This document shows, piece by piece, positions 1-64,000 of a DNA stretch of 64,000 nt. The translations under genes and the position numbers were made by a program. The notes under the pieces were generated by a model, which made no database searches, was not told where the DNA came from, and saw nothing but the letters and a program-made list of their open reading frames with translations. Source of the DNA: Methylophilaceae bacterium (lineage in GTDB: Bacteria > Pseudomonadota > Gammaproteobacteria > Burkholderiales > Methylophilaceae). Numbering within the stretch: the stretch's first letter is position 1; every line of letters starts with the position of its first letter. The stretch covers positions 1-64,000 of the forward strand of contig JAPKBG010000005.1 of assembly GCA_028823485.1 (NCBI GenBank), in the 5' to 3' direction.

Positions 1-1
1 G

Positions 2-529
2 AGTTGTCATGGCTTTATTGATGATAACGATGAGGGCGCTACTTGGATGGGTTTGAGTGCGCAATTGCTTTCAGGGTTAAGTGTTAACGGTGAGTTTAGT
101 TTGCATTTGTCTATCGGTAATGGAAAAGTAAGAGAATCTATTGTTAACAAATTAGGCATAGCGAGCTTTTTTAGTGTTTTTCACCCTGATGCTTCCATTG
201 CACAAACAGGAGTGGTTGGTCTAGGGACATTGATTGCTGCGCAAGCCGTTGTTGCTCCAAGCGCGAAAATTGGTCACCATTGTATTGTTAACCATTCCTC
301 GGTCGTAGACCATGATTGTATCGTAGGTGATTTTTCACATATCGCGCCACAGTCCAGCTTAGGTGGCGCATCTAAAATTGGTAAAGGTGTATTAGTTGGC
401 GCTGGTGCTGTGATTATGCCTGGTATTGCTGTTGGAGACTACGCGGTTGTCGGTGCGGGTGCTATTGTGACAAAAAACGTACCTGCTGGCGTAGTCGTTA
501 TTGGCAATCCTGCCAAAAAAATGAATTAA
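2..529 (+). CDS. PglD-like sugar N/O-acetyltransferase (5' end outside window)
   Basis: The ORF track starts at an internal ATG, but the frame is open to the window edge and upstream codons read GFIDDN, typical of the small Rossmann-like N-terminal domain of the PglD/NeuD acetyltransferases. The rest is a left-handed beta-helix of hexapeptide repeats (SAKIGHHCIVNHSSVVDHDC and onward) with the expected His in the NHSSVVDHD stretch. It ends in a loop with GNPAKK, as usual in this family. The likely reaction is acetyl-CoA-dependent acetylation of a UDP-amino sugar. The following two genes are pglE-like and pglF-like, which supports a bacillosamine-type pathway. Exact substrate is inferred. Confidence 0.85.
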   Translation, partial: SCHGFIDDNDEGATWMGLSAQLLSGLSVNGEFSLHLSIGNGKVRESIVNKLGIASFFSVFHPDASIAQTGVVGLGTLIAAQAVVAPSAKIGHHCIVNHSSVVDHDCIVGDFSHIAPQSSLGGASKIGKGVLVGAGAVIMPGIAVGDYAVVGAGAIVTKNVPAGVVVIGNPAKKMN

Positions 530-545
530 GTAAGGCTTTTTTTTC

Positions 546-1739
546 GTGTTAAATCACCCAAATATTTCACCATGGCCACATTATGAAGCAGATGAAATAG
601 AAGCTGCCACTAAAACGCTTAGCACGGGCGAAGTCAATTACTGGACAGGTAAGTTAGGCAAACAGTTCGAGCAAACATATGCAGCCCATGTGGGACAACC
701 ATATGGTCTTGCACTTAGTAACGGTACCATTGCTTTGGAGCTTGCATTACGTGCGTTAGGCGTTGGATCTGGGGATGAGGTGATTGTTGCCAGCCGTAGT
801 TATGTAGCTTCTGCTAGCTGTGTGATGATGATTGGGGCAAAACCTATATTTGCTGATGTAGATATTGATAGCGGCAATATTAGCCCCGAAACAATTCGGC
901 CATTAATTTCAAACAAAACTAAAGCCATTATTCCTGTACATGTCGGTGGTTGGCCTTGCAATATGCCTGTTATCATGGGTTTGGCGAATAAGCATGGCAT
1001 TAAAGTGATTGAAGATTGCGCGCAAGCGCATGGCGCTTTTGTTGGCAATAAACCAGTTGGTGCTTGGGGACATGCTGCTATATTTAGCTTTTGCCAAGAT
1101 AAGATTATCTCCACAGGTGGAGAGGGCGGTATGTTAATACTAAGCGCAGAAGAAGCTTATAAAAAAGCTTGGGCATATAAAGATATCGGGCGCAGTTATG
1201 ATGCTGTATATCATAAAAAGCATGCTGATGGATTTCGGTGGTTAGTTGAGACAGCAGGGTCTAATTTTAGAATGACTGAATTTCAATCAGCTATTGGCCT
1301 AAAACAGTTGGAAAAACTTCCAGACTGGATAACAAAAAGAAATCATCATGCTAATGCTCTTATAGAGACGCTAGCTCAATTTGATTTTATTGAGACACCA
1401 ATATTACCGTCATCAGAAGGTAGTCAGAATGCCTACTATAGGCTCTATTCTAAAGTTAAAACCAATGCCGTTCTAAATAAATTAAGTGGTGCGGGGCTTA
1501 GGGACTATATTATTAAGCAGCTAACTGTATCCGGTATCCCATGCTTTTCTGGATCTTGCGCAGAAGTTTACCGTGAAAAACTTTTTACTGAATTGGCGCC
1601 TACAAGTAGGTTGCCAAACGCCTCTATTTTTTCTGATTATGCATTTTGCCTCTTGGTACATCACACTATTAGTAGTGAACAGCTTGGTATGATGAAAGCC
1701 ACTCTCAATCAGGTGTTAAGTGAATTAATAACCAAATAA
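546..1739 (+). CDS. PglE-like DegT/DnrJ/EryC1/StrS sugar aminotransferase
   Basis: A 397-residue PLP-dependent aminotransferase that would transfer an amino group to a 4-keto UDP-sugar. The PLP-binding pattern of the DegT family is visible: IEDCAQAHGA near residues 156-165 and the Schiff-base lysine at about residue 186 in FCQDKIISTGGEGG. The start is GTG, preceded by AAGTAAGG about 12 nt upstream; no better ATG lies nearby. It follows the acetyltransferase by 16 nt and precedes the 4,6-dehydratase, so the three genes match the D-E-F steps of UDP-diacetylbacillosamine synthesis. Another amino sugar (for example a legionaminate precursor) cannot be excluded. Confidence 0.88.
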   Translation: MLNHPNISPWPHYEADEIEAATKTLSTGEVNYWTGKLGKQFEQTYAAHVGQPYGLALSNGTIALELALRALGVGSGDEVIVASRSYVASASCVMMIGAKPIFADVDIDSGNISPETIRPLISNKTKAIIPVHVGGWPCNMPVIMGLANKHGIKVIEDCAQAHGAFVGNKPVGAWGHAAIFSFCQDKIISTGGEGGMLILSAEEAYKKAWAYKDIGRSYDAVYHKKHADGFRWLVETAGSNFRMTEFQSAIGLKQLEKLPDWITKRNHHANALIETLAQFDFIETPILPSSEGSQNAYYRLYSKVKTNAVLNKLSGAGLRDYIIKQLTVSGIPCFSGSCAEVYREKLFTELAPTSRLPNASIFSDYAFCLLVHHTISSEQLGMMKATLNQVLSELITK

Positions 1740-1804
1740 CCAATGGGTAGCTAAAAGTTAGGTAAAATATACTGTCATTTAACTATTAATATTAAAGATT
1801 AACT

Positions 1805-3697
1805 ATGCATCGTTGGACGATTTTAAAAAATTCGCGCGCTTTATCTGCACTATCGCACGATATTGGGGTGGTGATCATTGCATGGGTTGTTGCTTATTTG
1901 TTACGGTTTAATTTTAATTTATCTGCTGAGTTTATTTCTGGCATGTGGATGAATTTACTATGGGTGTTACCGCTTCAGGCCATTACTTTTTCTATATTTG
2001 GGCTTTATCAAGGTGTTTGGCGGTTTGCTAGCATTCCAGACCTAAAACGTATACTAAAGGCAATCGCTGTTAGTGGCTTATTAATAGTTGCTATCTACTT
2101 AATGTTCAAACCATTTGGCGTTATTCCACGTTCTGTTCTATTGCTAAATCCAATTCTATTAATTCTAGCGATGGGGGCGAGTCGATTTGCTTATCGTGCG
2201 TGGAAAGAGCACCGTCAGTATGGATCGATGGGGGCTAAAGGTAAGCCTGTTATTGTGTTAGGGGCTGGGGAGGCGGCAATTGCCTTGGTGAAAGATTTGG
2301 CACGTAGTGAGACATGGCAGGTAGTGGGATTGTTAGATGATGATGAAGCTATTGTGGGGCGGCAGCTTGAGGGGGCGAGAGTATTGGGTACTATTAAAGA
2401 TTTGCCAACTTTTTCTTCAAAATACGAAGTGCAGAATGTAATTGTTGCCATGCCATCGGTTGAGCATCTTAAAAGGCGTGCTGCTGTTGATGCGGCAAAT
2501 GCATGCGATATGACGGTGCTTACAGTCCCTGCATTTGATGATTTAATCAGTGGGAAAGTCAGCATTTCTCAAATTCGCAAGGTGGAAGTTGAGGATTTGC
2601 TTGGTCGAGAGCCTGTGCAGTTAGATACGTTGGGGTTGCATGATCTCATTGAAGATAATGCAATATTAGTCACTGGCGCGGGTGGCTCCATTGGTTCTGA
2701 GCTTTGCCGACAAATTTTAAAGTATCACCCTAGCCAACTGATTTGTGTTGATACCTCCGAGTTTTCTTTGTATCAAATTGAGCAGGAATTTAGTCAGCTA
2801 AAACTGGATGATAAAACAAATATTATTTATGTCACCGCGAATGTGAGAAATGAAAAGCGTATTAAAGCATTATTAACAACTTATCAACCAACCGTGGTTT
2901 ACCATGCGGCTGCGTATAAACATGTGCCATTGATGGAGAACATGAATGTTGCTGAAGCTTTGTCTAATAATGTATTAGGCACTTATACCGTTGCTAAAGC
3001 GTGTAATGACACAGCGGTAAGTAAATTTGTATTGATATCGACAGATAAGGCAGTTAATCCGACCAATGTGATGGGTGCGAGTAAGCGTTTGGCAGAGATG
3101 GTGTGTCAAGGTTTGCAAGGAGAAGGTGGCACTAAATTTGTTACTGTGCGCTTTGGTAATGTACTTGGTAGTAGTGGTAGTGTGATTCCGAAATTTAGAG
3201 AACAAATTGCCAATGGCGGCCCTGTAACGATTACACATCCAGAGATTACGCGTTACTTCATGTCTATTCCAGAAGCGGCTCAACTAGTCATGCAAGCCGG
3301 TATGATGGGGTCTGGAGGTGAAATTTTTGTGTTGGATATGGGTGAGTCAGTGAAAATTGTGAATCTAGCCAAAGATATGATTCGCTTGTCTGGATTAAGC
3401 GAAGACGAAGTAGATATTGTCTATACTGGATTAAGACCAGGTGAAAAATTATACGAAGAGCTTTTGGCTGATGATGAGCATACACTGAGTACGCCACATG
3501 ATAAATTGAGAATAGCAGAAGCGCGTACGGCTGACTTTGCTTGGGTTCATGAGTTATTAGCATGGATAGAGTCAATTCATGATGAAGATGAGGATGTGAT
3601 TAAAGCTGGTTTGAAAACTTGGGTTGAAGAGTATGAAATTGACATGGCGACTAGTAAGCATGCTAGTCGCACAGCAGAAACAGTACCGATACATTAG
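1805..3697 (+). CDS. PglF/WbpM-type membrane UDP-sugar 4,6-dehydratase
   Basis: A 630-residue protein with about four N-terminal membrane helices. It carries a first nucleotide-binding fold (VLGAGEAA, near residue 150) and a second Rossmann SDR domain (TGAGGSIGSE, near residue 290). The catalytic region reads STDKAVNPTNVMGASK (about residues 412-426): Met replaces the usual SDR Tyr before xxxK, as known for the long PglF/WbpM/FlaA1-like dehydratases. The family makes UDP-4-keto-6-deoxy sugars for surface glycans. Here it would feed the upstream PglE- and PglD-like enzymes. A 65-nt gap before the gene shows no clear promoter. Confidence 0.92.
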   Translation: MHRWTILKNSRALSALSHDIGVVIIAWVVAYLLRFNFNLSAEFISGMWMNLLWVLPLQAITFSIFGLYQGVWRFASIPDLKRILKAIAVSGLLIVAIYLMFKPFGVIPRSVLLLNPILLILAMGASRFAYRAWKEHRQYGSMGAKGKPVIVLGAGEAAIALVKDLARSETWQVVGLLDDDEAIVGRQLEGARVLGTIKDLPTFSSKYEVQNVIVAMPSVEHLKRRAAVDAANACDMTVLTVPAFDDLISGKVSISQIRKVEVEDLLGREPVQLDTLGLHDLIEDNAILVTGAGGSIGSELCRQILKYHPSQLICVDTSEFSLYQIEQEFSQLKLDDKTNIIYVTANVRNEKRIKALLTTYQPTVVYHAAAYKHVPLMENMNVAEALSNNVLGTYTVAKACNDTAVSKFVLISTDKAVNPTNVMGASKRLAEMVCQGLQGEGGTKFVTVRFGNVLGSSGSVIPKFREQIANGGPVTITHPEITRYFMSIPEAAQLVMQAGMMGSGGEIFVLDMGESVKIVNLAKDMIRLSGLSEDEVDIVYTGLRPGEKLYEELLADDEHTLSTPHDKLRIAEARTADFAWVHELLAWIESIHDEDEDVIKAGLKTWVEEYEIDMATSKHASRTAETVPIH

Positions 3698-3714
3698 GAT
3701 GCGTTTAGCATAAT

Positions 3715-4584
3715 ATGCAGAAAATTACGAAAGCAGTTTTTCCCGTCGCTGGTCTTGGTACCCGCTTTTTACCAGCAACCAAAGCCAGCCCTAAAGAGAT
3801 GTTGCCTATTGTTGATAAGCCGCTCATTCAATATGCCGCTGAAGAGGCGATTGCTGCAGGCGCGACAGAGTTAATATTTATTACAGGTAAAAATAAACGA
3901 TCCATTGAAGACCATTTTGATGTTGCGGGGGAGTTGGAAGCGCAGCTAGAAGCGAGTGGTAAGCAAAAAATGCTTAATATCTTGCGTGATATCTTACCAT
4001 CGCATGTGTCTTGTATTTTTATTCGCCAACCCAAAGCCTTGGGTTTGGGCCATGCCGTGCTTTGTGCAAAGCCAGTAGTTGGCAATGAGCCATTCTCTGT
4101 TATTTTGGCAGATGATTTAATTGATGGAGAAGTTTCAGTAGTGAAGCAAGTGTCAGACGTTTATGCCGTAAAAGGCTGTTCTGTATTAGGTGTCGAAGAT
4201 GTGCCGCCGAGTGCAACGGCTAGCTACGGCATTGTTGATGCGGAAACCATTGAAAAAGATCTTTTGAAAGTGAATAGCATCGTTGAGAAACCACAGCCAG
4301 ATGATGCGCCATCTAATTTGGGTGTCGTTGGCCGTTATATTTTTACACCTAAAATCTTTGATTGTTTGGAGAAGGTTAAGCCTGGAATGGGTGGTGAAAT
4401 TCAGTTAACAGATGGCATTTCTGACCTGATGAAGCTGGAGGATGTTTATGCTTACCGCTTTCATGGCAAGCGATTTGACTGTGGTAGCAAGCTTGGCTTT
4501 ATGCAAGCCAATGTTGAACTGGCCTTAAAACACCCTGAATTACAAGTAGACTTTGCTAAGTACCTAAAAAGCCTACCATTATGA
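3715..4584 (+). CDS. galU: UTP-glucose-1-phosphate uridylyltransferase
   Basis: A 289-residue nucleotidyltransferase with the GalU signature [19 protein letters not shown] at the N-terminus, and [13 protein letters not shown]. It makes UDP-glucose from UTP and glucose-1-phosphate in the cytoplasm. Length and motifs are full-family. It sits 17 nt after the sugar dehydratase and overlaps the next gene by ATGA, so sugar-nucleotide supply and surface polysaccharide genes are probably co-transcribed. Confidence 0.96.
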
Positions 4585-5126
4585 GTGCTGTAAACCCTCA
4601 TCAATATAAACAAGATGCTGAGGTGCTCTACAGTGAGGAGGCGGTGGCATCGGCGATATCCACTATCGCCAGAGCCTTGAATGCAGACTATCAAGATGAA
4701 CTGCCGATCGTGCTGAGTGTTATGAATGGTGCTGCCTACTTTACGGGGCAATTACTCCCTCATTTAGATTTTCCATTGGCACTTGATTATGTCCATGCCA
4801 CACGTTATCAAGGCGGTATAGAAGGAAAAGCTGTGCGTTGGATAGTTGAGCCTAAAGCTGAAATTAAAAATAGGTCTGTTTTGATACTGGATGATATCCT
4901 CGATGAAGGCGTGACATTGAAATCGGTTGTGGATGCCTGTCATGCACTAGGCGCTAAACAGGTTAAAGTGGCCGTTTTAGTGGATAAAGCACTCAATAAA
5001 ATAAAACCAATCACAGCTGAATACATTGGTATCACAGTCCCCAATCGATATATTTTTGGTTGTGGCATGGATGTTAATGGCTGGTGGCGCAACCTACCGG
5101 CTATTTACGCATTAAAAACATCATGA
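4581..5126 (+). CDS. hpt: Hypoxanthine-guanine phosphoribosyltransferase
   Basis: A 181-residue type I phosphoribosyltransferase. The PRPP-binding motif [14 protein letters not shown] lies near residues 97-110, and the N-terminal region has the family's [13 protein letters not shown] loop. It salvages hypoxanthine/guanine to the nucleotide with PRPP. It is joined to galU and galE by 4-nt overlaps on both sides, an arrangement that implies translational coupling. The base specificity is assigned by family resemblance to betaproteobacterial Hpt proteins. Confidence 0.88.
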
Positions 5127-6133
5127 CTACAGTGCTCGTAACAGGCGGTGCAGGCTATATAGGATCACACGCTTGCGTGGAACTGCTAAATGCCAACTTT
5201 GATGTGCTTGTATTAGACAACTTTTGTAATAGTAAAGCCACGTCCATTAAGCGCGTTGAAAAAATAACAGGAAAATCCATCACGTTAATTGAAGGTGATG
5301 TGAGGGACAAAGCCACCTTAACGATGTTATTTTCTGACCACCAGATTGATGCAGTCATGCACTTCGCTGGATTAAAGGCTGTAAGTGATTCGGTTAATAA
5401 CCCACTTGCGTATTATGATAATAACGTCATGGGTAGTATCACCTTGCTTGAGGTAATGTCTGAATTTTCGGTCAACAACATCGTATTTAGTTCGTCGGCT
5501 ACTGTCTATGGTTTTTCCGATGATAAGCCGATTCCAGAAACGGCTCCACTTAGTCCATTTAATCCTTATGGCCATAATAAACGCATGGTTGAGCAGGTGC
5601 TAGCTGATATTAGTATTGCAGAACCAAGTTGGAATATTGCTTCGCTACGCTATTTTAATCCTGTAGGCGCGCACCCTAGTGGCGAAATTGGTGAAGACCC
5701 TAACGGTGTGCCTAATAATTTAATGCCTTATGTATCGCAAGTGGCGGTTGGTAAGCGCGAGCGTTTAAGCGTGTTTGGTAATGATTATCCTACTATTGAT
5801 GGCACAGGCGTGCGGGATTACATTCATGTGGTTGATCTCGCACTAGGTCATGTAGCTGCGTTAAATAAACTGATGCAAGGCTGCGGCCTGCTCACGCTGA
5901 ATTTAGGCGCAGGACGCGGCTATAGCGTGCTAGAGCTGGTGCAAGCTTTTGAAGCATCAACAGAGCAAAAAATTCCATATGAAATTGTAAATAGACGTGC
6001 AGGTGATATTGCTATTTACTTTGCCGATGCAAGCTTAGCAAAGCAAGTTTTAGGCTGGAAAACCACAAAAACATTAGAGGATATTTGTCGAGATGCTTGG
6101 CGCTGGCAAACGAAAAATCCAAATGGGTATTAA
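5123..6133 (+). CDS. galE: UDP-glucose 4-epimerase
   Basis: A 336-residue SDR enzyme. NAD-binding TGGAGYIGSH lies at residues 7-16, SSSATVYG and the YGHNK active-site Tyr-Lys near residues 149-153, and FNPVGAHPSG follows. It interconverts UDP-glucose and UDP-galactose. The track start (GTG at 5084) adds 13 residues that overlap hpt; the ATG at 5123 overlaps the hpt stop as ATGA and puts the Rossmann motif at the family position, so I chose it. It completes the galU-hpt-galE group. Confidence 0.95.
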   Translation: MTTVLVTGGAGYIGSHACVELLNANFDVLVLDNFCNSKATSIKRVEKITGKSITLIEGDVRDKATLTMLFSDHQIDAVMHFAGLKAVSDSVNNPLAYYDNNVMGSITLLEVMSEFSVNNIVFSSSATVYGFSDDKPIPETAPLSPFNPYGHNKRMVEQVLADISIAEPSWNIASLRYFNPVGAHPSGEIGEDPNGVPNNLMPYVSQVAVGKRERLSVFGNDYPTIDGTGVRDYIHVVDLALGHVAALNKLMQGCGLLTLNLGAGRGYSVLELVQAFEASTEQKIPYEIVNRRAGDIAIYFADASLAKQVLGWKTTKTLEDICRDAWRWQTKNPNGY

Positions 6134-6171
6134 AGCAATCAGTTGAATGGTGTTGGTGACTTGTAAAGGTT

Positions 6172-6200
6172 TAGTCAAAATACAAGCCACTGGTTATAAT
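6172..6200 (+). promoter_or_regulatory. Candidate sigma-70 promoter for rnr-rlmB
   Basis: A perfect TATAAT -10 box (6195-6200) lies 17 bp after TAGTCA (6172-6177, 4 of 6 to TTGACA). It sits in the 136-nt gap between galE and rnr, and the predicted start site leaves a leader of about 60 nt. Inferred from sequence only. Confidence 0.45.
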
Positions 6201-6269
6201 GGTCATAGTTATACGCAAAATCATAAAGCCGTTAATATTTAACCGCTAAACAATCAATGAAAAGCCTAC

Positions 6270-8666
6270 ATGCCAAAGAAGAACACTTCTAAACGCAATA
6301 ATGATCCTCATGCGCAACGCGAAGCGGCGCAATATGAAACACCTTTGCCTAGTCGCGAACTGATTTTACAAGTCATTACCGAACAAGGTGTTCCTGTTGC
6401 TTTGAAAGACCTATATGCGATATTAGAAATCGCTGAAGATGAGCAAGAGATTTTAGGTCGTCGGCTCAATGCCATGGAGCGAGAGGGGCAAGTGATGCGT
6501 AATCGCAAAAACTTGCTTTGCTTGCCTGACAAAATCGACGCCATTGCAGGTGTGATTCAAGGTCACCAAGATGGCTTTGGCTTTTTAGTCCCCGATGATA
6601 AAGACAAGAATCCAGATGATGTCTTCTTGTCGAATAAACAAATGCAACAAGTCATGCATGGCGATCGCGCCATGGTGCGTATTAATGGTTTAGATCGAAG
6701 GGGGCGGCCAGAAGGCGCGATTGTTGAAGTGCTAGAACGCATGAATAAAACAATCGTCGGTCGTGTGATGCAGGGCACTGGTGTGACCGTTGTTGCTGCT
6801 GAAGATAAACGCATTAACCAAGACATCTTGATTCCATACCATTTGGATATGGGTGCTAAGGTAGGGCAGATTGTTGAAGTTGAAATGACTGAGCAGCCTT
6901 CCAAGCATGCTCACCCAATGGGTAAAGTGATTCAGATACTTGGTAACTATGCGGATAGCGGCATGGAAATCGAAATTGCGTTACGCAAACATAAATTACC
7001 GCACCAGTTTTCACCTGCCGCAATAAAGCAAGCGGAAGCGATTCCAAAAATAGTACAACCAAACGATTATAAAGACCGCATTGATTGTCGTGAGTTGCCT
7101 CTGATTACCATTGATGGTGAAACGGCACGTGATTTTGATGATGCCGTCTTTGCTGAGCCGCAAGGTGCTGGCTGGCGCTTGGTAGTGGCGATTGCCGATG
7201 TAAGTCACTATGTGACGCCTGATGATGCATTAGATAAAGACGCCATAGAACGTGGCAACTCTATTTACTTTCCACGACGTGTGATTCCGATGCTGCCAGA
7301 AGCGCTTTCGAATGGCTTATGTTCATTGAATCCTGATGTGGAGCGGCTATGCATGATTTGCGATATGCAAGTCAATGCGGATGGTATCGTTGATAGCTAC
7401 AAGTTCTACCCTTCAGTGATGCTATCTAAAGCAAGGATGACCTACACCAAGGTCGCCGATATGTTGGAAAATCCTGATGGCGACATGGCGAAAGAGCATG
7501 CCCATATCATGCCGCATGTACAAAACTTGTATGCGCTATACCAAGCGATGCTCGTTCAGCGTAAGCAACGTGGTGCGATTGAGTTTGATACATCAGAAAC
7601 CATGATGATCTTTAACGATGAAGGCAAGATTGATAGCATCGTGCCAACTTCACGCAATGAAGCGCATAAAATCATTGAAGAGTGTATGTTGGCTGCCAAT
7701 GTTTGTGCGGCTAATTACCTAGAGGCGAATAAACACGCTGCTGTTTATCGCGTGCATGAAGGGCCTAGTGCTGAGAAGTTAGAGTTATTAAGAACCTTTA
7801 TGAGCGGGTTTGGCTTTAGCGTGGCTGGTGGTGATAAACCACACACAAAGGACTATGCCAAGTTGATGAGCCAAATCAAAGGTCGTCCAGATGAACAGCT
7901 ATTACAAACCGTCTTATTGCGCTCTATGCAGCAAGCCGTTTATAGCCCAGATAATCAAGGCCATTTCGGTCTAGCATATGAAGCTTATACGCACTTCACA
8001 TCACCGATACGCCGTTATCCTGATCTTTTAGTGCATCGCGCCATTAAAGCGGTGGTCAATAAACAAACCTATAAAGTAAAAGACTGGGCTGCCTTAGGCA
8101 CGCATTGTTCCCTTACAGAGCGCCGCGCGGATGAAGCCAGCCGGGATGTCACTAACTGGCTGAAATGTTATTACATGCAAGATAAAGTCGGCGAGGTGTT
8201 TGAAGGTACCGTATCAGCTGTCACTTCCTTTGGTGTATTTGTAGCCTTGGATGATGCTTATGTCGAAGGCTTATTACACGTCACCGAGCTAGGTAATGAT
8301 TACTTCCATTACGAAAAAGCACTCCATGAGATGGTCGGAGAACGCACAGGTGCTAAATACCGCCTAGGTGATAGAGTGACTATTAAAGTCGCACGTGTAG
8401 ACCTAGAGACAACTAAAATTGATTTCAGCTTAGTCAACAAACAAGGCAACTTGGAACTTGCTGGCCACAGTAAAGGTCAAAAAAAACCTGCTGAACGCCA
8501 ATCTAGAGAGACTAGAGGCAGGTCAGATAGCAAGCCAAGCGGCAAACCAAAAGGCCTGCCTAAAAGCACTTCTAAAAAAACGGGTGGCCGTCAATCTGAA
8601 GCTGCAAAACCAAGCAGTAAAAAATCAACCAACAGTCGTAAAAAGTCGACTAAAAAGAAAAGATAA
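6270..8666 (+). CDS. rnr: Ribonuclease R
   Basis: A 798-residue 3'-5' exoribonuclease. Visible order: an N-terminal helix-turn-helix-like region (VTEQGVPVALKDLYAILEI), two cold-shock-type domains, the RNB catalytic domain with RDFDDAV near residue 286, and an S1 domain near residues 642-725. A Lys/Ser-rich basic tail ends in KKSTKKKR. The basic tail and HTH separate RNase R from RNase II. It degrades structured RNA and helps in rRNA and tmRNA-linked quality control. rlmB follows 3 nt later, a common rnr-rlmB pairing. Confidence 0.96.
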   Translation: MPKKNTSKRNNDPHAQREAAQYETPLPSRELILQVITEQGVPVALKDLYAILEIAEDEQEILGRRLNAMEREGQVMRNRKNLLCLPDKIDAIAGVIQGHQDGFGFLVPDDKDKNPDDVFLSNKQMQQVMHGDRAMVRINGLDRRGRPEGAIVEVLERMNKTIVGRVMQGTGVTVVAAEDKRINQDILIPYHLDMGAKVGQIVEVEMTEQPSKHAHPMGKVIQILGNYADSGMEIEIALRKHKLPHQFSPAAIKQAEAIPKIVQPNDYKDRIDCRELPLITIDGETARDFDDAVFAEPQGAGWRLVVAIADVSHYVTPDDALDKDAIERGNSIYFPRRVIPMLPEALSNGLCSLNPDVERLCMICDMQVNADGIVDSYKFYPSVMLSKARMTYTKVADMLENPDGDMAKEHAHIMPHVQNLYALYQAMLVQRKQRGAIEFDTSETMMIFNDEGKIDSIVPTSRNEAHKIIEECMLAANVCAANYLEANKHAAVYRVHEGPSAEKLELLRTFMSGFGFSVAGGDKPHTKDYAKLMSQIKGRPDEQLLQTVLLRSMQQAVYSPDNQGHFGLAYEAYTHFTSPIRRYPDLLVHRAIKAVVNKQTYKVKDWAALGTHCSLTERRADEASRDVTNWLKCYYMQDKVGEVFEGTVSAVTSFGVFVALDDAYVEGLLHVTELGNDYFHYEKALHEMVGERTGAKYRLGDRVTIKVARVDLETTKIDFSLVNKQGNLELAGHSKGQKKPAERQSRETRGRSDSKPSGKPKGLPKSTSKKTGGRQSEAAKPSSKKSTNSRKKSTKKKR

Positions 8667-8669
8667 GCA

Positions 8670-9419
8670 ATGAGCGATTCACGCATATTATTTGGCTTTC
8701 ACGCCGTCCAGAGCCGCATGCGCCAGCATGCAACCAGTATTCAAGAAATTTTAATCGACGAAGGACGAGTCGACCCACGTATGAAGGACATAATAAAGCT
8801 TGCTGAAGCTTCTAATATACGTGTGATGCAGGTTGATCGGGATAGACTTGACGGCATGGCTGGCAGAAACGGCCGTCATCAGGGGGTGATTGCACGTGTC
8901 GTTGATACGCCAATCCCATATAAAGACATTCACGATGTTTTAGAGTCAGACTTAAAAGAACCACCATTTTTCTTGATTCTTGATGGTGTAGAAGACCCGC
9001 ACAATCTAGGCGCTTGCTTACGTGTCGCTGATGGTATGGGCGTTCATGCAGTCATCGCACCTAAAGACAGAGCAGTTGGTTTAAATGCCACTGTGCGTAA
9101 AGTAGCGAGTGGTGCGGCAGAAACTGTACCGTTTATCTCAGTGACTAACCTTGCTAGAACAATACGTGAGCTAAAAGAAGCGGGTGTATTCGTCATTGGT
9201 ACGACAATGGATTCTGAGAGCACGTTGCTCAACACTAAGCTAGATGGTCCAATTGCATTGGTTTTAGGCTCAGAAGGCGATGGTATCCGTCGTTTAACCG
9301 CTGAAAGCTGTGATGCATTAGTGACGATTCCAATGTTTGGCTCAGTTGAGAGTTTGAATGTCAGTGTTGCTAGCGGTATTTGCTTATATGAAGTGCGTCG
9401 CCAAAGGAGTGCAGTTTAA
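8670..9419 (+). CDS. rlmB: 23S rRNA (guanosine-2251-2'-O)-methyltransferase
   Basis: A 249-residue SPOUT-class (SpoU) methyltransferase. An N-terminal substrate-binding domain ([11 protein letters not shown]) is followed by the knotted SAM-binding domain with [28 protein letters not shown] and [12 protein letters not shown]. It methylates the ribose of G2251 in the peptidyl-transferase P loop. It is immediately downstream of rnr and probably shares its transcript. Confidence 0.95.
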
Positions 9420-9426
9420 GGTTTTG

Positions 9427-9846
9427 ATGTTAGGTAAAATGATGGCTAGGCTCTGCGTAACGTTTTTCTTTTTGTTGTTAACATCGCAATCTTTCGCAGA
9501 GGAAGGTTAGCTGATTGTAACCCCAAATGAAGTGCTTAACCTCAATGAAGCCATCTCTTTAGTGGTCGTTAAATCCAATGACGAAATAAGCTGGCCAGAA
9601 AAGTTAAGTTTAACCCCTTCCAATCAAGTGGATAGTGAAGTCGTAGAGTTGCTCGCGACAACAGAAAAAAGCAGCACAAGACGTCATTACAAAGGGAAGG
9701 GCACATCAACCTTTAAAGGTGATGTGCTTGCCCAGCTCACCAACTTCTTCTTTTGGACGTCGACGACTGATACTTCTGGCTTTTGCATGGCGGTCTACGC
9801 AGACAGGAGCTATTCGATCTGGAAAACACCCCTGGCATTTACGTGA
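9427..9846 (+). pseudogene. Broken secreted-protein gene, possibly the N-terminus of an outer-membrane phospholipase A
   Basis: An ATG at 9427 opens a convincing signal peptide (MLGKMMARLCVTFFFLLLTSQSFAEEG) that hits an in-frame TAG at 9508-9510. The same frame then continues for about 112 codons, of which the track shows only the part after GTG 9532. The body (SWPEKLSLTP, then STRRHYKGKG, then FKGDVLAQL) resembles, from memory, the N-terminal domain of betaproteobacterial PldA proteins. No catalytic domain follows, and the reading frame ends at 9846. So the gene is interrupted and truncated; the family name is tentative. Confidence 0.5.
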
Positions 9847-10045
9847 CATGTGCTCACTTGAACCTTGATTTTTAAAGTCTGAAAAAAGATGGAATCTGCG
9901 GTTCTGGATTTACCTAGGCTTACCAACAGCACACTTTCATACCATGTCCAAAGCGCACCAATCCAATTTTAGTAATGCGGGACCTATGAGGGGTAGCGCT
10001 TGTTGTTTTTAAATCTAAAAAAGTAGTGGTAGGTAGTATAAATAG

Positions 10046-10076
10046 ATTGTAATGGTATATTGATTATTGTTACAAT
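10046..10076 (+). promoter_or_regulatory. Palindromic promoter/operator of umuDC
   Basis: Perfect 7-nt inverted arms ATTGTAA (10046-10052) and TTACAAT (10070-10076) are separated by 17 nt. The same letters form a plausible promoter: TTGTAA as -35 and TACAAT as -10 with an 18-bp spacer. The predicted transcription start then falls at or next to the umuD ATG at 10083, and no Shine-Dalgarno is visible. No classic CTGT-N8-ACAG LexA box was seen. A dyad on top of a promoter suggests repressor control. Confidence 0.45.
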
Positions 10077-10082
10077 ATTCAA

Positions 10083-10703
10083 ATGAATAATGACATTAAA
10101 ACACAATCAAGTCGTGGCGGTAAACGCCTCAATGCTGGACGTAAAACAGGGACAGGTAAGTTTGGCGAACCAACAGAAGTAGTGCGTGTTCCCACCAGTC
10201 AAAAGCCTATTATTGTTGACTTCTTAGCAGCATATCAGCATAAGCAACAATTAGAGGAAGCTATAGATATCAGTTCATTGATGTTACCAGCTTTAAATCA
10301 CAAAACGCTCAATATTCCGCTGTTTGCTTCTAAAGTACCAGCAGGCTTCCCTTCGCCAGCAGATGACCATGTTGAAAAGAGGCTGGATCCCAACGAATTT
10401 CTCATTGATCAAGCAGATGCTACTTTCTTTGTAACAATACAAGGGGAGTCTATGATTGATGTTGGGTTAATGCCTGGTGATAAAGCAGTTGTTGATCGCT
10501 CTAAAATGCCGAGTATTGGCGATATTGTATTAGCTGTTGTAGATGGTGACTTCACCATTAAAGTGCTCAACCGTGGAAAAGATGGCAGTCCTAGATTATT
10601 GCCTGCTAACGCATCAGGTAAATATCAGCCAATCGAAATCAAAGAGAATATGACTTTTGAAGTTTGGGGTGTTGTTACAGGTTCATTTAGACGTTTTAAA
10701 TAG
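10083..10703 (+). CDS. umuD: UmuD-like S24 autoprotease subunit of DNA polymerase V, long form
   Basis: A 206-residue S24-family protein, against about 139 in E. coli UmuD. The C-terminal part keeps the self-cleavage geometry: an Ala-Gly site in [11 protein letters not shown] (residues 87-88), Ser123 in GESMIDVG and Lys160 in FTIKVL. The spacings of 35 and 37 residues from the Gly to Ser and from Ser to Lys are the same as in E. coli UmuD. The extra N-terminus ([18 protein letters not shown]) is basic and could bind DNA. RecA-stimulated cleavage would activate the UmuC polymerase. umuC follows 8 nt later. Confidence 0.92.
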
Positions 10704-10711
10704 ATCACATT

Positions 10712-11998
10712 ATGCGTAACATTGCATTAATTGATGTAAACAACTTTTACGTTAGTTGTGAGCGTGTCTTCAATCCTAAACTACTCAACAAGCCAATCGT
10801 TGTTTTGTCCAATAATGACGGATGTGCAGTTGCGAGAAGTGATGAAGTCAAAGCATTAGGGGTGGCCATGGGAGCGCCTTGGTTTAAGCTCAAAGATTTA
10901 GCAAAGCAGCACAATATTTTAGCTTACTCATCAAATTATGCGCTGTATGCTGATATGAGTAATCGGGTGATGTCGATACTTAAGCATTACTCACCTGATC
11001 AAGAGGTCTATTCAATCGACGAGTCATTCTTAGACCTCACAGCGTTTAAATCAAAAGATTTAGTCGCGTACGGACAACAAATGCGGCAGCGGATTAATCA
11101 ATGGACAGGCTTGCCTGTTTGCGTTGGTATTGGTTCAACTAAAACGTTATCAAAGCTGGCTAATCATTGTGCAAAAAAACGTCCAGACTTTAATGGTGTT
11201 TGCAATCTAAATAGCATGGCACCTGAGACAATTAACCAAATGTTCACTGAGATTGATGTTGGTGAAGTGTGGGGTGTTGGCAGAAAGCTTGTGCTTAAAT
11301 TGAATGCGCTTGGTATCAATACTGTATTAGATCTTAAGCGAGCCAATCCAGAACGTCTACGCCAGCAATTTAGTGTTGTCATGGAAAAGACCATCCGTGA
11401 ACTCAATGGTATTGTTTGCATCGAGCTGGAAGAAATTACACCACCAAAACAGCAAATAATGAGTTCAAGAAGCTTTGGTTATTCAGTGACTGATTACAAT
11501 AGTTTAGCTCAATCGATAACCTTGTATATGAGCCGTGCTGCAGAGAAGCTACGACGGCAGCAATCTTATGCTGGATCAGTTTATATCTTTATTAGAACGA
11601 GTCCATTTAAAGAAAATGAACGCTTCTATAGTAACGGTAGAACGATTTCCATGCCTAGCCCAACTGATGACACTAGGAAGCTAGTTAACGTCGCACTATG
11701 GGGATTAAAACAGATTTATGTGCCTAATTTAGGCTATGCAAAGGCTGGAGTTATGCTTGGAGAGCTTGTCGCAGCCCAAGGCATACAAACAGACTTATTT
11801 AGCACGCAAAAAAACACACCCAAATCGGATCGGCTCATGGCTATGCTGGATAGCATTAATAAGAAGATGGGCAAAGAATCAATCAAATTGGCCAGTGAAG
11901 GATTTAGCCGGCCGTGGAAGATGAAGCAGGGCAACAAGAGTCCGTGCTATACGACGAATTGGGATGATAATATTCAAGCATTAGATTTAGAACAATAA
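10712..11998 (+). CDS. umuC: DNA polymerase V catalytic subunit (Y family)
   Basis: A 428-residue Y-family polymerase for SOS translesion synthesis. It starts with [17 protein letters not shown] carrying the first catalytic Asp, then has the SIDESFLDL motif near residue 101 with the second acidic pair, and [21 protein letters not shown]4113-like C-terminal tail is present ([13 protein letters not shown]). QTDLF near residue 360 matches the consensus beta-clamp-binding pentapeptide. It is in a two-gene operon with umuD. The surrounding decayed DNA suggests this pair sits in an accessory patch, although umuDC can be chromosomal and native. Confidence 0.95.
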
Positions 11999-12242
11999 GT
12001 TATAGAAAAAATACATAAATTTTTGAGAAACTTCTTACAATCTCAATTGATGGAAGAGACTGGTGTCTTTTGCTCTTCATATTACGAGTAGAATCAAACT
12101 ATAGAAACTAGTTATGAATAAGTTGTCAGGGGACAAGAATATATGCAAGCGTTATTTCGCCGTTACATTGACATGACTCTTCTCTAATCTTGAGTAAAAA
12201 AATAAATCTACAAACAATATTTGAAAATAAATGGAGTTTGTA
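11999..12242. other. Non-coding stretch after umuC
   Basis: No convincing gene on either strand. Near 12052-12078 there is a weak stem (AGAC-TGGT-GTCT followed by four T) that might help end umuC transcription, but it is too short to call a terminator with confidence. Confidence 0.3.
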
Positions 12243-12329
12243 ATGTTCACAAAGGCATCACATGAGCTCATGTTCTGGATTGTTATGATTTTCATCATTC
12301 TTTTTTTAACTTTTATTGGGAAGCGATAA
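12243..12329 (+). CDS. Possible 28-residue membrane peptide
   Basis: An ATG at 12243 follows a good Shine-Dalgarno GGAG with 6-nt spacing. It encodes a short N-terminus (MFTKASHELM), one hydrophobic helix (FWIVMIFIILFLTFI) and a GKR end before TAA. Size and layout resemble small single-span inner-membrane proteins. It was too short for the ORF track. No homolog is recognised and a chance ORF is possible; it lies in a gene-poor stretch between umuC and a WYL remnant. Confidence 0.4.
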   Translation: MFTKASHELMFWIVMIFIILFLTFIGKR

Positions 12330-12411
12330 TCCGCCAAATAGCATGTAATGCTCTAAAGGTTTTTGGAGGAGTCGTTTAAAGTGTTAGCAAGTCAGCTTGA
12401 AAGTGTGAGTT

Positions 12412-12525
12412 TTATATTACTTGAACACTTTTACCAAAACCATTAATCCACCATTGGAATGGCGAGTTATCTGCCACTGATGCTTCCACTATAAGATAAT
12501 CACCATCTTCACAATTAATAAACAT
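12412..12525 (-). pseudogene. Remnant of a WYL-domain regulator C-terminus
   Basis: A 37-codon minus-strand frame reads DGDYLIVEASVADNSPFQWW and then INGFGKSVQVI before the stop. This is like the last strands of WYL-domain proteins, where a V-x-A-x-V strand is followed by a WW/WL-x-x-FG pattern and a final V-V. Nothing upstream on the minus strand continues the protein, because an in-frame TGA lies a few codons before the ATG. It is best read as the tail of a deleted regulator. The family call rests on pattern memory. Confidence 0.4.
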
Positions 12526-12670
12526 TAAAAGAATTCAGCTACCTATCATGTATATACATCACATAAAGACCACAGCTAACTGGCATTACTATACTTTTTT
12601 ATTTCTACATTCATTCGCGTCTCGACTACAATTGATTAAGCTTCTTAAATAAAAAGGCAAAAGGCTGAAT

Positions 12671-13090
12671 ATGCAAAGTTTTTTAGAATTAATAGCTCAC
12701 TATTGGTTGGAAGGGCTAGTTTTAGTTGGGGTAATTGTTTTTTTTGCTATTAAAAAATTGAGTAAATTTTTTGGTGGTGAAGCCATTGAGGTTACAGCCA
12801 AGCAAGCTATTGAACTTATTGAGCAGCAAGAAGCTATTCTGATTGATCTTGCAGAAAAGACAGTATTCGAAAAAGGTCATATTCCTGGCGCTGTGAGTAT
12901 GCCGGGCATTACTTTTATTAACGGATCAGCCAGATTGGAAGATGTCTCAAAGCCAATTATTTTACTGCCTATGAAAGGGCTATTTCCTATGCCTGTTGTG
13001 CAATTTATATATAGCGTAGGGGTAACAAAACTATACCTTTTTAAAGGTAACCTCAATGAGTGGGAAAAGGAAGTGCGGGATTCGCATTGA
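12671..13090 (+). CDS. Membrane-anchored rhodanese-fold protein without catalytic cysteine
   Basis: A 139-residue protein with an N-terminal membrane helix (residues about 9-30) and a rhodanese-like domain: EVTAKQAIELIEQQEAILID, then FEKGHIPGAVSMPG, then IILLPMKG at the position of the active-site loop. In active rhodaneses that loop starts with Cys; here there is none anywhere in the domain, so sulfur transfer is unlikely. A structural or anchoring role is possible. The start ATG follows AAAAGGC. Stretches on both sides are decayed or non-coding. Confidence 0.75.
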   Translation: MQSFLELIAHYWLEGLVLVGVIVFFAIKKLSKFFGGEAIEVTAKQAIELIEQQEAILIDLAEKTVFEKGHIPGAVSMPGITFINGSARLEDVSKPIILLPMKGLFPMPVVQFIYSVGVTKLYLFKGNLNEWEKEVRDSH

Positions 13091-13151
13091 TTTTATTCAG
13101 CCAGGCAATTTACAGGAGAATGCTCATGCGCAAAGTTATAATAGAACGGTG

Positions 13152-13359
13152 AGATATGATTGGCTAGCGCATCACTTGTTTGAAAGCATTGCTGAGACCG
13201 TAAAGGCTTCTCCCGCAGAATATACCAGCTGAAGCTGGTTATTCATGCTTAAAAGTACAGCAATTTGCCACAGATTGGCTATGGACATGCAATCAAGAAC
13301 GCCCCAACATCGCATTGAGTGGCATGATCCCAATGCAAAAGTTAGCTTTGGTCACTTAG
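13152..13359 (+). mobile_element. Degraded 3' end of an IS3-family transposase
   Basis: Two fragments can be read. One frame from about 13152 gives RYDWLAHHLFESIAE, and a second frame from 13225 to the TAG at 13357 gives VQQFATDWLWTCNQERPNIA and then LSGMIPMQKLAL. Together they match the end of IS3-family OrfB integrases (the NHERPNMALGGxTPxQKLA type), with an interruption of about 60-70 nt and a frameshift. No inverted repeats or orfA are visible. It lies just upstream of the tRNA terminator, so it is a relic rather than an active element. Confidence 0.6.
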
Positions 13360-13427
13360 TTTCTACTTTTAGCTGCAGTTAATAATGATAGGGATTATCA
13401 TGCCACAATAGCTAATAATAGAAATCA

Positions 13428-13459
13428 AAAAAGGCTTACATTTTCATGTAAGCCTTTTT
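13428..13459. terminator. Bidirectional intrinsic terminator after the tRNA operon
   Basis: A 13-bp stem AAAAAGGCTTACA / TGTAAGCCTTTTT with loop TTTTCA. It lies downstream of tRNA-Glu on the minus strand and can also stop plus-strand transcription from the rhodanese side. Confidence 0.85.
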
Positions 13460-13466
13460 AAAATCT

Positions 13467-13542
13467 TGGTGTCCCCAAGGGGAGTCGAACCCCTGTCGCC
13501 TGGATGAAAACCAGGTGTCCTAGGCCTCTAGACGATGGGGAC
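13467..13542 (-). tRNA. tRNA-Glu (anticodon UUC)
   Basis: The minus strand folds into a 76-nt cloverleaf. The acceptor is GTCCCCA/TGGGGAC with discriminator A and an encoded CCA. The anticodon stem is CCTGG/CCAGG around a loop containing TTC, and the T-arm has GTTCGACTC. It is the second tRNA of the minus-strand pair and is followed by a strong terminator. Confidence 0.96.
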
Positions 13543-13645
13543 CTTGAACTTTTTTACTGCTTTTTAAAGCAGTATTATTTTACACCAACTTGCGCATTTT
13601 GCTAAGCGATTTAAGCAAGTTTTCTACCGAATAATCATGAAGTCT

Positions 13646-13721
13646 TGGTGGAGGTAAGCGGGATCGAACCGCTGACCCCTTGAATGCCATCCAAGTGCTC
13701 TCCCAGCTGAGCTATACCCCC
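13646..13721 (-). tRNA. tRNA-Ala (anticodon GGC)
   Basis: The minus strand folds into a 76-nt cloverleaf. The acceptor is GGGGGTA/TACCTCC with one G-U pair, discriminator A and an encoded CCA. The D-arm is AGCTCAGCTGGGAGAGC; the anticodon loop ATGGCAT between CTTGG and TCAAG gives GGC, and the T-arm has GGTTCGATCC. It is transcribed first, about 100 nt upstream of tRNA-Glu. Confidence 0.96.
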
Positions 13722-13797
13722 GTTTACTACGACCAAATCATTAAACAATCATGAGTCTTCGGTGTCTTTGAATTGTTGTCAATTCGAAGAAGGCGCA

Positions 13798-13826
13798 ATA
13801 TTAAAGATGAGAGGGGCTCTTGTCAA
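13798..13826 (-). promoter_or_regulatory. Consensus promoter of the tRNA-Ala/tRNA-Glu operon
   Basis: On the minus strand a perfect TTGACA (-35) is followed by a 17-bp spacer and TAATAT (-10). The next bases, TGCGCCT, form a GC-rich discriminator, the usual mark of stringently controlled stable-RNA promoters. It lies about 75 nt upstream of tRNA-Ala. Confidence 0.8.
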
Positions 13827-13878
13827 TGATTTTTTGACAATCCCCCATCATTTTTATGCTTTAAATAATGGTCTTTGT

Positions 13879-14328
13879 TTATCCGCGTATATTTGAGTTG
13901 GTTTCAAACTGTGTGAGGTCAACACGTGGTTGTGGTTCCCAGCCATCTTTGCGGTGTTCTGCAATTACGTTAGTGAATACGCCACCACGGACAAAGAATT
14001 TAGCCGTTACGCGCATAAACTTAGGTTGTGTGGCTGCAACAAGGTCATCTAAGATGCTGTTGGTGACGGCTTCGTGGAAGCAACCTTCGTCACGAAATGA
14101 CCACATATAGAGCTTCAGGCTTTTCAGCTCAACACAAAGCTGGTCAGGAATATAGTCTAAATAGATTACCGCAAAGTCTGGCTGACCTGTTTTTGGGCAT
14201 AGACAAGTGAACTCAGGAATTTCCATATGGATATGAAAATCACGGTTTTCATTGGGGTTAGGGAACGTTTCTAATTGCTTTGTTGGTTGTGCGGTTGGTT
14301 TGCCGCCTAATGCTGTTTGTGTGTTCAT
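13879..14328 (-). CDS. queF: NADPH-dependent preQ0 reductase (YkvM type)
   Basis: A 149-residue enzyme that reduces 7-cyano-7-deazaguanine to preQ1 in queuosine synthesis. [13 protein letters not shown] holds the thioimide-forming Cys (about residue 44) and the conserved Asp. [16 protein letters not shown] and FHE carry the NADPH and substrate motifs of the short, B. subtilis-like form. It is divergent from smc, with a 94-nt shared upstream region. No preQ1 riboswitch was recognised. Confidence 0.96.
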
Positions 14329-14422
14329 ATGTTTTGAGTATTGTATCTGTTGAAAATGCAGATTTTAGCTGTAAAAAACGTTATTATAACTCTTAAACTA
14401 AAACCAATTCCGAACATTTAAT

Positions 14423-17400
14423 TTGCGTTTAACCCATTTAAAACTTGCTGGCTTTAAATCCTTTGTAGACCCGACAACGGTGCATCTACACGGACAGCGT
14501 ATTGGCGTGGTTGGCCCAAATGGTTGCGGCAAATCTAACGTCATGGAATCTGTACGTTGGGTGCTTGGCGAGTCATCGGCCAAAGAAATGCGCGCTGATG
14601 CCATGGATGCGGTCATTTTCAATGGATCATCTAACCGTAAACCAATTTCTCGCGCTAGTGTTGAACTCATCTTTGATAACGGCTTTGGTGGCGCTAATGG
14701 TGAGTGGAGCCAATACGCTGAGATATCCGTTAAGCGTGTTATTGAGCGCAAAAAAGGCTCAACTTACTACATTAACAATACTGCTGTACGTCGACGTGAT
14801 GTCGCAGACTTATTCTTAGGTACTGGGCTTGGTGGTCGCGCGTATGCCATTATTGGACAAAATACCATCTCGCGTATTGTGGAAGCCAAACCAGAAGAAC
14901 TACGTGTTTTCCTAGAGGAAGCAGCAGGGATTAGTAAGTATAAAGAGCGGCGACGTGAGACTGAGCTGCGCTTACGTGACACGCGAGAGAATTTAACCCG
15001 TATTGAAGATATTTGCCGCGAGTTGCAAACACAAATCACAAGACTGGAATCACAAGCCGTTATTACGCAACGCTATCATGCGATGCAGGAATCACTCAAA
15101 TTAGCGGATGGGCAGTATTGGCTATTGAGAAAGCGTGATGCAAACCGTGGCTGGGAAAAGACCAAGGCGGCTGTTGGAAAATTAGTCATTGAATTGGAAG
15201 CTAAGACAGCTGAGCTGCGTAAAAGCGAAGCAGGCTTAGAGCAAAGCAGGCAAGCCTTTTATAATGCGGGAGAGGCGATTAATACAGCGCAGGCTGCTTA
15301 TTACGAGGCCAATGCAAGCTTTGCCAAACTAGAAAACCAAGTGAAACAAAATACGGAAGCACGTGGCCGTATGTCACTGCAGTTACAACAGGTGGATGAG
15401 TCGTTAGTCCGTAATGCTAAGACAAAGGCAGATTCAAACGAAAAGTTAGCGCAACTCAATACTGACTTGGCCGCAGCTAGCGAAAAAGAGGAAGCGGCAC
15501 GAGCTACATTAGCGGAATTGCAATTGAAGTTGCCTAGTTTGGAAGCTGATTATCGCGTTACTGCTGATCAAATGCAGGCTAGCACGCATGCACTATTAAC
15601 GGCAAACCAACGCATTCAAATTGACACCAATAATGTGCAGCATTTAAATCAATCGATTCTAGAGAGTGAATTGCAAATCAAACGGTTTGAAGAAGTGTTA
15701 AGCCAGCTGGAAATGCCGGACACAAAAGGTGTTGAGGTAGCACAGCAAGCGCTGGCAGAAGCCGAAACAATGGTGGTTAACACTGAGCAAGCGATACAAA
15801 AGCTACGTAGTAATGAAGAGCTACTACAAGCCAATATCAACACCTTGCGTGAGCTGCAGCTGCAAGTACAGCGTGTGCTGAGCCAAGCGGAAGCAGAGGT
15901 CAATTCTTTAGAGAAAATACAACAGTCGCTTAATTCAGAAGGTGAACTGTCAGACTGGTTATCGCGACAGGGTTTGCAAAACAATGCACGCTTGTGGGAA
16001 AAAATTAACATAGATGATGCTTGGAGTTTGGCGTTAGAGGCTGTCCTAGGTGCGCGGCTGAATGCCTTACTAGCTAAATCTAAGATCGATGATAGGCCGC
16101 CGGGCGCGTTAGTTCTTAGTTTCTCTAGACGTTCGTCTAAAGCGGCGCTAATTTCTGTACCATCAAATTCCACATTAACACCGTTAATCAGCATGGTTAA
16201 CGATTGTGGGCCGGTATTTCAAGCCACACTCAATGATTGGCTTGCTGGCATTTATTTGCTGAATGATGGCGAGGATGGCAGTAGCGCAAGCGAGGACTTA
16301 GTGCCAGGTGAGCGGCTAGTGAATAAGCAAGGTGATGTGTTTAGCCTTGGCGGCGTGGTTTATCACGGTGAAAATACGCATTTACATGGCATGATAGAGC
16401 GGCAGCAGCAGTTGGGCGATTTAAAAAAAGCGTTGCCTGCGTTGCAAGGCTCGGTGACGCAGTCTGCCAATCAATTACAACAAGCTGAAATGGAGTTGGG
16501 GCAAAGTAGGGCGTTACAGCAGCAAAAAAGCACTCAACTTAAATCCGCAATGCAATCATTACATCAGCATCAGCTAGATATTGCAAAATTAGAACAATTG
16601 GGCAATGCATGCACTGCACGTGAAAAGAGTTTGCAGGTAGATATTGAAGCAGCTAAAACAAAGTATGAGAAACAGCTTGGTAATGTGAGTGATAAAGAAT
16701 CCGCGCTACAAGCAATAAAATCAGGTATTCAACAGCTTGAAGCAGCAAAAAATGTTGATGTTGCGGCAAGGCAGCAGGCTGATCAAGCATTTAATGCATT
16801 AAGAGAGTCTGTTTCAGAGGCGGATAAAACACATCGAGAACTTGACTTTGAAATTAAAATTATTAACAATAAAATTAATGAGTTAAATAATAAAATTAAT
16901 GTAATAAATGAAGAAGAGACATCGTTTAATTTACGTAAAAATGAAACTGAACAAGCCTTAAGTATTACGCCAATGGAAACGCTTAAAGCGAATCTAGAGC
17001 AAGCGGTCACCGTTAAGCAATCAACAGAGGTCGCGTTATCCGAAGCTAGAAATCAATTGGAATCGCAAGATGCTCAATTGAAAGAGCTGGAGCGTGTTCG
17101 CATGCAAAATGAGCAAGCGCTTAATCCAATGCGAGATACGCTTGAGCAAGGCCGTTTAAATGAGCAAGAAGCACGATTGCATTTTGAGCAGTGTCAGGCA
17201 GGCCTAACAGAGACGAAGTTGGATGAGGCCGTTTTAGCCGCCGATTTGGAAGATGATGCGAAGGCCAGTATCTATGCCAATAAAACCAGTCAACTACAAA
17301 GGCAAATTGATGCGCTAGGGCCAGTTAACTTAGCGGCAATACAAGAGTTCGATAGCGAAACAGAACGCAAAGGCTATTTAGATAGTCAACTGCAAGACTT

Positions 17401-17932
17401 GATTGAAGCGAGTGAGACTTTAAAGGGTGCGATTAATAAAATCGATAGACAAACGCGCGAGAAGTTACTCACCACCTTCAATGAAGCTAATAAACACTTT
17501 GGTGAATTGTTTGCTACGTTATTTGGTGGTGGTCAAGCAAAATTAGAGTTGCTTGGAGAAGAGATACTCGATACTGGATTGCAAGTATTTGCGCAGCCAC
17601 CAGGTAAAAAGAATACAACGATTCAGCTACTATCCGGTGGTGAAAAAGCACTGACTGCGATAGCATTGGTTTTTGCTTTATTTAGATTGAACCCAGCACC
17701 ATTCTGTTTGATGGATGAGGTTGATGCACCACTTGATGATAGCAATACCGAGCGTTTTTGTGCCATGGTGAAAAAGATGTCTGAACACACACAGTTTCTA
17801 TTCGTCAGTCATAATAAAATCACCATGGAAATTGCACAACAATTGATTGGTGTTACCATGCAAGAGTCCGGTGTGTCACGTATTGTTGATGTCGATATTG
17901 CTGCGGCATTGAAAATGCAAGTCTCACCTTAA
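14423..17932 (+). CDS. smc: Chromosome segregation protein SMC
   Basis: A 1169-residue SMC ATPase. Walker A is GPNGCGKSN near residues 31-39, followed by VRWVLGESSAKEMR. A long coiled coil leads to a hinge near residues 500-640, and a second coiled coil returns to the C-terminal head with signature LLSGGEKALTA and Walker B CLMDEVDAPLDD. It organises and segregates the chromosome. The start is TTG; it gives the canonical start MRLTHLKLAGFKSFVDPT and no in-frame ATG is available. No scpA/scpB gene is next to it. zipA and ligA follow in the same direction. Confidence 0.96.
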   Translation: MRLTHLKLAGFKSFVDPTTVHLHGQRIGVVGPNGCGKSNVMESVRWVLGESSAKEMRADAMDAVIFNGSSNRKPISRASVELIFDNGFGGANGEWSQYAEISVKRVIERKKGSTYYINNTAVRRRDVADLFLGTGLGGRAYAIIGQNTISRIVEAKPEELRVFLEEAAGISKYKERRRETELRLRDTRENLTRIEDICRELQTQITRLESQAVITQRYHAMQESLKLADGQYWLLRKRDANRGWEKTKAAVGKLVIELEAKTAELRKSEAGLEQSRQAFYNAGEAINTAQAAYYEANASFAKLENQVKQNTEARGRMSLQLQQVDESLVRNAKTKADSNEKLAQLNTDLAAASEKEEAARATLAELQLKLPSLEADYRVTADQMQASTHALLTANQRIQIDTNNVQHLNQSILESELQIKRFEEVLSQLEMPDTKGVEVAQQALAEAETMVVNTEQAIQKLRSNEELLQANINTLRELQLQVQRVLSQAEAEVNSLEKIQQSLNSEGELSDWLSRQGLQNNARLWEKINIDDAWSLALEAVLGARLNALLAKSKIDDRPPGALVLSFSRRSSKAALISVPSNSTLTPLISMVNDCGPVFQATLNDWLAGIYLLNDGEDGSSASEDLVPGERLVNKQGDVFSLGGVVYHGENTHLHGMIERQQQLGDLKKALPALQGSVTQSANQLQQAEMELGQSRALQQQKSTQLKSAMQSLHQHQLDIAKLEQLGNACTAREKSLQVDIEAAKTKYEKQLGNVSDKESALQAIKSGIQQLEAAKNVDVAARQQADQAFNALRESVSEADKTHRELDFEIKIINNKINELNNKINVINEEETSFNLRKNETEQALSITPMETLKANLEQAVTVKQSTEVALSEARNQLESQDAQLKELERVRMQNEQALNPMRDTLEQGRLNEQEARLHFEQCQAGLTETKLDEAVLAADLEDDAKASIYANKTSQLQRQIDALGPVNLAAIQEFDSETERKGYLDSQLQDLIEASETLKGAINKIDRQTREKLLTTFNEANKHFGELFATLFGGGQAKLELLGEEILDTGLQVFAQPPGKKNTTIQLLSGGEKALTAIALVFALFRLNPAPFCLMDEVDAPLDDSNTERFCAMVKKMSEHTQFLFVSHNKITMEIAQQLIGVTMQESGVSRIVDVDIAAALKMQVSP

Positions 17933-17986
17933 TGCTTTTTAAAGTATTATTATTTAAATATTTAAAATTAGAAATAAAGTTACCAA

Positions 17987-21350
<3,364 letters not shown>

Positions 21351-21351
21351 G

Positions 21352-22275
21352 ATGAACATTAAATTTGAAAACGCTTTAACAGTTTTATTTACTTCATTGT
21401 TTTTAATGAGTTTTAATGCTCATTCTGCAGAGGTTTCTGCGGAAATAAAAGCATGTAATGCAGCCGTCAATAAGGGTGATGCCAAAACTGCTTTGATGCA
21501 GTCTGAAGTGATCTTGAAGAAAAACAGTACAGATTATGAAGGTTTGTTATGCAAAGGTAGAGCTTTAAAACAACAAGGCAACTATGCTGATGCACTAGTG
21601 GCGATGGAGTTAGCTGAGCAATCGACTCAAGATATTTTTGCTAAAACAGTTTCCTTTATGCTGATTGGTAATTTACATCAAGCAAATAACAAAACAGAAG
21701 CGGCAGTTGCTAGCTATGAAAAAAGCATAGAAATGTGTGGGAAAAATGCGAATAAAACCTATATATTTATTAACTACAATTTAATTGGTGATGCTTATTT
21801 TTCCGCTAAAGATTTACAGGCTGCTTTAGAAGGCTACCAAAAAGGCCTACGTTTAGCATTCAATGATAACGAACGCGCTGAGAGCTTTGAGAACTTAGCA
21901 AAAACCTATAATGCGCTGGCCGATCATGAGAAAGCGATTGAATTCCAACTGAAAGCAACCGTGATGCAAAAACAAGCAGGCGATTTAACTGATTATGCTG
22001 ATTCGAGCTTGTTGCTTGGACAATACTTCATGGATGCAAAAGAGTACTCTCATGCAGAAAGACACTATAAAAAACTGGTTGAGTTTGCTAAAGATAATGG
22101 CGGCGCTTATTACGAAGCAGCGGCTAACTATGGTTTAGCAGAGGCTATGTTCGCAAATGGAGATAAAGAAGCTGCAAAAATGCTATTTTCCAATGCAAAT
22201 AAGCAGGCATCTAAGATTGGTGCGAAACAGCTGGCAGCCGAAATACAGGCTAAACAGAAAGCCCTGAATATCTAA
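21352..22275 (+). CDS. Periplasmic tetratricopeptide-repeat protein
   Basis: A 307-residue protein with a signal peptide (TVLFTSLFLMSFNAHSA, cleavage near residue 26) followed by several TPR-like helical pairs, for example LLCKGRALKQQGNYADALVAM, LIGDAYFSAKDLQAALEGY and YNALADHEKAIEFQ. It starts 1 nt after the ligA stop, so it is probably co-transcribed. TPR proteins bind partner proteins; no specific role can be read from the sequence. Confidence 0.75.
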   Translation: MNIKFENALTVLFTSLFLMSFNAHSAEVSAEIKACNAAVNKGDAKTALMQSEVILKKNSTDYEGLLCKGRALKQQGNYADALVAMELAEQSTQDIFAKTVSFMLIGNLHQANNKTEAAVASYEKSIEMCGKNANKTYIFINYNLIGDAYFSAKDLQAALEGYQKGLRLAFNDNERAESFENLAKTYNALADHEKAIEFQLKATVMQKQAGDLTDYADSSLLLGQYFMDAKEYSHAERHYKKLVEFAKDNGGAYYEAAANYGLAEAMFANGDKEAAKMLFSNANKQASKIGAKQLAAEIQAKQKALNI

Positions 22276-22372
22276 AAGCTACATTTAAGTATTATACTGA
22301 GCAAATTTATTGTAAGGTTTAATGCCGCTTAGCGACTAAGTAATATCTGAAATTTACAACTCAAGGCCTTAT

Positions 22373-23446
22373 ATGATCATTGTTGACAAGTCTAAGCAGA
22401 ATCCAAGCGAGATTCAGCCATCAGAAATTACGTCTAAAGCGGTATTTGATAACCGCCGTCAGTTCATCAAAGTGGCGGCTAGCTCTGGTTTAATCGCTGG
22501 GGCGGCCTTGATGAGTTTAAAAGCCAAAGCAGCGAAAATAGTTGGTGGCGTGACTTCAGGTGATGCAAGGCTTGTTGGTCCCGGCAATGCGCCGTCACAA
22601 CCCTTTAAAGCGCTTAAAAAAGGTGAGATTTACAATCCTCGCCAAAAGCTAAAAGGGGTTAAGAAAACCGCTTATGGTGAAGATTTAAAAATCGACACCT
22701 ATAAAAACATCACCACTTACAACAACTACTATGAGTTTGGTACTAGCAAGTCAGACCCTGCTGTACAAGCCAGAACATTTCAACCGCAGCCTTGGACCAT
22801 CAGTATCGAAGGTGAAGTCAAAAAAACGAAAACCATCGGCATAGAAGACTTAATGAAGCTCGCGCCACTAGAAGAGCGCATCTACCGTATGCGTTGCGTT
22901 GAGGCTTGGTCTATGGTCATTCCTTGGGTGGGCATTCCTCTAGCGAGTATCATTAAATGGGCTGAGCCAACAGGTAATGCAAAGTATGTCGAGTTCGTTA
23001 CTGCAAACGATCGTGAGAGTATGCCAGGCGTGACTACGCCATTGCTAGACTGGCCTTATACCGAAGGCTTACGCATGGATGAAGCCATGAACCCATTGGC
23101 TTTAATCGCTGTTGGACTATATGGTGAATTACTACCAAATCAAAATGGTGCACCCGCCCGTTTAGTAGTGCCATGGAAATACGGCTTTAAAGGTGGTAAG
23201 TCCATCGTTAAAATCCGCTTTGTAGAAAAGCAAACACAAACAACATGGATGAAGTCAGGTCCGTCAGAATATGGCTACTATGCCAATGTAAACCCTAAAG
23301 TGTCACACCCTCGTTGGACGCAATCCTCAGAGCGGCCAATTGGTGGCGGTTTATTTGGTGGTCGCATCAAAACCAAAATGTTTAATGGATATGAGTCTGA
23401 AGTAGGCCACTTATATGCTGGCATGGATTTGGAAAATAATTTCTAA
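22373..23446 (+). CDS. msrP: Protein-methionine-sulfoxide reductase catalytic subunit (YedY)
   Basis: A 357-residue molybdopterin enzyme with a twin-arginine signal near residues 29-54 (RRQFIK followed by a hydrophobic stretch and AKA). The molybdenum-ligating Cys lies in YRMRCVEAWSMVIPW near residue 175, and WKYGFKGGKSIVKI follows as in MsrP. It repairs oxidised methionines in periplasmic proteins. Its electron donor msrQ follows 26 nt later. The Tat motif lies unusually deep (residue 29) because of an N-terminal extension. Confidence 0.95.
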   Translation: MIIVDKSKQNPSEIQPSEITSKAVFDNRRQFIKVAASSGLIAGAALMSLKAKAAKIVGGVTSGDARLVGPGNAPSQPFKALKKGEIYNPRQKLKGVKKTAYGEDLKIDTYKNITTYNNYYEFGTSKSDPAVQARTFQPQPWTISIEGEVKKTKTIGIEDLMKLAPLEERIYRMRCVEAWSMVIPWVGIPLASIIKWAEPTGNAKYVEFVTANDRESMPGVTTPLLDWPYTEGLRMDEAMNPLALIAVGLYGELLPNQNGAPARLVVPWKYGFKGGKSIVKIRFVEKQTQTTWMKSGPSEYGYYANVNPKVSHPRWTQSSERPIGGGLFGGRIKTKMFNGYESEVGHLYAGMDLENNF

Positions 23447-23472
23447 TCGGCTTTAAAAAGAACAGCTATAAA

Positions 23473-24081
23473 ATGAAAAAACCAAATATTACCGCAGTCA
23501 AAGCGGTTATCTGGCTGTTAGCCTCCATTCCAATCGCACGTTTGTTTTGGTTGGGCTTTAATAATGACTTAGGTGCTAACCCTATTGAGTTTGTAGAACA
23601 CTCTACGGGACTTTGGGCACTTATTTTTCTATTATTGAGCCTAACGATGACGCCAACCCGATTGCTGACTGGTCAAGTATGGCATATTCAAGTGAGAAGG
23701 CTAATCGGGTTGTGGATGTTTTTCTACGCAACCTTGCATGTGGTGACGTATGTGTGGTTGGATTTCAACTTTTTATTTGATGTCATGATTGATGACGTGC
23801 TTGAGCACCCTCGAATCCTAGTTGGCTTTGCCGCTTTTCTATTAACCATTCCATTAGCAGCTACATCGAATCAATATATGATGAAAAAGCTAAAATCCAA
23901 ATGGAAAGCCCTACATAAAACGGTATATCTGGTTGCTATCTTAGCGGTCGTACACTTTTTGTTACTGGTCAAAAAAGACCTGACAGAGCCGCTTTATTAT
24001 ACCGCCGTGCTACTCATCTTGTTTGGCATACGCATTTATTACAAACATAAAAAGAAACCTGTAATGAATACAGCGCAATAA
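23473..24081 (+). CDS. msrQ: Haem-binding membrane subunit MsrQ (YedZ)
   Basis: A 202-residue inner-membrane protein with about six hydrophobic helices and the MsrQ pattern: HSTGLWALIFLLLSLTMTPTR, then RRLIGLWMFFYATLHVVTYVW with the likely haem-ligand His, and LHKTVYLVAILAVVHFL with further His ligands. It passes electrons from the quinone pool or flavin reductase to MsrP. It forms an operon with msrP. Confidence 0.94.
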   Translation: MKKPNITAVKAVIWLLASIPIARLFWLGFNNDLGANPIEFVEHSTGLWALIFLLLSLTMTPTRLLTGQVWHIQVRRLIGLWMFFYATLHVVTYVWLDFNFLFDVMIDDVLEHPRILVGFAAFLLTIPLAATSNQYMMKKLKSKWKALHKTVYLVAILAVVHFLLLVKKDLTEPLYYTAVLLILFGIRIYYKHKKKPVMNTAQ

Positions 24082-24145
24082 CGAATAAAGATAACTGTTA
24101 GATAAAAACCATAGACAAGAAATCAAGATTTTCGGGAGCAATACA

Positions 24146-24655
24146 ATGAAATGCACAACAGTTTATAAGGGCTATGAATGGGTTGCCTCACTACTAGAGT
24201 CTATTGGGACATGGTTTCCACAGCTTGTATTAAGGTTAATTTTAGCTTGGGAGTTTGGTGAAGCGGGCATTGCAAAGTATACGGGTGAAAACTGGTTTGC
24301 CAATATTACCTTTCCATTTCCATTCAACCTAGTCTCGCCAGAATTTAGTTGGGCGTTGACGACATTCTTTGAGATATTCGGCGCTGGAGCATTGGTCATC
24401 GGCTTTGCAACGCACTTCTTCTCAGTTTCGTTGCTTGTGTTAACCATTGTTGCGATTGCTGCAGTACATTGGCCGGAAAGCTGGAGCACACTAAGCGAGT
24501 TGTGGCAGGGTTATGCTATTTCTGAAAAAGGGTTTGGTAACTACAAGCTACCACTGTTATTGCTCATCATGTTGCTACCTTTGGTGTTTAATGGCGCAGG
24601 TCGTTTGAGTGTTGATCACTGGATAAGTAAGTTCTGTAAAGCGAAACATGCATAG
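24146..24655 (+). CDS. DoxX-family membrane protein
   Basis: A 169-residue protein with four hydrophobic segments. The opening LRLILAWEFGEAGIAKYTGENWF and the helix FEIFGAGALVIGFATHFF fit the DoxX family, including the HvfX-like members. A Shine-Dalgarno GGAG lies 8 nt before the ATG. DoxX proteins are often tied to oxidative or metal stress, and it lies between msrPQ and a copper-like cassette. A specific function cannot be assigned. Confidence 0.8.
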   Translation: MKCTTVYKGYEWVASLLESIGTWFPQLVLRLILAWEFGEAGIAKYTGENWFANITFPFPFNLVSPEFSWALTTFFEIFGAGALVIGFATHFFSVSLLVLTIVAIAAVHWPESWSTLSELWQGYAISEKGFGNYKLPLLLLIMLLPLVFNGAGRLSVDHWISKFCKAKHA

Positions 24656-24676
24656 CGAGCCAGTCCAATAGCGATA

Positions 24677-24706
24677 AAAAAAGCCCAGTCATCACTGGGC
24701 TTTTTT
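24677..24706. terminator. Bidirectional intrinsic terminator
   Basis: A perfect 13-bp stem AAAAAAGCCCAGT / ACTGGGCTTTTTT with loop CATC. It lies between the convergent DoxX gene and the minus-strand outer-membrane-type gene, and serves both. Confidence 0.9.
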
Positions 24707-24723
24707 AATATTAATACAACGTG

Positions 24724-25794
24724 TTAAAACGCATACTGATATCCAGCTGTTAACGTCCAGTCAGTTTCTAACTGGGGGCCATCTAAATGTTGATACACAG
24801 GAGCACCAACTTCTAAAGCAAACCGATGTCCTGCTTGGGTTGCCCAGTTAACTCCTGCATATAGATCTAGACGCTCTTTACTGTAGTTATCAGGGTCTGT
24901 CGTTTGTACTGGCGCCATCATTTTTGGGTCTGCACCACCAATATTATCAACATCCAAATACGCTAAACGTACTGACGTACTTAAATCATGACGCCAAGCA
25001 TAGCTTATCCAAGCATTCAACTTATGCTCATCACCAAGCGTATAGTCTTTACTATTTTCACCGGTTCTAATGGTGGCCATGTATTGTGCGCCATGATTCC
25101 ACTTGCCTTGGTAGTGCTGATAAGTGATACCCGGGAGCACATCATAGGTGCCAGAACCCATTTGCATGCCGTATGGTAGACGCAATTCAGGTCGCATACC
25201 CATTGGGGTTAGTACACGGTCTTTTTTGCTAATAGATCCTGTTGGCAAGCTGAGGCCAAGGTTGACGTGTACTTTATGGTTTCCATCATTATATAGGCTG
25301 TATAAGCCAGATACTTTCGTATCGCCAAAGCCTTCTGATTTTGTCGTGAAGTTACCTAAACGATTTACCCCCATCATCCCTTGAAAAGTAACGTGATCCA
25401 TTTCCTTTTTTAGGTAGTTAACCATTACCATCACGGTGAGCTTATCTGTTGGCGCGTACATACCGCCAAACATATGCATATCCATGGTCATTTTTGTCGG
25501 CACAACGCGCAGGGTAGTCGGTTGCATAGGCTGGCCTGCAAAATGGTTGGGGACAGTTGTGGCAATTTCATTCGCTGAAAGTGAGCTAGAGCCTGAACGA
25601 TTACCTTCCATTTCCATCGTCATGAAGCGATAAGAAAGCATCCATTCATTTGTTTTATGTGTGTGGTCACCCATCACGCCAATTGGTGCATGTGTATTGG
25701 CTTGCGGGCCTGTATGGTTGTGTCCCGCAAAGCCTAAGGGCGGAAAAAGTAGTGCGCCTAATAGCGCAGGAATAATTTGTTGCTTGACCTTCAT
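24724..25794 (-). CDS. Met/His-rich outer-membrane beta-barrel-like protein
   Basis: A 356-residue exported protein with a signal peptide (IIPALLGALLFPPLGFAG). The mature N-terminus is His-rich (HNHTGPQANTHAPIGVMGDH) and the body carries many Met residues (MTMEMEG, KMTMDMHMFGGM). Alternating amphipathic strands and a C-terminal Phe (TAGYQYAF) suggest an outer-membrane barrel of the transporter/phenol-MetA type. The Met and His content and the neighbouring DUF2946 gene hint at copper handling, which is inference. Substrate unknown. Confidence 0.65.
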   Translation of the reverse strand: MKVKQQIIPALLGALLFPPLGFAGHNHTGPQANTHAPIGVMGDHTHKTNEWMLSYRFMTMEMEGNRSGSSSLSANEIATTVPNHFAGQPMQPTTLRVVPTKMTMDMHMFGGMYAPTDKLTVMVMVNYLKKEMDHVTFQGMMGVNRLGNFTTKSEGFGDTKVSGLYSLYNDGNHKVHVNLGLSLPTGSISKKDRVLTPMGMRPELRLPYGMQMGSGTYDVLPGITYQHYQGKWNHGAQYMATIRTGENSKDYTLGDEHKLNAWISYAWRHDLSTSVRLAYLDVDNIGGADPKMMAPVQTTDPDNYSKERLDLYAGVNWATQAGHRFALEVGAPVYQHLDGPQLETDWTLTAGYQYAF

Positions 25795-25837
25795 AGAGCC
25801 TCCGAATTTATAATATTTTTTTATCTATAGCGATTTG

Positions 25838-25862
25838 TTTAAATCGAGCTGATTTAAATCGA
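25838..25862. repeat. Direct repeat TTTAAATCGA x2 upstream of the Met-rich protein gene
   Basis: The 10-mer TTTAAATCGA occurs at 25838-25847 and 25853-25862, a 15-bp period, with GCTGA between. Outer flanks AGCGAT and ATCGCT are also inverted. It lies in the 99-nt gap between the DUF2946 gene and the Met-rich protein gene, and could be an operator or part of a promoter. Confidence 0.4.
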
Positions 25863-25893
25863 ATTTATCGCTGATAGCTGGTATTAAAGTGAA

Positions 25894-26277
25894 TTAGGCG
25901 TACGTTGGAGGTGCTCTTATGGATTGGAGGCCAATAGCATCATTGGAGAATGATGCTATATGAGTGGTAAAAAAACAATTGCTTTCAGTAGGAAATACAA
26001 GTGAAGGCTGCGTAAGAATATTGGTTAGTGTGTCTTGCGCAACAGTCGAGCAAAGAGGGCACTTTTTGTTGTTCTTAATACTGGTCGCTGTTTGGTCTTT
26101 TTCTGTCAGGTTGATGGTAATTAGCACCTGATGCCCAGAGCAAAGTCTTGCAAAAAAGCTTTTTTGATCGCTAGCGGCGGCATGCGCAATCGGCACCATC
26201 ATTTTTACCATGATTGCGACAATCACAAGCAGCGTACTGAAGCTGCCTATATTTTTATTTCTAAATTTAGCTAGCAT
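25894..26277 (-). CDS. DUF2946-like membrane or exported protein
   Basis: A 127-residue protein with an N-terminal hydrophobic segment (FSTLLVIVAIMVKMMVPIAHA), ARLCSGHQ, a CPLC motif near residue 75 and a C-terminal RAPP. That combination is the DUF2946 pattern, found beside copper receptors and transporters in other proteobacteria. It lies 30 nt after ccmH on the same strand and upstream of the Met/His-rich barrel. Two cysteine clusters could bind metal. No function is established. Confidence 0.65.
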   Translation of the reverse strand: MLAKFRNKNIGSFSTLLVIVAIMVKMMVPIAHAAASDQKSFFARLCSGHQVLITINLTEKDQTATSIKNNKKCPLCSTVAQDTLTNILTQPSLVFPTESNCFFTTHIASFSNDAIGLQSIRAPPTYA

Positions 26278-26307
26278 GGTGAAGTGGGCGGCATTTTTAA
26301 AGTAATG

Positions 26308-26715
26308 CTAAGACGCATTTTCTTCTGAGGTTAAAATCGCCGCACGTTTTTTGAGCACAATGACTAGTGTAATCGCACCAATGATGAGCATAATAAATGG
26401 CCCAAACCACAATAGTGCGGTACTGGCATTGACAGGCGGCCTAAAAGTAACAAAATCACCATAACGCTCCACTAAATAGGCAACAATCTCCTCATCTGTT
26501 TTGCCAGCCTCCATCAACTTACGAATTTCTCTACGTAAGTCTTGTGCAAGAGGGGCGTCAGAATCCGCTAGTGTACTGTTTTGACACACAAGACAACGCA
26601 ACTCAGTAGACAACTGTCTTAACCGTGCATCAATATGCGAATCCGTGACGATTTCATTAGCAAAGCTGCTTGTCGCAAAAGCCAATAACAGCACTAATGA
26701 TAGGTTGCGAATCAT
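26308..26715 (-). CDS. ccmH: Cytochrome c maturation thiol protein CcmH
   Basis: A 135-residue periplasmic, membrane-anchored protein with signal peptide, the redox motif LRCLVCQN near residues 39-46, a three-helix domain (RREIRKLMEAGKTDEEIVAYLVERYGDFV) and a C-terminal helix followed by KKRAA. It keeps apocytochrome c thiols reduced for haem attachment with CcmG and CcmF. The start overlaps ccmG by 4 nt. It is the short form without a CcmI extension, and no ccmI gene follows here. Confidence 0.95.
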   Translation of the reverse strand: MIRNLSLVLLLAFATSSFANEIVTDSHIDARLRQLSTELRCLVCQNSTLADSDAPLAQDLRREIRKLMEAGKTDEEIVAYLVERYGDFVTFRPPVNASTALLWFGPFIMLIIGAITLVIVLKKRAAILTSEENAS

Positions 26716-27236
26716 ACTGCAAGCTCCTTCAATAAAGGCAATATCGTATCGCGCAATGCTTCAGGTGTGATTGGCCCAATTTGCTTGTAGCGAATAATGC
26801 CTTTTTTATCAATTACATAGGTCTCTGGAACACCATAAACACCATAATCAATACCAATTGTACCATCTGCATCATTTGCCGTAGTAATATAAGGGTCTCC
26901 CATTGATTCAAGCACTGCAAGTGCATTCGTTTCTACATCTTTATATGCAAGGCCATAAAGGGGAATGTCATGTTTACGCATTTCTACTAATAGCGGGTGT
27001 TCTTCACGGCAAGCAACACACCAAGACGCCCACATATTCAGTAACCAAACTTTCCCTTTCATCTCTTCCGTATAAAAAGTTTTACTAGAATCACCCAACA
27101 CAGGCGCTTCGAAAGTAGGTGCAGGTTTGCCAATTAAAGGTGAGGGCACTTCTCTAGGGTTTAAAAATAAGCCCTTACCAAGGAATCCAACCAATACAAC
27201 AAACAACAAAAGCGGGAGAATGAGTTTTAGTTTCAT
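26712..27236 (-). CDS. ccmG: Thiol:disulfide interchange protein CcmG/DsbE
   Basis: A 174-residue thioredoxin-fold protein with an N-terminal membrane anchor and active site WCVAC (Cys73, Cys76). GVYGVPETYVIDKKG supplies the cis-Pro region, as in DsbE. It reduces CcmH or apocytochrome c in the periplasm. It overlaps ccmF and ccmH by 4 nt each, so the ccm genes are tightly coupled. Confidence 0.95.
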   Translation of the reverse strand: MKLKLILPLLLFVVLVGFLGKGLFLNPREVPSPLIGKPAPTFEAPVLGDSSKTFYTEEMKGKVWLLNMWASWCVACREEHPLLVEMRKHDIPLYGLAYKDVETNALAVLESMGDPYITTANDADGTIGIDYGVYGVPETYVIDKKGIIRYKQIGPITPEALRDTILPLLKELAV

Positions 27237-29197
27237 GTGGCCGCACTTTCGTTATTAGTGACTTTCTTTTTTAAACGGTAACGTTTGTCGACCATGGTAA
27301 GTAAACCACCTAAACCCATTAGTAAGCAACCAAGCCATATCCACTGTACAAAGGGCTTGAAGTAAATGCGAATACTCCAGCCACCTTCTTCTAATTCTTC
27401 TCCAAGTGAGATATAAATATCACGCACTGGGTTAATCGAAATAGAAGCTTCAGTCATGACAGCGCCTTGCACAGGGTAATAACGTTTTTCAGGCGTTAAC
27501 AAATCAATTTCTTTACCGTCTTTTGTTACGTAAAACTGACCTTGTTTCGATTTGTAGTTAGGGCCCGTTACAGGCAGCGTGCCTTTAAAGGTGAAGTCAT
27601 AACCATTAATGACCGTTGTTTCGCCACTGTGCATGGTGATGTCATACTCTTGTTCGTAGCCTTTGACCATGGTGACGCCGATAATAAAGATGGCTAATCC
27701 AAAATGCGCTAACAACATACCGTTAAAAGCAGGACCAAACATTTTGAATTTTTTCACTACATCATTACCAGGAATTGCTTTCAAACGCGTTTTAATCGCC
27801 ACAAGCACCGAGCTAATCACCCAGAAGGCCATCAATAAACCCACAAAAATCATCGGACTTAATCGACCCATGACACTTGGCACTAATAGCGCACTAATGA
27901 TGCTAATACCTAACGCCCATTTAAGCTTGCTGGCCAAATCAGGCACAGATGCTTTTTTCCAGCTAGCAATAGGACCAATACCCATTAAAAAGATACCTGG
28001 CACCATAATCGCGACAAACACAGTATCGAAGTAAGGTGGCCCTACTGATATTTTTCCCATGCCCATTGCATCTATCAGCAACGGATATAACGTGCCCAAT
28101 AAAACAGAGGCAGTCGCTGTGAATAGCACCAGATTATTACTGAGTAAAAAGGATTCACGCGAGACTAAGTCAAACTTTTCACCTAACCCAACGGATTGCG
28201 CGCGCAAGGCGAATAATGTCAGTGCGCCACCAATAACGACGACTAAGAATAGCAAAATAAACAATCCACGGCTTGGATCCGTTGCAAACGCATGCACAGA
28301 AGTCAGTACCCCAGAACGCACTAAGAATGTGCCTAATAAACTCAGTGAAAAGGCACAAATCGAAAGTAAAACCGTCCATGCTTTAAACGCATCACGTTTT
28401 TCAGTCACGGCTAACGAGTGAATTAATGCTGTACCAATCAACCAGGGCATAAAGGATGCATTTTCAACCGCATCCCAGAACCACCAGCCGCCCCAGCCAA
28501 GCTCGTAATAAGCCCATCGGCTACCCAAAGCAATGCCTAAGGTTAAAAACACCCATGCAGCCGTTGTCCAAGGGCGTGTCCAACGTGCCCAAGTCACATC
28601 TAAACGACCATCTAAGAGTGCAGCAATCGCAAATGCAAAAGCAACAGAAAAGCCAACATAGCCCATATAAAGCAGAGGCGGGTGGAACACCATGCCTGGG
28701 TCTTGTAACAGTGGATTTAAATCACGCCCATCGAATGGCGCAGGGAAAATACGGTCAAATGGGTTGGATGTAAATAAGATAAACATTAAAAAGCCAACAG
28801 TCAATAAGCCCATGACAGCTAACAAACTACTTCTAAAGCGTAATGGAAGCTCTTTGGCAAAAAAGGTCACTGCTAATGTCCAGACCGCTAAAATCGTGAC
28901 CCAGAACAGCATTGAGCCTTCATGACCACCCCATACTGCCGCTAAACGGAAAATGAGGGGTAAGTGTGAGTTAGAGGTGACTGCAACGTAATAGACGGAG
29001 AAGTCATTCGCATAAAAAGCATACGTTAAGATTAAAAATGAAAAAATGATGAGCGCAGACTGTATGCGCGCCATTGGTGCTGCAAAAGCAAATAGCTTTT
29101 CATTGTTTTTTGACAAACCAGCTAGCGGTAAAGCGGCTTGGAGTGCAGCAACGAACAAAGCAAGGATAAGGGCGTAATGACCAATAACTGGATTCAT
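27233..29197 (-). CDS. ccmF: Cytochrome c haem lyase subunit CcmF
   Basis: A 654-residue integral membrane protein with about 14-15 helices. The WWD haem-handling domain reads GGWWFWDAVENASFMPWL near residue 235, and GHEGSMLFW and SRWAYYELG flank it as usual. It joins haem from CcmE to apocytochrome c. It is coupled by 4-nt overlaps to ccmE upstream and ccmG downstream. Confidence 0.97.
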   Translation of the reverse strand: MNPVIGHYALILALFVAALQAALPLAGLSKNNEKLFAFAAPMARIQSALIIFSFLILTYAFYANDFSVYYVAVTSNSHLPLIFRLAAVWGGHEGSMLFWVTILAVWTLAVTFFAKELPLRFRSSLLAVMGLLTVGFLMFILFTSNPFDRIFPAPFDGRDLNPLLQDPGMVFHPPLLYMGYVGFSVAFAFAIAALLDGRLDVTWARWTRPWTTAAWVFLTLGIALGSRWAYYELGWGGWWFWDAVENASFMPWLIGTALIHSLAVTEKRDAFKAWTVLLSICAFSLSLLGTFLVRSGVLTSVHAFATDPSRGLFILLFLVVVIGGALTLFALRAQSVGLGEKFDLVSRESFLLSNNLVLFTATASVLLGTLYPLLIDAMGMGKISVGPPYFDTVFVAIMVPGIFLMGIGPIASWKKASVPDLASKLKWALGISIISALLVPSVMGRLSPMIFVGLLMAFWVISSVLVAIKTRLKAIPGNDVVKKFKMFGPAFNGMLLAHFGLAIFIIGVTMVKGYEQEYDITMHSGETTVINGYDFTFKGTLPVTGPNYKSKQGQFYVTKDGKEIDLLTPEKRYYPVQGAVMTEASISINPVRDIYISLGEELEEGGWSIRIYFKPFVQWIWLGCLLMGLGGLLTMVDKRYRLKKKVTNNESAAT

Positions 29198-29640
29198 TTC
29201 ACTTCTCCTTTCATTGTTTGGTTCAACTTAGCTTTCTCTAAAGCTTCAGCGGCCTCAGGCGGCATGTAATTTTCATCATGTTTTGCTAATACTTGATCCG
29301 CAACAAATACGCCATCAGCTCCTTGTGCACCTTGCGCCACAATGCCTTTACCTTCTTTAAATAAGTCTGGCAAGATGCCGGTATACACCACACCCATGGT
29401 GTTCGCAGTATCGGTGACTTTAAAAGCGACTTTTGTACCATCTCGCTTAACGCTACCGGCTTCAACTAAACCACCAACGCGGAAATTACCCTTGCTAGGT
29501 GATTTGCCCTGTATAACTTCAGTAGGCGAGAAAAAGAACACTAAATTACTTTGGAATGATTGCAGCAGCAATGTCGCTGCGATAGCGAGTAAAGCGATAC
29601 CTGCCACAATAATGGCAATGCGTTTATGACGTGATTTCAT
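29194..29640 (-). CDS. ccmE: Haem chaperone CcmE
   Basis: A 148-residue OB-fold periplasmic haem chaperone with an N-terminal membrane anchor. FRVGGLVEAGSVKR matches the family, and the haem-binding HxxxY motif appears as HDENY (His121, Tyr125). It receives haem from CcmC and hands it to CcmF. Its ATG lies right beside the ccmD stop. Confidence 0.96.
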   Translation of the reverse strand: MKSRHKRIAIIVAGIALLAIAATLLLQSFQSNLVFFFSPTEVIQGKSPSKGNFRVGGLVEAGSVKRDGTKVAFKVTDTANTMGVVYTGILPDLFKEGKGIVAQGAQGADGVFVADQVLAKHDENYMPPEAAEALEKAKLNQTMKGEVK

Positions 29641-29808
29641 TTACAACAAATCCTTTATTTTTTCATTACTGAGTTTATTATTTAGCCTTCTTGAGCGTAA
29701 GAGGATTAGCTCTACCGCCATGCTTACAAAGGTGATGCCAAAAGACGCCCAAACATAGAGGCCATAACCGCCCATATGCAAAAAGTCATTAACACTTTCC
29801 CAATACAT
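29641..29808 (-). CDS. ccmD: Haem exporter accessory protein CcmD
   Basis: This gene was missing from the ORF track. The minus strand encodes 55 residues, MYWESVNDFLHMGGYGLYVW and on, with one membrane helix (FGITFVSMAVELILL) and a basic cytoplasmic tail (RSRRLNNK). That is the CcmD layout, including the F-x-MGGYG-x-Y-VW-x-S pattern. It helps release holo-CcmE from CcmABC. It fills the space between ccmC and ccmE exactly. Confidence 0.93.
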   Translation of the reverse strand: MYWESVNDFLHMGGYGLYVWASFGITFVSMAVELILLRSRRLNNKLSNEKIKDLL

Positions 29809-29809
29809 A

Positions 29810-30532
29810 TTATTCCTTAACCTCGTTAATCCAAGCAGTATTACGCGCTCTATCTTCGATTTCTCTGCGTACGCGCGCGAAAATCACAGCAGCACTATAA
29901 AACCAAAAACCAATCGCCATTACTAACATAGCTTGCAGCATAATGGCCGCCATACTAGATCCACTAGTGTTAATTGATGAGCCTTGATGCAAGGTATTCC
30001 ACCATTTAACTGAGAAATAGATAATCGGCACATTAATGACGCCGACAATAGCTAAGACAGCGCTAGCGCGGTCTGAGCGCCTAGTATCATCAATCGCTGC
30101 CTGCAAAGACATATAACCTATGTACAAAAATAATAGAATAAGTTCAGAAGTGAGCCGCGCATCCCATACCCACCAAGCGCCCCAAGTTGGCTTTCCCCAA
30201 AAAGCGCCCGTAATCAATGCAACAAAAGTAAACATCGCACCCGTTGGCGCGATGCTTTTGGCCAGCATATAAGAAAGTTTGGCGTTGAATGTTAACCCCA
30301 AAATGGCATAGCCTGCCATGACGATATATAAGAACATTGAAAACCAAGCTGCGGGGACATGGATATAAATAATGCGATAAGAGTCACCCTGCTGAAAGTC
30401 CGTTGGTGCGACGAGCAGGCCAATGTATAAGCCGACAATGATGAATATTGCCGCGCCAACTGCAAACCAAGGAATCAGTTTTCCCGCTAGTGGGAAAAAG
30501 GGTTGTGGTGATGCGTACTTAAATAAATTCAT
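29810..30532 (-). CDS. ccmC: Haem transporter subunit CcmC
   Basis: A six-helix membrane protein (240 residues from the chosen start) with the WWD motif WGAWWVWDARLTSELILLF and two conserved His (YIHVPAAW, and the region of NTLHQGSS). It loads haem on CcmE. The track start (30556) is TTG; the ATG eight codons later yields MNLFKYASPQPFFPLAGKL, the family N-terminus, so I use 30532. Neither start has a strong Shine-Dalgarno. ccmD follows 1 nt after the stop. Confidence 0.95.
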   Translation of the reverse strand: MNLFKYASPQPFFPLAGKLIPWFAVGAAIFIIVGLYIGLLVAPTDFQQGDSYRIIYIHVPAAWFSMFLYIVMAGYAILGLTFNAKLSYMLAKSIAPTGAMFTFVALITGAFWGKPTWGAWWVWDARLTSELILLFLYIGYMSLQAAIDDTRRSDRASAVLAIVGVINVPIIYFSVKWWNTLHQGSSINTSGSSMAAIMLQAMLVMAIGFWFYSAAVIFARVRREIEDRARNTAWINEVKE

Positions 30533-30601
30533 TCGGTAATAACGTTTCCAAAACAATCAAGATGACCATTTTTCAATAAAATATAGCCTTATTAAATGAC
30601 A

Positions 30602-31309
30602 CTATTCAACAGCAATTTTTAACGCATAACTGGCCGTTAAAGGTGCGAAAACAAGCGCCAAAGCTAATACTGCGCCTAACAATGATAGTCCGCCACTCGC
30701 GCTCATGCCAGTAGACACGGCGTTAACAGCGCCCGCGCCAAACACCAGCACGGGGATATAAAGCGGTAATACGAGCAGTGCAATCAATACGCCGCCAGCA
30801 CGTAAACCCAAGGTTAACGCTGCGCCAATACCACCGATTAAGCTTAACGTTGGCGTTCCTAATAGTAAGGAGAGGGCAAGCATTTGCAACTCATCCATAC
30901 TGAGATTGAACTGCAGGCCAATCAACGGTGCAATCAATACCAATGGTAAGCCAGATAATACCCAGTGCGCTAACATTTTCATTAGCGCAGCTAACAATGT
31001 TGGCTGTTTCGATATTATAAGCTGTTCTAAGGTGCCATCAACATGATCTGTCGCAAACATGCGCGGCAAAGACAGCATGCAAGAAAGCAGGGCAGCGACC
31101 CATAAAACACTAGGGGCAATCGCATGCAGAAGCTTAGGATCTGCGCCTAAGCCTAGTGGAAACAAACTAGCCGCGATAATGAAGAAGAAGAACACGCTCA
31201 TCACATCGGAACGACGGCGCAATGCTACGGCAATATCGCGCTTAAAAATACGAAACATCATGGAAATGGTGCCGATTGAATGGTTATTTATTTGTTGACG
31301 ATTACTCAT
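30602..31309 (-). CDS. ccmB: Haem exporter permease CcmB
   Basis: A 235-residue permease with six hydrophobic helices and the family stretch FRIFKRDIAVALRRRSDVMSVFFFFIIAASLFPLG. It forms the CcmAB ABC complex that drives release of holo-CcmE. The chosen start overlaps ccmA by ATGA. A start at the internal Met-Met of MMFRIF (about 31261) would look more like other CcmB proteins, so the first 15 residues are uncertain. Confidence 0.95.
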   Translation of the reverse strand: MSNRQQINNHSIGTISMMFRIFKRDIAVALRRRSDVMSVFFFFIIAASLFPLGLGADPKLLHAIAPSVLWVAALLSCMLSLPRMFATDHVDGTLEQLIISKQPTLLAALMKMLAHWVLSGLPLVLIAPLIGLQFNLSMDELQMLALSLLLGTPTLSLIGGIGAALTLGLRAGGVLIALLVLPLYIPVLVFGAGAVNAVSTGMSASGGLSLLGAVLALALVFAPLTASYALKIAVE

Positions 31310-31962
31310 GCATCGCCTAACTCTAAATTCTGCATAAATTTGACATCAAAACTCGGCTTTTGATGAGATGTAAAGACAACTATTCCACCAATTTTTACAT
31401 ATTTTTCAATATGTTGCTCCAGCTTCTTAATCATGTTTATATCAAGTGCGGTAAATGGCTCATCTAGTATCCACAATGGCGTTAACTTGGGGTTATCTTG
31501 CAACCAAAGTTGCGCTAAGGCGACGCGTCTTCTTTGCCCCTGCGATAACACTCTTGTCGGTAAATCAGCACAGCGTGCAACGCCCAAGCTATCAAGCGCA
31601 GCAATGACTTGTAATCGATTAACAGTATTACCTGACATTGCAAGTAAGAATTGAATGTTTTCTACAGCGCTTAAATCATCTTTAATGCCCGCTAGATGAC
31701 CAATATAAAGCACTTGTCCGAAATAATCCTCAGCAAGTGTTTTGATATGTTGCTTATTCCACAACACGTCCCCAACCGCTGGCATCGATAAGCCACACAA
31801 CGTACGCAATAACGTAGTTTTTCCACTGCCATTTTCACCTTGGACGAAAAATATTTTCCCGCTATTAAGCTCAAATGAAAGGTTTTTAAACAAGATTCGC
31901 TCACCACGGATGCAAGCTAAATTGCTTACGCACAGGCGATTGTTTAATGCCGTTGATACCAT
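31306..31962 (-). CDS. ccmA: Haem exporter ATP-binding protein CcmA
   Basis: A 218-residue ABC ATPase. Walker A is GENGSGKTTLLR near residues 40-51, the signature is LSQGQRRRVALAQL, and Walker B is PLWILDEPFTALD; the H-loop His is in VVFTSHQKP. It is the first gene of the ccmABCDEFGH operon. A clear promoter was not found in the 118 nt upstream. Confidence 0.95.
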   Translation of the reverse strand: MVSTALNNRLCVSNLACIRGERILFKNLSFELNSGKIFFVQGENGSGKTTLLRTLCGLSMPAVGDVLWNKQHIKTLAEDYFGQVLYIGHLAGIKDDLSAVENIQFLLAMSGNTVNRLQVIAALDSLGVARCADLPTRVLSQGQRRRVALAQLWLQDNPKLTPLWILDEPFTALDINMIKKLEQHIEKYVKIGGIVVFTSHQKPSFDVKFMQNLELGDA

Positions 31963-32080
31963 GCTGACCTTGTTCTATGAATAATGCGTTATTTTAAACG
32001 ATTTTCAACCGTTTTTAGACGTTTGATGCCCATGCAAATAACCTGAAAGGGCATCAGAATCCACATTCGTGATCAAAAGC

Positions 32081-32431
32081 TTAGTTTTCGTGCCAACCTT
32101 TAACCAGATTACTCAAGATAAACAAGCCTAAAACCGTACCAACAGGAAAGGCCGCCAACGCAAGAATAGCAAGAAATCCACCTAAGTATCGTGCCCACTG
32201 TTGGTGAAATTTAAGTCCTCTAGCCGTTACGAGTAAGGCAGTAATAAATCCGACAAAGATGCCGATTATTGGCCAAAAATAAGTATCTGGATGCTCAAGC
32301 TCTGCACCCAGCATATCAACTACGAGTACAGACAACATTATGGTCACGACAATAAAGATAAGCACCCATGAAAAGATGGCCAATAAATGTCCCGCATTCT
32401 GTGTATTCGTTTTAACCTTACTGTCTGTCAT
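32081..32431 (-). CDS. Small integral membrane protein of unknown function
   Basis: A 116-residue protein with three to four hydrophobic helices (LLAIFSWVLIFIVVTIMLSVL, YFWPIIGIFVGFITALLVTA, and YLGGFLAILALAAFPVGTVLGLFIL) and short polar ends. The family is not recognised. A hairpin TGATGCCC/GGGCATCA follows at 32024-32056 but has no T run. It is upstream of ccmA on the same strand and downstream of the dif-like site. Confidence 0.6.
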   Translation of the reverse strand: MTDSKVKTNTQNAGHLLAIFSWVLIFIVVTIMLSVLVVDMLGAELEHPDTYFWPIIGIFVGFITALLVTARGLKFHQQWARYLGGFLAILALAAFPVGTVLGLFILSNLVKGWHEN

Positions 32432-32533
32432 TTCTGCCCTGTTATTTGTGCTGTTAAATTGAGGTTATATTGTAATAGATAATGTAGTAGTGAGAGAGTT
32501 CAATTCACATCCACTTAATCACTCGCATCATTT

Positions 32534-32561
32534 ATTTAACATAATATACATTATACGAAGT
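32534..32561 (-). other. dif-like XerC/XerD recombination site
   Basis: The minus strand reads ACTTCGTATAA, then TGTATA, then TTATGTTAAAT. The 6-bp centre and the 11-bp XerD arm are identical to the E. coli dif site, and the XerC arm keeps CG-ATAA. The 28-bp 11-6-11 layout is exact. It lies in a 436-nt gene-free gap. It is most likely the chromosomal dif (dimer resolution) site near the replication terminus; an integrative element using XerCD is the alternative. Confidence 0.85.
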
Positions 32562-32678
32562 AATGCAATTTCATAGGTCTCGTGTTATTAAGTTTTTTAA
32601 ATCACCTCCTATGCATAACATGGGTATTAGACCACCCCTTTCTCGCATACAACATAAATACGCTAAACAATTCAATAA

Positions 32679-32852
32679 AAGAATAGAATAGGCGACAATG
32701 GAATCAATATGTTTGTCGAGTTTTGGATAGAAGGTATTGATAATGGCAAGAATCGAGTAGGCGGCGATTTGTATTTGATAATCTTAGAAACATTACAAGC
32801 GAATCATATCGAAATTCCATCACCACAACGTGATGTACACATCAAACAATAA
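32679..32852 (+). pseudogene. C-terminal remnant of a MscS-family mechanosensitive channel
   Basis: An open frame without a proper start reads GDNGINMFVEFWIEGIDNGK, then NRVGGDLYLIILETL, then IEIPSPQRDVHIKQ and a stop. This matches the end of MscS-type channels, where x-FW-I-x-x-x-x-N-G is followed by a helix and IP-x-PQR-x-V. About 58 codons remain; the pore and membrane part is gone. It begins roughly 120 nt from the dif-like site. Confidence 0.7.
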
Positions 32853-32867
32853 ATATAAAGGTAATAT

Positions 32868-34190
32868 ATGGGTACTTCAATGAGTTTAATCGTAGTCGTT
32901 CTTTTACTAGCGACGAATGCTTTCTTTGTCGCAGCAGAATTTGCATTGGTTAAAGCGCGGGGATTTCGTATTGATGCGCTGGCTGAACAAGGCAATGCAC
33001 CAGCCATGATGACCCAGAAAATACAACAAAATTTAGAAGCTTACTTGGCCGCCTGTCAGCTAGGTATTACGATGGCCTCATTAGGTCTTGGCTGGGTAGG
33101 TGAGCCAGCTATCGCCGCACTGCTGGAGCCTGTACTGTCATCATTTAAGCTTTCTGAGACGATGGTCCATACGGTCGCCTTTTTGACAGGTTTTCTAATT
33201 TTTTCATCGTTACATATTATTATTGGTGAACAAGTCCCTAAAACCTTTGCCATTCGCAAACCTGAAGCTATGTCACTCATGGTGGCCTACCCTTTGCACT
33301 GGTCGTATATTGCTGTTTACCCCTTTAACTGGATGTTGAATAAAGTATCAGGCTGGATTTTAAAACAATTTGGTGTAGAAGAAGCTGGCCATGGAGAAGT
33401 GCTGAGTGGTGATGAAATCAAAGGTCTCGTCAAAACTTCTTACGAACATGGGGAAATAGAAATGGGTAAGGCGCGCATGCTACGCAATCTGTTTGAATTT
33501 GATGAGCGCCGCATCGGGCGCGTCATGATTCCAATTAGTGCCACATACAGCATTGATATCAATGGGGATTTAAACAAGAATCTTAGAATTATTCGAGAAT
33601 CAGGTCACTCACGCTTTCCTGTCATCAATAGCGATCATGATGATGAAATCAAAGGAATTCTACTGGTAAAAGACATATACAATGCATTACTCGATGGTGT
33701 GAAAGAACCTTGGAACGACCTTGCAAAGTACTATCGTGAGCCGCTTATCATTCCTGAAACACAACGCGTCTCTAAATTGTTTGAGCTGATGCGCTCACGC
33801 AGGGCTCACATGGCGTTGATTGTCGATGAATATGGTAATTTTAGCGGCATCGTCACACTAGAAGACCTGCTGGAAGAAATCGTCGGCGAGATACATGACG
33901 AAACTGATACCGAAGAAAGTACGATTGATATCCAGAATATCGCCGAGAACCAATGGGAAGCTTATGGCTTAATCTCGATTGCCGATTTGGGTCGTGCGAC
34001 TGGTTACCACCCAGAAGACTCAATGGATGCTAATACCATCTCCGGCTTGTTTTTACAGAAACTGCAGCGCATGCCTAAAGCCAATGACAGCATCGAAGAT
34101 CGAGGCTATCAGTTTAGCATTCTCACAATTGAAGACCATCATATTGGCAGAGTCACGATTGAAAAAATAGTTGGTGTTGGCGTAGATTGA
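32868..34190 (+). CDS. CorC/HlyC-type membrane protein with CBS pair
   Basis: A 440-residue protein of the DUF21/CNNM class: three to four N-terminal helices (SLIVVVLLLATNAFFVAAEFALVKARGF), a CBS pair near residues 210-340 (VMIPISATYSID and IVDEYGNFSGIVTLEDLLEEIVGEI), and a CorC_HlyC domain at the C-terminus. Such proteins are linked to Mg/Co efflux or divalent-ion homeostasis; the hemolysin name is historical. It is transcribed alone on the plus strand, and the ATG follows AAAGGTAATAT. Confidence 0.9.
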   Translation: MGTSMSLIVVVLLLATNAFFVAAEFALVKARGFRIDALAEQGNAPAMMTQKIQQNLEAYLAACQLGITMASLGLGWVGEPAIAALLEPVLSSFKLSETMVHTVAFLTGFLIFSSLHIIIGEQVPKTFAIRKPEAMSLMVAYPLHWSYIAVYPFNWMLNKVSGWILKQFGVEEAGHGEVLSGDEIKGLVKTSYEHGEIEMGKARMLRNLFEFDERRIGRVMIPISATYSIDINGDLNKNLRIIRESGHSRFPVINSDHDDEIKGILLVKDIYNALLDGVKEPWNDLAKYYREPLIIPETQRVSKLFELMRSRRAHMALIVDEYGNFSGIVTLEDLLEEIVGEIHDETDTEESTIDIQNIAENQWEAYGLISIADLGRATGYHPEDSMDANTISGLFLQKLQRMPKANDSIEDRGYQFSILTIEDHHIGRVTIEKIVGVGVD

Positions 34191-34397
34191 TCAGTTTAGC
34201 GTATAAAGTATTTGTTGGTCTGTCGGCGAACACTTGGTTGGTGAAAGCCGCTCGAAAAGTCGGCCTACACAGGCCAACGTCTTAGTAACGTCCTTCAAAT
34301 GAAACGTCATTGCCTGGATTGGCTCATGCAAGCGCTTTAAAGCGCCCTCTTACTTTGTATTAAGCCTTTAAATGTATGATTGACTACGAGCAGGTGT
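34191..34397. other. Non-coding stretch after the CorC-type gene
   Basis: No gene seen. It contains a perfect 14-nt palindrome GCGCTTTAAAGCGC at 34332-34345 without an adjacent T run. Confidence 0.4.
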
Positions 34398-34420
34398 AAA
34401 AAAACCGTCTATTAAGACGG
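34398..34420 (-). terminator. Intrinsic terminator of the small periplasmic protein gene
   Basis: On the minus strand, stem CCGTCT/AGACGG with a 4-nt loop is followed by seven T. It lies about 30 nt after the stop codon at 34450. Confidence 0.85.
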
Positions 34421-34449
34421 CTTTAAATGGCTGTTAAGTCGTATTGGTA

Positions 34450-34830
34450 TTAACGGTTGTTAAAGAATGCAACGTTAGCAACGTGATTGTTAACAAAAGT
34501 CACTTCAACTTCCTTGTAAGTATGCTTAGGATCGTAGCTGACGATACCTGCGTAATACCACATTTCAACCTTAACTGGTTTTGATTTAGATTTTTTAGCA
34601 CCATCAAATTTTTTGCCTGTTACTTTTTCAGCATTACTCGGCTTAACGGAAACGTGCTGTTTAACTGGCTTACCTAGTTTTTCTAAAACAACTTTCTTCG
34701 TTTTACCGCTGAAGTTACTTAAGAATTCATTTTCGGTGTATATCTTATCTGCTGCGTTTGCTAGACCTGCGATAGCAAATGAAGCAATGGTAAGACTAAG
34801 GGCAAGCTTTTTAAATGCATTAAAATTCAT
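34450..34830 (-). CDS. Periplasmic protein of unknown function
   Basis: A 126-residue protein with a signal peptide (LALSLTIASFAIAGLANAA, cleavage near residue 27). The mature part starts with a short helix and VVLEKLGKPVKQ. A Lys/Ser-rich loop follows (FDGAKKSKSKPVKV), then strands EMWYYAGIVSY, KEVEVTFVNN and ANVAFFN. The order resembles the small SmpA/OmlA (BamE-like) fold, but there is no lipobox Cys. It has its own terminator and a Shine-Dalgarno AGGA 7 nt before the ATG. No family is assigned. Confidence 0.65.
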   Translation of the reverse strand: MNFNAFKKLALSLTIASFAIAGLANAADKIYTENEFLSNFSGKTKKVVLEKLGKPVKQHVSVKPSNAEKVTGKKFDGAKKSKSKPVKVEMWYYAGIVSYDPKHTYKEVEVTFVNNHVANVAFFNNR

Positions 34831-34912
34831 AGTATTTTCCTAAATTGATAGCTGTTAAACGATTTGACTGCAGCTGCGTTGACATCGGTTAGTATAACTT
34901 AGCTGATGTGAT

Positions 34913-35680
34913 TTACTCGCTAATTTGAATGCTCATCCCATCATAGCCAACTGCAACGTTACTCGGCAGCATTTTTGTTAAGGCTTCGTATTCTAATTCA
35001 TGTGTCATGTGAATCAAAACACTTTGTTTGGCTTTTATCTGACCAATGTAGTCTAGACTTTGTTCAATATTAATATGTGTTGGATGTTCTGCGACCCGTA
35101 AACAGTCGATTAAGAGCAAATCCAAGCCTTCCAGTAATGGCATAGATGTCGCCGGAATTGATGATACATCGGTCATATAGGAGATATTGCCGATACGATA
35201 AGCGAGTATTGGCATGCGGCCATGCATCACGGGAATGGGCGTAATCGTTGTGCCAAAAAGATCAAAGGGCGCGTTAACCTCATTGATGGCCAATACAGGT
35301 AAATCCCAAAAGTCACATGGCTCGCGTAAGGTGTAGCCGAACTTATCTTTGATATGCTTAACGGCTTCTTTGTAAGTGTAAAGCGGTATCTGTTCTTTAT
35401 TGACTTGGCAAAAGGCACGCAAATCATCAATGCCATGTATATGATCAGCATGCGTATGCGTATACAGTACGGCATCGACATGGGTAATACCTTCTCGTAG
35501 CGCTTGCAAACGTAAGTCTGGACCAGTATCGATGAGTATATTTTCACCAGAATCCAAGGTAATGATGCTAGAACAGCGCGTTCTTTTATTACGTGGATTT
35601 TCTGAGGTGCAAGTATCGCATTGGCAGCCAATCGCAGGCGTGCCAGCGCTAGAGCCTGCTCCTAATATCGTTAGCTGCAT
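34913..35680 (-). CDS. PhnP-like metallo-beta-lactamase-fold phosphodiesterase
   Basis: A 255-residue MBL-fold hydrolase. GAGSSAGTPAIGCQCDTC at the N-terminus is typical of the PhnP-like branch, with Cys residues that may bind a structural zinc. The catalytic motif is THTHADHIHGIDD, and further His/Asp ligands lie in PVMHG, MTDVS and IHMTHE. The family cleaves cyclic phosphodiesters or related bonds. The start overlaps tatD by 10 nt, making it the last gene of the pabC-mltG-tmk-holB-pilZ-tatD series. The substrate is unknown. Confidence 0.82.
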   Translation of the reverse strand: MQLTILGAGSSAGTPAIGCQCDTCTSENPRNKRTRCSSIITLDSGENILIDTGPDLRLQALREGITHVDAVLYTHTHADHIHGIDDLRAFCQVNKEQIPLYTYKEAVKHIKDKFGYTLREPCDFWDLPVLAINEVNAPFDLFGTTITPIPVMHGRMPILAYRIGNISYMTDVSSIPATSMPLLEGLDLLLIDCLRVAEHPTHINIEQSLDYIGQIKAKQSVLIHMTHELEYEALTKMLPSNVAVGYDGMSIQISE

Positions 35681-36459
35681 ACCGCACCTAATTGTTTTGT
35701 ATGTTTAAATAACTTGAAGAAATTTGCTGTTGTCACTTTTGCAACTTCTTCTACGCTAATACCGCGTAAATTCGCAATCTCTTGTGCCACATATTTGACG
35801 TAAGCAGGTTGATTGGTTTTACCGCGGAATGGCATAGGTGCTAAATAAGGCGAATCGGTCTCGATTAACATGCGCTCTAGCGGTATTTGTTTTGCCACTT
35901 CTTTAAGTTCTAAAGCGTTTTTAAACGTAACAATGCCAGAGAATGAAATATAAAAGCCCATTTCTATCGCAGCAAGCGCCATTTCTAGACTTTCTGTAAA
36001 GCAATGCAGCACCCCGCCTGCGCGTTCAACACCCTCTTCTCGCATAATACTCAGCGTGTCACCCACGGCTTTTCGGGTATGAATAACCACTGGCTTTTGG
36101 GTGATAATCGCTGCTCGAATATGGGTGCGAAAGCGTTCGCGCTGCCATTCTAAATCACCTGTTAATCGAAAGTAATCCAGGCCTGTCTCACCAATCGCAA
36201 CCACTTTGGGGTGATTGGCGAGTTTAACGAGTTCTTCAACAGTGGGCTCTTGTATATTTTCATAATCCGGATGTACGCCAACAGAGGCATAGAAGTTCTC
36301 ATACTGCTCTGCAAGGCCAAGGACTTCTGGAAACTTATCCAAAGTGACAGAGATGCATAGGGCATGGCCTACTTTCTCATCATGCATTAACTGCCTTACG
36401 GATTGAATGTTTTCAGATAACTCTGGAAAGTTAAGGTGACAGTGTGAATCAACGAACAT
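35671..36459 (-). CDS. TatD-family metal-dependent hydrolase
   Basis: A 262-residue TIM-barrel hydrolase. The metal site DSHCHLNF lies near the N-terminus, with GETGLDY, VIHTRKA, HCFTE and ETDSPYLAP at the usual places. Family members are 3'-5' DNases. The track start adds six residues; ATG 36459 has AAGG five nt upstream and gives the family start MFVDSHCH, so I chose it. It overlaps the PilZ gene by 11 nt. Confidence 0.93.
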   Translation of the reverse strand: MFVDSHCHLNFPELSENIQSVRQLMHDEKVGHALCISVTLDKFPEVLGLAEQYENFYASVGVHPDYENIQEPTVEELVKLANHPKVVAIGETGLDYFRLTGDLEWQRERFRTHIRAAIITQKPVVIHTRKAVGDTLSIMREEGVERAGGVLHCFTESLEMALAAIEMGFYISFSGIVTFKNALELKEVAKQIPLERMLIETDSPYLAPMPFRGKTNQPAYVKYVAQEIANLRGISVEEVAKVTTANFFKLFKHTKQLGAVCS

Positions 36460-36838
36460 GATGACCTTGCATGGCATTAGTGGAGCGAGTGGATTTGAGT
36501 GCGCTACCCAGTACAGTTTCTATTTTCTTTTTCACGTCTTCACCGCCATCTTTTTCGCTAAACTGCACCCCAACACCTTGCGGACGAGTGCTATGAGAGA
36601 CAGGACAAACCCACACTACTTTGCCGACGACTTTCAACTTAACAGAGTCTTCCATCAAACTTAACAGCATGAACACCTCATCACTCATATTAAAAGGCTT
36701 ATTCGTTGGGATAAACAAGCCGCCGCCTTTTACATAGGGCATATAGGCAGTAAATAAAGCGATCTTTTCCTTGATAGCTATTGAAAATACACCCGGCTTA
36801 TTGCTGACTAATTGTTCGGTAGTAGGATCTAAAATCAA
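36449..36838 (-). CDS. pilZ: PilZ-domain protein (type IV pilus PilZ-like)
   Basis: A 129-residue single PilZ domain: PGVFSIAIKEKIALFTAYMP, then YVKGGGLFIPT, then KVVWVCPVSHSTRPQGVGVQF. The arrangement of pilZ after tmk/holB and before tatD is the standard one for the PilZ of type IV pilus assembly, a class that often does not bind cyclic-di-GMP. The arginine-rich RxxxR motif is not evident. The start is TTG, with AGGGA about 11 nt upstream; no nearby ATG fits. Confidence 0.86.
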   Translation of the reverse strand: MILDPTTEQLVSNKPGVFSIAIKEKIALFTAYMPYVKGGGLFIPTNKPFNMSDEVFMLLSLMEDSVKLKVVGKVVWVCPVSHSTRPQGVGVQFSEKDGGEDVKKKIETVLGSALKSTRSTNAMQGHHVR

Positions 36839-36859
36839 TAGAATGTGTTCCCTGATTTA

Positions 36860-37858
36860 TTATTGAAATATCTTTGTATATTGTAAAAGTAAGTTCTCTA
36901 ACTGCATTTCATGGCTGAGCGGATGATTTGCCGCTCTTTTTGCCTGAACTAAGTTTTTTTGAAATTGCACTAATGCACTCAAGTTTACGCTTTTACACAA
37001 GGCTTGCAAAGTAGCTGCTTGTGGTGCGTGATAATGTGCACTTTCAGCTAACTTAGAGCTCATTAAATCAAAAACCCATTTTTGTATGAGCTGAATAGCG
37101 CCATCCATACCTGCAGATAAGAATAAAGGTGCTGAAGAAAAAGGATTTAGCTTGCCGCCCATTGATAGCTGCTTAAGCAGATTGTCATTAGTTTCTAGCT
37201 GCGATTGCATTTGCAAGGCGACTAATGGCGCACCGCCAGCATAGGCAAGAGTCGCTTCTGGGTTACTCATGCCCTGCTCCGTTAGCCAAGCCATGGCATC
37301 AGCTTTTGCTGGAATAGGAAAATCGACCGCTTGGCAACGGCTCATAATGGTTGGTAATAAGCGCTGCGGCTGGCTCGCTACCAATAAAAACAAGGTATTG
37401 GCTGGCGGTTCTTCTAGCATCTTAAGCAAGGCGTTGGCTGAGGCAAGGTTTAATGCCTCTGCTGGCGCAATCAGAATGATGCGACGGCCTTTTACCTGAT
37501 GCGTAGAAAGGCTTAAATAATCATTCAGCTGTCTAATTTGATCAACGGAAATTTGTGTTTTCTTACCTATTTTCTTCTTAGTGGATGACTCGCTATTGCT
37601 ATCATCCTCAGGGCTAATTAGCCTGAAGTCTGGATGTGTTCCCTCCTTTAGCCACAAACAGCTTGTACAGGCTCCGCAGGCTTGCTCTGCGTTTGATTGT
37701 TCAGTGCGTGGTTGCTGACATAACAGCGCATGAGATAACTGCGTAGCAAAATCGAGCTTACCAACCCCTGCTCGACCTCGTAACAATAACGCATGTGGCA
37801 ACGAATCCTTTCGCTGCATAATATTCTGCCACTGTGGCTTATTCCATAATAATTTCAT
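36860..37858 (-). CDS. holB: DNA polymerase III delta' subunit
   Basis: A 332-residue clamp-loader AAA+ subunit. A Walker A-like GRAGVGKLDFA lies near residue 28, a zinc module CGACTSC follows, then sensor region RRIILIAPAEALNLASANALLKMLEEPP and ASQPQRLLPTIMSRCQ. It helps open the beta clamp. It follows tmk by 7 nt. Confidence 0.93.
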   Translation of the reverse strand: MKLLWNKPQWQNIMQRKDSLPHALLLRGRAGVGKLDFATQLSHALLCQQPRTEQSNAEQACGACTSCLWLKEGTHPDFRLISPEDDSNSESSTKKKIGKKTQISVDQIRQLNDYLSLSTHQVKGRRIILIAPAEALNLASANALLKMLEEPPANTLFLLVASQPQRLLPTIMSRCQAVDFPIPAKADAMAWLTEQGMSNPEATLAYAGGAPLVALQMQSQLETNDNLLKQLSMGGKLNPFSSAPLFLSAGMDGAIQLIQKWVFDLMSSKLAESAHYHAPQAATLQALCKSVNLSALVQFQKNLVQAKRAANHPLSHEMQLENLLLQYTKIFQ

Positions 37859-37865
37859 AATAAAA

Positions 37866-38486
37866 TCAAATTCTTAACAGAAAATCTTCAATTGTTACTT
37901 TAACTTCTTTCGCAACCGTTTTCAACGGTTGGTTAGCATTAATAATACGGAAGCGTGTTGGGTATTGCTTGGCTCTTGCTAAGTAAGCATTGCGTAGCTT
38001 CTCAAAAAACTCAGCATCTTCACGCTCAAACTTATCTGGCGTTCTAGCTGAAGCTAACCGTGCAATGCTCACCTCAACAGGAACATCAAACAAGATGGTC
38101 ATGTCAGGTTGCAGTTCATCTTGTACCCATTTTTCTAACACGGTAATTTTATCGACAGACACAGATTTTGCACCTGCTTGGTAAGCATAGGTTGCATCTG
38201 TAAAGCGGTCTGAAATGACACAATCGCCTCTTGCCATTGCTGGAGCAATCACTTTAGCAATGTGTTCCCTACGTGCCGCAAACATCAACAAAGTCTCTGT
38301 TTCTGCATGCATCGCTTTGTGTAGTAAGATTTCTCGCAACTCTTCTGCTAGCTTTGTACCGCCTGGCTCACGTGTGCAAACAACAGTTTCACCGTGCGAT
38401 TCTATTTGGCTAACGATATTGGGGATGTGGGTGCTTTTCCCAGCGCCATCCATACCTTCTAGGGTAATAAACTTGCCTACTGCCAT
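37866..38486 (-). CDS. tmk: Thymidylate kinase
   Basis: A 206-residue P-loop kinase that makes dTDP from dTMP. The P loop is EGMDGAGKSTH at residues 9-19, the DR-type motif is CTREPGG near residue 37, and the LID region is RLASARTPDKFE. The order mltG-tmk-holB is common in proteobacteria. Confidence 0.96.
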   Translation of the reverse strand: MAVGKFITLEGMDGAGKSTHIPNIVSQIESHGETVVCTREPGGTKLAEELREILLHKAMHAETETLLMFAARREHIAKVIAPAMARGDCVISDRFTDATYAYQAGAKSVSVDKITVLEKWVQDELQPDMTILFDVPVEVSIARLASARTPDKFEREDAEFFEKLRNAYLARAKQYPTRFRIINANQPLKTVAKEVKVTIEDFLLRI

Positions 38487-38506
38487 TAATTAATCACTTT
38501 AATCAT

Positions 38507-39499
38507 TTACCTTTTAAGTTGGTATTTTGCCACAGCACGGTTGTGCTGGGTTAACGAATTAGAGAATGCATGACTCCCATCACCCCTTCCGACAAAGTAA
38601 AGTGCTTTTGTCTTTGCAGGGTGCAATGCGGCTTCAATCGCGGCTAAGCTCGGCATAGCGATTGGCGTTGGTGGTAAGCCACCTCTGGTGTAAGTGTTGT
38701 ACTCAGTATCGGTATGTAAGTCTTTACGGCGAATATTGCCTTTAAACTTACTGCCCATGCCATAGATTACCGTTGGATCAGTCTGCAGCCGCATACTGAT
38801 TCTGAGTCGATTGAGAAAAACGCCTGCAATCATTGGTCGTTCAGATGCTTTACCTGTTTCTTTTTCGATAATAGAAGCCATTATTAATGCTTCGTAGCTA
38901 TTTTTGTAAGGCAAGCCAACTTCTTTCTTTTCCCAAGCAGCGGCTAGTTTAGCCGTCATTGCTTCATAAGAGCGTTTTAACAGCTTGATATCTTTGGCGC
39001 TACTATCAATGTGGTACGTGTCAGGAAAGAATAAACCCTCTGGGTGTTGTTGCTTTGCGCCGATCAAGGTCATGATATTGGCATCAGTTAAATCTTGAAT
39101 GGTGTTTTTTATCGAATGATTTAATGCCAACTGCTCACGTATTTCTTTAAATGTCTTGCCTTCTATTAAGGTAATTTTACCCTGCGTCGTTTTGCCTTCA
39201 TTCAGCAGCAGCAAGAGCTGGAATGGTGTTGTTGATTGATCAAGTTTATATTCGCCAGCTTGCAATGACGATGCTTTACGCAGACTACGCGCTAATAATA
39301 CAAAGGGCTTAGCCTCAGTAAGTACACCTTGCACGACCAATTGATTGGCTATACTAGACAAGCCACTCTGTGGTTTAATGACTACTGTTTGGGAGCCATT
39401 AATATTGAGTGGTGTTTTAGCGTAATGATCTAACCACGCAATAAAACCAACTGCGCCGAGTACAGCGACAAATAAACTGAATAAAATAAACCGCTTCAT
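38507..39499 (-). CDS. mltG: Endolytic murein transglycosylase MltG
   Basis: A 330-residue YceG-like protein with one N-terminal membrane helix (ILFSLFVAVLGAVGFIAWL) and the catalytic Glu region MASIIEKETG, followed by VFLNRLRISMRLQTDPTVIYG. It cuts nascent glycan strands and may end their growth. The track start (39547) lies inside pabC; ATG 39499 overlaps the pabC stop as ATGA and gives MKRFILFSL, so I use it. Confidence 0.95.
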   Translation of the reverse strand: MKRFILFSLFVAVLGAVGFIAWLDHYAKTPLNINGSQTVVIKPQSGLSSIANQLVVQGVLTEAKPFVLLARSLRKASSLQAGEYKLDQSTTPFQLLLLLNEGKTTQGKITLIEGKTFKEIREQLALNHSIKNTIQDLTDANIMTLIGAKQQHPEGLFFPDTYHIDSSAKDIKLLKRSYEAMTAKLAAAWEKKEVGLPYKNSYEALIMASIIEKETGKASERPMIAGVFLNRLRISMRLQTDPTVIYGMGSKFKGNIRRKDLHTDTEYNTYTRGGLPPTPIAMPSLAAIEAALHPAKTKALYFVGRGDGSHAFSNSLTQHNRAVAKYQLKR

Positions 39500-40317
39500 G
39501 CGTGCAATGCTTTCCGCAGTTTTTCTGCTAATGATTGTTTCGCCCACTGCTGACCTGCTAGCTTACGGACCTGCCATGCGCCAAACAAGCTATTACAGAT
39601 GACGACTTCATCTGCGGAGTGTAAATCCTTCAAATTCATTCTTTCTATTGCGGTATTCAATTCCAATCGTTTGGCATGTGCCAGAATTTGCTTGCGGGTA
39701 ATACCTGCAACACCACATTGATCCAGTTTTGGTGTGATGAGCGTATCTCCATAGCGCGCAACAATATTAGCCGCAGTGCACTCAATCACATTGCCTTCCA
39801 TATCTAACATAACACCTTCTGCAACTTTCGGATCATGCCACTCCATACGCGCCAGTACATTATCGAGACGGTTTAAGTGCTTAATACCCGCCAGCTTCGG
39901 CTGATGGGTAATGCGCGTATCACACAAATGCAGTACAACCCCTTCTGAAAAATTCACTTCAGGGTAATCTGGCATGCTAGATTTAATCATGACACGCATC
40001 GGCATGGTAATTGCAGGTGGGTTGTATCCACGCTCACCTTCTCCACGGGTGACGATGATTTTTACAACGGCAGAAAATTCATCAACATCAAATATTTTCT
40101 TGAAGTCTGAGATGAAGGTATCGGCACTTGGGCAAACAATCCCGATGGCACTGCAATCTGCAAATAAGGTTTGATAATGCATAGGCCAATGTTCTGGGAG
40201 GCCATTAATAATCTTGATGGTTCTAAAAACACCATCACCATATGCAAAGCCTCTATCAAGTGGTGAGATAGGTGCGCTAAAACTGCCGTTAACAAGGCTT
40301 GTGTGTTTGATTTGCAT
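39496..40317 (-). CDS. pabC: Aminodeoxychorismate lyase
   Basis: A PLP-dependent fold-type IV lyase of 273 residues that forms p-aminobenzoate for folate. PLDRGFAYGDGVFRT and GIKHLNRLDNVLARMEW (the PLP Lys) are visible, and EGNVIECTAANI follows. The chosen ATG gives MQIKHTSLVNG, closer to family members than the track start three codons upstream (also ATG). It heads the pabC-mltG-tmk operon and sits after the terminator of the fab cluster. Confidence 0.93.
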   Translation of the reverse strand: MQIKHTSLVNGSFSAPISPLDRGFAYGDGVFRTIKIINGLPEHWPMHYQTLFADCSAIGIVCPSADTFISDFKKIFDVDEFSAVVKIIVTRGEGERGYNPPAITMPMRVMIKSSMPDYPEVNFSEGVVLHLCDTRITHQPKLAGIKHLNRLDNVLARMEWHDPKVAEGVMLDMEGNVIECTAANIVARYGDTLITPKLDQCGVAGITRKQILAHAKRLELNTAIERMNLKDLHSADEVVICNSLFGAWQVRKLAGQQWAKQSLAEKLRKALHA

Positions 40318-40347
40318 AGCCAACATTAAAACATAGGCAACAGTAAC

Positions 40348-40384
40348 AAAAAAGCCTGTGACAACAATTGCACAGGCTTTTTTT
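40348..40384. terminator. Intrinsic terminator between fabF and pabC
   Basis: A 13-bp stem AAAAAAGCCTGTG / CACAGGCTTTTTT with a 10-nt loop, followed by an extra T. On the minus strand it lies 27 nt after the fabF stop and upstream of pabC, so pabC probably depends on read-through or its own promoter. Confidence 0.85.
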
Positions 40385-40410
40385 GATTGTTTCTGTTTTA
40401 AAGACTCGTC

Positions 40411-41643
40411 TTAGACTTTTTTAAATACTAGCGACCCATTTGTACCACCAAAACCAAAGTTATTTTTTAAGGCGTATTCTATTTTCATATCACGCGCCGT
40501 ATTAGCACAATAATCTAAGTCGCAATCAGGATCTTGATTAAAGATATTAATGGTTGGTGGAGACATTTGATTATAAATAGACAAGACAGTAAAAACAGAC
40601 TCTAAGCCGCCTGCACCGCCTAATAAGTGACCTGTCATTGATTTGGTTGAGTTAACCACTAGCTTATGTGCGTGATCGCCAAACGTCACTTTAATCGCGT
40701 TAGACTCATTCGTATCACCCAGGGGTGTCGAAGTACCATGTGCATTCAAAAAGTTAACTTGATCAGGGTTCACGCCAGCATTATTAAGCGCATTATTCAT
40801 TGATCGGCGCGGGCCATCTATATTCGGTGCAGTCATATGAAAAGCGTCAGCACTCATACCGTACCCAACTAATTCTGCATAAATTTTGGCGCCACGTGCT
40901 TTGGCATGCTCATACTCTTCTAACACCATGACGCCAGCACCCTCACCCATCACAAAGCCATCACGGTCTATATCCCATGGACGACTAGCGGTTTCAGGAT
41001 CGTCATTTCTAGTGGTAAGCGCTTTTGCAGATGAAAATCCACCAATGGAAAGCTCTGTAATCGCCGCTTCAGCGCCACCGGCAACCATCACATCTGCATC
41101 ACCATACTCAATCATGCGAAAGGCATCACCGATACAGTGTGTACCTGTTGTACAGGCCGTCACCACAGCTACATTTGGACCTTTTAGCCCAAGTTTAATG
41201 CTAAGGCTCCCAGAAATCATATTAATAATGGTACCAGGAATGAAGAACGGAGAAATTTTGCGAGGCCCACCTGCATCAAAGCTATCATTGGTCGCTTCAA
41301 TCGTGCCTAAACCACCAATGCCAGATCCAATTTCAACGCCAATACGTTCAGCATTCTCTTCAGTGACAACAATACCACTGTCATTAAATGCTTCTATACC
41401 TGCTGCCATGCCATATTGGATAAAAGTATCCATACGGCGTGCCTCTTTTGCAGAGATAAAATCTTCGACATTAAAATCGTTTACTTCACCCGCTATTTGA
41501 CAAGCAAAATTGCTAGGATCAAACTTTGTAATACGCGTGATGCCAGACTTGCCAGCAATTAAATTTTTCCAAGCAGTGCTAGCACCTGTACCAACAGGAG
41601 ATACCACGCCCAAGCCAGTAATAACGACTCTACGTTTTGACAT
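40411..41643 (-). CDS. fabF: 3-oxoacyl-[ACP] synthase II
   Basis: A 410-residue condensing enzyme for chain elongation. The Cys-His-His triad is visible: Cys in VTACTTGTH near residue 163, His in [11 protein letters not shown] and His in [13 protein letters not shown]. The start [18 protein letters not shown] is canonical. It is the last gene of the fab cluster. Confidence 0.97.
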
Positions 41644-41688
41644 AATCTTTAGGAATCAGCTCTTTTACAAGGGCTGATTATTTTGAAT

Positions 41689-41925
41689 TTATTTGAGGTT
41701 TGTATTGATGTAATCAACAGCAAGTTTGACCGTTGTGATTTTCTCAGCTTCTTCATCAGGAATTTCAGTATCGAATTCCTCTTCTAAAGCCATTACCAAC
41801 TCAACTGTATCTAGTGAATCAGCACCTAAGTCATCTACGAAAGATGATTCAATTTTTACGTCAGCTTCATTTGAACCTAGTTGTTCACATACAATTTTCT
41901 TTACACGTTGTTCGATGTCAGACAT
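41689..41925 (-). CDS. acpP: Acyl carrier protein
   Basis: A 78-residue acidic four-helix protein. Ser37 in [18 protein letters not shown] takes the phosphopantetheine arm. It carries growing acyl chains for the neighbouring Fab enzymes and for LpxA/LpxD. It is between fabG and fabF as in E. coli. Confidence 0.97.
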
Positions 41926-42019
41926 CCATTTACCCCTTTAGTTAAAAATTAGCCTATCCAGCTAAGTGCGTATTCTAGCAAAAGTCTGCAAGAATACAAT
42001 AAATTAATTTTTGGCTATT

Positions 42020-42763
42020 TTACGCCATGTACATGCCACCATTCACATGAATGGTTTCACCTGAAATATATGCAGCGTTTGGAGATGCTAAAAATGCGAC
42101 CGTTGCTGCGATTTCATTGACATTGCCTAGGCGGCCTAATGGTACTCGCGCAAGCATCTGCGTTTTAATGTCTTCTGGTAGCTTAGCTGTCATATCCGTT
42201 TCAATAAAGCCGGGCGCAACACAGTTGACGGTGATACCACGACTACCGACTTCTGACGCCAATGACTTAGAAAAGCCTGTCATTCCTGCTTTTGCAGCGG
42301 CATAGTTCGCTTGGCCAGCGTTACCCATGTGACCAACCACGCTAGAAATACTGATAATACGACCTTTTCTCGCTTTCATCATTGGACGAAGCACAGCCTT
42401 GCTCATACGATAAATTGAGCTTAGGTTTGTTGAAATGACCGTATCCCAGTCATCTTCAGACATACGCATCATCAGCGTATCTTTCGTTATACCCGCATTG
42501 TTGACCAAAATGCCAACAGTACCATATTCGGTAGCAATCTCTTTTAATACCGCATCAATTTGTTCAGCATTATTCACATCCAAGGCAATCCCCTTGCCTT
42601 TAACGCCCGCTTCTTTAAGCGCGGCTGTAATTCTATCTGCTCCAGATTCGGATGTAGCTGTACCAACCACAACAGCACCTTGTTGACCTAGCGTTTGTGC
42701 AATGGCTGCACCAATACCCCGACTAGCGCCAGTCACTAATGTGATTTGATTTTCTAATGACAT
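42020..42763 (-). CDS. fabG: 3-oxoacyl-[ACP] reductase
   Basis: A 247-residue SDR enzyme. NADPH motif TGASRGIGAAIA lies at residues 12-23, and NNAGITKDTLMMRM, ISSVVGHMGNAGQANYAAAKAG (Ser-Tyr-Lys) and the C-terminal GGMYMA are typical of FabG. It reduces 3-oxoacyl-ACP in each elongation cycle. Confidence 0.96.
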   Translation of the reverse strand: MSLENQITLVTGASRGIGAAIAQTLGQQGAVVVGTATSESGADRITAALKEAGVKGKGIALDVNNAEQIDAVLKEIATEYGTVGILVNNAGITKDTLMMRMSEDDWDTVISTNLSSIYRMSKAVLRPMMKARKGRIISISSVVGHMGNAGQANYAAAKAGMTGFSKSLASEVGSRGITVNCVAPGFIETDMTAKLPEDIKTQMLARVPLGRLGNVNEIAATVAFLASPNAAYISGETIHVNGGMYMA

Positions 42764-42790
42764 GAAAAAACCTTTAAATATGTAGTTAAA

Positions 42791-43723
42791 TTATAGCTGG
42801 GTTAATGATTTGTACTCAGCCACTGCATCAATATTAATGAGTGCTGTACATGGTAAATCTTTCACAATACGCTTGGTTAAGCCTGTTAAGACTTTACCAG
42901 GGCCGCATTCTGCAGATTGGCTAATTTGTAGTTTGTGGATAAGACGTACCGTCTCTCCCCACCTTACTGGTGAATACAATTGGCGAACCAATGCATCTTT
43001 GATTTTTTCGCCATCATCATAAGTCACAACATCAGCATTATGAATCACGGGAATGGTTGGTGCGTTCACTATTACGTCTTTCAAATACTCGGACAGCTTC
43101 TTTGCCGCAGGTATCATTAATGCACAATGCGACGGTACGCTGACAGGAAGTTGCAATGCGCGCTTAGCGCCCTTATCTTTTGCTAGCATCATTGCACGCT
43201 CTACAGCGGCTTTATTACCTGCAATCACGACTTGACCTGGTGAGTTTAAATTCACTGGCGTCACGACTTCACCTTTTGCGCTTTCAATACAAACAGCATC
43301 AACCACTTCATCCTCAAGGCCTAGGATTGCCGCCATTGCGCCAACACCTTCAGGAACGGCGCTTTGCATGGCCTCTGCGCGAAATTTAACCAACGGTACT
43401 GCATCGGCAAAAGAAATCGCTTCTGCTGCTACTAAAGCGGTGTATTCACCTAGACTATGCCCTACCAAAAACGCAGGCGTAATACCTTTCATGGTTTGAT
43501 AAACACGCCATGTGGCAACACCTGCGGCCAGCATGAGCGGCTGTGTATGCTCTGTTTGGTTAAGCATGGTGTTTTCTTCTGTCACCATGCTCCAAAAATC
43601 CACACCCAGCAAATCAGAGGCTTCAGTGAATGTCTGTTTAATCAATGCAATGCCTTCAAAACCAGCCATCATGCCTATTGATTGTGAACCTTGTCCTGGA
43701 AAAAATAATGCTGTTTTAGTCAT
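42791..43723 (-). CDS. fabD: Malonyl-CoA:ACP transacylase
   Basis: A 310-residue acyltransferase with PGQGSQ at the N-terminus, the nucleophile elbow GHSLGEYTAL (Ser90) and the active His in VPSHCALM. It loads malonate on ACP for fabH and fabF. It lies 61 nt after fabH. Confidence 0.96.
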   Translation of the reverse strand: MTKTALFFPGQGSQSIGMMAGFEGIALIKQTFTEASDLLGVDFWSMVTEENTMLNQTEHTQPLMLAAGVATWRVYQTMKGITPAFLVGHSLGEYTALVAAEAISFADAVPLVKFRAEAMQSAVPEGVGAMAAILGLEDEVVDAVCIESAKGEVVTPVNLNSPGQVVIAGNKAAVERAMMLAKDKGAKRALQLPVSVPSHCALMIPAAKKLSEYLKDVIVNAPTIPVIHNADVVTYDDGEKIKDALVRQLYSPVRWGETVRLIHKLQISQSAECGPGKVLTGLTKRIVKDLPCTALINIDAVAEYKSLTQL

Positions 43724-43784
43724 AATCTACTTTAAATAACCCAATTAAATAATTGATAATATTAATCTTTAAAGATACAAAGAT

Positions 43785-44732
43785 CTAATACTTAACCAAT
43801 GCAGAACCCCAAGTGAACCCACCACCAAACGCTTCCATTAATATTACGTCACCACGCTTAATGCGTCCATCTTGCACGGCTACATCTAAGGCTAACGGGA
43901 TAGATGCTGCCGACGTATTGCCGTGCTTATCCACTGTCACTACCACCTTGTCCATCGCCATATTTAGCTTTTTAGCTGTTGCTTTCAGAATGCGAATATT
44001 TGCTTGATGTGGTACAAGCCAATCAATATCTGATTTTTGCATGTTATTGGCTGCCAATGTTTCATCTACAATTTGATCCAGTGTATTCACTGCCATTTTA
44101 AATACAGCGTTACCTTCCATCGCAATGGTATCTGGCCCTTCTGCATTTCTAGGCACATGCAACATCGCTTCATAATTACCATTGGCATGAAGGTGTGTTG
44201 AAATAACTCCTGGCTCTTGGGATGTCTGCAAAATCACTGCGCCAGCACCATCACCCCATAGAATACAATTGCCTCTATCCGTATAGTCTGTAATTTTTGA
44301 CATCGTGTCCGCACCAACTACTAACACGCACTTGTTTGCACCTGCTTTAATGAAGTTGTCTGCAGTACTGAGGCCATACACAAAGCCGCTACAGACTGCT
44401 TGCATATCAAGTGCTGGGCAGTTGTTTGATATACCTAGCTTTTGTTGGACCATCGTTGCCACGCTAGGAAATACTTTATCTGGCGTTGTTGTTGCCACAA
44501 TAATAAGGTCAATATCAGCTGCATTAATACCTGCGCTTGCAATCGCCTTTTTAGCAGCATGCGCTGCTAAGTCACTAGTCATTTCATCTGATGACGAAAT
44601 ATGGCGTTGACGTATACCTGTGCGTGTAAAAATCCACTCATCTGTCGTATCGACCATTGTCTCTAAGACTTTATTAGATAGTATCTTAGTCGGTAGATAG
44701 CTACCTGTTCCAGCAATTCTTGAGTTAATCAT
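43785..44732 (-). CDS. fabH: 3-oxoacyl-[ACP] synthase III
   Basis: A 315-residue initiating condensing enzyme. Cys114 in [11 protein letters not shown], His in VPHQANIRI and Asn in [10 protein letters not shown] make the catalytic triad. It joins acetyl-CoA with malonyl-ACP. It follows plsX by 10 nt, the common plsX-fabH coupling. Confidence 0.97.
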
Positions 44733-44742
44733 ATTGTGTTAA

Positions 44743-45798
44743 TCATTCAGTCGTTTTGCTTTCAGCTTCTAGCGCCACTGCTTTAGCAGATTGGATATGC
44801 TCAATTTCTAACTGTTCAGTAATGCGTTTAAGTACGCCATTTCGCGCCTCTTCTATCGCAACGTGTATCGCATGGTAAAAACCAAAGCTGTCAGTACCTC
44901 CATGGCTTTTCACAACAATACCACGCAAACCTAAAAAGCTTGCGCCGTTATAGCGCCTTGGGTCTAAGCGCTTCTTAAATGCTTTTAAAACTGGCATTGC
45001 AAGTAACGCCATTAGCTTGGTCATCCAGTTCTTTTTAAACTCTTGGGATAAAAACTTACCCATCATATGAGCCAAACCTTCAGTTGTCTTTAGTGCTACA
45101 TTACCAACAAAACCATCACACACCACGACATCAACCGTTCCTTTGAAAATGTCATCACCCTCCACATTACCGTAAAAATTCAGATGGCTTTCACGTAACA
45201 GCTCTGCTGTGCGTTTAACAACGGCATTCCCTTTAATATCTTCCGACCCAATGTTGAGCAAGCCGACTGTAGGGTTGGCCTTATGTTCTACACTACTCAC
45301 TAACATCGCCCCCATCACTGCAAACTGAAGTAGCTGCTCAGCTGTACAATCTGCATTTGCACCCAAATCCAACATGTAAGTACTACCATGCTCAGATGGC
45401 AGCACTGATGCGATTGCTGGACGCTCAATACCCGGCAAGGTTTTCAGTACAAACCGCGCAGTAGCCATCAAGGCGCCAGTATTGCCGGCACTAACACAAG
45501 CGCTCGCTTCACCCGTTTTCGTCAAATTAATAGCAACACGCATTGAAGAATCTTTTTTGTTCTTCATGGCACTTTGTGGGGACTCATCCATTAGCACCAC
45601 CTGACTGGCATGGTGAATACGTAATCGCGAGTTAGTTGTAGCTTTATTCGCTTTCAACTCAGCCTGAATAGCATCTTCTGAGCCAATCAAGACAATATTA
45701 AGCTGGTCGTCTTCCGCCAACGCTTTGAGTGCGGCAGGCACCGTTACATGCGGCCCGTGATCGCCACCCATTGCGTCAATTGCTAGTGTGATATCCAT
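44743..45798 (-). CDS. plsX: Acyl-ACP:phosphate acyltransferase PlsX
   Basis: A 351-residue enzyme that turns acyl-ACP into acyl-phosphate for phospholipid synthesis. Visible are [13 protein letters not shown] at the N-terminus, [12 protein letters not shown], and [18 protein letters not shown] near the C-terminus. It follows rpmF after a 195-nt gap that contains a strong hairpin. Confidence 0.96.
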
Positions 45799-45908
45799 AT
45801 TTATGCACTCATTGATTTGCTGATAAGGTGTATTTGAAGTGATGAGGAGTTAATTGTCAATTGCTGAACCATATTTTTCTTTTTGATTTCTGCATTGGCT
45901 TCAGATAG

Positions 45909-45946
45909 ACAAACGCCGCGCTATAAAAAATAGTCGCGGCGTTTGT
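45909..45946. promoter_or_regulatory. Stable hairpin between rpmF and plsX
   Basis: A 12-bp GC-rich inverted repeat, ACAAACGCCGCG / CGCGGCGTTTGT, with an inner CTAT-ATAG stem in the 14-nt loop. There is no T run on either side, so it does not look like a standard terminator. It may stabilise or process the rpmF-plsX mRNA, or attenuate plsX. Confidence 0.5.
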
Positions 45947-45993
45947 AGCGGCATTAAAAATTGATTTAATTCTAAATGCCGCTAATGCGTAAT

Positions 45994-46173
45994 TTACTCG
46001 CCTTTAGTTGCCATTACTTTACGGCCACGATAAAAACCGCTTGGGCTTATGTGATGACGTAAATGTGTTTCGCCAGTTGTAGGCTCAACAGCTAAAGGTG
46101 GATTCGTCAAAGAATCATGTGAACGATGCATGCCACGTTTTGAAGGTGACTTTTTGTTTTGTTGAACTGCCAT
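45994..46173 (-). CDS. rpmF: 50S ribosomal protein L32
   Basis: This gene was missing from the ORF track. The minus strand encodes 59 residues beginning [20 protein letters not shown] and ending [17 protein letters not shown]. This is the zinc-independent L32 form, with no Cys pairs. It lies between yceD and plsX, the conserved order. Confidence 0.96.
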
Positions 46174-46297
46174 GTTAATGCTCCAAGCTTAAAAATTAAT
46201 TCCTGTTTGTTTGTTATACAATTGTTATTCAAACAGCTAATCAAGCATCATAATCTATTTACCCCTCTGCTGTAAACAAAAACACACCTTAAATTTT

Positions 46298-46780
46298 TTA
46301 TTTAATAAAATCTCTCAATACAGCGAAAGGATTGGGCTTTTCTACATCCTCTTTAACGAGTGGCTTGCATGCATGTTCGTGTAAAGGACCTAGCGGCATT
46401 GCTATCAGCAACTCATCTTCAACCAACTCATCCACATTCATTTCACGTGACATTTCCAACCAGTCCACCTCTTCATCGCCCTCAAATGACTCCGGCTCAG
46501 TTTCAGCAATCACATAGGTATAGTCTAAAGAAAAATCAAGCTCCATCGTTTGTAAGCAGCGTTGACATAAAACGGGAAGTGTCGCCTCAACATGCAAAGC
46601 CAAGCTTGGCAAATGAAACTGTGAAGCAACTCCCATTAATGTATACCTAATTATTTTTGGTGATTGCTGCCCCACATCTAATAGATCAAGCATGCGTTCA
46701 CAGTTTTTAACATCGATTTCCTGCGAAATTTCATCTTGATTTTTTGCAAAATCCAGATTGTTAATCAGTAATGGTTTCAT
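46298..46780 (-). CDS. YceD-family (DUF177) protein linked to 23S rRNA
   Basis: A DUF177 protein of 160 residues from the chosen ATG. LPVLCQRCLQTMEL carries the CxxC motif, and the acidic C-terminal part (EVDWLEMSREMNVDELVEDELLIAMPLGPLH) is the family hallmark, ending in NPFAVLRDF. The family is always next to rpmF and is implicated in 23S rRNA accumulation and ribosome assembly. The track start is a TTG six codons earlier; ATG 46780 gives MKPLLINNLDFA. It is divergent from pycA. Confidence 0.88.
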   Translation of the reverse strand: MKPLLINNLDFAKNQDEISQEIDVKNCERMLDLLDVGQQSPKIIRYTLMGVASQFHLPSLALHVEATLPVLCQRCLQTMELDFSLDYTYVIAETEPESFEGDEEVDWLEMSREMNVDELVEDELLIAMPLGPLHEHACKPLVKEDVEKPNPFAVLRDFIK

Positions 46781-46835
46781 ATTTGCAGATACTACCAAAA
46801 AGTAAATAATACCGTCATATTACTTGCTTTAGTGT

Positions 46836-46863
46836 TTTGCAGAAAGAGGGTGCATGATATAAT
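46836..46863 (+). promoter_or_regulatory. Extended -10 promoter for pycA-pycB
   Basis: TGATATAAT (46855-46863) is a perfect -10 with the TGn extension. TTTGCA (46836-46841, 4 of 6) lies 16 bp upstream. The leader to the GTG at 46899 would be about 30 nt. Confidence 0.6.
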
Positions 46864-46898
46864 TAAGGTTGTTAGAAGTTTAAGAGAAAGCAGTAAGT

Positions 46899-48317
46899 GT
46901 GTTCAAAAAAATCCTAGTGGCAAACCGTGGGGAAATAGCTGTGCGTATCGTACGCGCCTGCTCTGAAATGGGTATTAAATCAGTGGCTATTTATGCTGAT
47001 GCTGATCGTCGTGCTTTACATGTAAAGAAAGCCGATGAGGCTTATAGCCTAGGGTCAGACCCTGTCGCAGGCTATTTAAATGCACATAATATCGTTAACA
47101 TCGCGACCGCTTCTGGCTGCGATGCATTGCACCCTGGTTATGGCTTTTTATCTGAAAATCCTGAATTAGCTGAGATTTGCGCCAAACGCGGTATTGCCTT
47201 TATTGGGCCATCCGGAGCGGTTATTCGCAAAATGGGCGATAAAATTCAGGCTAGAATTGCCATGACAGCGGCTGGTGTGGCCTGTACGCCAGGGAGTGAT
47301 GGCAATTTAGCTAGTTTAGATGAGGCTGTCATCTTAGCGAAAAAATTAGGCTACCCAGTCATGCTAAAAGCCACCAATGGCGGCGGCGGTCGAGGTATTC
47401 GTCGCTGTGATAGTGAGGGTGATTTGCTGAACAATTACGATCGTGTGATTTCAGAAGCGAGTAAAGCCTTTGGTAAGCCTGAAGTGTTTTTAGAAAAATG
47501 TATTGTTAATCCACGCCATATCGAAGTGCAAATTTTGGCTGATAGTCAAGGTGATGCGATTCACTTATATGAGCGTGATTGCTCTATTCAGCGTCGTAAT
47601 CAAAAATTAATTGAGATTGCACCTTCTCCACAGCTATCAGAAACACAACGTGAATATATTGGCAACCTAGCCGTCAAAGCGGCAAAAGCTGTTGGCTATC
47701 GTAATGCAGGTACGGTTGAATTTTTACTTGATGTCGATAATCGATTCTACTTCATGGAAATGAACACACGATTACAAGTTGAGCATACAATTACCGAAGC
47801 GATTACGGGTGTAGATATTGTGCAAGAGCAAATACGTATCGCGTCTGGCTTACCTTTGCGTTATAAGCAAAGCGAAATTAGTTTCCGTGGCTTTGCGATT
47901 GAGTTCCGTATTAATGCGGAAGATCCTAAAAATGACTTTCTACCGAGCTTTGGTAAAATCACACGCTATTACTCACCGGGCGGCCCTGGTGTACGCATGG
48001 ATGCCGCGATTTATACAGGCTATGTTATTCCGCCCTACTACGACTCAATGTGCGCCAAGTTAACGGTTTGGGCCTTGGATTGGGAGCGTGTAATAGAACG
48101 TGGGCGCCGTGCATTAGATGACGTAGAAGTCTACGGTATTAAAACAACAATCCCTTATTATCAAGAAATTCTGAAACACCCTGACTTTAGGGCTGCCAAT
48201 TTCAATACGAGCTTTGTGGAATCACATCCAGAATTAACCAACTACGCAGTAGAACTACCTCCAGAACTCATTGCTGCAGCGATTTCGGCCGCAATTGCAG
48301 CACATAATGGCATTTAA
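46899..48317 (+). CDS. pycA: Pyruvate carboxylase subunit A (biotin carboxylase)
   Basis: A 472-residue ATP-grasp biotin carboxylase. It starts MFKKILVANRGEIAVRIVRA; the Gly-rich ATP loop KATNGGGGRGIRR lies near residue 158 and EMNTRLQVEHTITE near residue 290. The start is GTG. accC of acetyl-CoA carboxylase is similar, but that gene is normally paired with accB. Here the partner is pycB 18 nt later, so two-subunit pyruvate carboxylase is the best reading. It makes oxaloacetate from pyruvate. Confidence 0.9.
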   Translation: MFKKILVANRGEIAVRIVRACSEMGIKSVAIYADADRRALHVKKADEAYSLGSDPVAGYLNAHNIVNIATASGCDALHPGYGFLSENPELAEICAKRGIAFIGPSGAVIRKMGDKIQARIAMTAAGVACTPGSDGNLASLDEAVILAKKLGYPVMLKATNGGGGRGIRRCDSEGDLLNNYDRVISEASKAFGKPEVFLEKCIVNPRHIEVQILADSQGDAIHLYERDCSIQRRNQKLIEIAPSPQLSETQREYIGNLAVKAAKAVGYRNAGTVEFLLDVDNRFYFMEMNTRLQVEHTITEAITGVDIVQEQIRIASGLPLRYKQSEISFRGFAIEFRINAEDPKNDFLPSFGKITRYYSPGGPGVRMDAAIYTGYVIPPYYDSMCAKLTVWALDWERVIERGRRALDDVEVYGIKTTIPYYQEILKHPDFRAANFNTSFVESHPELTNYAVELPPELIAAAISAAIAAHNGI

Positions 48318-48335
48318 TTTTTAAAGATTTTAATT

Positions 48336-50180
48336 ATGAAAAAAATAAATATTACCGAATTAGTCCTACGTGATGGTCACCAATGCATGATTGCAACGCG
48401 CTTGCGTACAGATGACATGCTCCCTATTTGTTCCAAACTTGACTCTATTGGCTTTTGGTCACTAGAGGCTTGGGGTGGCGCAACATTCGATGCTTGTGTT
48501 CGTTTCTTAAAAGAAGATCCATGGGAGCGCTTAGCTAAGTTACGTAAAGCATTGCCAAATAGCCGCATTCAAATGCTGCTACGCGGTCAAAACTTACTAG
48601 GCTATCGTCACTATTCGGATGATGTTGTACAAGCTTTCGTACAAAAGTCTGCTGATAATGGCGTAGATGTGTTCCGTATTTTTGATGCGATGAATGATAT
48701 GCGCAACCTTAGAACCTCTATCGAGGCAGTTAAGAAAGCCAAGAAAACTGCAGAAGGCGCCATTAGCTATACCACTAGCCCAAAACACGATGTCGCGCAC
48801 TTTGTTGCCTTAGCAAAGGAATTAGAAGAAATGGGGTGTGATACGCTTGCCATTAAAGACATGGCTAGCTTGCTAACACCACAAACAACCGCTGAGCTAG
48901 TTAAAGCGCTTAATGAAGCGATTAGCATCCCTATTCACTTACATAGCCATGCAACATCTGGTTTAGCCAGCATGAACTTGATGCGAGGCGTTGAAAATGG
49001 CGCGACCATTATCGACACGTGTAACTCTGCCTTTAGTGAAGGTGCTAGCCACCCAACAACGGAAAGTATTATCGCTGCGCTACAAGGTACTCAATATGAT
49101 ACTGGTTTAGATATTGGTGCTGTACAAGAAGTGAGTGAGTATTTCCGTGAAGTGCGAAAAAAATACTGGCAGTTTGAAAGTGCTTTTACTGGTGTCGACA
49201 CACGTGTATTAGTGAATCAAGTGCCGGGTGGAATGATTTCTAACCTAAGCAATCAACTAAAAGAACAAGGTTCATTAGATAAAATGAATGATGTTCTAAA
49301 AGAGATCCCACGTGTACGTGAAGATTTAGGCTATCCACCTTTAGTGACGCCAACGTCGCAAATTGTTGGTACGCAGGCGGTATTAAACGTCATGACTGGT
49401 GAGCGTTATAAAACGATTACCAATGAAGTGAAAAACTATTTCTTAGGCCAATATGGTCAACCCATTAGCCCGGTGAATGCTGACATACAAAAAATGGCGA
49501 TTGGCGATGCAGAATTGATTACTTGCCGCCCTGCTGATATGCTGAAGCCTGAAATGGAAAAACTAAAAAGCGATGTTGATCGCCTGGCGAAAAGTGAGGA
49601 AGATGTTTTAACTTATGCTATGTTCCCAGATATTGGCGAAAAATTCTTACAAGAGCGCAATGCAAGCTCTTTAGTAACGGAACAGCTATTATCGAAAGAA
49701 GATGTTCATGCAAGTGGCCCACGTTATGCACCGAATGAGTTCAACGTAACGCTGCATGGAGAAACCTTTCATATCAAGCTAACAGGCACAGGCCATGAAG
49801 GTGATGAAGTACGTCCTATCTATGTATCTGTCGATGGTATTGCTGAAGAAGTCATGGTGGAAACACTCAGTGAAATTGAATTACCAGGTGGCGTGCAAGG
49901 CACAGGTGCTAATGTTAAAAAGAAAAGCACTTCATCAAGTGGTCGCCCTCGTCCAAGCCATAAAGGTTGCATCACAACCGCAATGCCAGGCAGCATTATT
50001 GATGTTAAGGTAGCAATTGGTGACAAAGTAAAAGCTGGCGATGCTGTCCTAGTGATTGAAGCAATGAAGATGGAAAATGAAATTGAAGCTTCTACCTCAG
50101 GTACCGTTGTAGCGATTAATGTACAAAAAGGTGACAGTGTGACGCCAGATGAATCATTACTTGAGATCCAACCTGATTAA
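48336..50180 (+). CDS. pycB: Pyruvate carboxylase subunit B (carboxyltransferase and biotin carrier)
   Basis: A 614-residue protein. The N-terminal carboxyltransferase TIM barrel has ELVLRDGHQCMIATRLRT, with the carbamylated Lys in LAIKDMASLL near residue 175. A conserved C-terminal PYC/OADA region is followed by a Ser-rich linker and a biotinyl domain with VIEAMKMENEI near residue 578. It resembles the oxaloacetate decarboxylase alpha chain, but no beta or gamma membrane subunits are nearby and a biotin carboxylase gene precedes it. It therefore fits the anaplerotic alpha4-beta4 enzyme. Confidence 0.9.
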   Translation: MKKINITELVLRDGHQCMIATRLRTDDMLPICSKLDSIGFWSLEAWGGATFDACVRFLKEDPWERLAKLRKALPNSRIQMLLRGQNLLGYRHYSDDVVQAFVQKSADNGVDVFRIFDAMNDMRNLRTSIEAVKKAKKTAEGAISYTTSPKHDVAHFVALAKELEEMGCDTLAIKDMASLLTPQTTAELVKALNEAISIPIHLHSHATSGLASMNLMRGVENGATIIDTCNSAFSEGASHPTTESIIAALQGTQYDTGLDIGAVQEVSEYFREVRKKYWQFESAFTGVDTRVLVNQVPGGMISNLSNQLKEQGSLDKMNDVLKEIPRVREDLGYPPLVTPTSQIVGTQAVLNVMTGERYKTITNEVKNYFLGQYGQPISPVNADIQKMAIGDAELITCRPADMLKPEMEKLKSDVDRLAKSEEDVLTYAMFPDIGEKFLQERNASSLVTEQLLSKEDVHASGPRYAPNEFNVTLHGETFHIKLTGTGHEGDEVRPIYVSVDGIAEEVMVETLSEIELPGGVQGTGANVKKKSTSSSGRPRPSHKGCITTAMPGSIIDVKVAIGDKVKAGDAVLVIEAMKMENEIEASTSGTVVAINVQKGDSVTPDESLLEIQPD

Positions 50181-50200
50181 ATTCATCACACCCTCGAAAG

Positions 50201-50228
50201 AGCCGGCAGCCATCCTATCGGCTTTTTT
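50201..50228 (+). terminator. Intrinsic terminator after pycB
   Basis: Stem AGCCG / CGGCT with a 13-nt loop, followed by six T, about 20 nt after the pycB stop. Confidence 0.7.
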
Positions 50229-50264
50229 ATTGAATTAATACTATATTGATGAGTCCATATTAAA

Positions 50265-50846
50265 ATGAAACAAACTATTATTCTAGCTTCATCTTCTATT
50301 TATAGGCGTGAGATTTTACAACGCTTGCAGATGAACTTCAGCACGGTCTCTCCACATACGGATGAAGCAATACTTGAAGGTGAGAAGCCGCAAGAAACTG
50401 CGCTACGATTATCACAAGATAAAGCCAAAAAAGTAGGTGCTGAATACCCGCATGCACTTATTATTGGATGTGACCAAGTCGCCACACTCAATGGCAAACA
50501 GCTAGGGAAGCCACTCAACCATAATAATGCAACCAAACAGTTACGTGCCATGCGTGGAAAAGAAGTCACTTTTCACAGTGCTTTATGCTTATACAATGCT
50601 GAGACAAACAACATTCAGGCAGAAGTCGTGCCTTATTTGGTCAAGTTTAGAAAACTAACAGACGAGCAGATTGAAAACTATTTAACGAAAGAGCAACCTT
50701 ATCATTGCGCAGGCAGCGCAAAATCGGAAGGTTTAGGTATCGCGTTGATTGAAAGTATGACTGGTGACGATCCAAATGCACTCATTGGATTACCTCTAAT
50801 CAAACTGGTTACCATGCTGAAAAATGAAGGTGTGAACATAATATAA
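50265..50846 (+). CDS. Maf-family nucleotide pyrophosphatase (YceF type)
   Basis: A 193-residue Maf/Ham1-fold enzyme. [15 protein letters not shown] at the N-terminus, [10 protein letters not shown] and IIGCDQVA are Maf motifs, with the catalytic Asp in the last one. The sequence is nearest in style to the YceF subgroup, which hydrolyses m7GTP. Role: removal of modified nucleotides. Subgroup is judged by eye. Confidence 0.88.
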
Positions 50847-50886
50847 GCTTAACCGTTACATATCTCACCAATATAAGGAGATTTAC

Positions 50887-51287
50887 ATGCTTAAACCACG
50901 CTTTATCGCATTAGCACCTAGTTTTGTAGTATTAACTCTCAGCACGATTATCCCTATGTCAAGTTTGATGCCATTGACCATAAACTTAAAAATGAAGCGA
51001 TCCGCTTAAAGCTAGGCAGTGCATTTAATGTCACCGCAGATAAAATACAAACTGACTTCAAAAAAGTGTCGAATAGAGAGTATAAAACCGCATTTGAAAT
51101 CAAACTTAAAAATGCAAAAAAAGGGGCAGCTCCCGTCACTATACATGAACCAATTGGTGCTGATGGGCGTATTCTTTCAGAAAGCGCCAAACACACCAAA
51201 GTGAATAGCCGCCTTGCACAATGGAAAATAAAAGTGCCTGCTGAAGGTGAAACTAAACTCACTTATCGTACCATAGTTAAATATTAA
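50887..51287 (+). pseudogene. Truncated and frameshifted DUF4139-domain protein
   Basis: A perfect Shine-Dalgarno (AAGGAG) precedes an ATG at 50887 and a signal-like start (MLKPRFIALAPSFVVLTLST). That frame stops after about 40 codons. A second frame then reads YVKFDAIDHKLKNEAIRLKL, GSAFNVTADKIQTDFKKVSN and REYKTAFEIKLKNAKKGAAP, ending in VPAEGETKLTYRTIVKY. This is the C-terminus of a DUF4139 protein, normally about 450-500 residues. A large internal deletion plus frameshift has left both ends. The track shows only the last 73 codons. Confidence 0.72.
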
Positions 51288-51310
51288 TCATCTCAATACT
51301 AAAGGCTACT

Positions 51311-52033
51311 ATGCTCACTAATGCTAAATATGGCACCCTCTATTTCATTCCCGTTACGATGGGCGCCGACAATATGAGTCTAGTCTTACCGCCAGACGTC
51401 ATTAGCATCACACAGGGTTTAGATGAGTTTGTCGTTGAGAATGAAAAAACAGCACGACATTTCCTAGGTGCCATTAAGCACCCTAAAACGATTCGTGACA
51501 TCAAGTTCAGCACGCTCAATAAGCGCACAGATGAAAAAGACATTCCAGAATTGTTAGATTCATTAATCGCAGGTAAGGATGTCGGCTTAATGTCAGAAGC
51601 AGGATGTCCTGGCATTGCTGACCCTGGTGCTAAGCTAGCAGCATTAGCGCATAAAAAAGGCATTCTTGTAGCGCCTTTAGTCGGGCCTAGCTCGCTTTTG
51701 CTTGGTTTAATGGCCTCAGGCCTTAACGGACAGCGCTTTAGCTTTCTAGGCTATATAGCCGTCGAAAAAGCAGCACGAGTCAAAGAGCTTAAAACCATTG
51801 AACAAAAATCAAAAACACATCAAGAAACACAGCTATTTATTGAAACGCCATTTCGCAATCAACATTTATTAGAAGATATATTGTCTAATTGTGATGGCGA
51901 GACGGAGTTATGTATCGCTTGCAATATTAGCTTACCTGACGAATTTATTGTGACAAAACGTATTCGGGCATGGAAACAAACAGAGTTACCTGATTTGCAT
52001 AAGAAACCAACGGTGTTCTTGTTGCTAGCCTAA
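51311..52033 (+). CDS. RsmI-like SAM-dependent methyltransferase
   Basis: A 240-residue protein of the tetrapyrrole-methylase superfamily. [53 protein letters not shown] and FIETPFRN are the family blocks also seen in RsmI. It is shorter than RsmI and lacks its C-terminal part, so it is a paralog whose substrate may be RNA but is not known. Its end overlaps the convergent rnhB by 9 nt. Confidence 0.83.
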
Positions 52034-52627
52034 CAACTTTTTCACCGGGGCATAACTACGCCTATGCACCGGTGAAACACCGTGCTCTTGCAATAAGGCC
52101 ATGTGCGCTTTTGTTGGATAACCTTTATGCTGCGCAAAGCCATACATCGGATACTGCTTATCTAGCTCATAAAGGTTGGCATCACGTGCCGTTTTAGCCA
52201 AGATAGAGGCGGCAGATATAGCCTGCACTTTACTATCCCCTTTGACAATCGCTTCACAGGACAAGCTAATGTTTGGACGTTTGTTGCCATCTACTTGTAC
52301 GTGTATCGCCTGCCCGTTCAACACCTCAGCAAACTCTTTATGCATCGCCTCAACAGCACGTTTCATTGCAAGCAGGCTGGCCTTCAAGATGTTAATCTCA
52401 TCAATTTCTTCAACGCTACTAGTCGCAATAGCCCATGCCAGTGCTTGCTGTTTGATTTCGATGGCTAACGCATCACGTCTTTTTTCTTTAATTTTTTTGG
52501 AGTCAGCAAGGCCTGAGATTGGGTGGCCAGCATCTAAAATGACAGCAGAAGCATAAACAGCACCGGCTAATGGCCCTCGCCCTGCTTCATCAACACCGCA
52601 GATGAGTTGGTTTGCATGCTGATTCAT
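52025..52627 (-). CDS. rnhB: Ribonuclease HII
   Basis: A 200-residue RNase [16 protein letters not shown] holds the first catalytic Asp-Glu, followed by [20 protein letters not shown] and [17 protein letters not shown]. It removes ribonucleotides from DNA-RNA hybrids. The track start is a GTG; the next codon is ATG, which I use. It is the last gene of the lpxD-fabZ-lpxA-lpxB-rnhB run. Confidence 0.96.
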
Positions 52628-52640
52628 CACTGAAAAACAG

Positions 52641-53777
52641 TCACGGCAAATAAGAAATTACTACTTCAGCCGCCTTTTTCGCTGAATTTTGTTTCAGTGT
52701 TCGATGAATATCGGTAAAGATTTCTTTAATTTCCTTTAACCTTTTTTTATCTTCCAACATCGAAATCATTGTTGCATTTAGTTTTTCCGGCGTTGCGTCT
52801 TTTTGCAACAGCTCTGGCACTATATATTTATTTGCCAATATGTTGGGCAACCCAACATAAGGGATATAACGCATGACCTTAAGTAACCACCAACTGATTG
52901 TCGACATGCGATAGGTGATAATCATCGGCTTCTTTAACAGTGCAGCTTCTAATGTTGCTGTACCAGAAGCAACCACCACAAAATCAGCCGCTTCCATTGC
53001 GTCATGCGCATGGCTAAATAACAACTTCATTTCAAGTTCATGATTACTACTTTTAGCCAATGCTCGATCAAAAATGTCACGTGTTTTACGAGTAATCAAC
53101 GGCACAATAAACTTAGCGGAGGGATGATGTTCAGTCATTAGTTCAGCTGTTTGAACGAAAAACTCAGCATGTTGCTGCACTTCTGATTGGCGACTACCTG
53201 GCAACATCGCAATCACCAATTCATCTTGTCTTAACTTTAATAGCCCACGTGCCGCTCTTTTGTTAGGCCTTAGTGCTAGCTCATCAGCAAGTGGATGCCC
53301 GACATAGGTGACTGGTAAATTAACTTTTTCATACAACGCTGGCTCAAATGGGAAAAGTGCCAACATATGGGTAACAGCTCGTTTGATTTTATGAATCCGC
53401 CCACCTCGCCATGCCCAGATAGATGGGCTGACATAATGAATAGTAGGGATGCCATGCTTTTTCAGCTTTCGTTCAAGCCAAAAATTAAAATCCGGAGCAT
53501 CTACGCCAATAAAAATATCTGGCTTTTCTATCAGGATTTGCGCTAATAAGGCTTTTCTTAATTTAAGCAACCCATGCAAATGCTTGATTACCTCAAAATA
53601 TCCTCTAACAGATAACCGTTCCATCGGGTACAAAGTCTGCACGCCTTCGCTCATCATCTTTGGACCAGCAATGCCAAAAAAACTTAAGTTTTTACGTTGC
53701 TTCTTAAGGGCACTAATTAAATGTGCGCCAAGCATATCACCTGAGGCTTCTCCAGCCACGATTGCAATTTTGGTCAT
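52641..53777 (-). CDS. lpxB: Lipid-A-disaccharide synthase
   Basis: A 378-residue GT-B glycosyltransferase that joins UDP-diacylglucosamine and lipid X. The N-terminal loop [14 protein letters not shown], then [11 protein letters not shown] and [10 protein letters not shown] are LpxB motifs. The track start overlaps lpxA; ATG 53777 gives [14 protein letters not shown], the family N-terminus, and lies 13 nt after the lpxA stop. Confidence 0.95.
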
Positions 53778-53790
53778 CTGTGTGAGTCTT

Positions 53791-54570
53791 TTAGCGGATA
53801 ATGCCACGAGTTGATTGGTTTAGAAAATCGGACAGTAATTGAATCTTGCCACACACTTCATGCATAGCCGCCAATTCATTTTTGGCATCTTCAAAGCTAA
53901 GGCTTTTACGATATATAGTCTTATATGCACGCTTAATAGCGGCAATTTCATCTGCGGAAAAGCCACGCCTTTTTAGGCCTTCTGAATTAATACCATAGGG
54001 TTTAGCATCATTGCCAGCAGCCGTCACATAAGGTGGAATATCTTTAAAAACCATTGCCCCTAGACCTGTAATGACATGTGCACCAACTCGAATAAACTGA
54101 TGCACAACTGTAAATCCACCAAGAATGGCGTAATCATGTATATCAACATGGCCACATAAGGAGCTATTGTTAGCCATAATCGTATTGTTGCCTATCGTAC
54201 AGTCATGTGCAATATGCACATACGCCATAATCCAATTATCATTACCAATTTTTGTTGTGCCTTTATCCTGAATGGTACCCCGGTTAAAAGTGCAAAACTC
54301 GCGGATGGTGTTGTTATCACCAATTTCTAGCGTCGTTGGCTCATTCTTGTATTTTTTATCTTGTGGCTCTTCGCCCAAAGAAACGTATTGAAAAATATGA
54401 TTATTCTTACCTATGGTCGTTGGGCCTTTTATGACAGCATGGCTGCCAATACGTGTATTGGCACCAATTTTGACACCAGCTTCAACAATAGAATAAGCAC
54501 CGACTTCTACACTACTATCTAATTCTGCTTTTGGGTCAATTATGGCTGTTGCATGTATTTTATTTTGCAT
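53791..54570 (-). CDS. lpxA: UDP-N-acetylglucosamine acyltransferase
   Basis: A 259-residue hexapeptide-repeat protein. The catalytic His lies in AYVHIAHDCTIGN, and FTVVHQFIRVGAHVITG and GINSEGLKRRGFSADEI are typical of LpxA. It starts lipid A synthesis by adding a hydroxyacyl chain from ACP. The track start is TTG; the next codon, ATG 54570, is preferred. Confidence 0.95.
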   Translation of the reverse strand: MQNKIHATAIIDPKAELDSSVEVGAYSIVEAGVKIGANTRIGSHAVIKGPTTIGKNNHIFQYVSLGEEPQDKKYKNEPTTLEIGDNNTIREFCTFNRGTIQDKGTTKIGNDNWIMAYVHIAHDCTIGNNTIMANNSSLCGHVDIHDYAILGGFTVVHQFIRVGAHVITGLGAMVFKDIPPYVTAAGNDAKPYGINSEGLKRRGFSADEIAAIKRAYKTIYRKSLSFEDAKNELAAMHEVCGKIQLLSDFLNQSTRGIIR

Positions 54571-54595
54571 CAATATCTACTTTAATCGTTGGATT

Positions 54596-55057
54596 TTACT
54601 TAATCTCTTTCAAAATACACATCATACTCGCCTCAGCAACGACTTTACCATCAACAGTAGCCACACCATTATATTTCCAAATACCCTTCAAAACACGATC
54701 AATTTTGACATTAAGCACAATTTGGTCGCCCGGGGAGACTGGCTTCTTGAAGCGTGCACTATCAATCCCAGCAAAATAATAGACTGACTCCTCAGTTGGC
54801 TTCACATCCATGGTTTTGAATGACAAGATAGCGGCAGCTTGTGCCATTGCCTCAACAATGAGCACACCTGGCATCACAGGATGGTGTGGAAAGTGTCCTG
54901 GAAAAAATGGTTCATTAATGGTTACATTTTTAATGGCGGTAATTTCTTTACCTAGCTCCATGGAAATCACTTTATCAACCAACACAAATGGGTAACGGTG
55001 TGGAAGATGCTCAAGGATCTCATGAATATTCATGCTGCTATCAGTTGTATCAGTCAT
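54596..55057 (-). CDS. fabZ: 3-hydroxyacyl-[ACP] dehydratase
   Basis: A 153-residue hot-dog-fold enzyme. [13 protein letters not shown], then [24 protein letters not shown] with the His-Glu active site, and [14 protein letters not shown]. It dehydrates hydroxyacyl-ACP and competes with LpxA for it, and their genes are adjacent. Confidence 0.97.
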
Positions 55058-55078
55058 TATGAAACTTTCTTATATTAC

Positions 55079-56134
55079 TTACGATAATTTTTTTAAATGC
55101 TCAACAGCACTTTCTAATGCTTTCATTTTACTGGTTAATTGGTCTAAATGACGAATATTTGCAGCAGATTTAAGCCACTTTCCATGCTCTTGAAATGGCA
55201 TTAATGCCGTATAAGTACCTGATTTAAGTATTGATCGCGTAATCACACTACCAATTGAAATAGTAACATTTTCAGCAATACTGAGGTGCCCTAATATGAC
55301 TACTGCCCCCCCAATTTTACAGTGCTTTCCAACTACGGCACTGCCTGCGATACCCACACAAGCCGCAATCACGGTATGCGCGCCTATACGGCAATTGTGT
55401 GCAATCTGTACTAGGTTATCAATTTTCACGCCCTCTTCGATCACGGTATCATCAATCGCACCGCGATCGATTGTTGTGTTGGCGCCGATATCCACATGGT
55501 CATGAATGATAGTGTTGCCTACTTGTGGTATTTTCACCCACTGTTTAACCTGCGTTTCATCAGTTTCTTCAGCATAGCCAAACCCATCACTACCAATGAC
55601 GGCCCCTGAAAAAATATGACAGTGCCGTCCGATTTCACAGCCATGTTTAATCGTTACATTCGCCTCTAGAATAGTAGCGTCACCAACCGTTGTTTCTTTT
55701 TCGACAACACAACCAGCACCAATCACAACGTCATCGCCTAAGATAACGCCACGCTCAATAACCACATTCGCACCGATATGACAGCTTTCAGGCACCTTTA
55801 CAGAATCATCAACACTCGCACTGGTATGTACACCCGCTAATTTTTCATCTGCTGGGTTCAACAATTGAGAAACCTTTGCAAAGTAGGCATATGGGTTTTC
55901 TGTAATGATGGCAGGCAATGGTGTTAATGCCGCATGTTCGGATTTTAAGATAACGGCACTTGCATTGGTTGCATGAAGCTGCGTGGTGTACTTGCTATCA
56001 TTAAAAAAGCTAATAGCCCCATCGCTGGCAATAGCCAAAGAGCCAACATGAGAAACCGTTACATCAGCGCTTTCTTGAGATAGGCGGCCGCCCAATTTAT
56101 CGGTGATTTGTTTAAGAGATAGATAGTTGCGCAT
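55079..56134 (-). CDS. lpxD: UDP-3-O-(acyl)glucosamine N-acyltransferase
   Basis: A 351-residue protein. An N-terminal uridine-binding domain (residues 1-100, with SLAIASDGAISFFND) is followed by a long left-handed beta-helix with the catalytic His in NLVQIAHNCRIG, and a C-terminal helix. It adds the second acyl chain in lipid A synthesis. It follows skp by 16 nt. Confidence 0.96.
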   Translation of the reverse strand: MRNYLSLKQITDKLGGRLSQESADVTVSHVGSLAIASDGAISFFNDSKYTTQLHATNASAVILKSEHAALTPLPAIITENPYAYFAKVSQLLNPADEKLAGVHTSASVDDSVKVPESCHIGANVVIERGVILGDDVVIGAGCVVEKETTVGDATILEANVTIKHGCEIGRHCHIFSGAVIGSDGFGYAEETDETQVKQWVKIPQVGNTIIHDHVDIGANTTIDRGAIDDTVIEEGVKIDNLVQIAHNCRIGAHTVIAACVGIAGSAVVGKHCKIGGAVVILGHLSIAENVTISIGSVITRSILKSGTYTALMPFQEHGKWLKSAANIRHLDQLTSKMKALESAVEHLKKLS

Positions 56135-56150
56135 AGAAATTAAGCAGGTG

Positions 56151-56660
56151 CTACTTTCCGCTTAATAGCTTCAGCACTTTCGCTGTCAGGTCAATTTTAG
56201 TGCTAGCATAAGCAACGCCACTATACATCACGAGGTCGTAACCGTCTGACTCTGAAACAGACTTTACCGCATCATTGATGCGGTCTTGCAACACAGCTAA
56301 CTCTTCATTTTTGCGAATATTGATATCTTCACGCAACTCTCTTTGTTTGCGTTGGAATTCAATTTTAAGGTTAGTCGCTTGGCGCTGCTTGCTACGGCGC
56401 TCCACACTGCTCAAACCAGAGCCCTCTTTTTCCAAACTCTCCTCGACTCCCGAGATTTGTTTTTTCATTTTGTCAAGCTCTAGTGAGCGCGGACTAAATT
56501 CACGCTCGAGTTTCTTACCGCTTTCAGCTGTTTGAGGTGCCTCTTTCAACAGCCTATCAACCTGAACATAGCCGATTTTGAGTGTCGCCGCACTGATATT
56601 AATTGACAGTGCCATCACACATGCAAAAAGTAGTGTTTTTAATAGTTTATGCAATTCCAT
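56151..56660 (-). CDS. skp: Periplasmic chaperone Skp/OmpH
   Basis: A small periplasmic chaperone (169 residues from ATG 56660). It has a signal peptide (LLFACVMALSINISAA), then TLKIGYVQVDRLL, a Lys/Glu-rich coiled coil (about residues 45-125) and DLVMYSGVAYASTKIDLTAKVL. It holds unfolded outer-membrane proteins for BamA. The GGAG Shine-Dalgarno touches ATG 56660 directly but is ideally 6 nt before TTG 56654, so the TTG may be the true start. A perfect palindrome TGGTATACCA lies just upstream (56669-56678). Confidence 0.9.
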   Translation of the reverse strand: MELHKLLKTLLFACVMALSINISAATLKIGYVQVDRLLKEAPQTAESGKKLEREFSPRSLELDKMKKQISGVEESLEKEGSGLSSVERRSKQRQATNLKIEFQRKQRELREDINIRKNEELAVLQDRINDAVKSVSESDGYDLVMYSGVAYASTKIDLTAKVLKLLSGK

Positions 56661-56724
56661 CTCCAAGTTGGTATACCAGCTTACACTTATATTCTACTAT
56701 TAAAAACATGATATTTAATCTCTA

Positions 56725-59034
56725 CTAAAATTGCTGGCCAAACTGAAATTGTAAGGATTGTGTCTCATCACCCTCTTCATCATTTAATGGTTTAGCCAGT
56801 ATTAGCTTCAAAGGGCCAAAAGGAGAGAACCAACTAAGTCCAACACCAGCACTATACCTCCACTCATCGAAGCTTTTCGATTGATCCTCACCATAAACAA
56901 CACCGCCATCTAAGAATGCACTAATTCTAAACTGTGATGAATCTTTAATCAGTGGTACAGGTACAAACACCTCAGCATTGCCGACGACACGCGTTGTTCC
57001 GCCAACTGAGAAATTATTACCAGTTGCTGGATCAATATCGCGAGGACCAAGCGTGCCGTTTTGAAAACCACGAACAGAGTTCACACCGCCTGCAAAAAAG
57101 TTTTTAAAGAAAGGATATTTTTTGTCGCCATAGCTATCTGCATAACCAAGCTCACCATTGAGCATAAAGACTGTATTTTTGAATATGTCGTCCTTAAACA
57201 ATGTATGTTGATATTGAAGCTTATAGTATTCCAAGTCCAAACCTGGCACACCAATTTCCGCAGTCAACCGTTGCAACGTACCTCGGTTTGGAAACAGTAG
57301 GTTGTCACGTGAGTCATAGGTCCAGCCCGTTCTGACTTGCAGAGAGTTGGCGTCACACCCAGTCGTATTACCACAAAAATCTAAATACTGTTTAGGACTG
57401 TCTACTTCTAAATCAATACTGGTAATATCACCTGTCAAACCGAATGAAAAACTACTTTTTTCTGTTAATGGGACGCCAAAGCGAACCCCTAAACCATAAG
57501 AAGAGCTGCTATAAGTACCAATTTGGTCTGTTTGCTGTGTACCTGTATCAACATCTCGTCGATAAATGTCAAAACCTCGACTAATGCCATCTGGGGTAAA
57601 GTAAGGGTCCGTATAAGAAAGTGAATAAATGGTATTCACTTTACTCGTATTCAACTGCGCGTTGACACGATTTCCTGTACCCAAAAAGTTATCTTGATTA
57701 ACAGTAAAGCCAAGTACAACACCATCATTACTAGATAAGCCAGCACCGAACTGAACGCTACCTGTTGATCTTTCAGCCACACTAACATTCAAATCAACCT
57801 GATCTGTACTACCCGGCACGGATGGCGTTTCAATACTCACATCGTCAAAAAATCGTGTTCGATCTAAGCGTTCTTTAGACCGCTTAATTGCATCACCCGA
57901 ATACCAAGACGATTCTAGCTGGCGCATTTCCCTGCGCAATGCCTTGTCTTTTGTGTTGACATTACCTGTCAAATTGATGCGACGTACGTAAACACGACGC
58001 CCCGGATCAACGAAGAATGTGAATGCTGCAGTTAGCGTTTTTTTATCAATATCAGGAACAGGGTTTACATTAGCAAAGGCGTAGCCTTCATTGCTCAACT
58101 CTTCACTAATGGCTTTACCAGTTTCTATAATCGTTTGGCGGTTAAACGTATCACCAGCTTTAAATTTAATCAATTTTTGCAGCTGTGCTTCTGGCACTTT
58201 CAATTCGCCAGCCAACTTAACATCACTGATGGTGTATTTTTCACCTTCTATAATATTGGTGGTAATAAAAATATCTTGCTTGTCTGGTGAAATAGCAACT
58301 TGTGTAGAGTCCACTGCGAACTCTAGGTAACCTTGGTTTAAGTAAAATGACTTTAAGGTTTCTAAATCAGCCGTTAGTTTTTGTTTCGAATATTGATCAT
58401 CTTTATTCCACCAACTCATCCAATTAGGTGTTGTTAGCATGAACTCTGTACGCAGGTCTTCTAAGGTAAAGTCCTCATTGCCGACAATATTGATGTCTCG
58501 GATTTTAGCAACTGTGCCCTCTTCAATTTCGAACCTAACCGCTACACGGTTGCGTTCCAATGGACTCACAACTGTTTTGACCGTTGCTCCATATTTACCT
58601 GTGGAAAGGTATTGTCGCTTAATCTCTTTCTCCGCCCTATCTAATTCAGACTTATCAAAAATCAAGCCTTCAGAGATACCAACCTGCTTCAACCCCTCTA
58701 TCATTTTGTCTGAAGGAAAGGATCGATTGCCGCTAAATTCTATCTTAGCAATGGCTGAGCGCTCTTGAACAGTAACAAGGAGTATGTCGCCATCAGCTTC
58801 AATGCGTACATCTTTAAAGTAGCCCGTACCATATAATGCCTTAATCGCCCGTATCGCTTTCGCTTCATCCATAGTGTCGCCAACTTCAGCGGGCAAATAA
58901 TTGAATATCGTACCTGGCTCGGTCCTCTGCAAGCCCTCTATACGAATATCTTTAATAACAAAAGGCTCTAACGCCAATGCAGCTTGATGAAATAGTGCAA
59001 AAAATAATACGAGAAAAATATGCGATTTAAACAA
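56725..59034 (-). CDS. bamA: Outer membrane protein assembly factor BamA
   Basis: About 769 residues. Signal peptide (HIFLVLFFALFHQAALA), five POTRA domains from FVIKDIRIEGLQRTEPGT to about residue 410, then a 16-strand barrel with the VRGF motif (SVRGFQNGTLGPRD) and a C-terminal Phe (FQFGQQF). It inserts beta-barrel proteins in the outer membrane. The track start at 59067 overlaps rseP by 29 nt. TTG 59034 has AGGA 7 nt upstream within the rseP stop region and gives a cleaner signal peptide, so I prefer it. Confidence 0.95.
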   Translation of the reverse strand: MFKSHIFLVLFFALFHQAALALEPFVIKDIRIEGLQRTEPGTIFNYLPAEVGDTMDEAKAIRAIKALYGTGYFKDVRIEADGDILLVTVQERSAIAKIEFSGNRSFPSDKMIEGLKQVGISEGLIFDKSELDRAEKEIKRQYLSTGKYGATVKTVVSPLERNRVAVRFEIEEGTVAKIRDINIVGNEDFTLEDLRTEFMLTTPNWMSWWNKDDQYSKQKLTADLETLKSFYLNQGYLEFAVDSTQVAISPDKQDIFITTNIIEGEKYTISDVKLAGELKVPEAQLQKLIKFKAGDTFNRQTIIETGKAISEELSNEGYAFANVNPVPDIDKKTLTAAFTFFVDPGRRVYVRRINLTGNVNTKDKALRREMRQLESSWYSGDAIKRSKERLDRTRFFDDVSIETPSVPGSTDQVDLNVSVAERSTGSVQFGAGLSSNDGVVLGFTVNQDNFLGTGNRVNAQLNTSKVNTIYSLSYTDPYFTPDGISRGFDIYRRDVDTGTQQTDQIGTYSSSSYGLGVRFGVPLTEKSSFSFGLTGDITSIDLEVDSPKQYLDFCGNTTGCDANSLQVRTGWTYDSRDNLLFPNRGTLQRLTAEIGVPGLDLEYYKLQYQHTLFKDDIFKNTVFMLNGELGYADSYGDKKYPFFKNFFAGGVNSVRGFQNGTLGPRDIDPATGNNFSVGGTTRVVGNAEVFVPVPLIKDSSQFRISAFLDGGVVYGEDQSKSFDEWRYSAGVGLSWFSPFGPLKLILAKPLNDEEGDETQSLQFQFGQQF

Positions 59035-59038
59035 ATGG

Positions 59039-60415
59039 TTATCCTGTAACGATGCGATTAATGTCATTGAAAATTGCTAAAATCATCAGCAAACCGAGTA
59101 ATCCAAATCCAATTTTCTGCCCCAATATCACTGTTTGCTCGGCCACGGTAGAACCTTTAATAATTTCTGCCATATAATACATTAAATGGCCCCCATCTAA
59201 AACAGGAATTGGCAAAAGATTCAGTATACCTATACTAATGCTTACAAGCGCAAGAAAGCTTAAAAAAGGCTTCAGCCCTAACCCTGCACTCTCTCCAGCG
59301 TAGCTTGCAATCGTCACTGGGCCACTAATGCCCCGCCATGAAGTTTTTCCCGTTACCATATACCACATCATTTTCAAACTAAAAGTAGACGTTTTCCACG
59401 TTTTTTCAATCGCCATTCTCAAACTTTCAACACCTGAATAATGTTGTTTAACGAAAATGGCACCTAGCTGTGCTTTATCTATTTTTACAGCAGCCCCTAT
59501 TATGCCAACTTCAAGCTTATTTTCCTCCACTGGCCTTGGTGTCACGGTTATTTTAACCATTTCTTGATTACGTGCGATGGTAAACTTCAATGCTTTACTT
59601 GGACTTGCTTTAACCACATTAACAACATCATTCCAAGTCTCTATTTGTAGCCCATCAATATCCACTATGGTATCTTCCGCTTGCAAACCAGCTTTTTCCG
59701 CAGCACTATTCGGCAATACTTGTGACAAAACTGGCAACACATCTGGTCTAAAAACAGCTAAGCCAATTTTTTGAAGAATGTCACCTTCTGTATCTTGCCC
59801 CAACCCTGCTAAATCAAGCTTATGCAGATGCAATTCATTGCTTTCTGCTGTTGCTTTAATAGAGACGATTTCGTTCTCTAACGCTGCTTCAAATAAAATA
59901 AAACTCGCTTCTGACCAAGTCTTGATTTCTTTTTCATTAATCGTCGAAACCACCTCACCCGCCGTCATATTAGCTTGTGCTGCAATACTATTAGGCTCAA
60001 CTTGACCTATCATTGGCCGCATACCTGTCACACCTTGCATGAATAAAAACCAATAAATTAAAATGGCCAGTAGTAAATTAGCAACGGGTCCTGCCAGTAC
60101 AATCGCAATACGCTTATAAACAGATTGACGGTTAAAAGCACGCGCTAAGTCTGTTTCAGAATAATGTATTTCATCAGCTTCATCAGCGTTCAACTCACGC
60201 TCATCTAGCATCTTAACGTACCCGCCGAGAGGAATGGCCGCTAATACAAACTCCGTTTGATCAGCACCAAAATTTTTACGGCATAAAGGCTTCCCAAAAC
60301 CAATGGAAAAGCGCAGCACTTTGACGCCACACCATCGCGCAACTTGAAAGTGACCGTATTCATGAATCGTCACGATAATGCCAATGGTGACAATAAATGC
60401 AAATAAAGTTAACAA
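59039..60415 (-). CDS. rseP: Site-2 metalloprotease RseP
   Basis: A 458-residue membrane protease. Zinc motif HEYGH at residues 18-22, two periplasmic PDZ domains (PMIGQVEPNSIAAQANMTAGE and VLPNSAAEKAGLQAEDTIVD), and LDGGHLMYY with the third metal ligand near the C-terminus. It cleaves anti-sigma factors such as RseA. The start is TTG with AAGGA 6 nt upstream, and overlaps dxr by 7 nt. Confidence 0.96.
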   Translation of the reverse strand: MLTLFAFIVTIGIIVTIHEYGHFQVARWCGVKVLRFSIGFGKPLCRKNFGADQTEFVLAAIPLGGYVKMLDERELNADEADEIHYSETDLARAFNRQSVYKRIAIVLAGPVANLLLAILIYWFLFMQGVTGMRPMIGQVEPNSIAAQANMTAGEVVSTINEKEIKTWSEASFILFEAALENEIVSIKATAESNELHLHKLDLAGLGQDTEGDILQKIGLAVFRPDVLPVLSQVLPNSAAEKAGLQAEDTIVDIDGLQIETWNDVVNVVKASPSKALKFTIARNQEMVKITVTPRPVEENKLEVGIIGAAVKIDKAQLGAIFVKQHYSGVESLRMAIEKTWKTSTFSLKMMWYMVTGKTSWRGISGPVTIASYAGESAGLGLKPFLSFLALVSISIGILNLLPIPVLDGGHLMYYMAEIIKGSTVAEQTVILGQKIGFGLLGLLMILAIFNDINRIVTG

Positions 60416-61617
60416 AGGATGTCCTTAGATTTTATAGTAGTAGACTGAGTAGCTATCCAGTCATTGGCATGCTGCCTTGCCAATAGATCCACTTCGTTCA
60501 AATGTTCAATGGACGCTACCGCTTCAATCGTCGAACGATTTAAGGTCGCCGCAATCAAATCTGATATACCTTTGAAACCAATTCGTTCCTTTAAAAATGC
60601 ATCAACGGCCACTTCATTCGCTGCATTGAGGATGGTTGATGCGGTACCTCCAGCATCAAGTGCATCGTAAGCCAACTGCAGACATGGAAAACGCTTTGTA
60701 TCTGGCGCGTCAAACTCCAATTGGTTAATAGTCAAGAAATCCAAAGAGCTGACACCCGACTCTATGCGTTCAGGGTGACTTAAGCCATAGGCAATAGGCG
60801 TACGCATGTCAGGGTTTCCCATCTGCGCGAGAACACTACCATCCACATATTCCACCATGGAATGAATAATGCTTTGCGGATGAACAACCACATCAATCTG
60901 ACTAGGTTTAGCATTAAAGAGCCAGTGCGCCTCGATTACTTCCAAGCCTTTATTCATCAAAGAGGCTGAGTCAATCGTTATTTTGGCACCCATCACCCAG
61001 TTAGGATGCTTAAGTGCCATAGCTGGTGTTGCTTGTTCTATTTCAGCTTGCGTATGCTGTCTAAAGGGACCACCTGAGGCCGTTAAAATGATTTTACGCA
61101 CACCGCCATCTGCTAATTCTTTTAACCCTTGAGGAGGCATGACCTGGAAGATGGCATTGTGCTCACTATCAATCGGTAGCAGAGTAGCTCCACCCTGCTT
61201 AACCGCATCGATAAACAAACTGCCGGCCATCACCAAGGTTTCTTTATTTGCAAGTAAAATACGCTTACCAGCCCTTGCAGCAGCCATTGCGGGCTTCAAG
61301 CCCGCCGCGCCAACAATCGCCGCCATGATGGTGTCTACCTCAGCATCACTAGATACTTGCTCTAAATACGACATACCAGATAGCGCAATCGTTTTGCTAT
61401 TATGTTTAGCCAGCTCATCAAACAATATGGCAGCAGCAGCCGCATCTAACAATACAGCGTACTTTGGCTTAAAGTCTAGACATTGCTTCAGCAGCACACT
61501 GACATTGGTATTAGCTGTCAATGCAAATACTTGGTAACGTTGTGGGTGACGTGCAATCACATCCAAGGTTTGTGCACCGATAGTGCCTGTGCTGCCTAAA
61601 ATAGTAACGTTTTGCAA
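60409..61617 (-). CDS. dxr: 1-deoxy-D-xylulose 5-phosphate reductoisomerase
   Basis: A 402-residue enzyme of the MEP isoprenoid path. NADPH motif GSTGTIGAQTLDVI at the N-terminus, LLANKETLVMAG, LPIDSEHNAIFQ with metal ligands, and GAKITIDSASLMNKGLEVIEAHWLF. The start codon is TTG directly after the cdsA stop; no ATG is available. It supplies precursor for UppS in the same operon. Confidence 0.96.
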   Translation of the reverse strand: MQNVTILGSTGTIGAQTLDVIARHPQRYQVFALTANTNVSVLLKQCLDFKPKYAVLLDAAAAAILFDELAKHNSKTIALSGMSYLEQVSSDAEVDTIMAAIVGAAGLKPAMAAARAGKRILLANKETLVMAGSLFIDAVKQGGATLLPIDSEHNAIFQVMPPQGLKELADGGVRKIILTASGGPFRQHTQAEIEQATPAMALKHPNWVMGAKITIDSASLMNKGLEVIEAHWLFNAKPSQIDVVVHPQSIIHSMVEYVDGSVLAQMGNPDMRTPIAYGLSHPERIESGVSSLDFLTINQLEFDAPDTKRFPCLQLAYDALDAGGTASTILNAANEVAVDAFLKERIGFKGISDLIAATLNRSTIEAVASIEHLNEVDLLARQHANDWIATQSTTIKSKDILC

Positions 61618-62439
61618 TTAACTAACCGCCTGAAAGTAGTAAAACAGATAAATCATGAGCACCGCGATCGGTAAGCTTAGCAACAAGCCATCAATGCGGT
61701 CTAAAATACCGCCGTGTCCAGGCAATAAAGTACCACTATCTTTTTTTCCAAATTGTCTTTTGATTAAAGACTCAAACAAATCACCTACTACCCCTGATCC
61801 GGCAACAAGCCATAGCAATGGAAAAACCGCTAATGATGTAACGCGTCCGCTTATCATTAATACAAAACCCAAAACAGTCACTGCTAAAAAGGCCCCTAAT
61901 ACGCCCTCCCAGGTTTTTCCTGGACTAATATTAGGTGCGAGCTTATGTTTCCCAAATTTTTTACCTGCAAAGTAAGCAGTACTATCCGCTAGCCATATCG
62001 TTGCCAACAAAGTCAATAGTAGCCATGGGTCAGCGCCTTTAGCAAAAATAAGCGCTAGCCATAATGGTGCTATCAGTAAAAATCCAATGAGCATTAGTAG
62101 TACTTTATTTTCAACTACAACACACTTTTTCATCAAGAGCGGGACAACTAAAAACCAAAAAAAAGCACTACCCACAAAAACGATAAGTGACAGACTCATC
62201 AACCAATGAAAACCAAGTGTTGATATTGCCATTAATAATGCAATACCTAAAGCAGCATAAACCAGCGCGTAACCAATTGATACTAGTTGGGATAAGTTAA
62301 CTAACTTCGCCCATTCATAAACAGCTAGAATAGAGACAACTAGCGTCATGGCCGCCCAAGTGAAGCTTGAAGCCATAAACATTGCTGGCAACAATGCGGC
62401 AATCAGTAATGTGGCGGTAATAATGCGTGTTTTAAGCAT
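61618..62439 (-). CDS. cdsA: Phosphatidate cytidylyltransferase
   Basis: A 273-residue protein with about eight membrane helices. The C-terminal CTP-transferase signature is SLIKRQFGKKDSGTLLPGHG followed by GILDRIDGLL. It makes CDP-diacylglycerol for phospholipids. It is between uppS and dxr, the standard place. Confidence 0.96.
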   Translation of the reverse strand: MLKTRIITATLLIAALLPAMFMASSFTWAAMTLVVSILAVYEWAKLVNLSQLVSIGYALVYAALGIALLMAISTLGFHWLMSLSLIVFVGSAFFWFLVVPLLMKKCVVVENKVLLMLIGFLLIAPLWLALIFAKGADPWLLLTLLATIWLADSTAYFAGKKFGKHKLAPNISPGKTWEGVLGAFLAVTVLGFVLMISGRVTSLAVFPLLWLVAGSGVVGDLFESLIKRQFGKKDSGTLLPGHGGILDRIDGLLLSLPIAVLMIYLFYYFQAVS

Positions 62440-62448
62440 AAAATAAGG

Positions 62449-63234
62449 TCAACCAGGACTAGTCACTTGTTCGCTAGTACGCCCAAACCGACGCTCCCTT
62501 TGTTTATAGGATGCAATGGCTTTGTCAAAACAGGTTTGATCAAAGTCTGGCCACAAAGTATCCGTAAAATAGAATTCGGCATAAGCTAACTGCCACAATA
62601 GAAAGTTGCTAATACGTTTTTCCCCGCCTGTTCGAACAAAGCAATCAGGCTCTGGCGCGTAATGCATAGAGAGAAAAGGGGTTAAATCATCCTCTTCAAA
62701 GCCATCAGCCTTTTCAGGAAGCGCTTGAATCATTTGATTAGTTGCCTGCAGGATATCCCACCGGCCACCGTAATTAGCTGCAATCGTTAGTGTGAGGCCC
62801 GTATTGTTTTCAGTTAGTTGTTCTGAGGACTCAATTTGTTGTACTAATTCCGGACTGAAACGCGAACGGTCGCCAATAAGCACCAGTCGAATGTTATTTT
62901 CATTCAACTTCACCACTTCACGCTTCAATGCTGCCATAAAAAGCCCCATTAAAAAAGAGATTTCTTCAGTTGGTCGTCTCCAGTTTTCACTACTAAATGC
63001 AAATAGTGTGAGGTATTTAATATCAAGCTGTGCGCATTGCTTAACCACATCACGCACCACTTCAACGCCCCGTTTATGTCCTGCAATGCGCGGCAAAAAG
63101 CGTTTTCGCGCCCAACGTCCATTGCCATCCATAATGATCGCAATATGGTTCGGCAGCTCTCCTACCGTCGGTATTTTTTTGGTCGAGCTAGAGAAAAGGC
63201 CTTTAGAAAAAAGAAGATTTGTTGATTTAACCAA
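62449..63234 (-). CDS. uppS: Undecaprenyl diphosphate synthase
   Basis: A 261-residue cis-prenyltransferase. IAIIMDGNGRWARKR carries the catalytic Asp, followed by GHKRGVEVVRDVVKQC, LFAFSSENWRRP and the C-terminal PDCFVRTGGEKRISNFLLWQLAYAEFYF. It makes the lipid carrier for cell wall and surface sugars. The start is TTG with AGGG 6 nt upstream; no ATG occurs before the catalytic motif. Confidence 0.96.
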   Translation of the reverse strand: MVKSTNLLFSKGLFSSSTKKIPTVGELPNHIAIIMDGNGRWARKRFLPRIAGHKRGVEVVRDVVKQCAQLDIKYLTLFAFSSENWRRPTEEISFLMGLFMAALKREVVKLNENNIRLVLIGDRSRFSPELVQQIESSEQLTENNTGLTLTIAANYGGRWDILQATNQMIQALPEKADGFEEDDLTPFLSMHYAPEPDCFVRTGGEKRISNFLLWQLAYAEFYFTDTLWPDFDQTCFDKAIASYKQRERRFGRTSEQVTSPG

Positions 63235-63245
63235 AATAAACCCTG

Positions 63246-63803
63246 TTAAACAGACATCAAATCGGCTTCTTTAGCCTGTAATAAAGCATCAATGTCTGTT
63301 ACCGCCTTATCAGTTAATTTTTGCACAACATCTTGTGCGCGACGCTCATCATCTTCACTAATTTCTTTATCTTTTATCAGCTTTTTAAGCGAGTCATTGG
63401 CATCACGTCTAATATTACGGATCGCAACTTTTGCACCCTCACCTTCGGTGCGAACGATTTTTGTCAGATCACGACGTCGCTCTTCAGTCAACATCGGCAT
63501 TGGCACTCTAATGAGGTTGCCATTTGTTGCTGGATTCAAACCTAAATCACAATCACGAATGGCTTTTTCTACGACAGAAACCATATCCTTTTCAAATGGC
63601 TGCACATTAATCGTATGCATATCACCCAAGGTCACATTGGCCACTTCATTGACAGCGACAGGAGAACCATAATATTCAACCATCACATGATCTAGCAAGC
63701 CAATATGTGCACGTCCTGTGCGGACTTTTTTCAAGTCCAACTTTAATGCTTCAAGTGACTTATGCATTTTCTCTTCGGCTGTTTTTTTTACGTCGTCCAA
63801 CAT
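63246..63803 (-). CDS. frr: Ribosome recycling factor
   Basis: A 185-residue two-domain protein. [20 protein letters not shown], then [26 protein letters not shown] and the helix [15 protein letters not shown]-like segment ([19 protein letters not shown]). It splits post-termination ribosomes with EF-G. ATG 63803 has GGAG 6 nt upstream and gives the usual 185 residues; the track start adds eight. Confidence 0.96.
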
Positions 63804-63842
63804 TTGCTTCTCCAACTTATCATTCAATTATTATGTGGCTTT

Positions 63843-64000
63843 TTACACTTTATTAACTACTAGCGTACCTTCATTCTCACCCATGACCACACGCATCAAA
63901 GCACCTTCTTTAAAAATACTAAACACACAGATAGGCAAGCTCTGGTCGCGGCATAGAGTTAATGCTGTTGCATCCATCACTTTTAAATTTTTATTAATCG
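63843..64000 (-). CDS. pyrH: Uridylate kinase, C-terminal part (cut by window end)
   Basis: The last 52 codons are visible on the minus strand and were not in the ORF track. They read [20 protein letters not shown] and [20 protein letters not shown], with a stop after VVNKV. This is the end of UMP kinase, including the MDATALTL uridine site. pyrH upstream of frr is the conserved order. The rest lies beyond the window. Confidence 0.92.

Follow-up and report, generated by a model that had tools for sequence, protein, structure and literature searches.

The window, a stretch of 64,000 nucleotides from a Methylophilaceae genome (1.64 Mb, 86% complete), carries a umuD-umuC operon whose features are listed in Table 1. 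The letters preceding umuD read AGATTGTAATGGTATATTGATTATTGTTACAATATTCAA and run directly into the ATG. We placed the start of umuD at this codon, which takes in the conserved N-terminal domain of the protein, because the upstream in-frame stretch contains no other start codon before a stop. About 600 bp (9420-10045) lie between an rRNA methyltransferase gene and umuD, and this region, whose only open reading frame is one of 104 aa with no match, looks decayed. An earlier note on this DNA had drawn attention to an inverted repeat, ATTGTAA-N17-TTACAAT, with promoter-like hexamers in front of umuD. The letters are exactly as described (arms at 10046-10052 and 10070-10076), and a promoter scan agrees, returning TTGTAA-18-TACAAT with a score of 9/12 and a TG preceding the -10 hexamer. 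The note had also reported that no LexA box is present, and indeed CTGT-N8-ACAG with up to one mismatch is absent between 9850 and 10130.

Table 1. Features of the umuD promoter and of the umuDC operon in the window
Feature	Position	Strand	Basis
23-bp operator TTGATTATTGTTACAATATTCAA	10060..10082	+	10/11 pairs complementary, odd centre T10071, adjoins umuD ATG
Operator core GTTAC (= GTWAC of the Acinetobacter UmuDAb operator)	10069..10073	+	Conservation and published core
Extended -10 element TGTTACAAT, hexamer TACAAT at 10071-10076, within the operator	10068..10076	+	Conservation and promoter scan
TTGTAA, possible weak -35, in the left arm of the earlier palindrome; conserved only in the nearest relative	10047..10052	+	
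umuD ATG and predicted leaderless transcription start	10083..10085	+	
umuD, 206 aa: N-terminal domain of about 75 aa and S24 peptidase domain	10083..10703	+	
Putative DNA-binding N-terminal domain, invariant GG-R-GR...E-T...R-P, common to Acinetobacter and Legionella UmuD	10083..10307	+	
Ala87-Gly88 self-cleavage bond	10341..10346	+	Invariant, 71-sequence alignment
Catalytic serine Ser123	10449..10451	+	71-sequence alignment
Catalytic lysine Lys160	10560..10562	+	71-sequence alignment
umuC, 428 aa, same operon as umuD, 8-nt gap	10712..11998	+	

When 83 umuD upstream regions of the family were aligned at the ATG, the information content was confined to positions -23 to -1. The family consensus, TTGATTATTGTTACAATAATCAA followed by ATG, is an odd-centred, almost perfect palindrome of 23 bp, and the right arm TTACAAT of the earlier repeat is its middle-right part. 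With up to three mismatches allowed, chance alone would place no copy of the 23-mer in the window, and the genome contains a single one. At the same threshold it is present in 67 of the 150 Methylophilaceae genomes, 116 of which contain UmuD homologues, while control matches are zero. The distance between operator and ATG is 0 in 56 of the 83 upstream regions, 1-3 nt in 15 and 23 nt in 7, the last group mostly reflecting a second operator copy that adjoins the ATG (double operators). In some relatives the operator has 22 bp and an even centre, or occurs in tandem at a spacing of 22-23 nt. Two loci (L105, G086:C1:836300-838200; and L045, in G104) hold a tandem umuD pair, in which one copy has a double operator with a spacing of 22-23 nt. 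Paired changes preserve the dyad, for example GTAATTATTGTTACAATAATTAC, CTGATTGTTGTAACATCAATCAG and TTGATTTCCGTTACAGAAATCAA, and dyad pairs 1, 3, 6, 8 and 10 covary beyond shuffles; here, as in the co-occurrence tests below, the sites were chosen by similarity to the consensus and the statistics ignore phylogeny. Elsewhere in the window, a perfect 23-bp dyad, GGCCGCTAATTCAATTAGCGGCC, lies at 18436-18458, about 500 bp past an smc-like open reading frame, and is probably a terminator or another palindrome.

The position of the operator bears directly on the transcript. The hexamer at -12 to -7 puts the predicted start on or beside the first base of the ATG, and the TG of the extended -10 is conserved across the family umuD promoters, whereas the -35 is not. 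An extended -10 box (TGTTACAAT) in the operator core fits this lack of a conserved -35. Shine-Dalgarno-like 4-mers occur in only 1 of 79 family umuD leaders, in line with the earlier note, which had seen none before the window's umuD. This absence alone proves little, since such motifs are uncommon throughout the window (9 of 43 first-ATG open reading frames). Still, the -10 element located 6-7 nt before the start codon and the lack of a Shine-Dalgarno together give the layout of a leaderless gene. The fixed spacing between -10 and ATG across the family thus supports the prediction, already made in the earlier note, of a leaderless or near-leaderless umuD mRNA; its exact 5' end would be at or next to the ATG. 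We found no leaderless umuD described in the literature available without subscription.

The strongest alternative keeps UmuD as the repressor and gives the mRNA a leader, with the true promoter located upstream and TACAAT being mere operator sequence. In 28 of 80 relatives, the hexamer at -12 to -7 is indeed poor, agreeing with TATAAT at three positions at most, and a conserved -35 is lacking. However, 47 of the 80 have five of six matches at the correct spacing to the ATG, the extended -10 TG is conserved and there is no Shine-Dalgarno. The same abutting layout is moreover found at stand-alone umuC genes (operator 0-1 nt from the ATG in G007, G139 and G142). We therefore consider a leadered mRNA unlikely.

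Stand-alone umuC is not the only further gene type with the operator. In relatives with several polymerase copies, it also precedes other umuDC operons that encode a short UmuD, and five such multi-copy relatives (G007, G139, G142, G086 and G098) display a regulon of error-prone polymerases. The genome of the window has the operator at its single umuDC operon only. Short-UmuD loci that lack the N-terminal domain, retrieved as family controls, were devoid of the operator in 5 of 5 cases, while the few short-UmuD operons that do carry it in multi-copy genomes are apparent targets. The earlier note had proposed a search at other damage genes; with the corrected 23-bp motif such a search is positive at other umuDC and umuC genes in relatives. 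Single weak matches at G001, G113 and G128 and in clostridial and cyanobacterial genomes were rejected as apparent chance matches, coding sequence or repeats.

The operator was also observed next to two types of gene outside the polymerases. It adjoins the ATG of a 72-aa AlpA/HTH_17-like open reading frame (L194:199-437, in KB13, and L175:5736-5760), the only non-polymerase Methylophilaceae gene found with an abutting operator. Two filamentous-phage-like contigs with a Zot-family open reading frame (L230:2180-2280, IMGVR_UViG_2740892474_000001; L234:445-540, IMGVR_UViG_2651869775_000001) carry a set of three UmuD-type operators, spaced by about 26 bp, just upstream of a 148-aa open reading frame with no matching family. 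These contigs may be under the control of a host UmuD-type repressor.

To describe the protein, we relied on sequence comparisons and structure prediction. The window UmuD matches Acinetobacter plasmid UmuD over its full length in tblastn (43% identity, range 39-43%). Nine N-terminal residues (G12, G13, R15, G19, R20, E29, T31, R35 and P37) are invariant across Methylophilaceae, Acinetobacter and Legionella, as are A87, G88, S123 and K160 in the UmuD alignment. The N-terminal domain has no match in Pfam, in PDB sequences or among PDB folds. AlphaFold models it, with moderate confidence, as two short strands and one long helix; since the model is not clearly a helix-turn-helix or a ribbon-helix-helix, we claim no fold for it. 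In Acinetobacter, which has no LexA, UmuDAb is a UmuD with such an extra N-terminal domain and binds TTGA(N4)GTWAC(N4)TCAA in EMSA (PMC11332147).

We measured the spread of the operator beyond Methylophilaceae in two ways. The exact pattern TTGATTNNTGTTACANNAATCAA was scanned in about 85,000 species genomes with no gene used as reference, and returned 54 loci. Of these, 32 are umuD or umuC loci, most of them from Methylophilaceae, Acinetobacter and Legionellales. We then surveyed a spread of 369 genomes from the class, of which about 27 encode a domain-bearing UmuD, and sought the operator within 120 nt, allowing up to 3 mismatches out of 14. It was present at 22 of the 26 domain-bearing umuD genes tested in other families, and almost never in shuffles. 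The same tolerance detected it at 8 of 8 domain-bearing umuD genes from plasmid-collection records. The published UmuDAb operator was recovered at locus L150 of A. baumannii, which served as a check, and umuD genes on Acinetobacter and Legionella plasmids have the same operator type.

These data bear on a second alternative, in which the 23-bp palindrome is recognised by a different transcription factor, unrelated to UmuD, and UmuD is merely a target. The absence of any Pfam family or PDB fold matching the N-terminal domain would leave room for it. Yet the presence of the operator tracks the N-terminal domain of UmuD across many families, and the homologous Acinetobacter protein binds a matching operator (PMC11332147). 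We regard an unrelated factor as improbable, and UmuD itself as the most likely regulator.

In Acinetobacter and Legionella, 12-20 nt, often with GGAG, separate the operator from the umuD ATG. The leaderless form is thus a feature of the lineage. An operator that adjoins the ATG of umuD was found also in one genus of another family (L238-L240, f145/g169); the genomes with these loci have a full-length LexA as well. On balance, we favour the view that self-repressing UmuD is a widespread, perhaps ancient arm of the SOS response that is independent of LexA and occurs in many gammaproteobacterial families (in the GTDB sense), with its own, hitherto undescribed DNA-binding domain and its own operator (TTGAT..GT(N)AC..ATCAA), rather than an invention of Acinetobacter or Moraxellaceae. 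Operator, extended -10 and start codon would have been fused into a leaderless cassette twice, once in Methylophilaceae, where it also precedes stand-alone polymerase genes, and once in another family. In the literature open to us without subscription, we found no UmuDAb-like control described outside Acinetobacter and Moraxellaceae.

We also determined the LexA status of the hosts. None of the 150 Methylophilaceae genomes encodes a LexA above the TIGR00498 cut-off. Weaker LexA-like proteins are found in other genera of the family and in none of the genomes of the window's genus, where the DNA-binding helix-turn-helix domain of LexA is missing from all six genomes. In a search for S24 peptidases, UmuD was the sole match in the three relatives of the genus that had any; recA is present. 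A LexA above cut-off was found in one of the 22 genomes with the operator in which we looked for it. Within the class, full-length LexA is present in 8 of the 27 genomes with a domain-bearing UmuD and absent in 19, as compared to about 224 of 341 genomes with a LexA above cut-off in the class (P-value = 0.0003, Fisher test, which ignores phylogeny). About one third of the genomes in the rest of the class have no full-length LexA. A comparison against controls that already had LexA-like matches was discarded as biased, the class tally being fairer. Absence of a detectable LexA holds for the window's own genus and is not universal among domain-bearing genomes elsewhere.

The palindrome as originally drawn can now be placed. 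Perfect 7-bp inverted repeats with spacers of up to 30 nt number 208 in the window and about 172 in shuffles, and those with a 17-nt spacer number 5 versus 6.2. ATTGTAA-N17-TTACAAT with up to three mismatches has 120 sites in the genome as compared to 161 for a reversed control, and its one exact copy is the one at umuD. The search of the genome that the note had suggested at other damage genes thus fails with this motif, which we rejected as a regulon motif because its near copies are fewer than those of the control. As drawn, the motif is a chance-level repeat with no second exact copy and a commoner control, the outcome that the note itself had set against it. That these 31 bp are themselves the operator, spanning -35 and -10, is hardly credible: the repeat is exact in the window and also kept in the closest relative (G029), but it is at chance level as an inverted repeat, has no other exact copy in the genome, keeps its left arm in place in just 2 of 79 family promoters (the window and G029) and extends upstream of -23, where there is no information content. 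We give as little credence to the idea that the dyad folds into a translation-controlling RNA hairpin at the start of a leadered mRNA, since, although covariation of the dyad pairs is equally expected from RNA structure, the would-be loop GTnAC is the best-conserved part and is identical to the DNA-binding core of UmuDAb, and the -10 box lies within the dyad at a fixed distance from the ATG, so that most of the dyad would not be transcribed.

The earlier observation was therefore literally right and misframed: the operator is the 23-bp palindrome, the left half of which is not the -35. Its interpretation is partly supported: the direction was right, with a damage-type regulator other than LexA and a leaderless or near-leaderless mRNA, but the element was misplaced, and so was the stretch said to be covered. 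A bound regulator would cover the extended -10, the start site and the ATG, rather than both promoter boxes; the -35 is not conserved.

Our reading draws on the operator, which is conserved in sequence and position, is linked to the N-terminal domain and matches the UmuDAb operator, and on the lack of a detectable LexA in the genus. From these we infer binding, repression, relief by cleavage and the exact transcript start. It is highly probable that UmuD serves as a polymerase V subunit and also represses the operon that encodes it, and that RecA-stimulated self-cleavage relieves the repression and makes UmuD'. A UmuD dimer would bind the palindrome through its extra N-terminal domain. Because the extended -10 forms the core of the operator and the right arm ends at the ATG, bound UmuD would block RNA polymerase, hiding the -10, the start site and the start codon of a promoter that would otherwise make a leaderless umuD-umuC mRNA. 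Upon DNA damage, the RecA filament would trigger cleavage of the Ala87-Gly88 bond, removing the DNA-binding domain and opening the promoter. The same step would supply UmuD' to polymerase V. The published cleavage and binding data are those of UmuDAb of Acinetobacter (PMC11332147).

Control by UmuDAb has so far been described from Acinetobacter (Moraxellaceae), with the features of its operator considered unique to the genus. At the level of sequence, our corrected finding carries Acinetobacter-type control into many families, along with a predicted leaderless variant. A protein-operator pair found in Methylophilaceae, in relatives of Legionella and in many other families would represent a general LexA-free control of mutagenic DNA synthesis, in which repressor and polymerase subunit are combined in one self-cleaving protein. 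For methylotrophs of sea and fresh water that have very small genomes, it suggests a possible control of the mutation that DNA damage induces. The operator, the protein, the natural spacing variants, the tandem operators and the stand-alone umuC targets constitute a ready test set.

Compared to known systems, the closest is UmuDAb of A. baumannii and A. baylyi (PMC11332147, PMC4807011). It shares with the window UmuD the extra N-terminal domain, the S24 self-cleavage residues, a LexA-less host and umuDC or umuC targets that include its own gene; the Acinetobacter regulon, like that of the relatives described here, has the operator before further umuDC and umuC genes. Arms and core of the operator are identical to TTGA-N5-GTTAC-N5-TCAA of the window, whereas the spacers are N5 here, giving 23 bp, and N4 in Acinetobacter. 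There the operator is upstream of a leader, while here it adjoins the ATG with the extended -10 inside and probably no leader. The corepressor DdrR is reported to be unique to Acinetobacter (PMC11332147), and here umuD belongs to an intact umuDC operon in Methylophilaceae; without DdrR, repression by UmuD would have to work alone or with another partner. The LexA-repressed umuDC of E. coli has the same operon and the same RecA-stimulated S24 cleavage chemistry, but E. coli UmuD (139 aa, 8gmt) lacks the putative DNA-binding N-terminal domain, and here there is neither a detectable LexA nor a CTGT-N8-ACAG box. FddR of Francisella (PMC13148647), HdiR and the non-canonical LexA of Bacteroidetes (PMC8565304) are likewise non-LexA S24 proteins with small, autoregulated damage regulons. 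They are, however, phage-repressor-like or LexA-like and have other operators (GTG-N11-CAC for FddR), whereas here the repressor would be a polymerase subunit. Finally, bacterial leaderless mRNAs (PMC3160421) have a -10 box six bases from the ATG and no Shine-Dalgarno, as does umuD, where this layout is tied to one operator and conserved throughout the family.

Follow-up and report, generated by a model that had tools for sequence, protein, structure and literature searches.

The 28 bp site at positions 32,534 to 32,561 (minus strand) of the window, i.e., the 64,000-nucleotide stretch of a Methylophilaceae draft genome analyzed here, is almost certainly the chromosomal dif of this betaproteobacterium. 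We read it as such because of its sequence match, its single copy in the genome, a switch in GC skew, its synteny with sites lying opposite dnaA, and the genes encoding XerC and an FtsK with a gamma domain. A first-pass annotation, made from the sequence alone, had claimed a chromosomal dif at the replication terminus, and this claim is supported by the single copy, the skew, the polarity of oriented motifs, and the synteny to sites opposite dnaA.

Read directly from the window, the plus strand of 32534–32561 is atttaacataatatacattatacgaagt. On the minus strand (32561 to 32534) this gives ACTTCGTATAA/TGTATA/TTATGTTAAAT, the whole 28-mer being ACTTCGTATAATGTATATTATGTTAAAT, and the 11-6-11 layout that had been described for this strand proved to be exact at these positions. 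It consists of a predicted XerC-binding arm, ACTTCGTATAA (32551–32561), a central hexamer, TGTATA (32545–32550), and a predicted XerD-binding arm, TTATGTTAAAT (32534–32544), all on the minus strand. The XerC arm is the variable one and reads either ACTTCGTATAA or ACTTCGCATAA in genomes of the same genus, while the hexamer and the XerD arm are identical in E. coli. The site has the classical layout of a proteobacterial dif (28 bp, two 11 bp arms, a 6 bp centre, and a conserved XerD arm), and it is intergenic, lying in the gap at 32432–32867.

The genome-wide search proposed in the first-pass annotation, in which one copy was expected, found the 28-mer exactly once in the draft genome (1.64 Mb), with no other site at three or fewer mismatches; this count covers the assembled part of a genome that is 86.5% complete in 30 contigs, and the missing part could hold another. 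The runner-up on the 119 kb contig that carries the window matched at 18 of the 28 bases. Chance similarity, to which the A+T richness of the sequence might lend some weight, has a practically negligible probability. Only about 0.001 copies of the 17-mer formed by the centre and the XerD arm are expected per 1.64 Mb genome under a dinucleotide model, even before the XerC arm is counted, and the position of the site is conserved in relatives.

Over its first 16 bases, ACTTCGTATAATGTAT, the site is identical to one strand of the lox site of phage P1 (halves read from the P1 record), which could suggest a lox-like target of a Cre-type recombinase. However, such a site needs two inverted 13 bp arms. 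Here the XerD arm TTATGTTAAAT stands on the right, and the second lox arm is absent. Furthermore, the likeness hangs on a single-base difference, as some sibling species have ACTTCGCATAA as their XerC arm. We rejected the lox site on its arm structure and regard it as extremely unlikely. The likeness of ACTTCGTATAATGTAT to lox could nonetheless mislead sequence searches.

The chromosomal dif reading is also borne out by gene order. In three further genomes of the genus (G001, G004, and G005), dif lies between the same two neighbour genes as in the present genome (G000). On the XerD side, the syntenic neighbour encodes a 116 aa protein with no assigned family (32081–32431, minus strand), which is followed in the same-genus genomes by ccm genes. 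On the XerC side, the neighbour encodes a 126 aa protein (34450–34830, minus strand), likewise of no assigned family and with no match in Pfam or NCBIfam; in the same-genus genomes it is followed by TatD, holB, and tmk, and it is kept in this genus and in several other genera of the family. At 14423–21350 of the window, about 11–18 kb from dif, smc, zipA, and ligA stand in a row, and they are found near dif in several relatives too.

In G005, which is assembled as a single 2.03 Mb contig, dnaA and the syntenic dif are separated by 49.7% of the genome, and the corresponding distances in G019, G023, G024, and G006 are 48.4, 49.7, 49.2, and 48.2% of the genome, respectively; the position opposite the origin was measured in relatives only, as G000 is fragmented and its own dnaA–dif distance is not measurable. 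A reversal of dif with respect to the replichores in G005 was considered and dropped, because a maximum of the skew is still a maximum after reverse complementation; the contig is read from the other strand, and gene order and dif turn together.

A degenerate dif pattern was matched in 22 of 60 related genomes, exactly once in each and never twice; the XerD arm was fixed in this pattern, so that relatives with a variant arm would be missed and the sameness of the XerD arm among the matched relatives is by construction. All 28 bases recur unchanged in 76 contig stretches from other genomes, the carriers being Methylotenera, Cycloclasticus, Acinetobacter, Amphritea, Nitrincola, and others. Most of these loci showed none of the neighbour genes seen in the window. 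Among named genomes, the closest that keep these neighbours are Methylotenera and other Methylophilaceae; by these names, and not by a tree, the present genome is placed in this family, as an uncultured relative of Methylotenera. One locus, L041, from the draft of a methanotrophic symbiont of Bathymodiolus japonicus, contains the same 28-mer twice in opposite orientation. The two copies belong to a perfect inverted repeat of 2,264 bp (1–2264 and 4034–6297) with a transposase-like gene at the start of the contig; the arrangement is due either to an inverted duplication or to an artefact of assembly. Several other draft contigs start within a few bases of dif (L080, 1–28; L079, 2–29; L059, 13–40), as if the assembly breaks there; Xer-integrated elements or strain variation could be responsible.

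Skew was computed on the 119 kb contig, of which the window is the start. The terminus is marked by the maximum of the cumulative skew, not by its minimum. Over roughly the first 26 kb, GC skew was positive, after which it was mostly negative, and the cumulative GC skew on this contig peaked at 26,400, 6.1 kb off dif. The switch that had been predicted near 32.5 kb was found, with its maximum 6 kb from dif and not on dif itself. Among 161 proteobacterial chromosomes, the median distance between dif and the skew maximum is 7,277 bp (PMC2731167); the 6 kb offset of the peak is close to this published median, and the site lies near the skew maximum in this sense. When third-position skew was corrected for gene strand in G000, the best break fell at 25.3 kb (rough support, 21.8–27.0 kb), and the switch was not moved onto dif. 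This fit yielded an implausible break for G001, whose contig is short, and a broad one for G005; these fits carry little weight. The sampled skew also changed sign near dif in G005 and G019.

Three species of the genus have their skew maximum 6.0–6.1 kb from dif, always on the side of the ccm genes (26400 vs 32548 in the window, 43483 vs 37450 in G001:C31, and 40294 vs 34146 in G005:C1), these species being related and not independent. The shared offset may reflect a turn in gene direction at that point, or termination slightly off dif.

The polarity of GGGNAGGG that had been predicted for both sides was recovered as well. Seven of the eight motifs on the contig are aimed at dif (1/1 on the left and 6/7 on the right), a small sample of an E. 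coli KOPS-type motif that may not be the exact one of this host.

Regarding the recombination machinery, XerC is encoded in the draft genome (XerC equivalog, above the curated cut-off), and FtsK with a gamma domain is encoded both there and in five relatives. XerD was found in all five relatives checked (G001, G004, and G005 of the same genus, together with G019 and G023), and it was not found in the 86.5% complete draft. This absence is probably an assembly gap, because the draft is incomplete and the essential trmD, which is next to xerD in siblings (about 1 kb away in G005, where plsY is also near), is missing from it as well. For tsaD, which lies on the other side of xerD, the best that the draft gave was a weak match, at 38%, to a paralogue. 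A real loss of XerD was considered and set aside in favour of the gap, given the missing trmD and the weak paralogue match for tsaD. A DNA search with 20 kb around the G005 xerD gave no match; lacking a positive control, this result was given no weight on its own.

Immediately next to dif, on its XerC side, lies an extra stretch of about 1.8 kb (32562–34390, approximate boundaries) that is absent from this place in three sibling species of the genus, in which about 50 bp separate dif from the 126 aa gene's terminator, as against about 1.8 kb here. It contains a gene for a CNNM/CBS/CorC_HlyC membrane protein (32868–34190, plus strand), which has 33–36% identity to its closest relatives among the genomes searched. 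An open stretch of 47 codons at about 32710 shows a weak likeness to the C-terminus of MscS among solved structures (E = 0.25, not significant) and, over 40 residues, a 45% match to part of a Methylococcales locus; it is possibly a remnant of an MscS C-terminus.

The position of this stretch, abutting the XerC arm and missing there in the three siblings, would suit a leftover attachment site of a mobile element that exploits the XerCD of its host (an IMEX or a plasmid dif module), which the first-pass annotation had named as its less likely option in place of a native dif. Such an element is flanked by two dif-like sites, however, whereas a single one is present in the genome. No second dif-like site, even a degenerate one, flanks the extra stretch (best 17/28, within noise), and there is therefore no sign that XerCD placed the stretch there. 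Next to dif, no gene was recognised as belonging to a phage or plasmid, and the neighbours searched included no integrase or phage gene; the GC content of the stretch is 0.422 vs 0.424 for the window. The syntenic position of dif is kept in siblings without the stretch, which largely refutes the attachment-site reading; we consider it very improbable. It also appears unlikely that a passing element integrated by XerCD delivered the CNNM stretch to dif and that its second junction has since been lost. If this were true, dif would be a spot of gene acquisition in this lineage.

As a chromosomal dif, the site would be expected to act in the resolution of chromosome dimers. An odd number of crossovers would leave the sister chromosomes fused as a dimer, oriented GGGNAGGG-like motifs would guide FtsK towards the terminus, and the gamma domain of FtsK would activate XerD bound to the TTATGTTAAAT arm. 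XerC would then complete strand exchange across the TGTATA centre, yielding two monomers before division. This mechanism is inferred from established knowledge of XerCD, dif, and FtsK, and the function of the site here is a prediction. The site is an ordinary, textbook dif with no sequence feature departing from the known mechanism, and it does not extend what is known of dimer resolution. Its value is positional: it assigns the window to the replication terminus of the draft chromosome and provides an anchor for contig orientation.

Among known systems, dif of E. coli K-12, GGTGCGCATAATGTATATTATGTTAAAT (from NC_000913.3), has the same 11-6-11 layout and agrees with the present site at 24/28 bases. 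Identity is complete across the centre and XerD arm (17/17 bases in the K-12 record), as the first-pass annotation had stated. The two systems further have in common the terminus position and an FtsK with a gamma domain, and they differ at four bases of the XerC arm (GGTGCGCATAA there vs ACTTCGTATAA here). The dif of Methylobacillus flagellatus KT, ACTTCGCATAATGTATATTATGTAAAAT, is a two-base variant with the same type of XerC arm (ACTTCG.ATAA) and the same centre (PMC2731167). It is likewise intergenic and several kb off the skew maximum (8,825 bp; PMC2731167), and it differs in having C in the XerC arm, where the present site has T, and TTATGTAAAAT as its XerD arm vs TTATGTTAAAT here.
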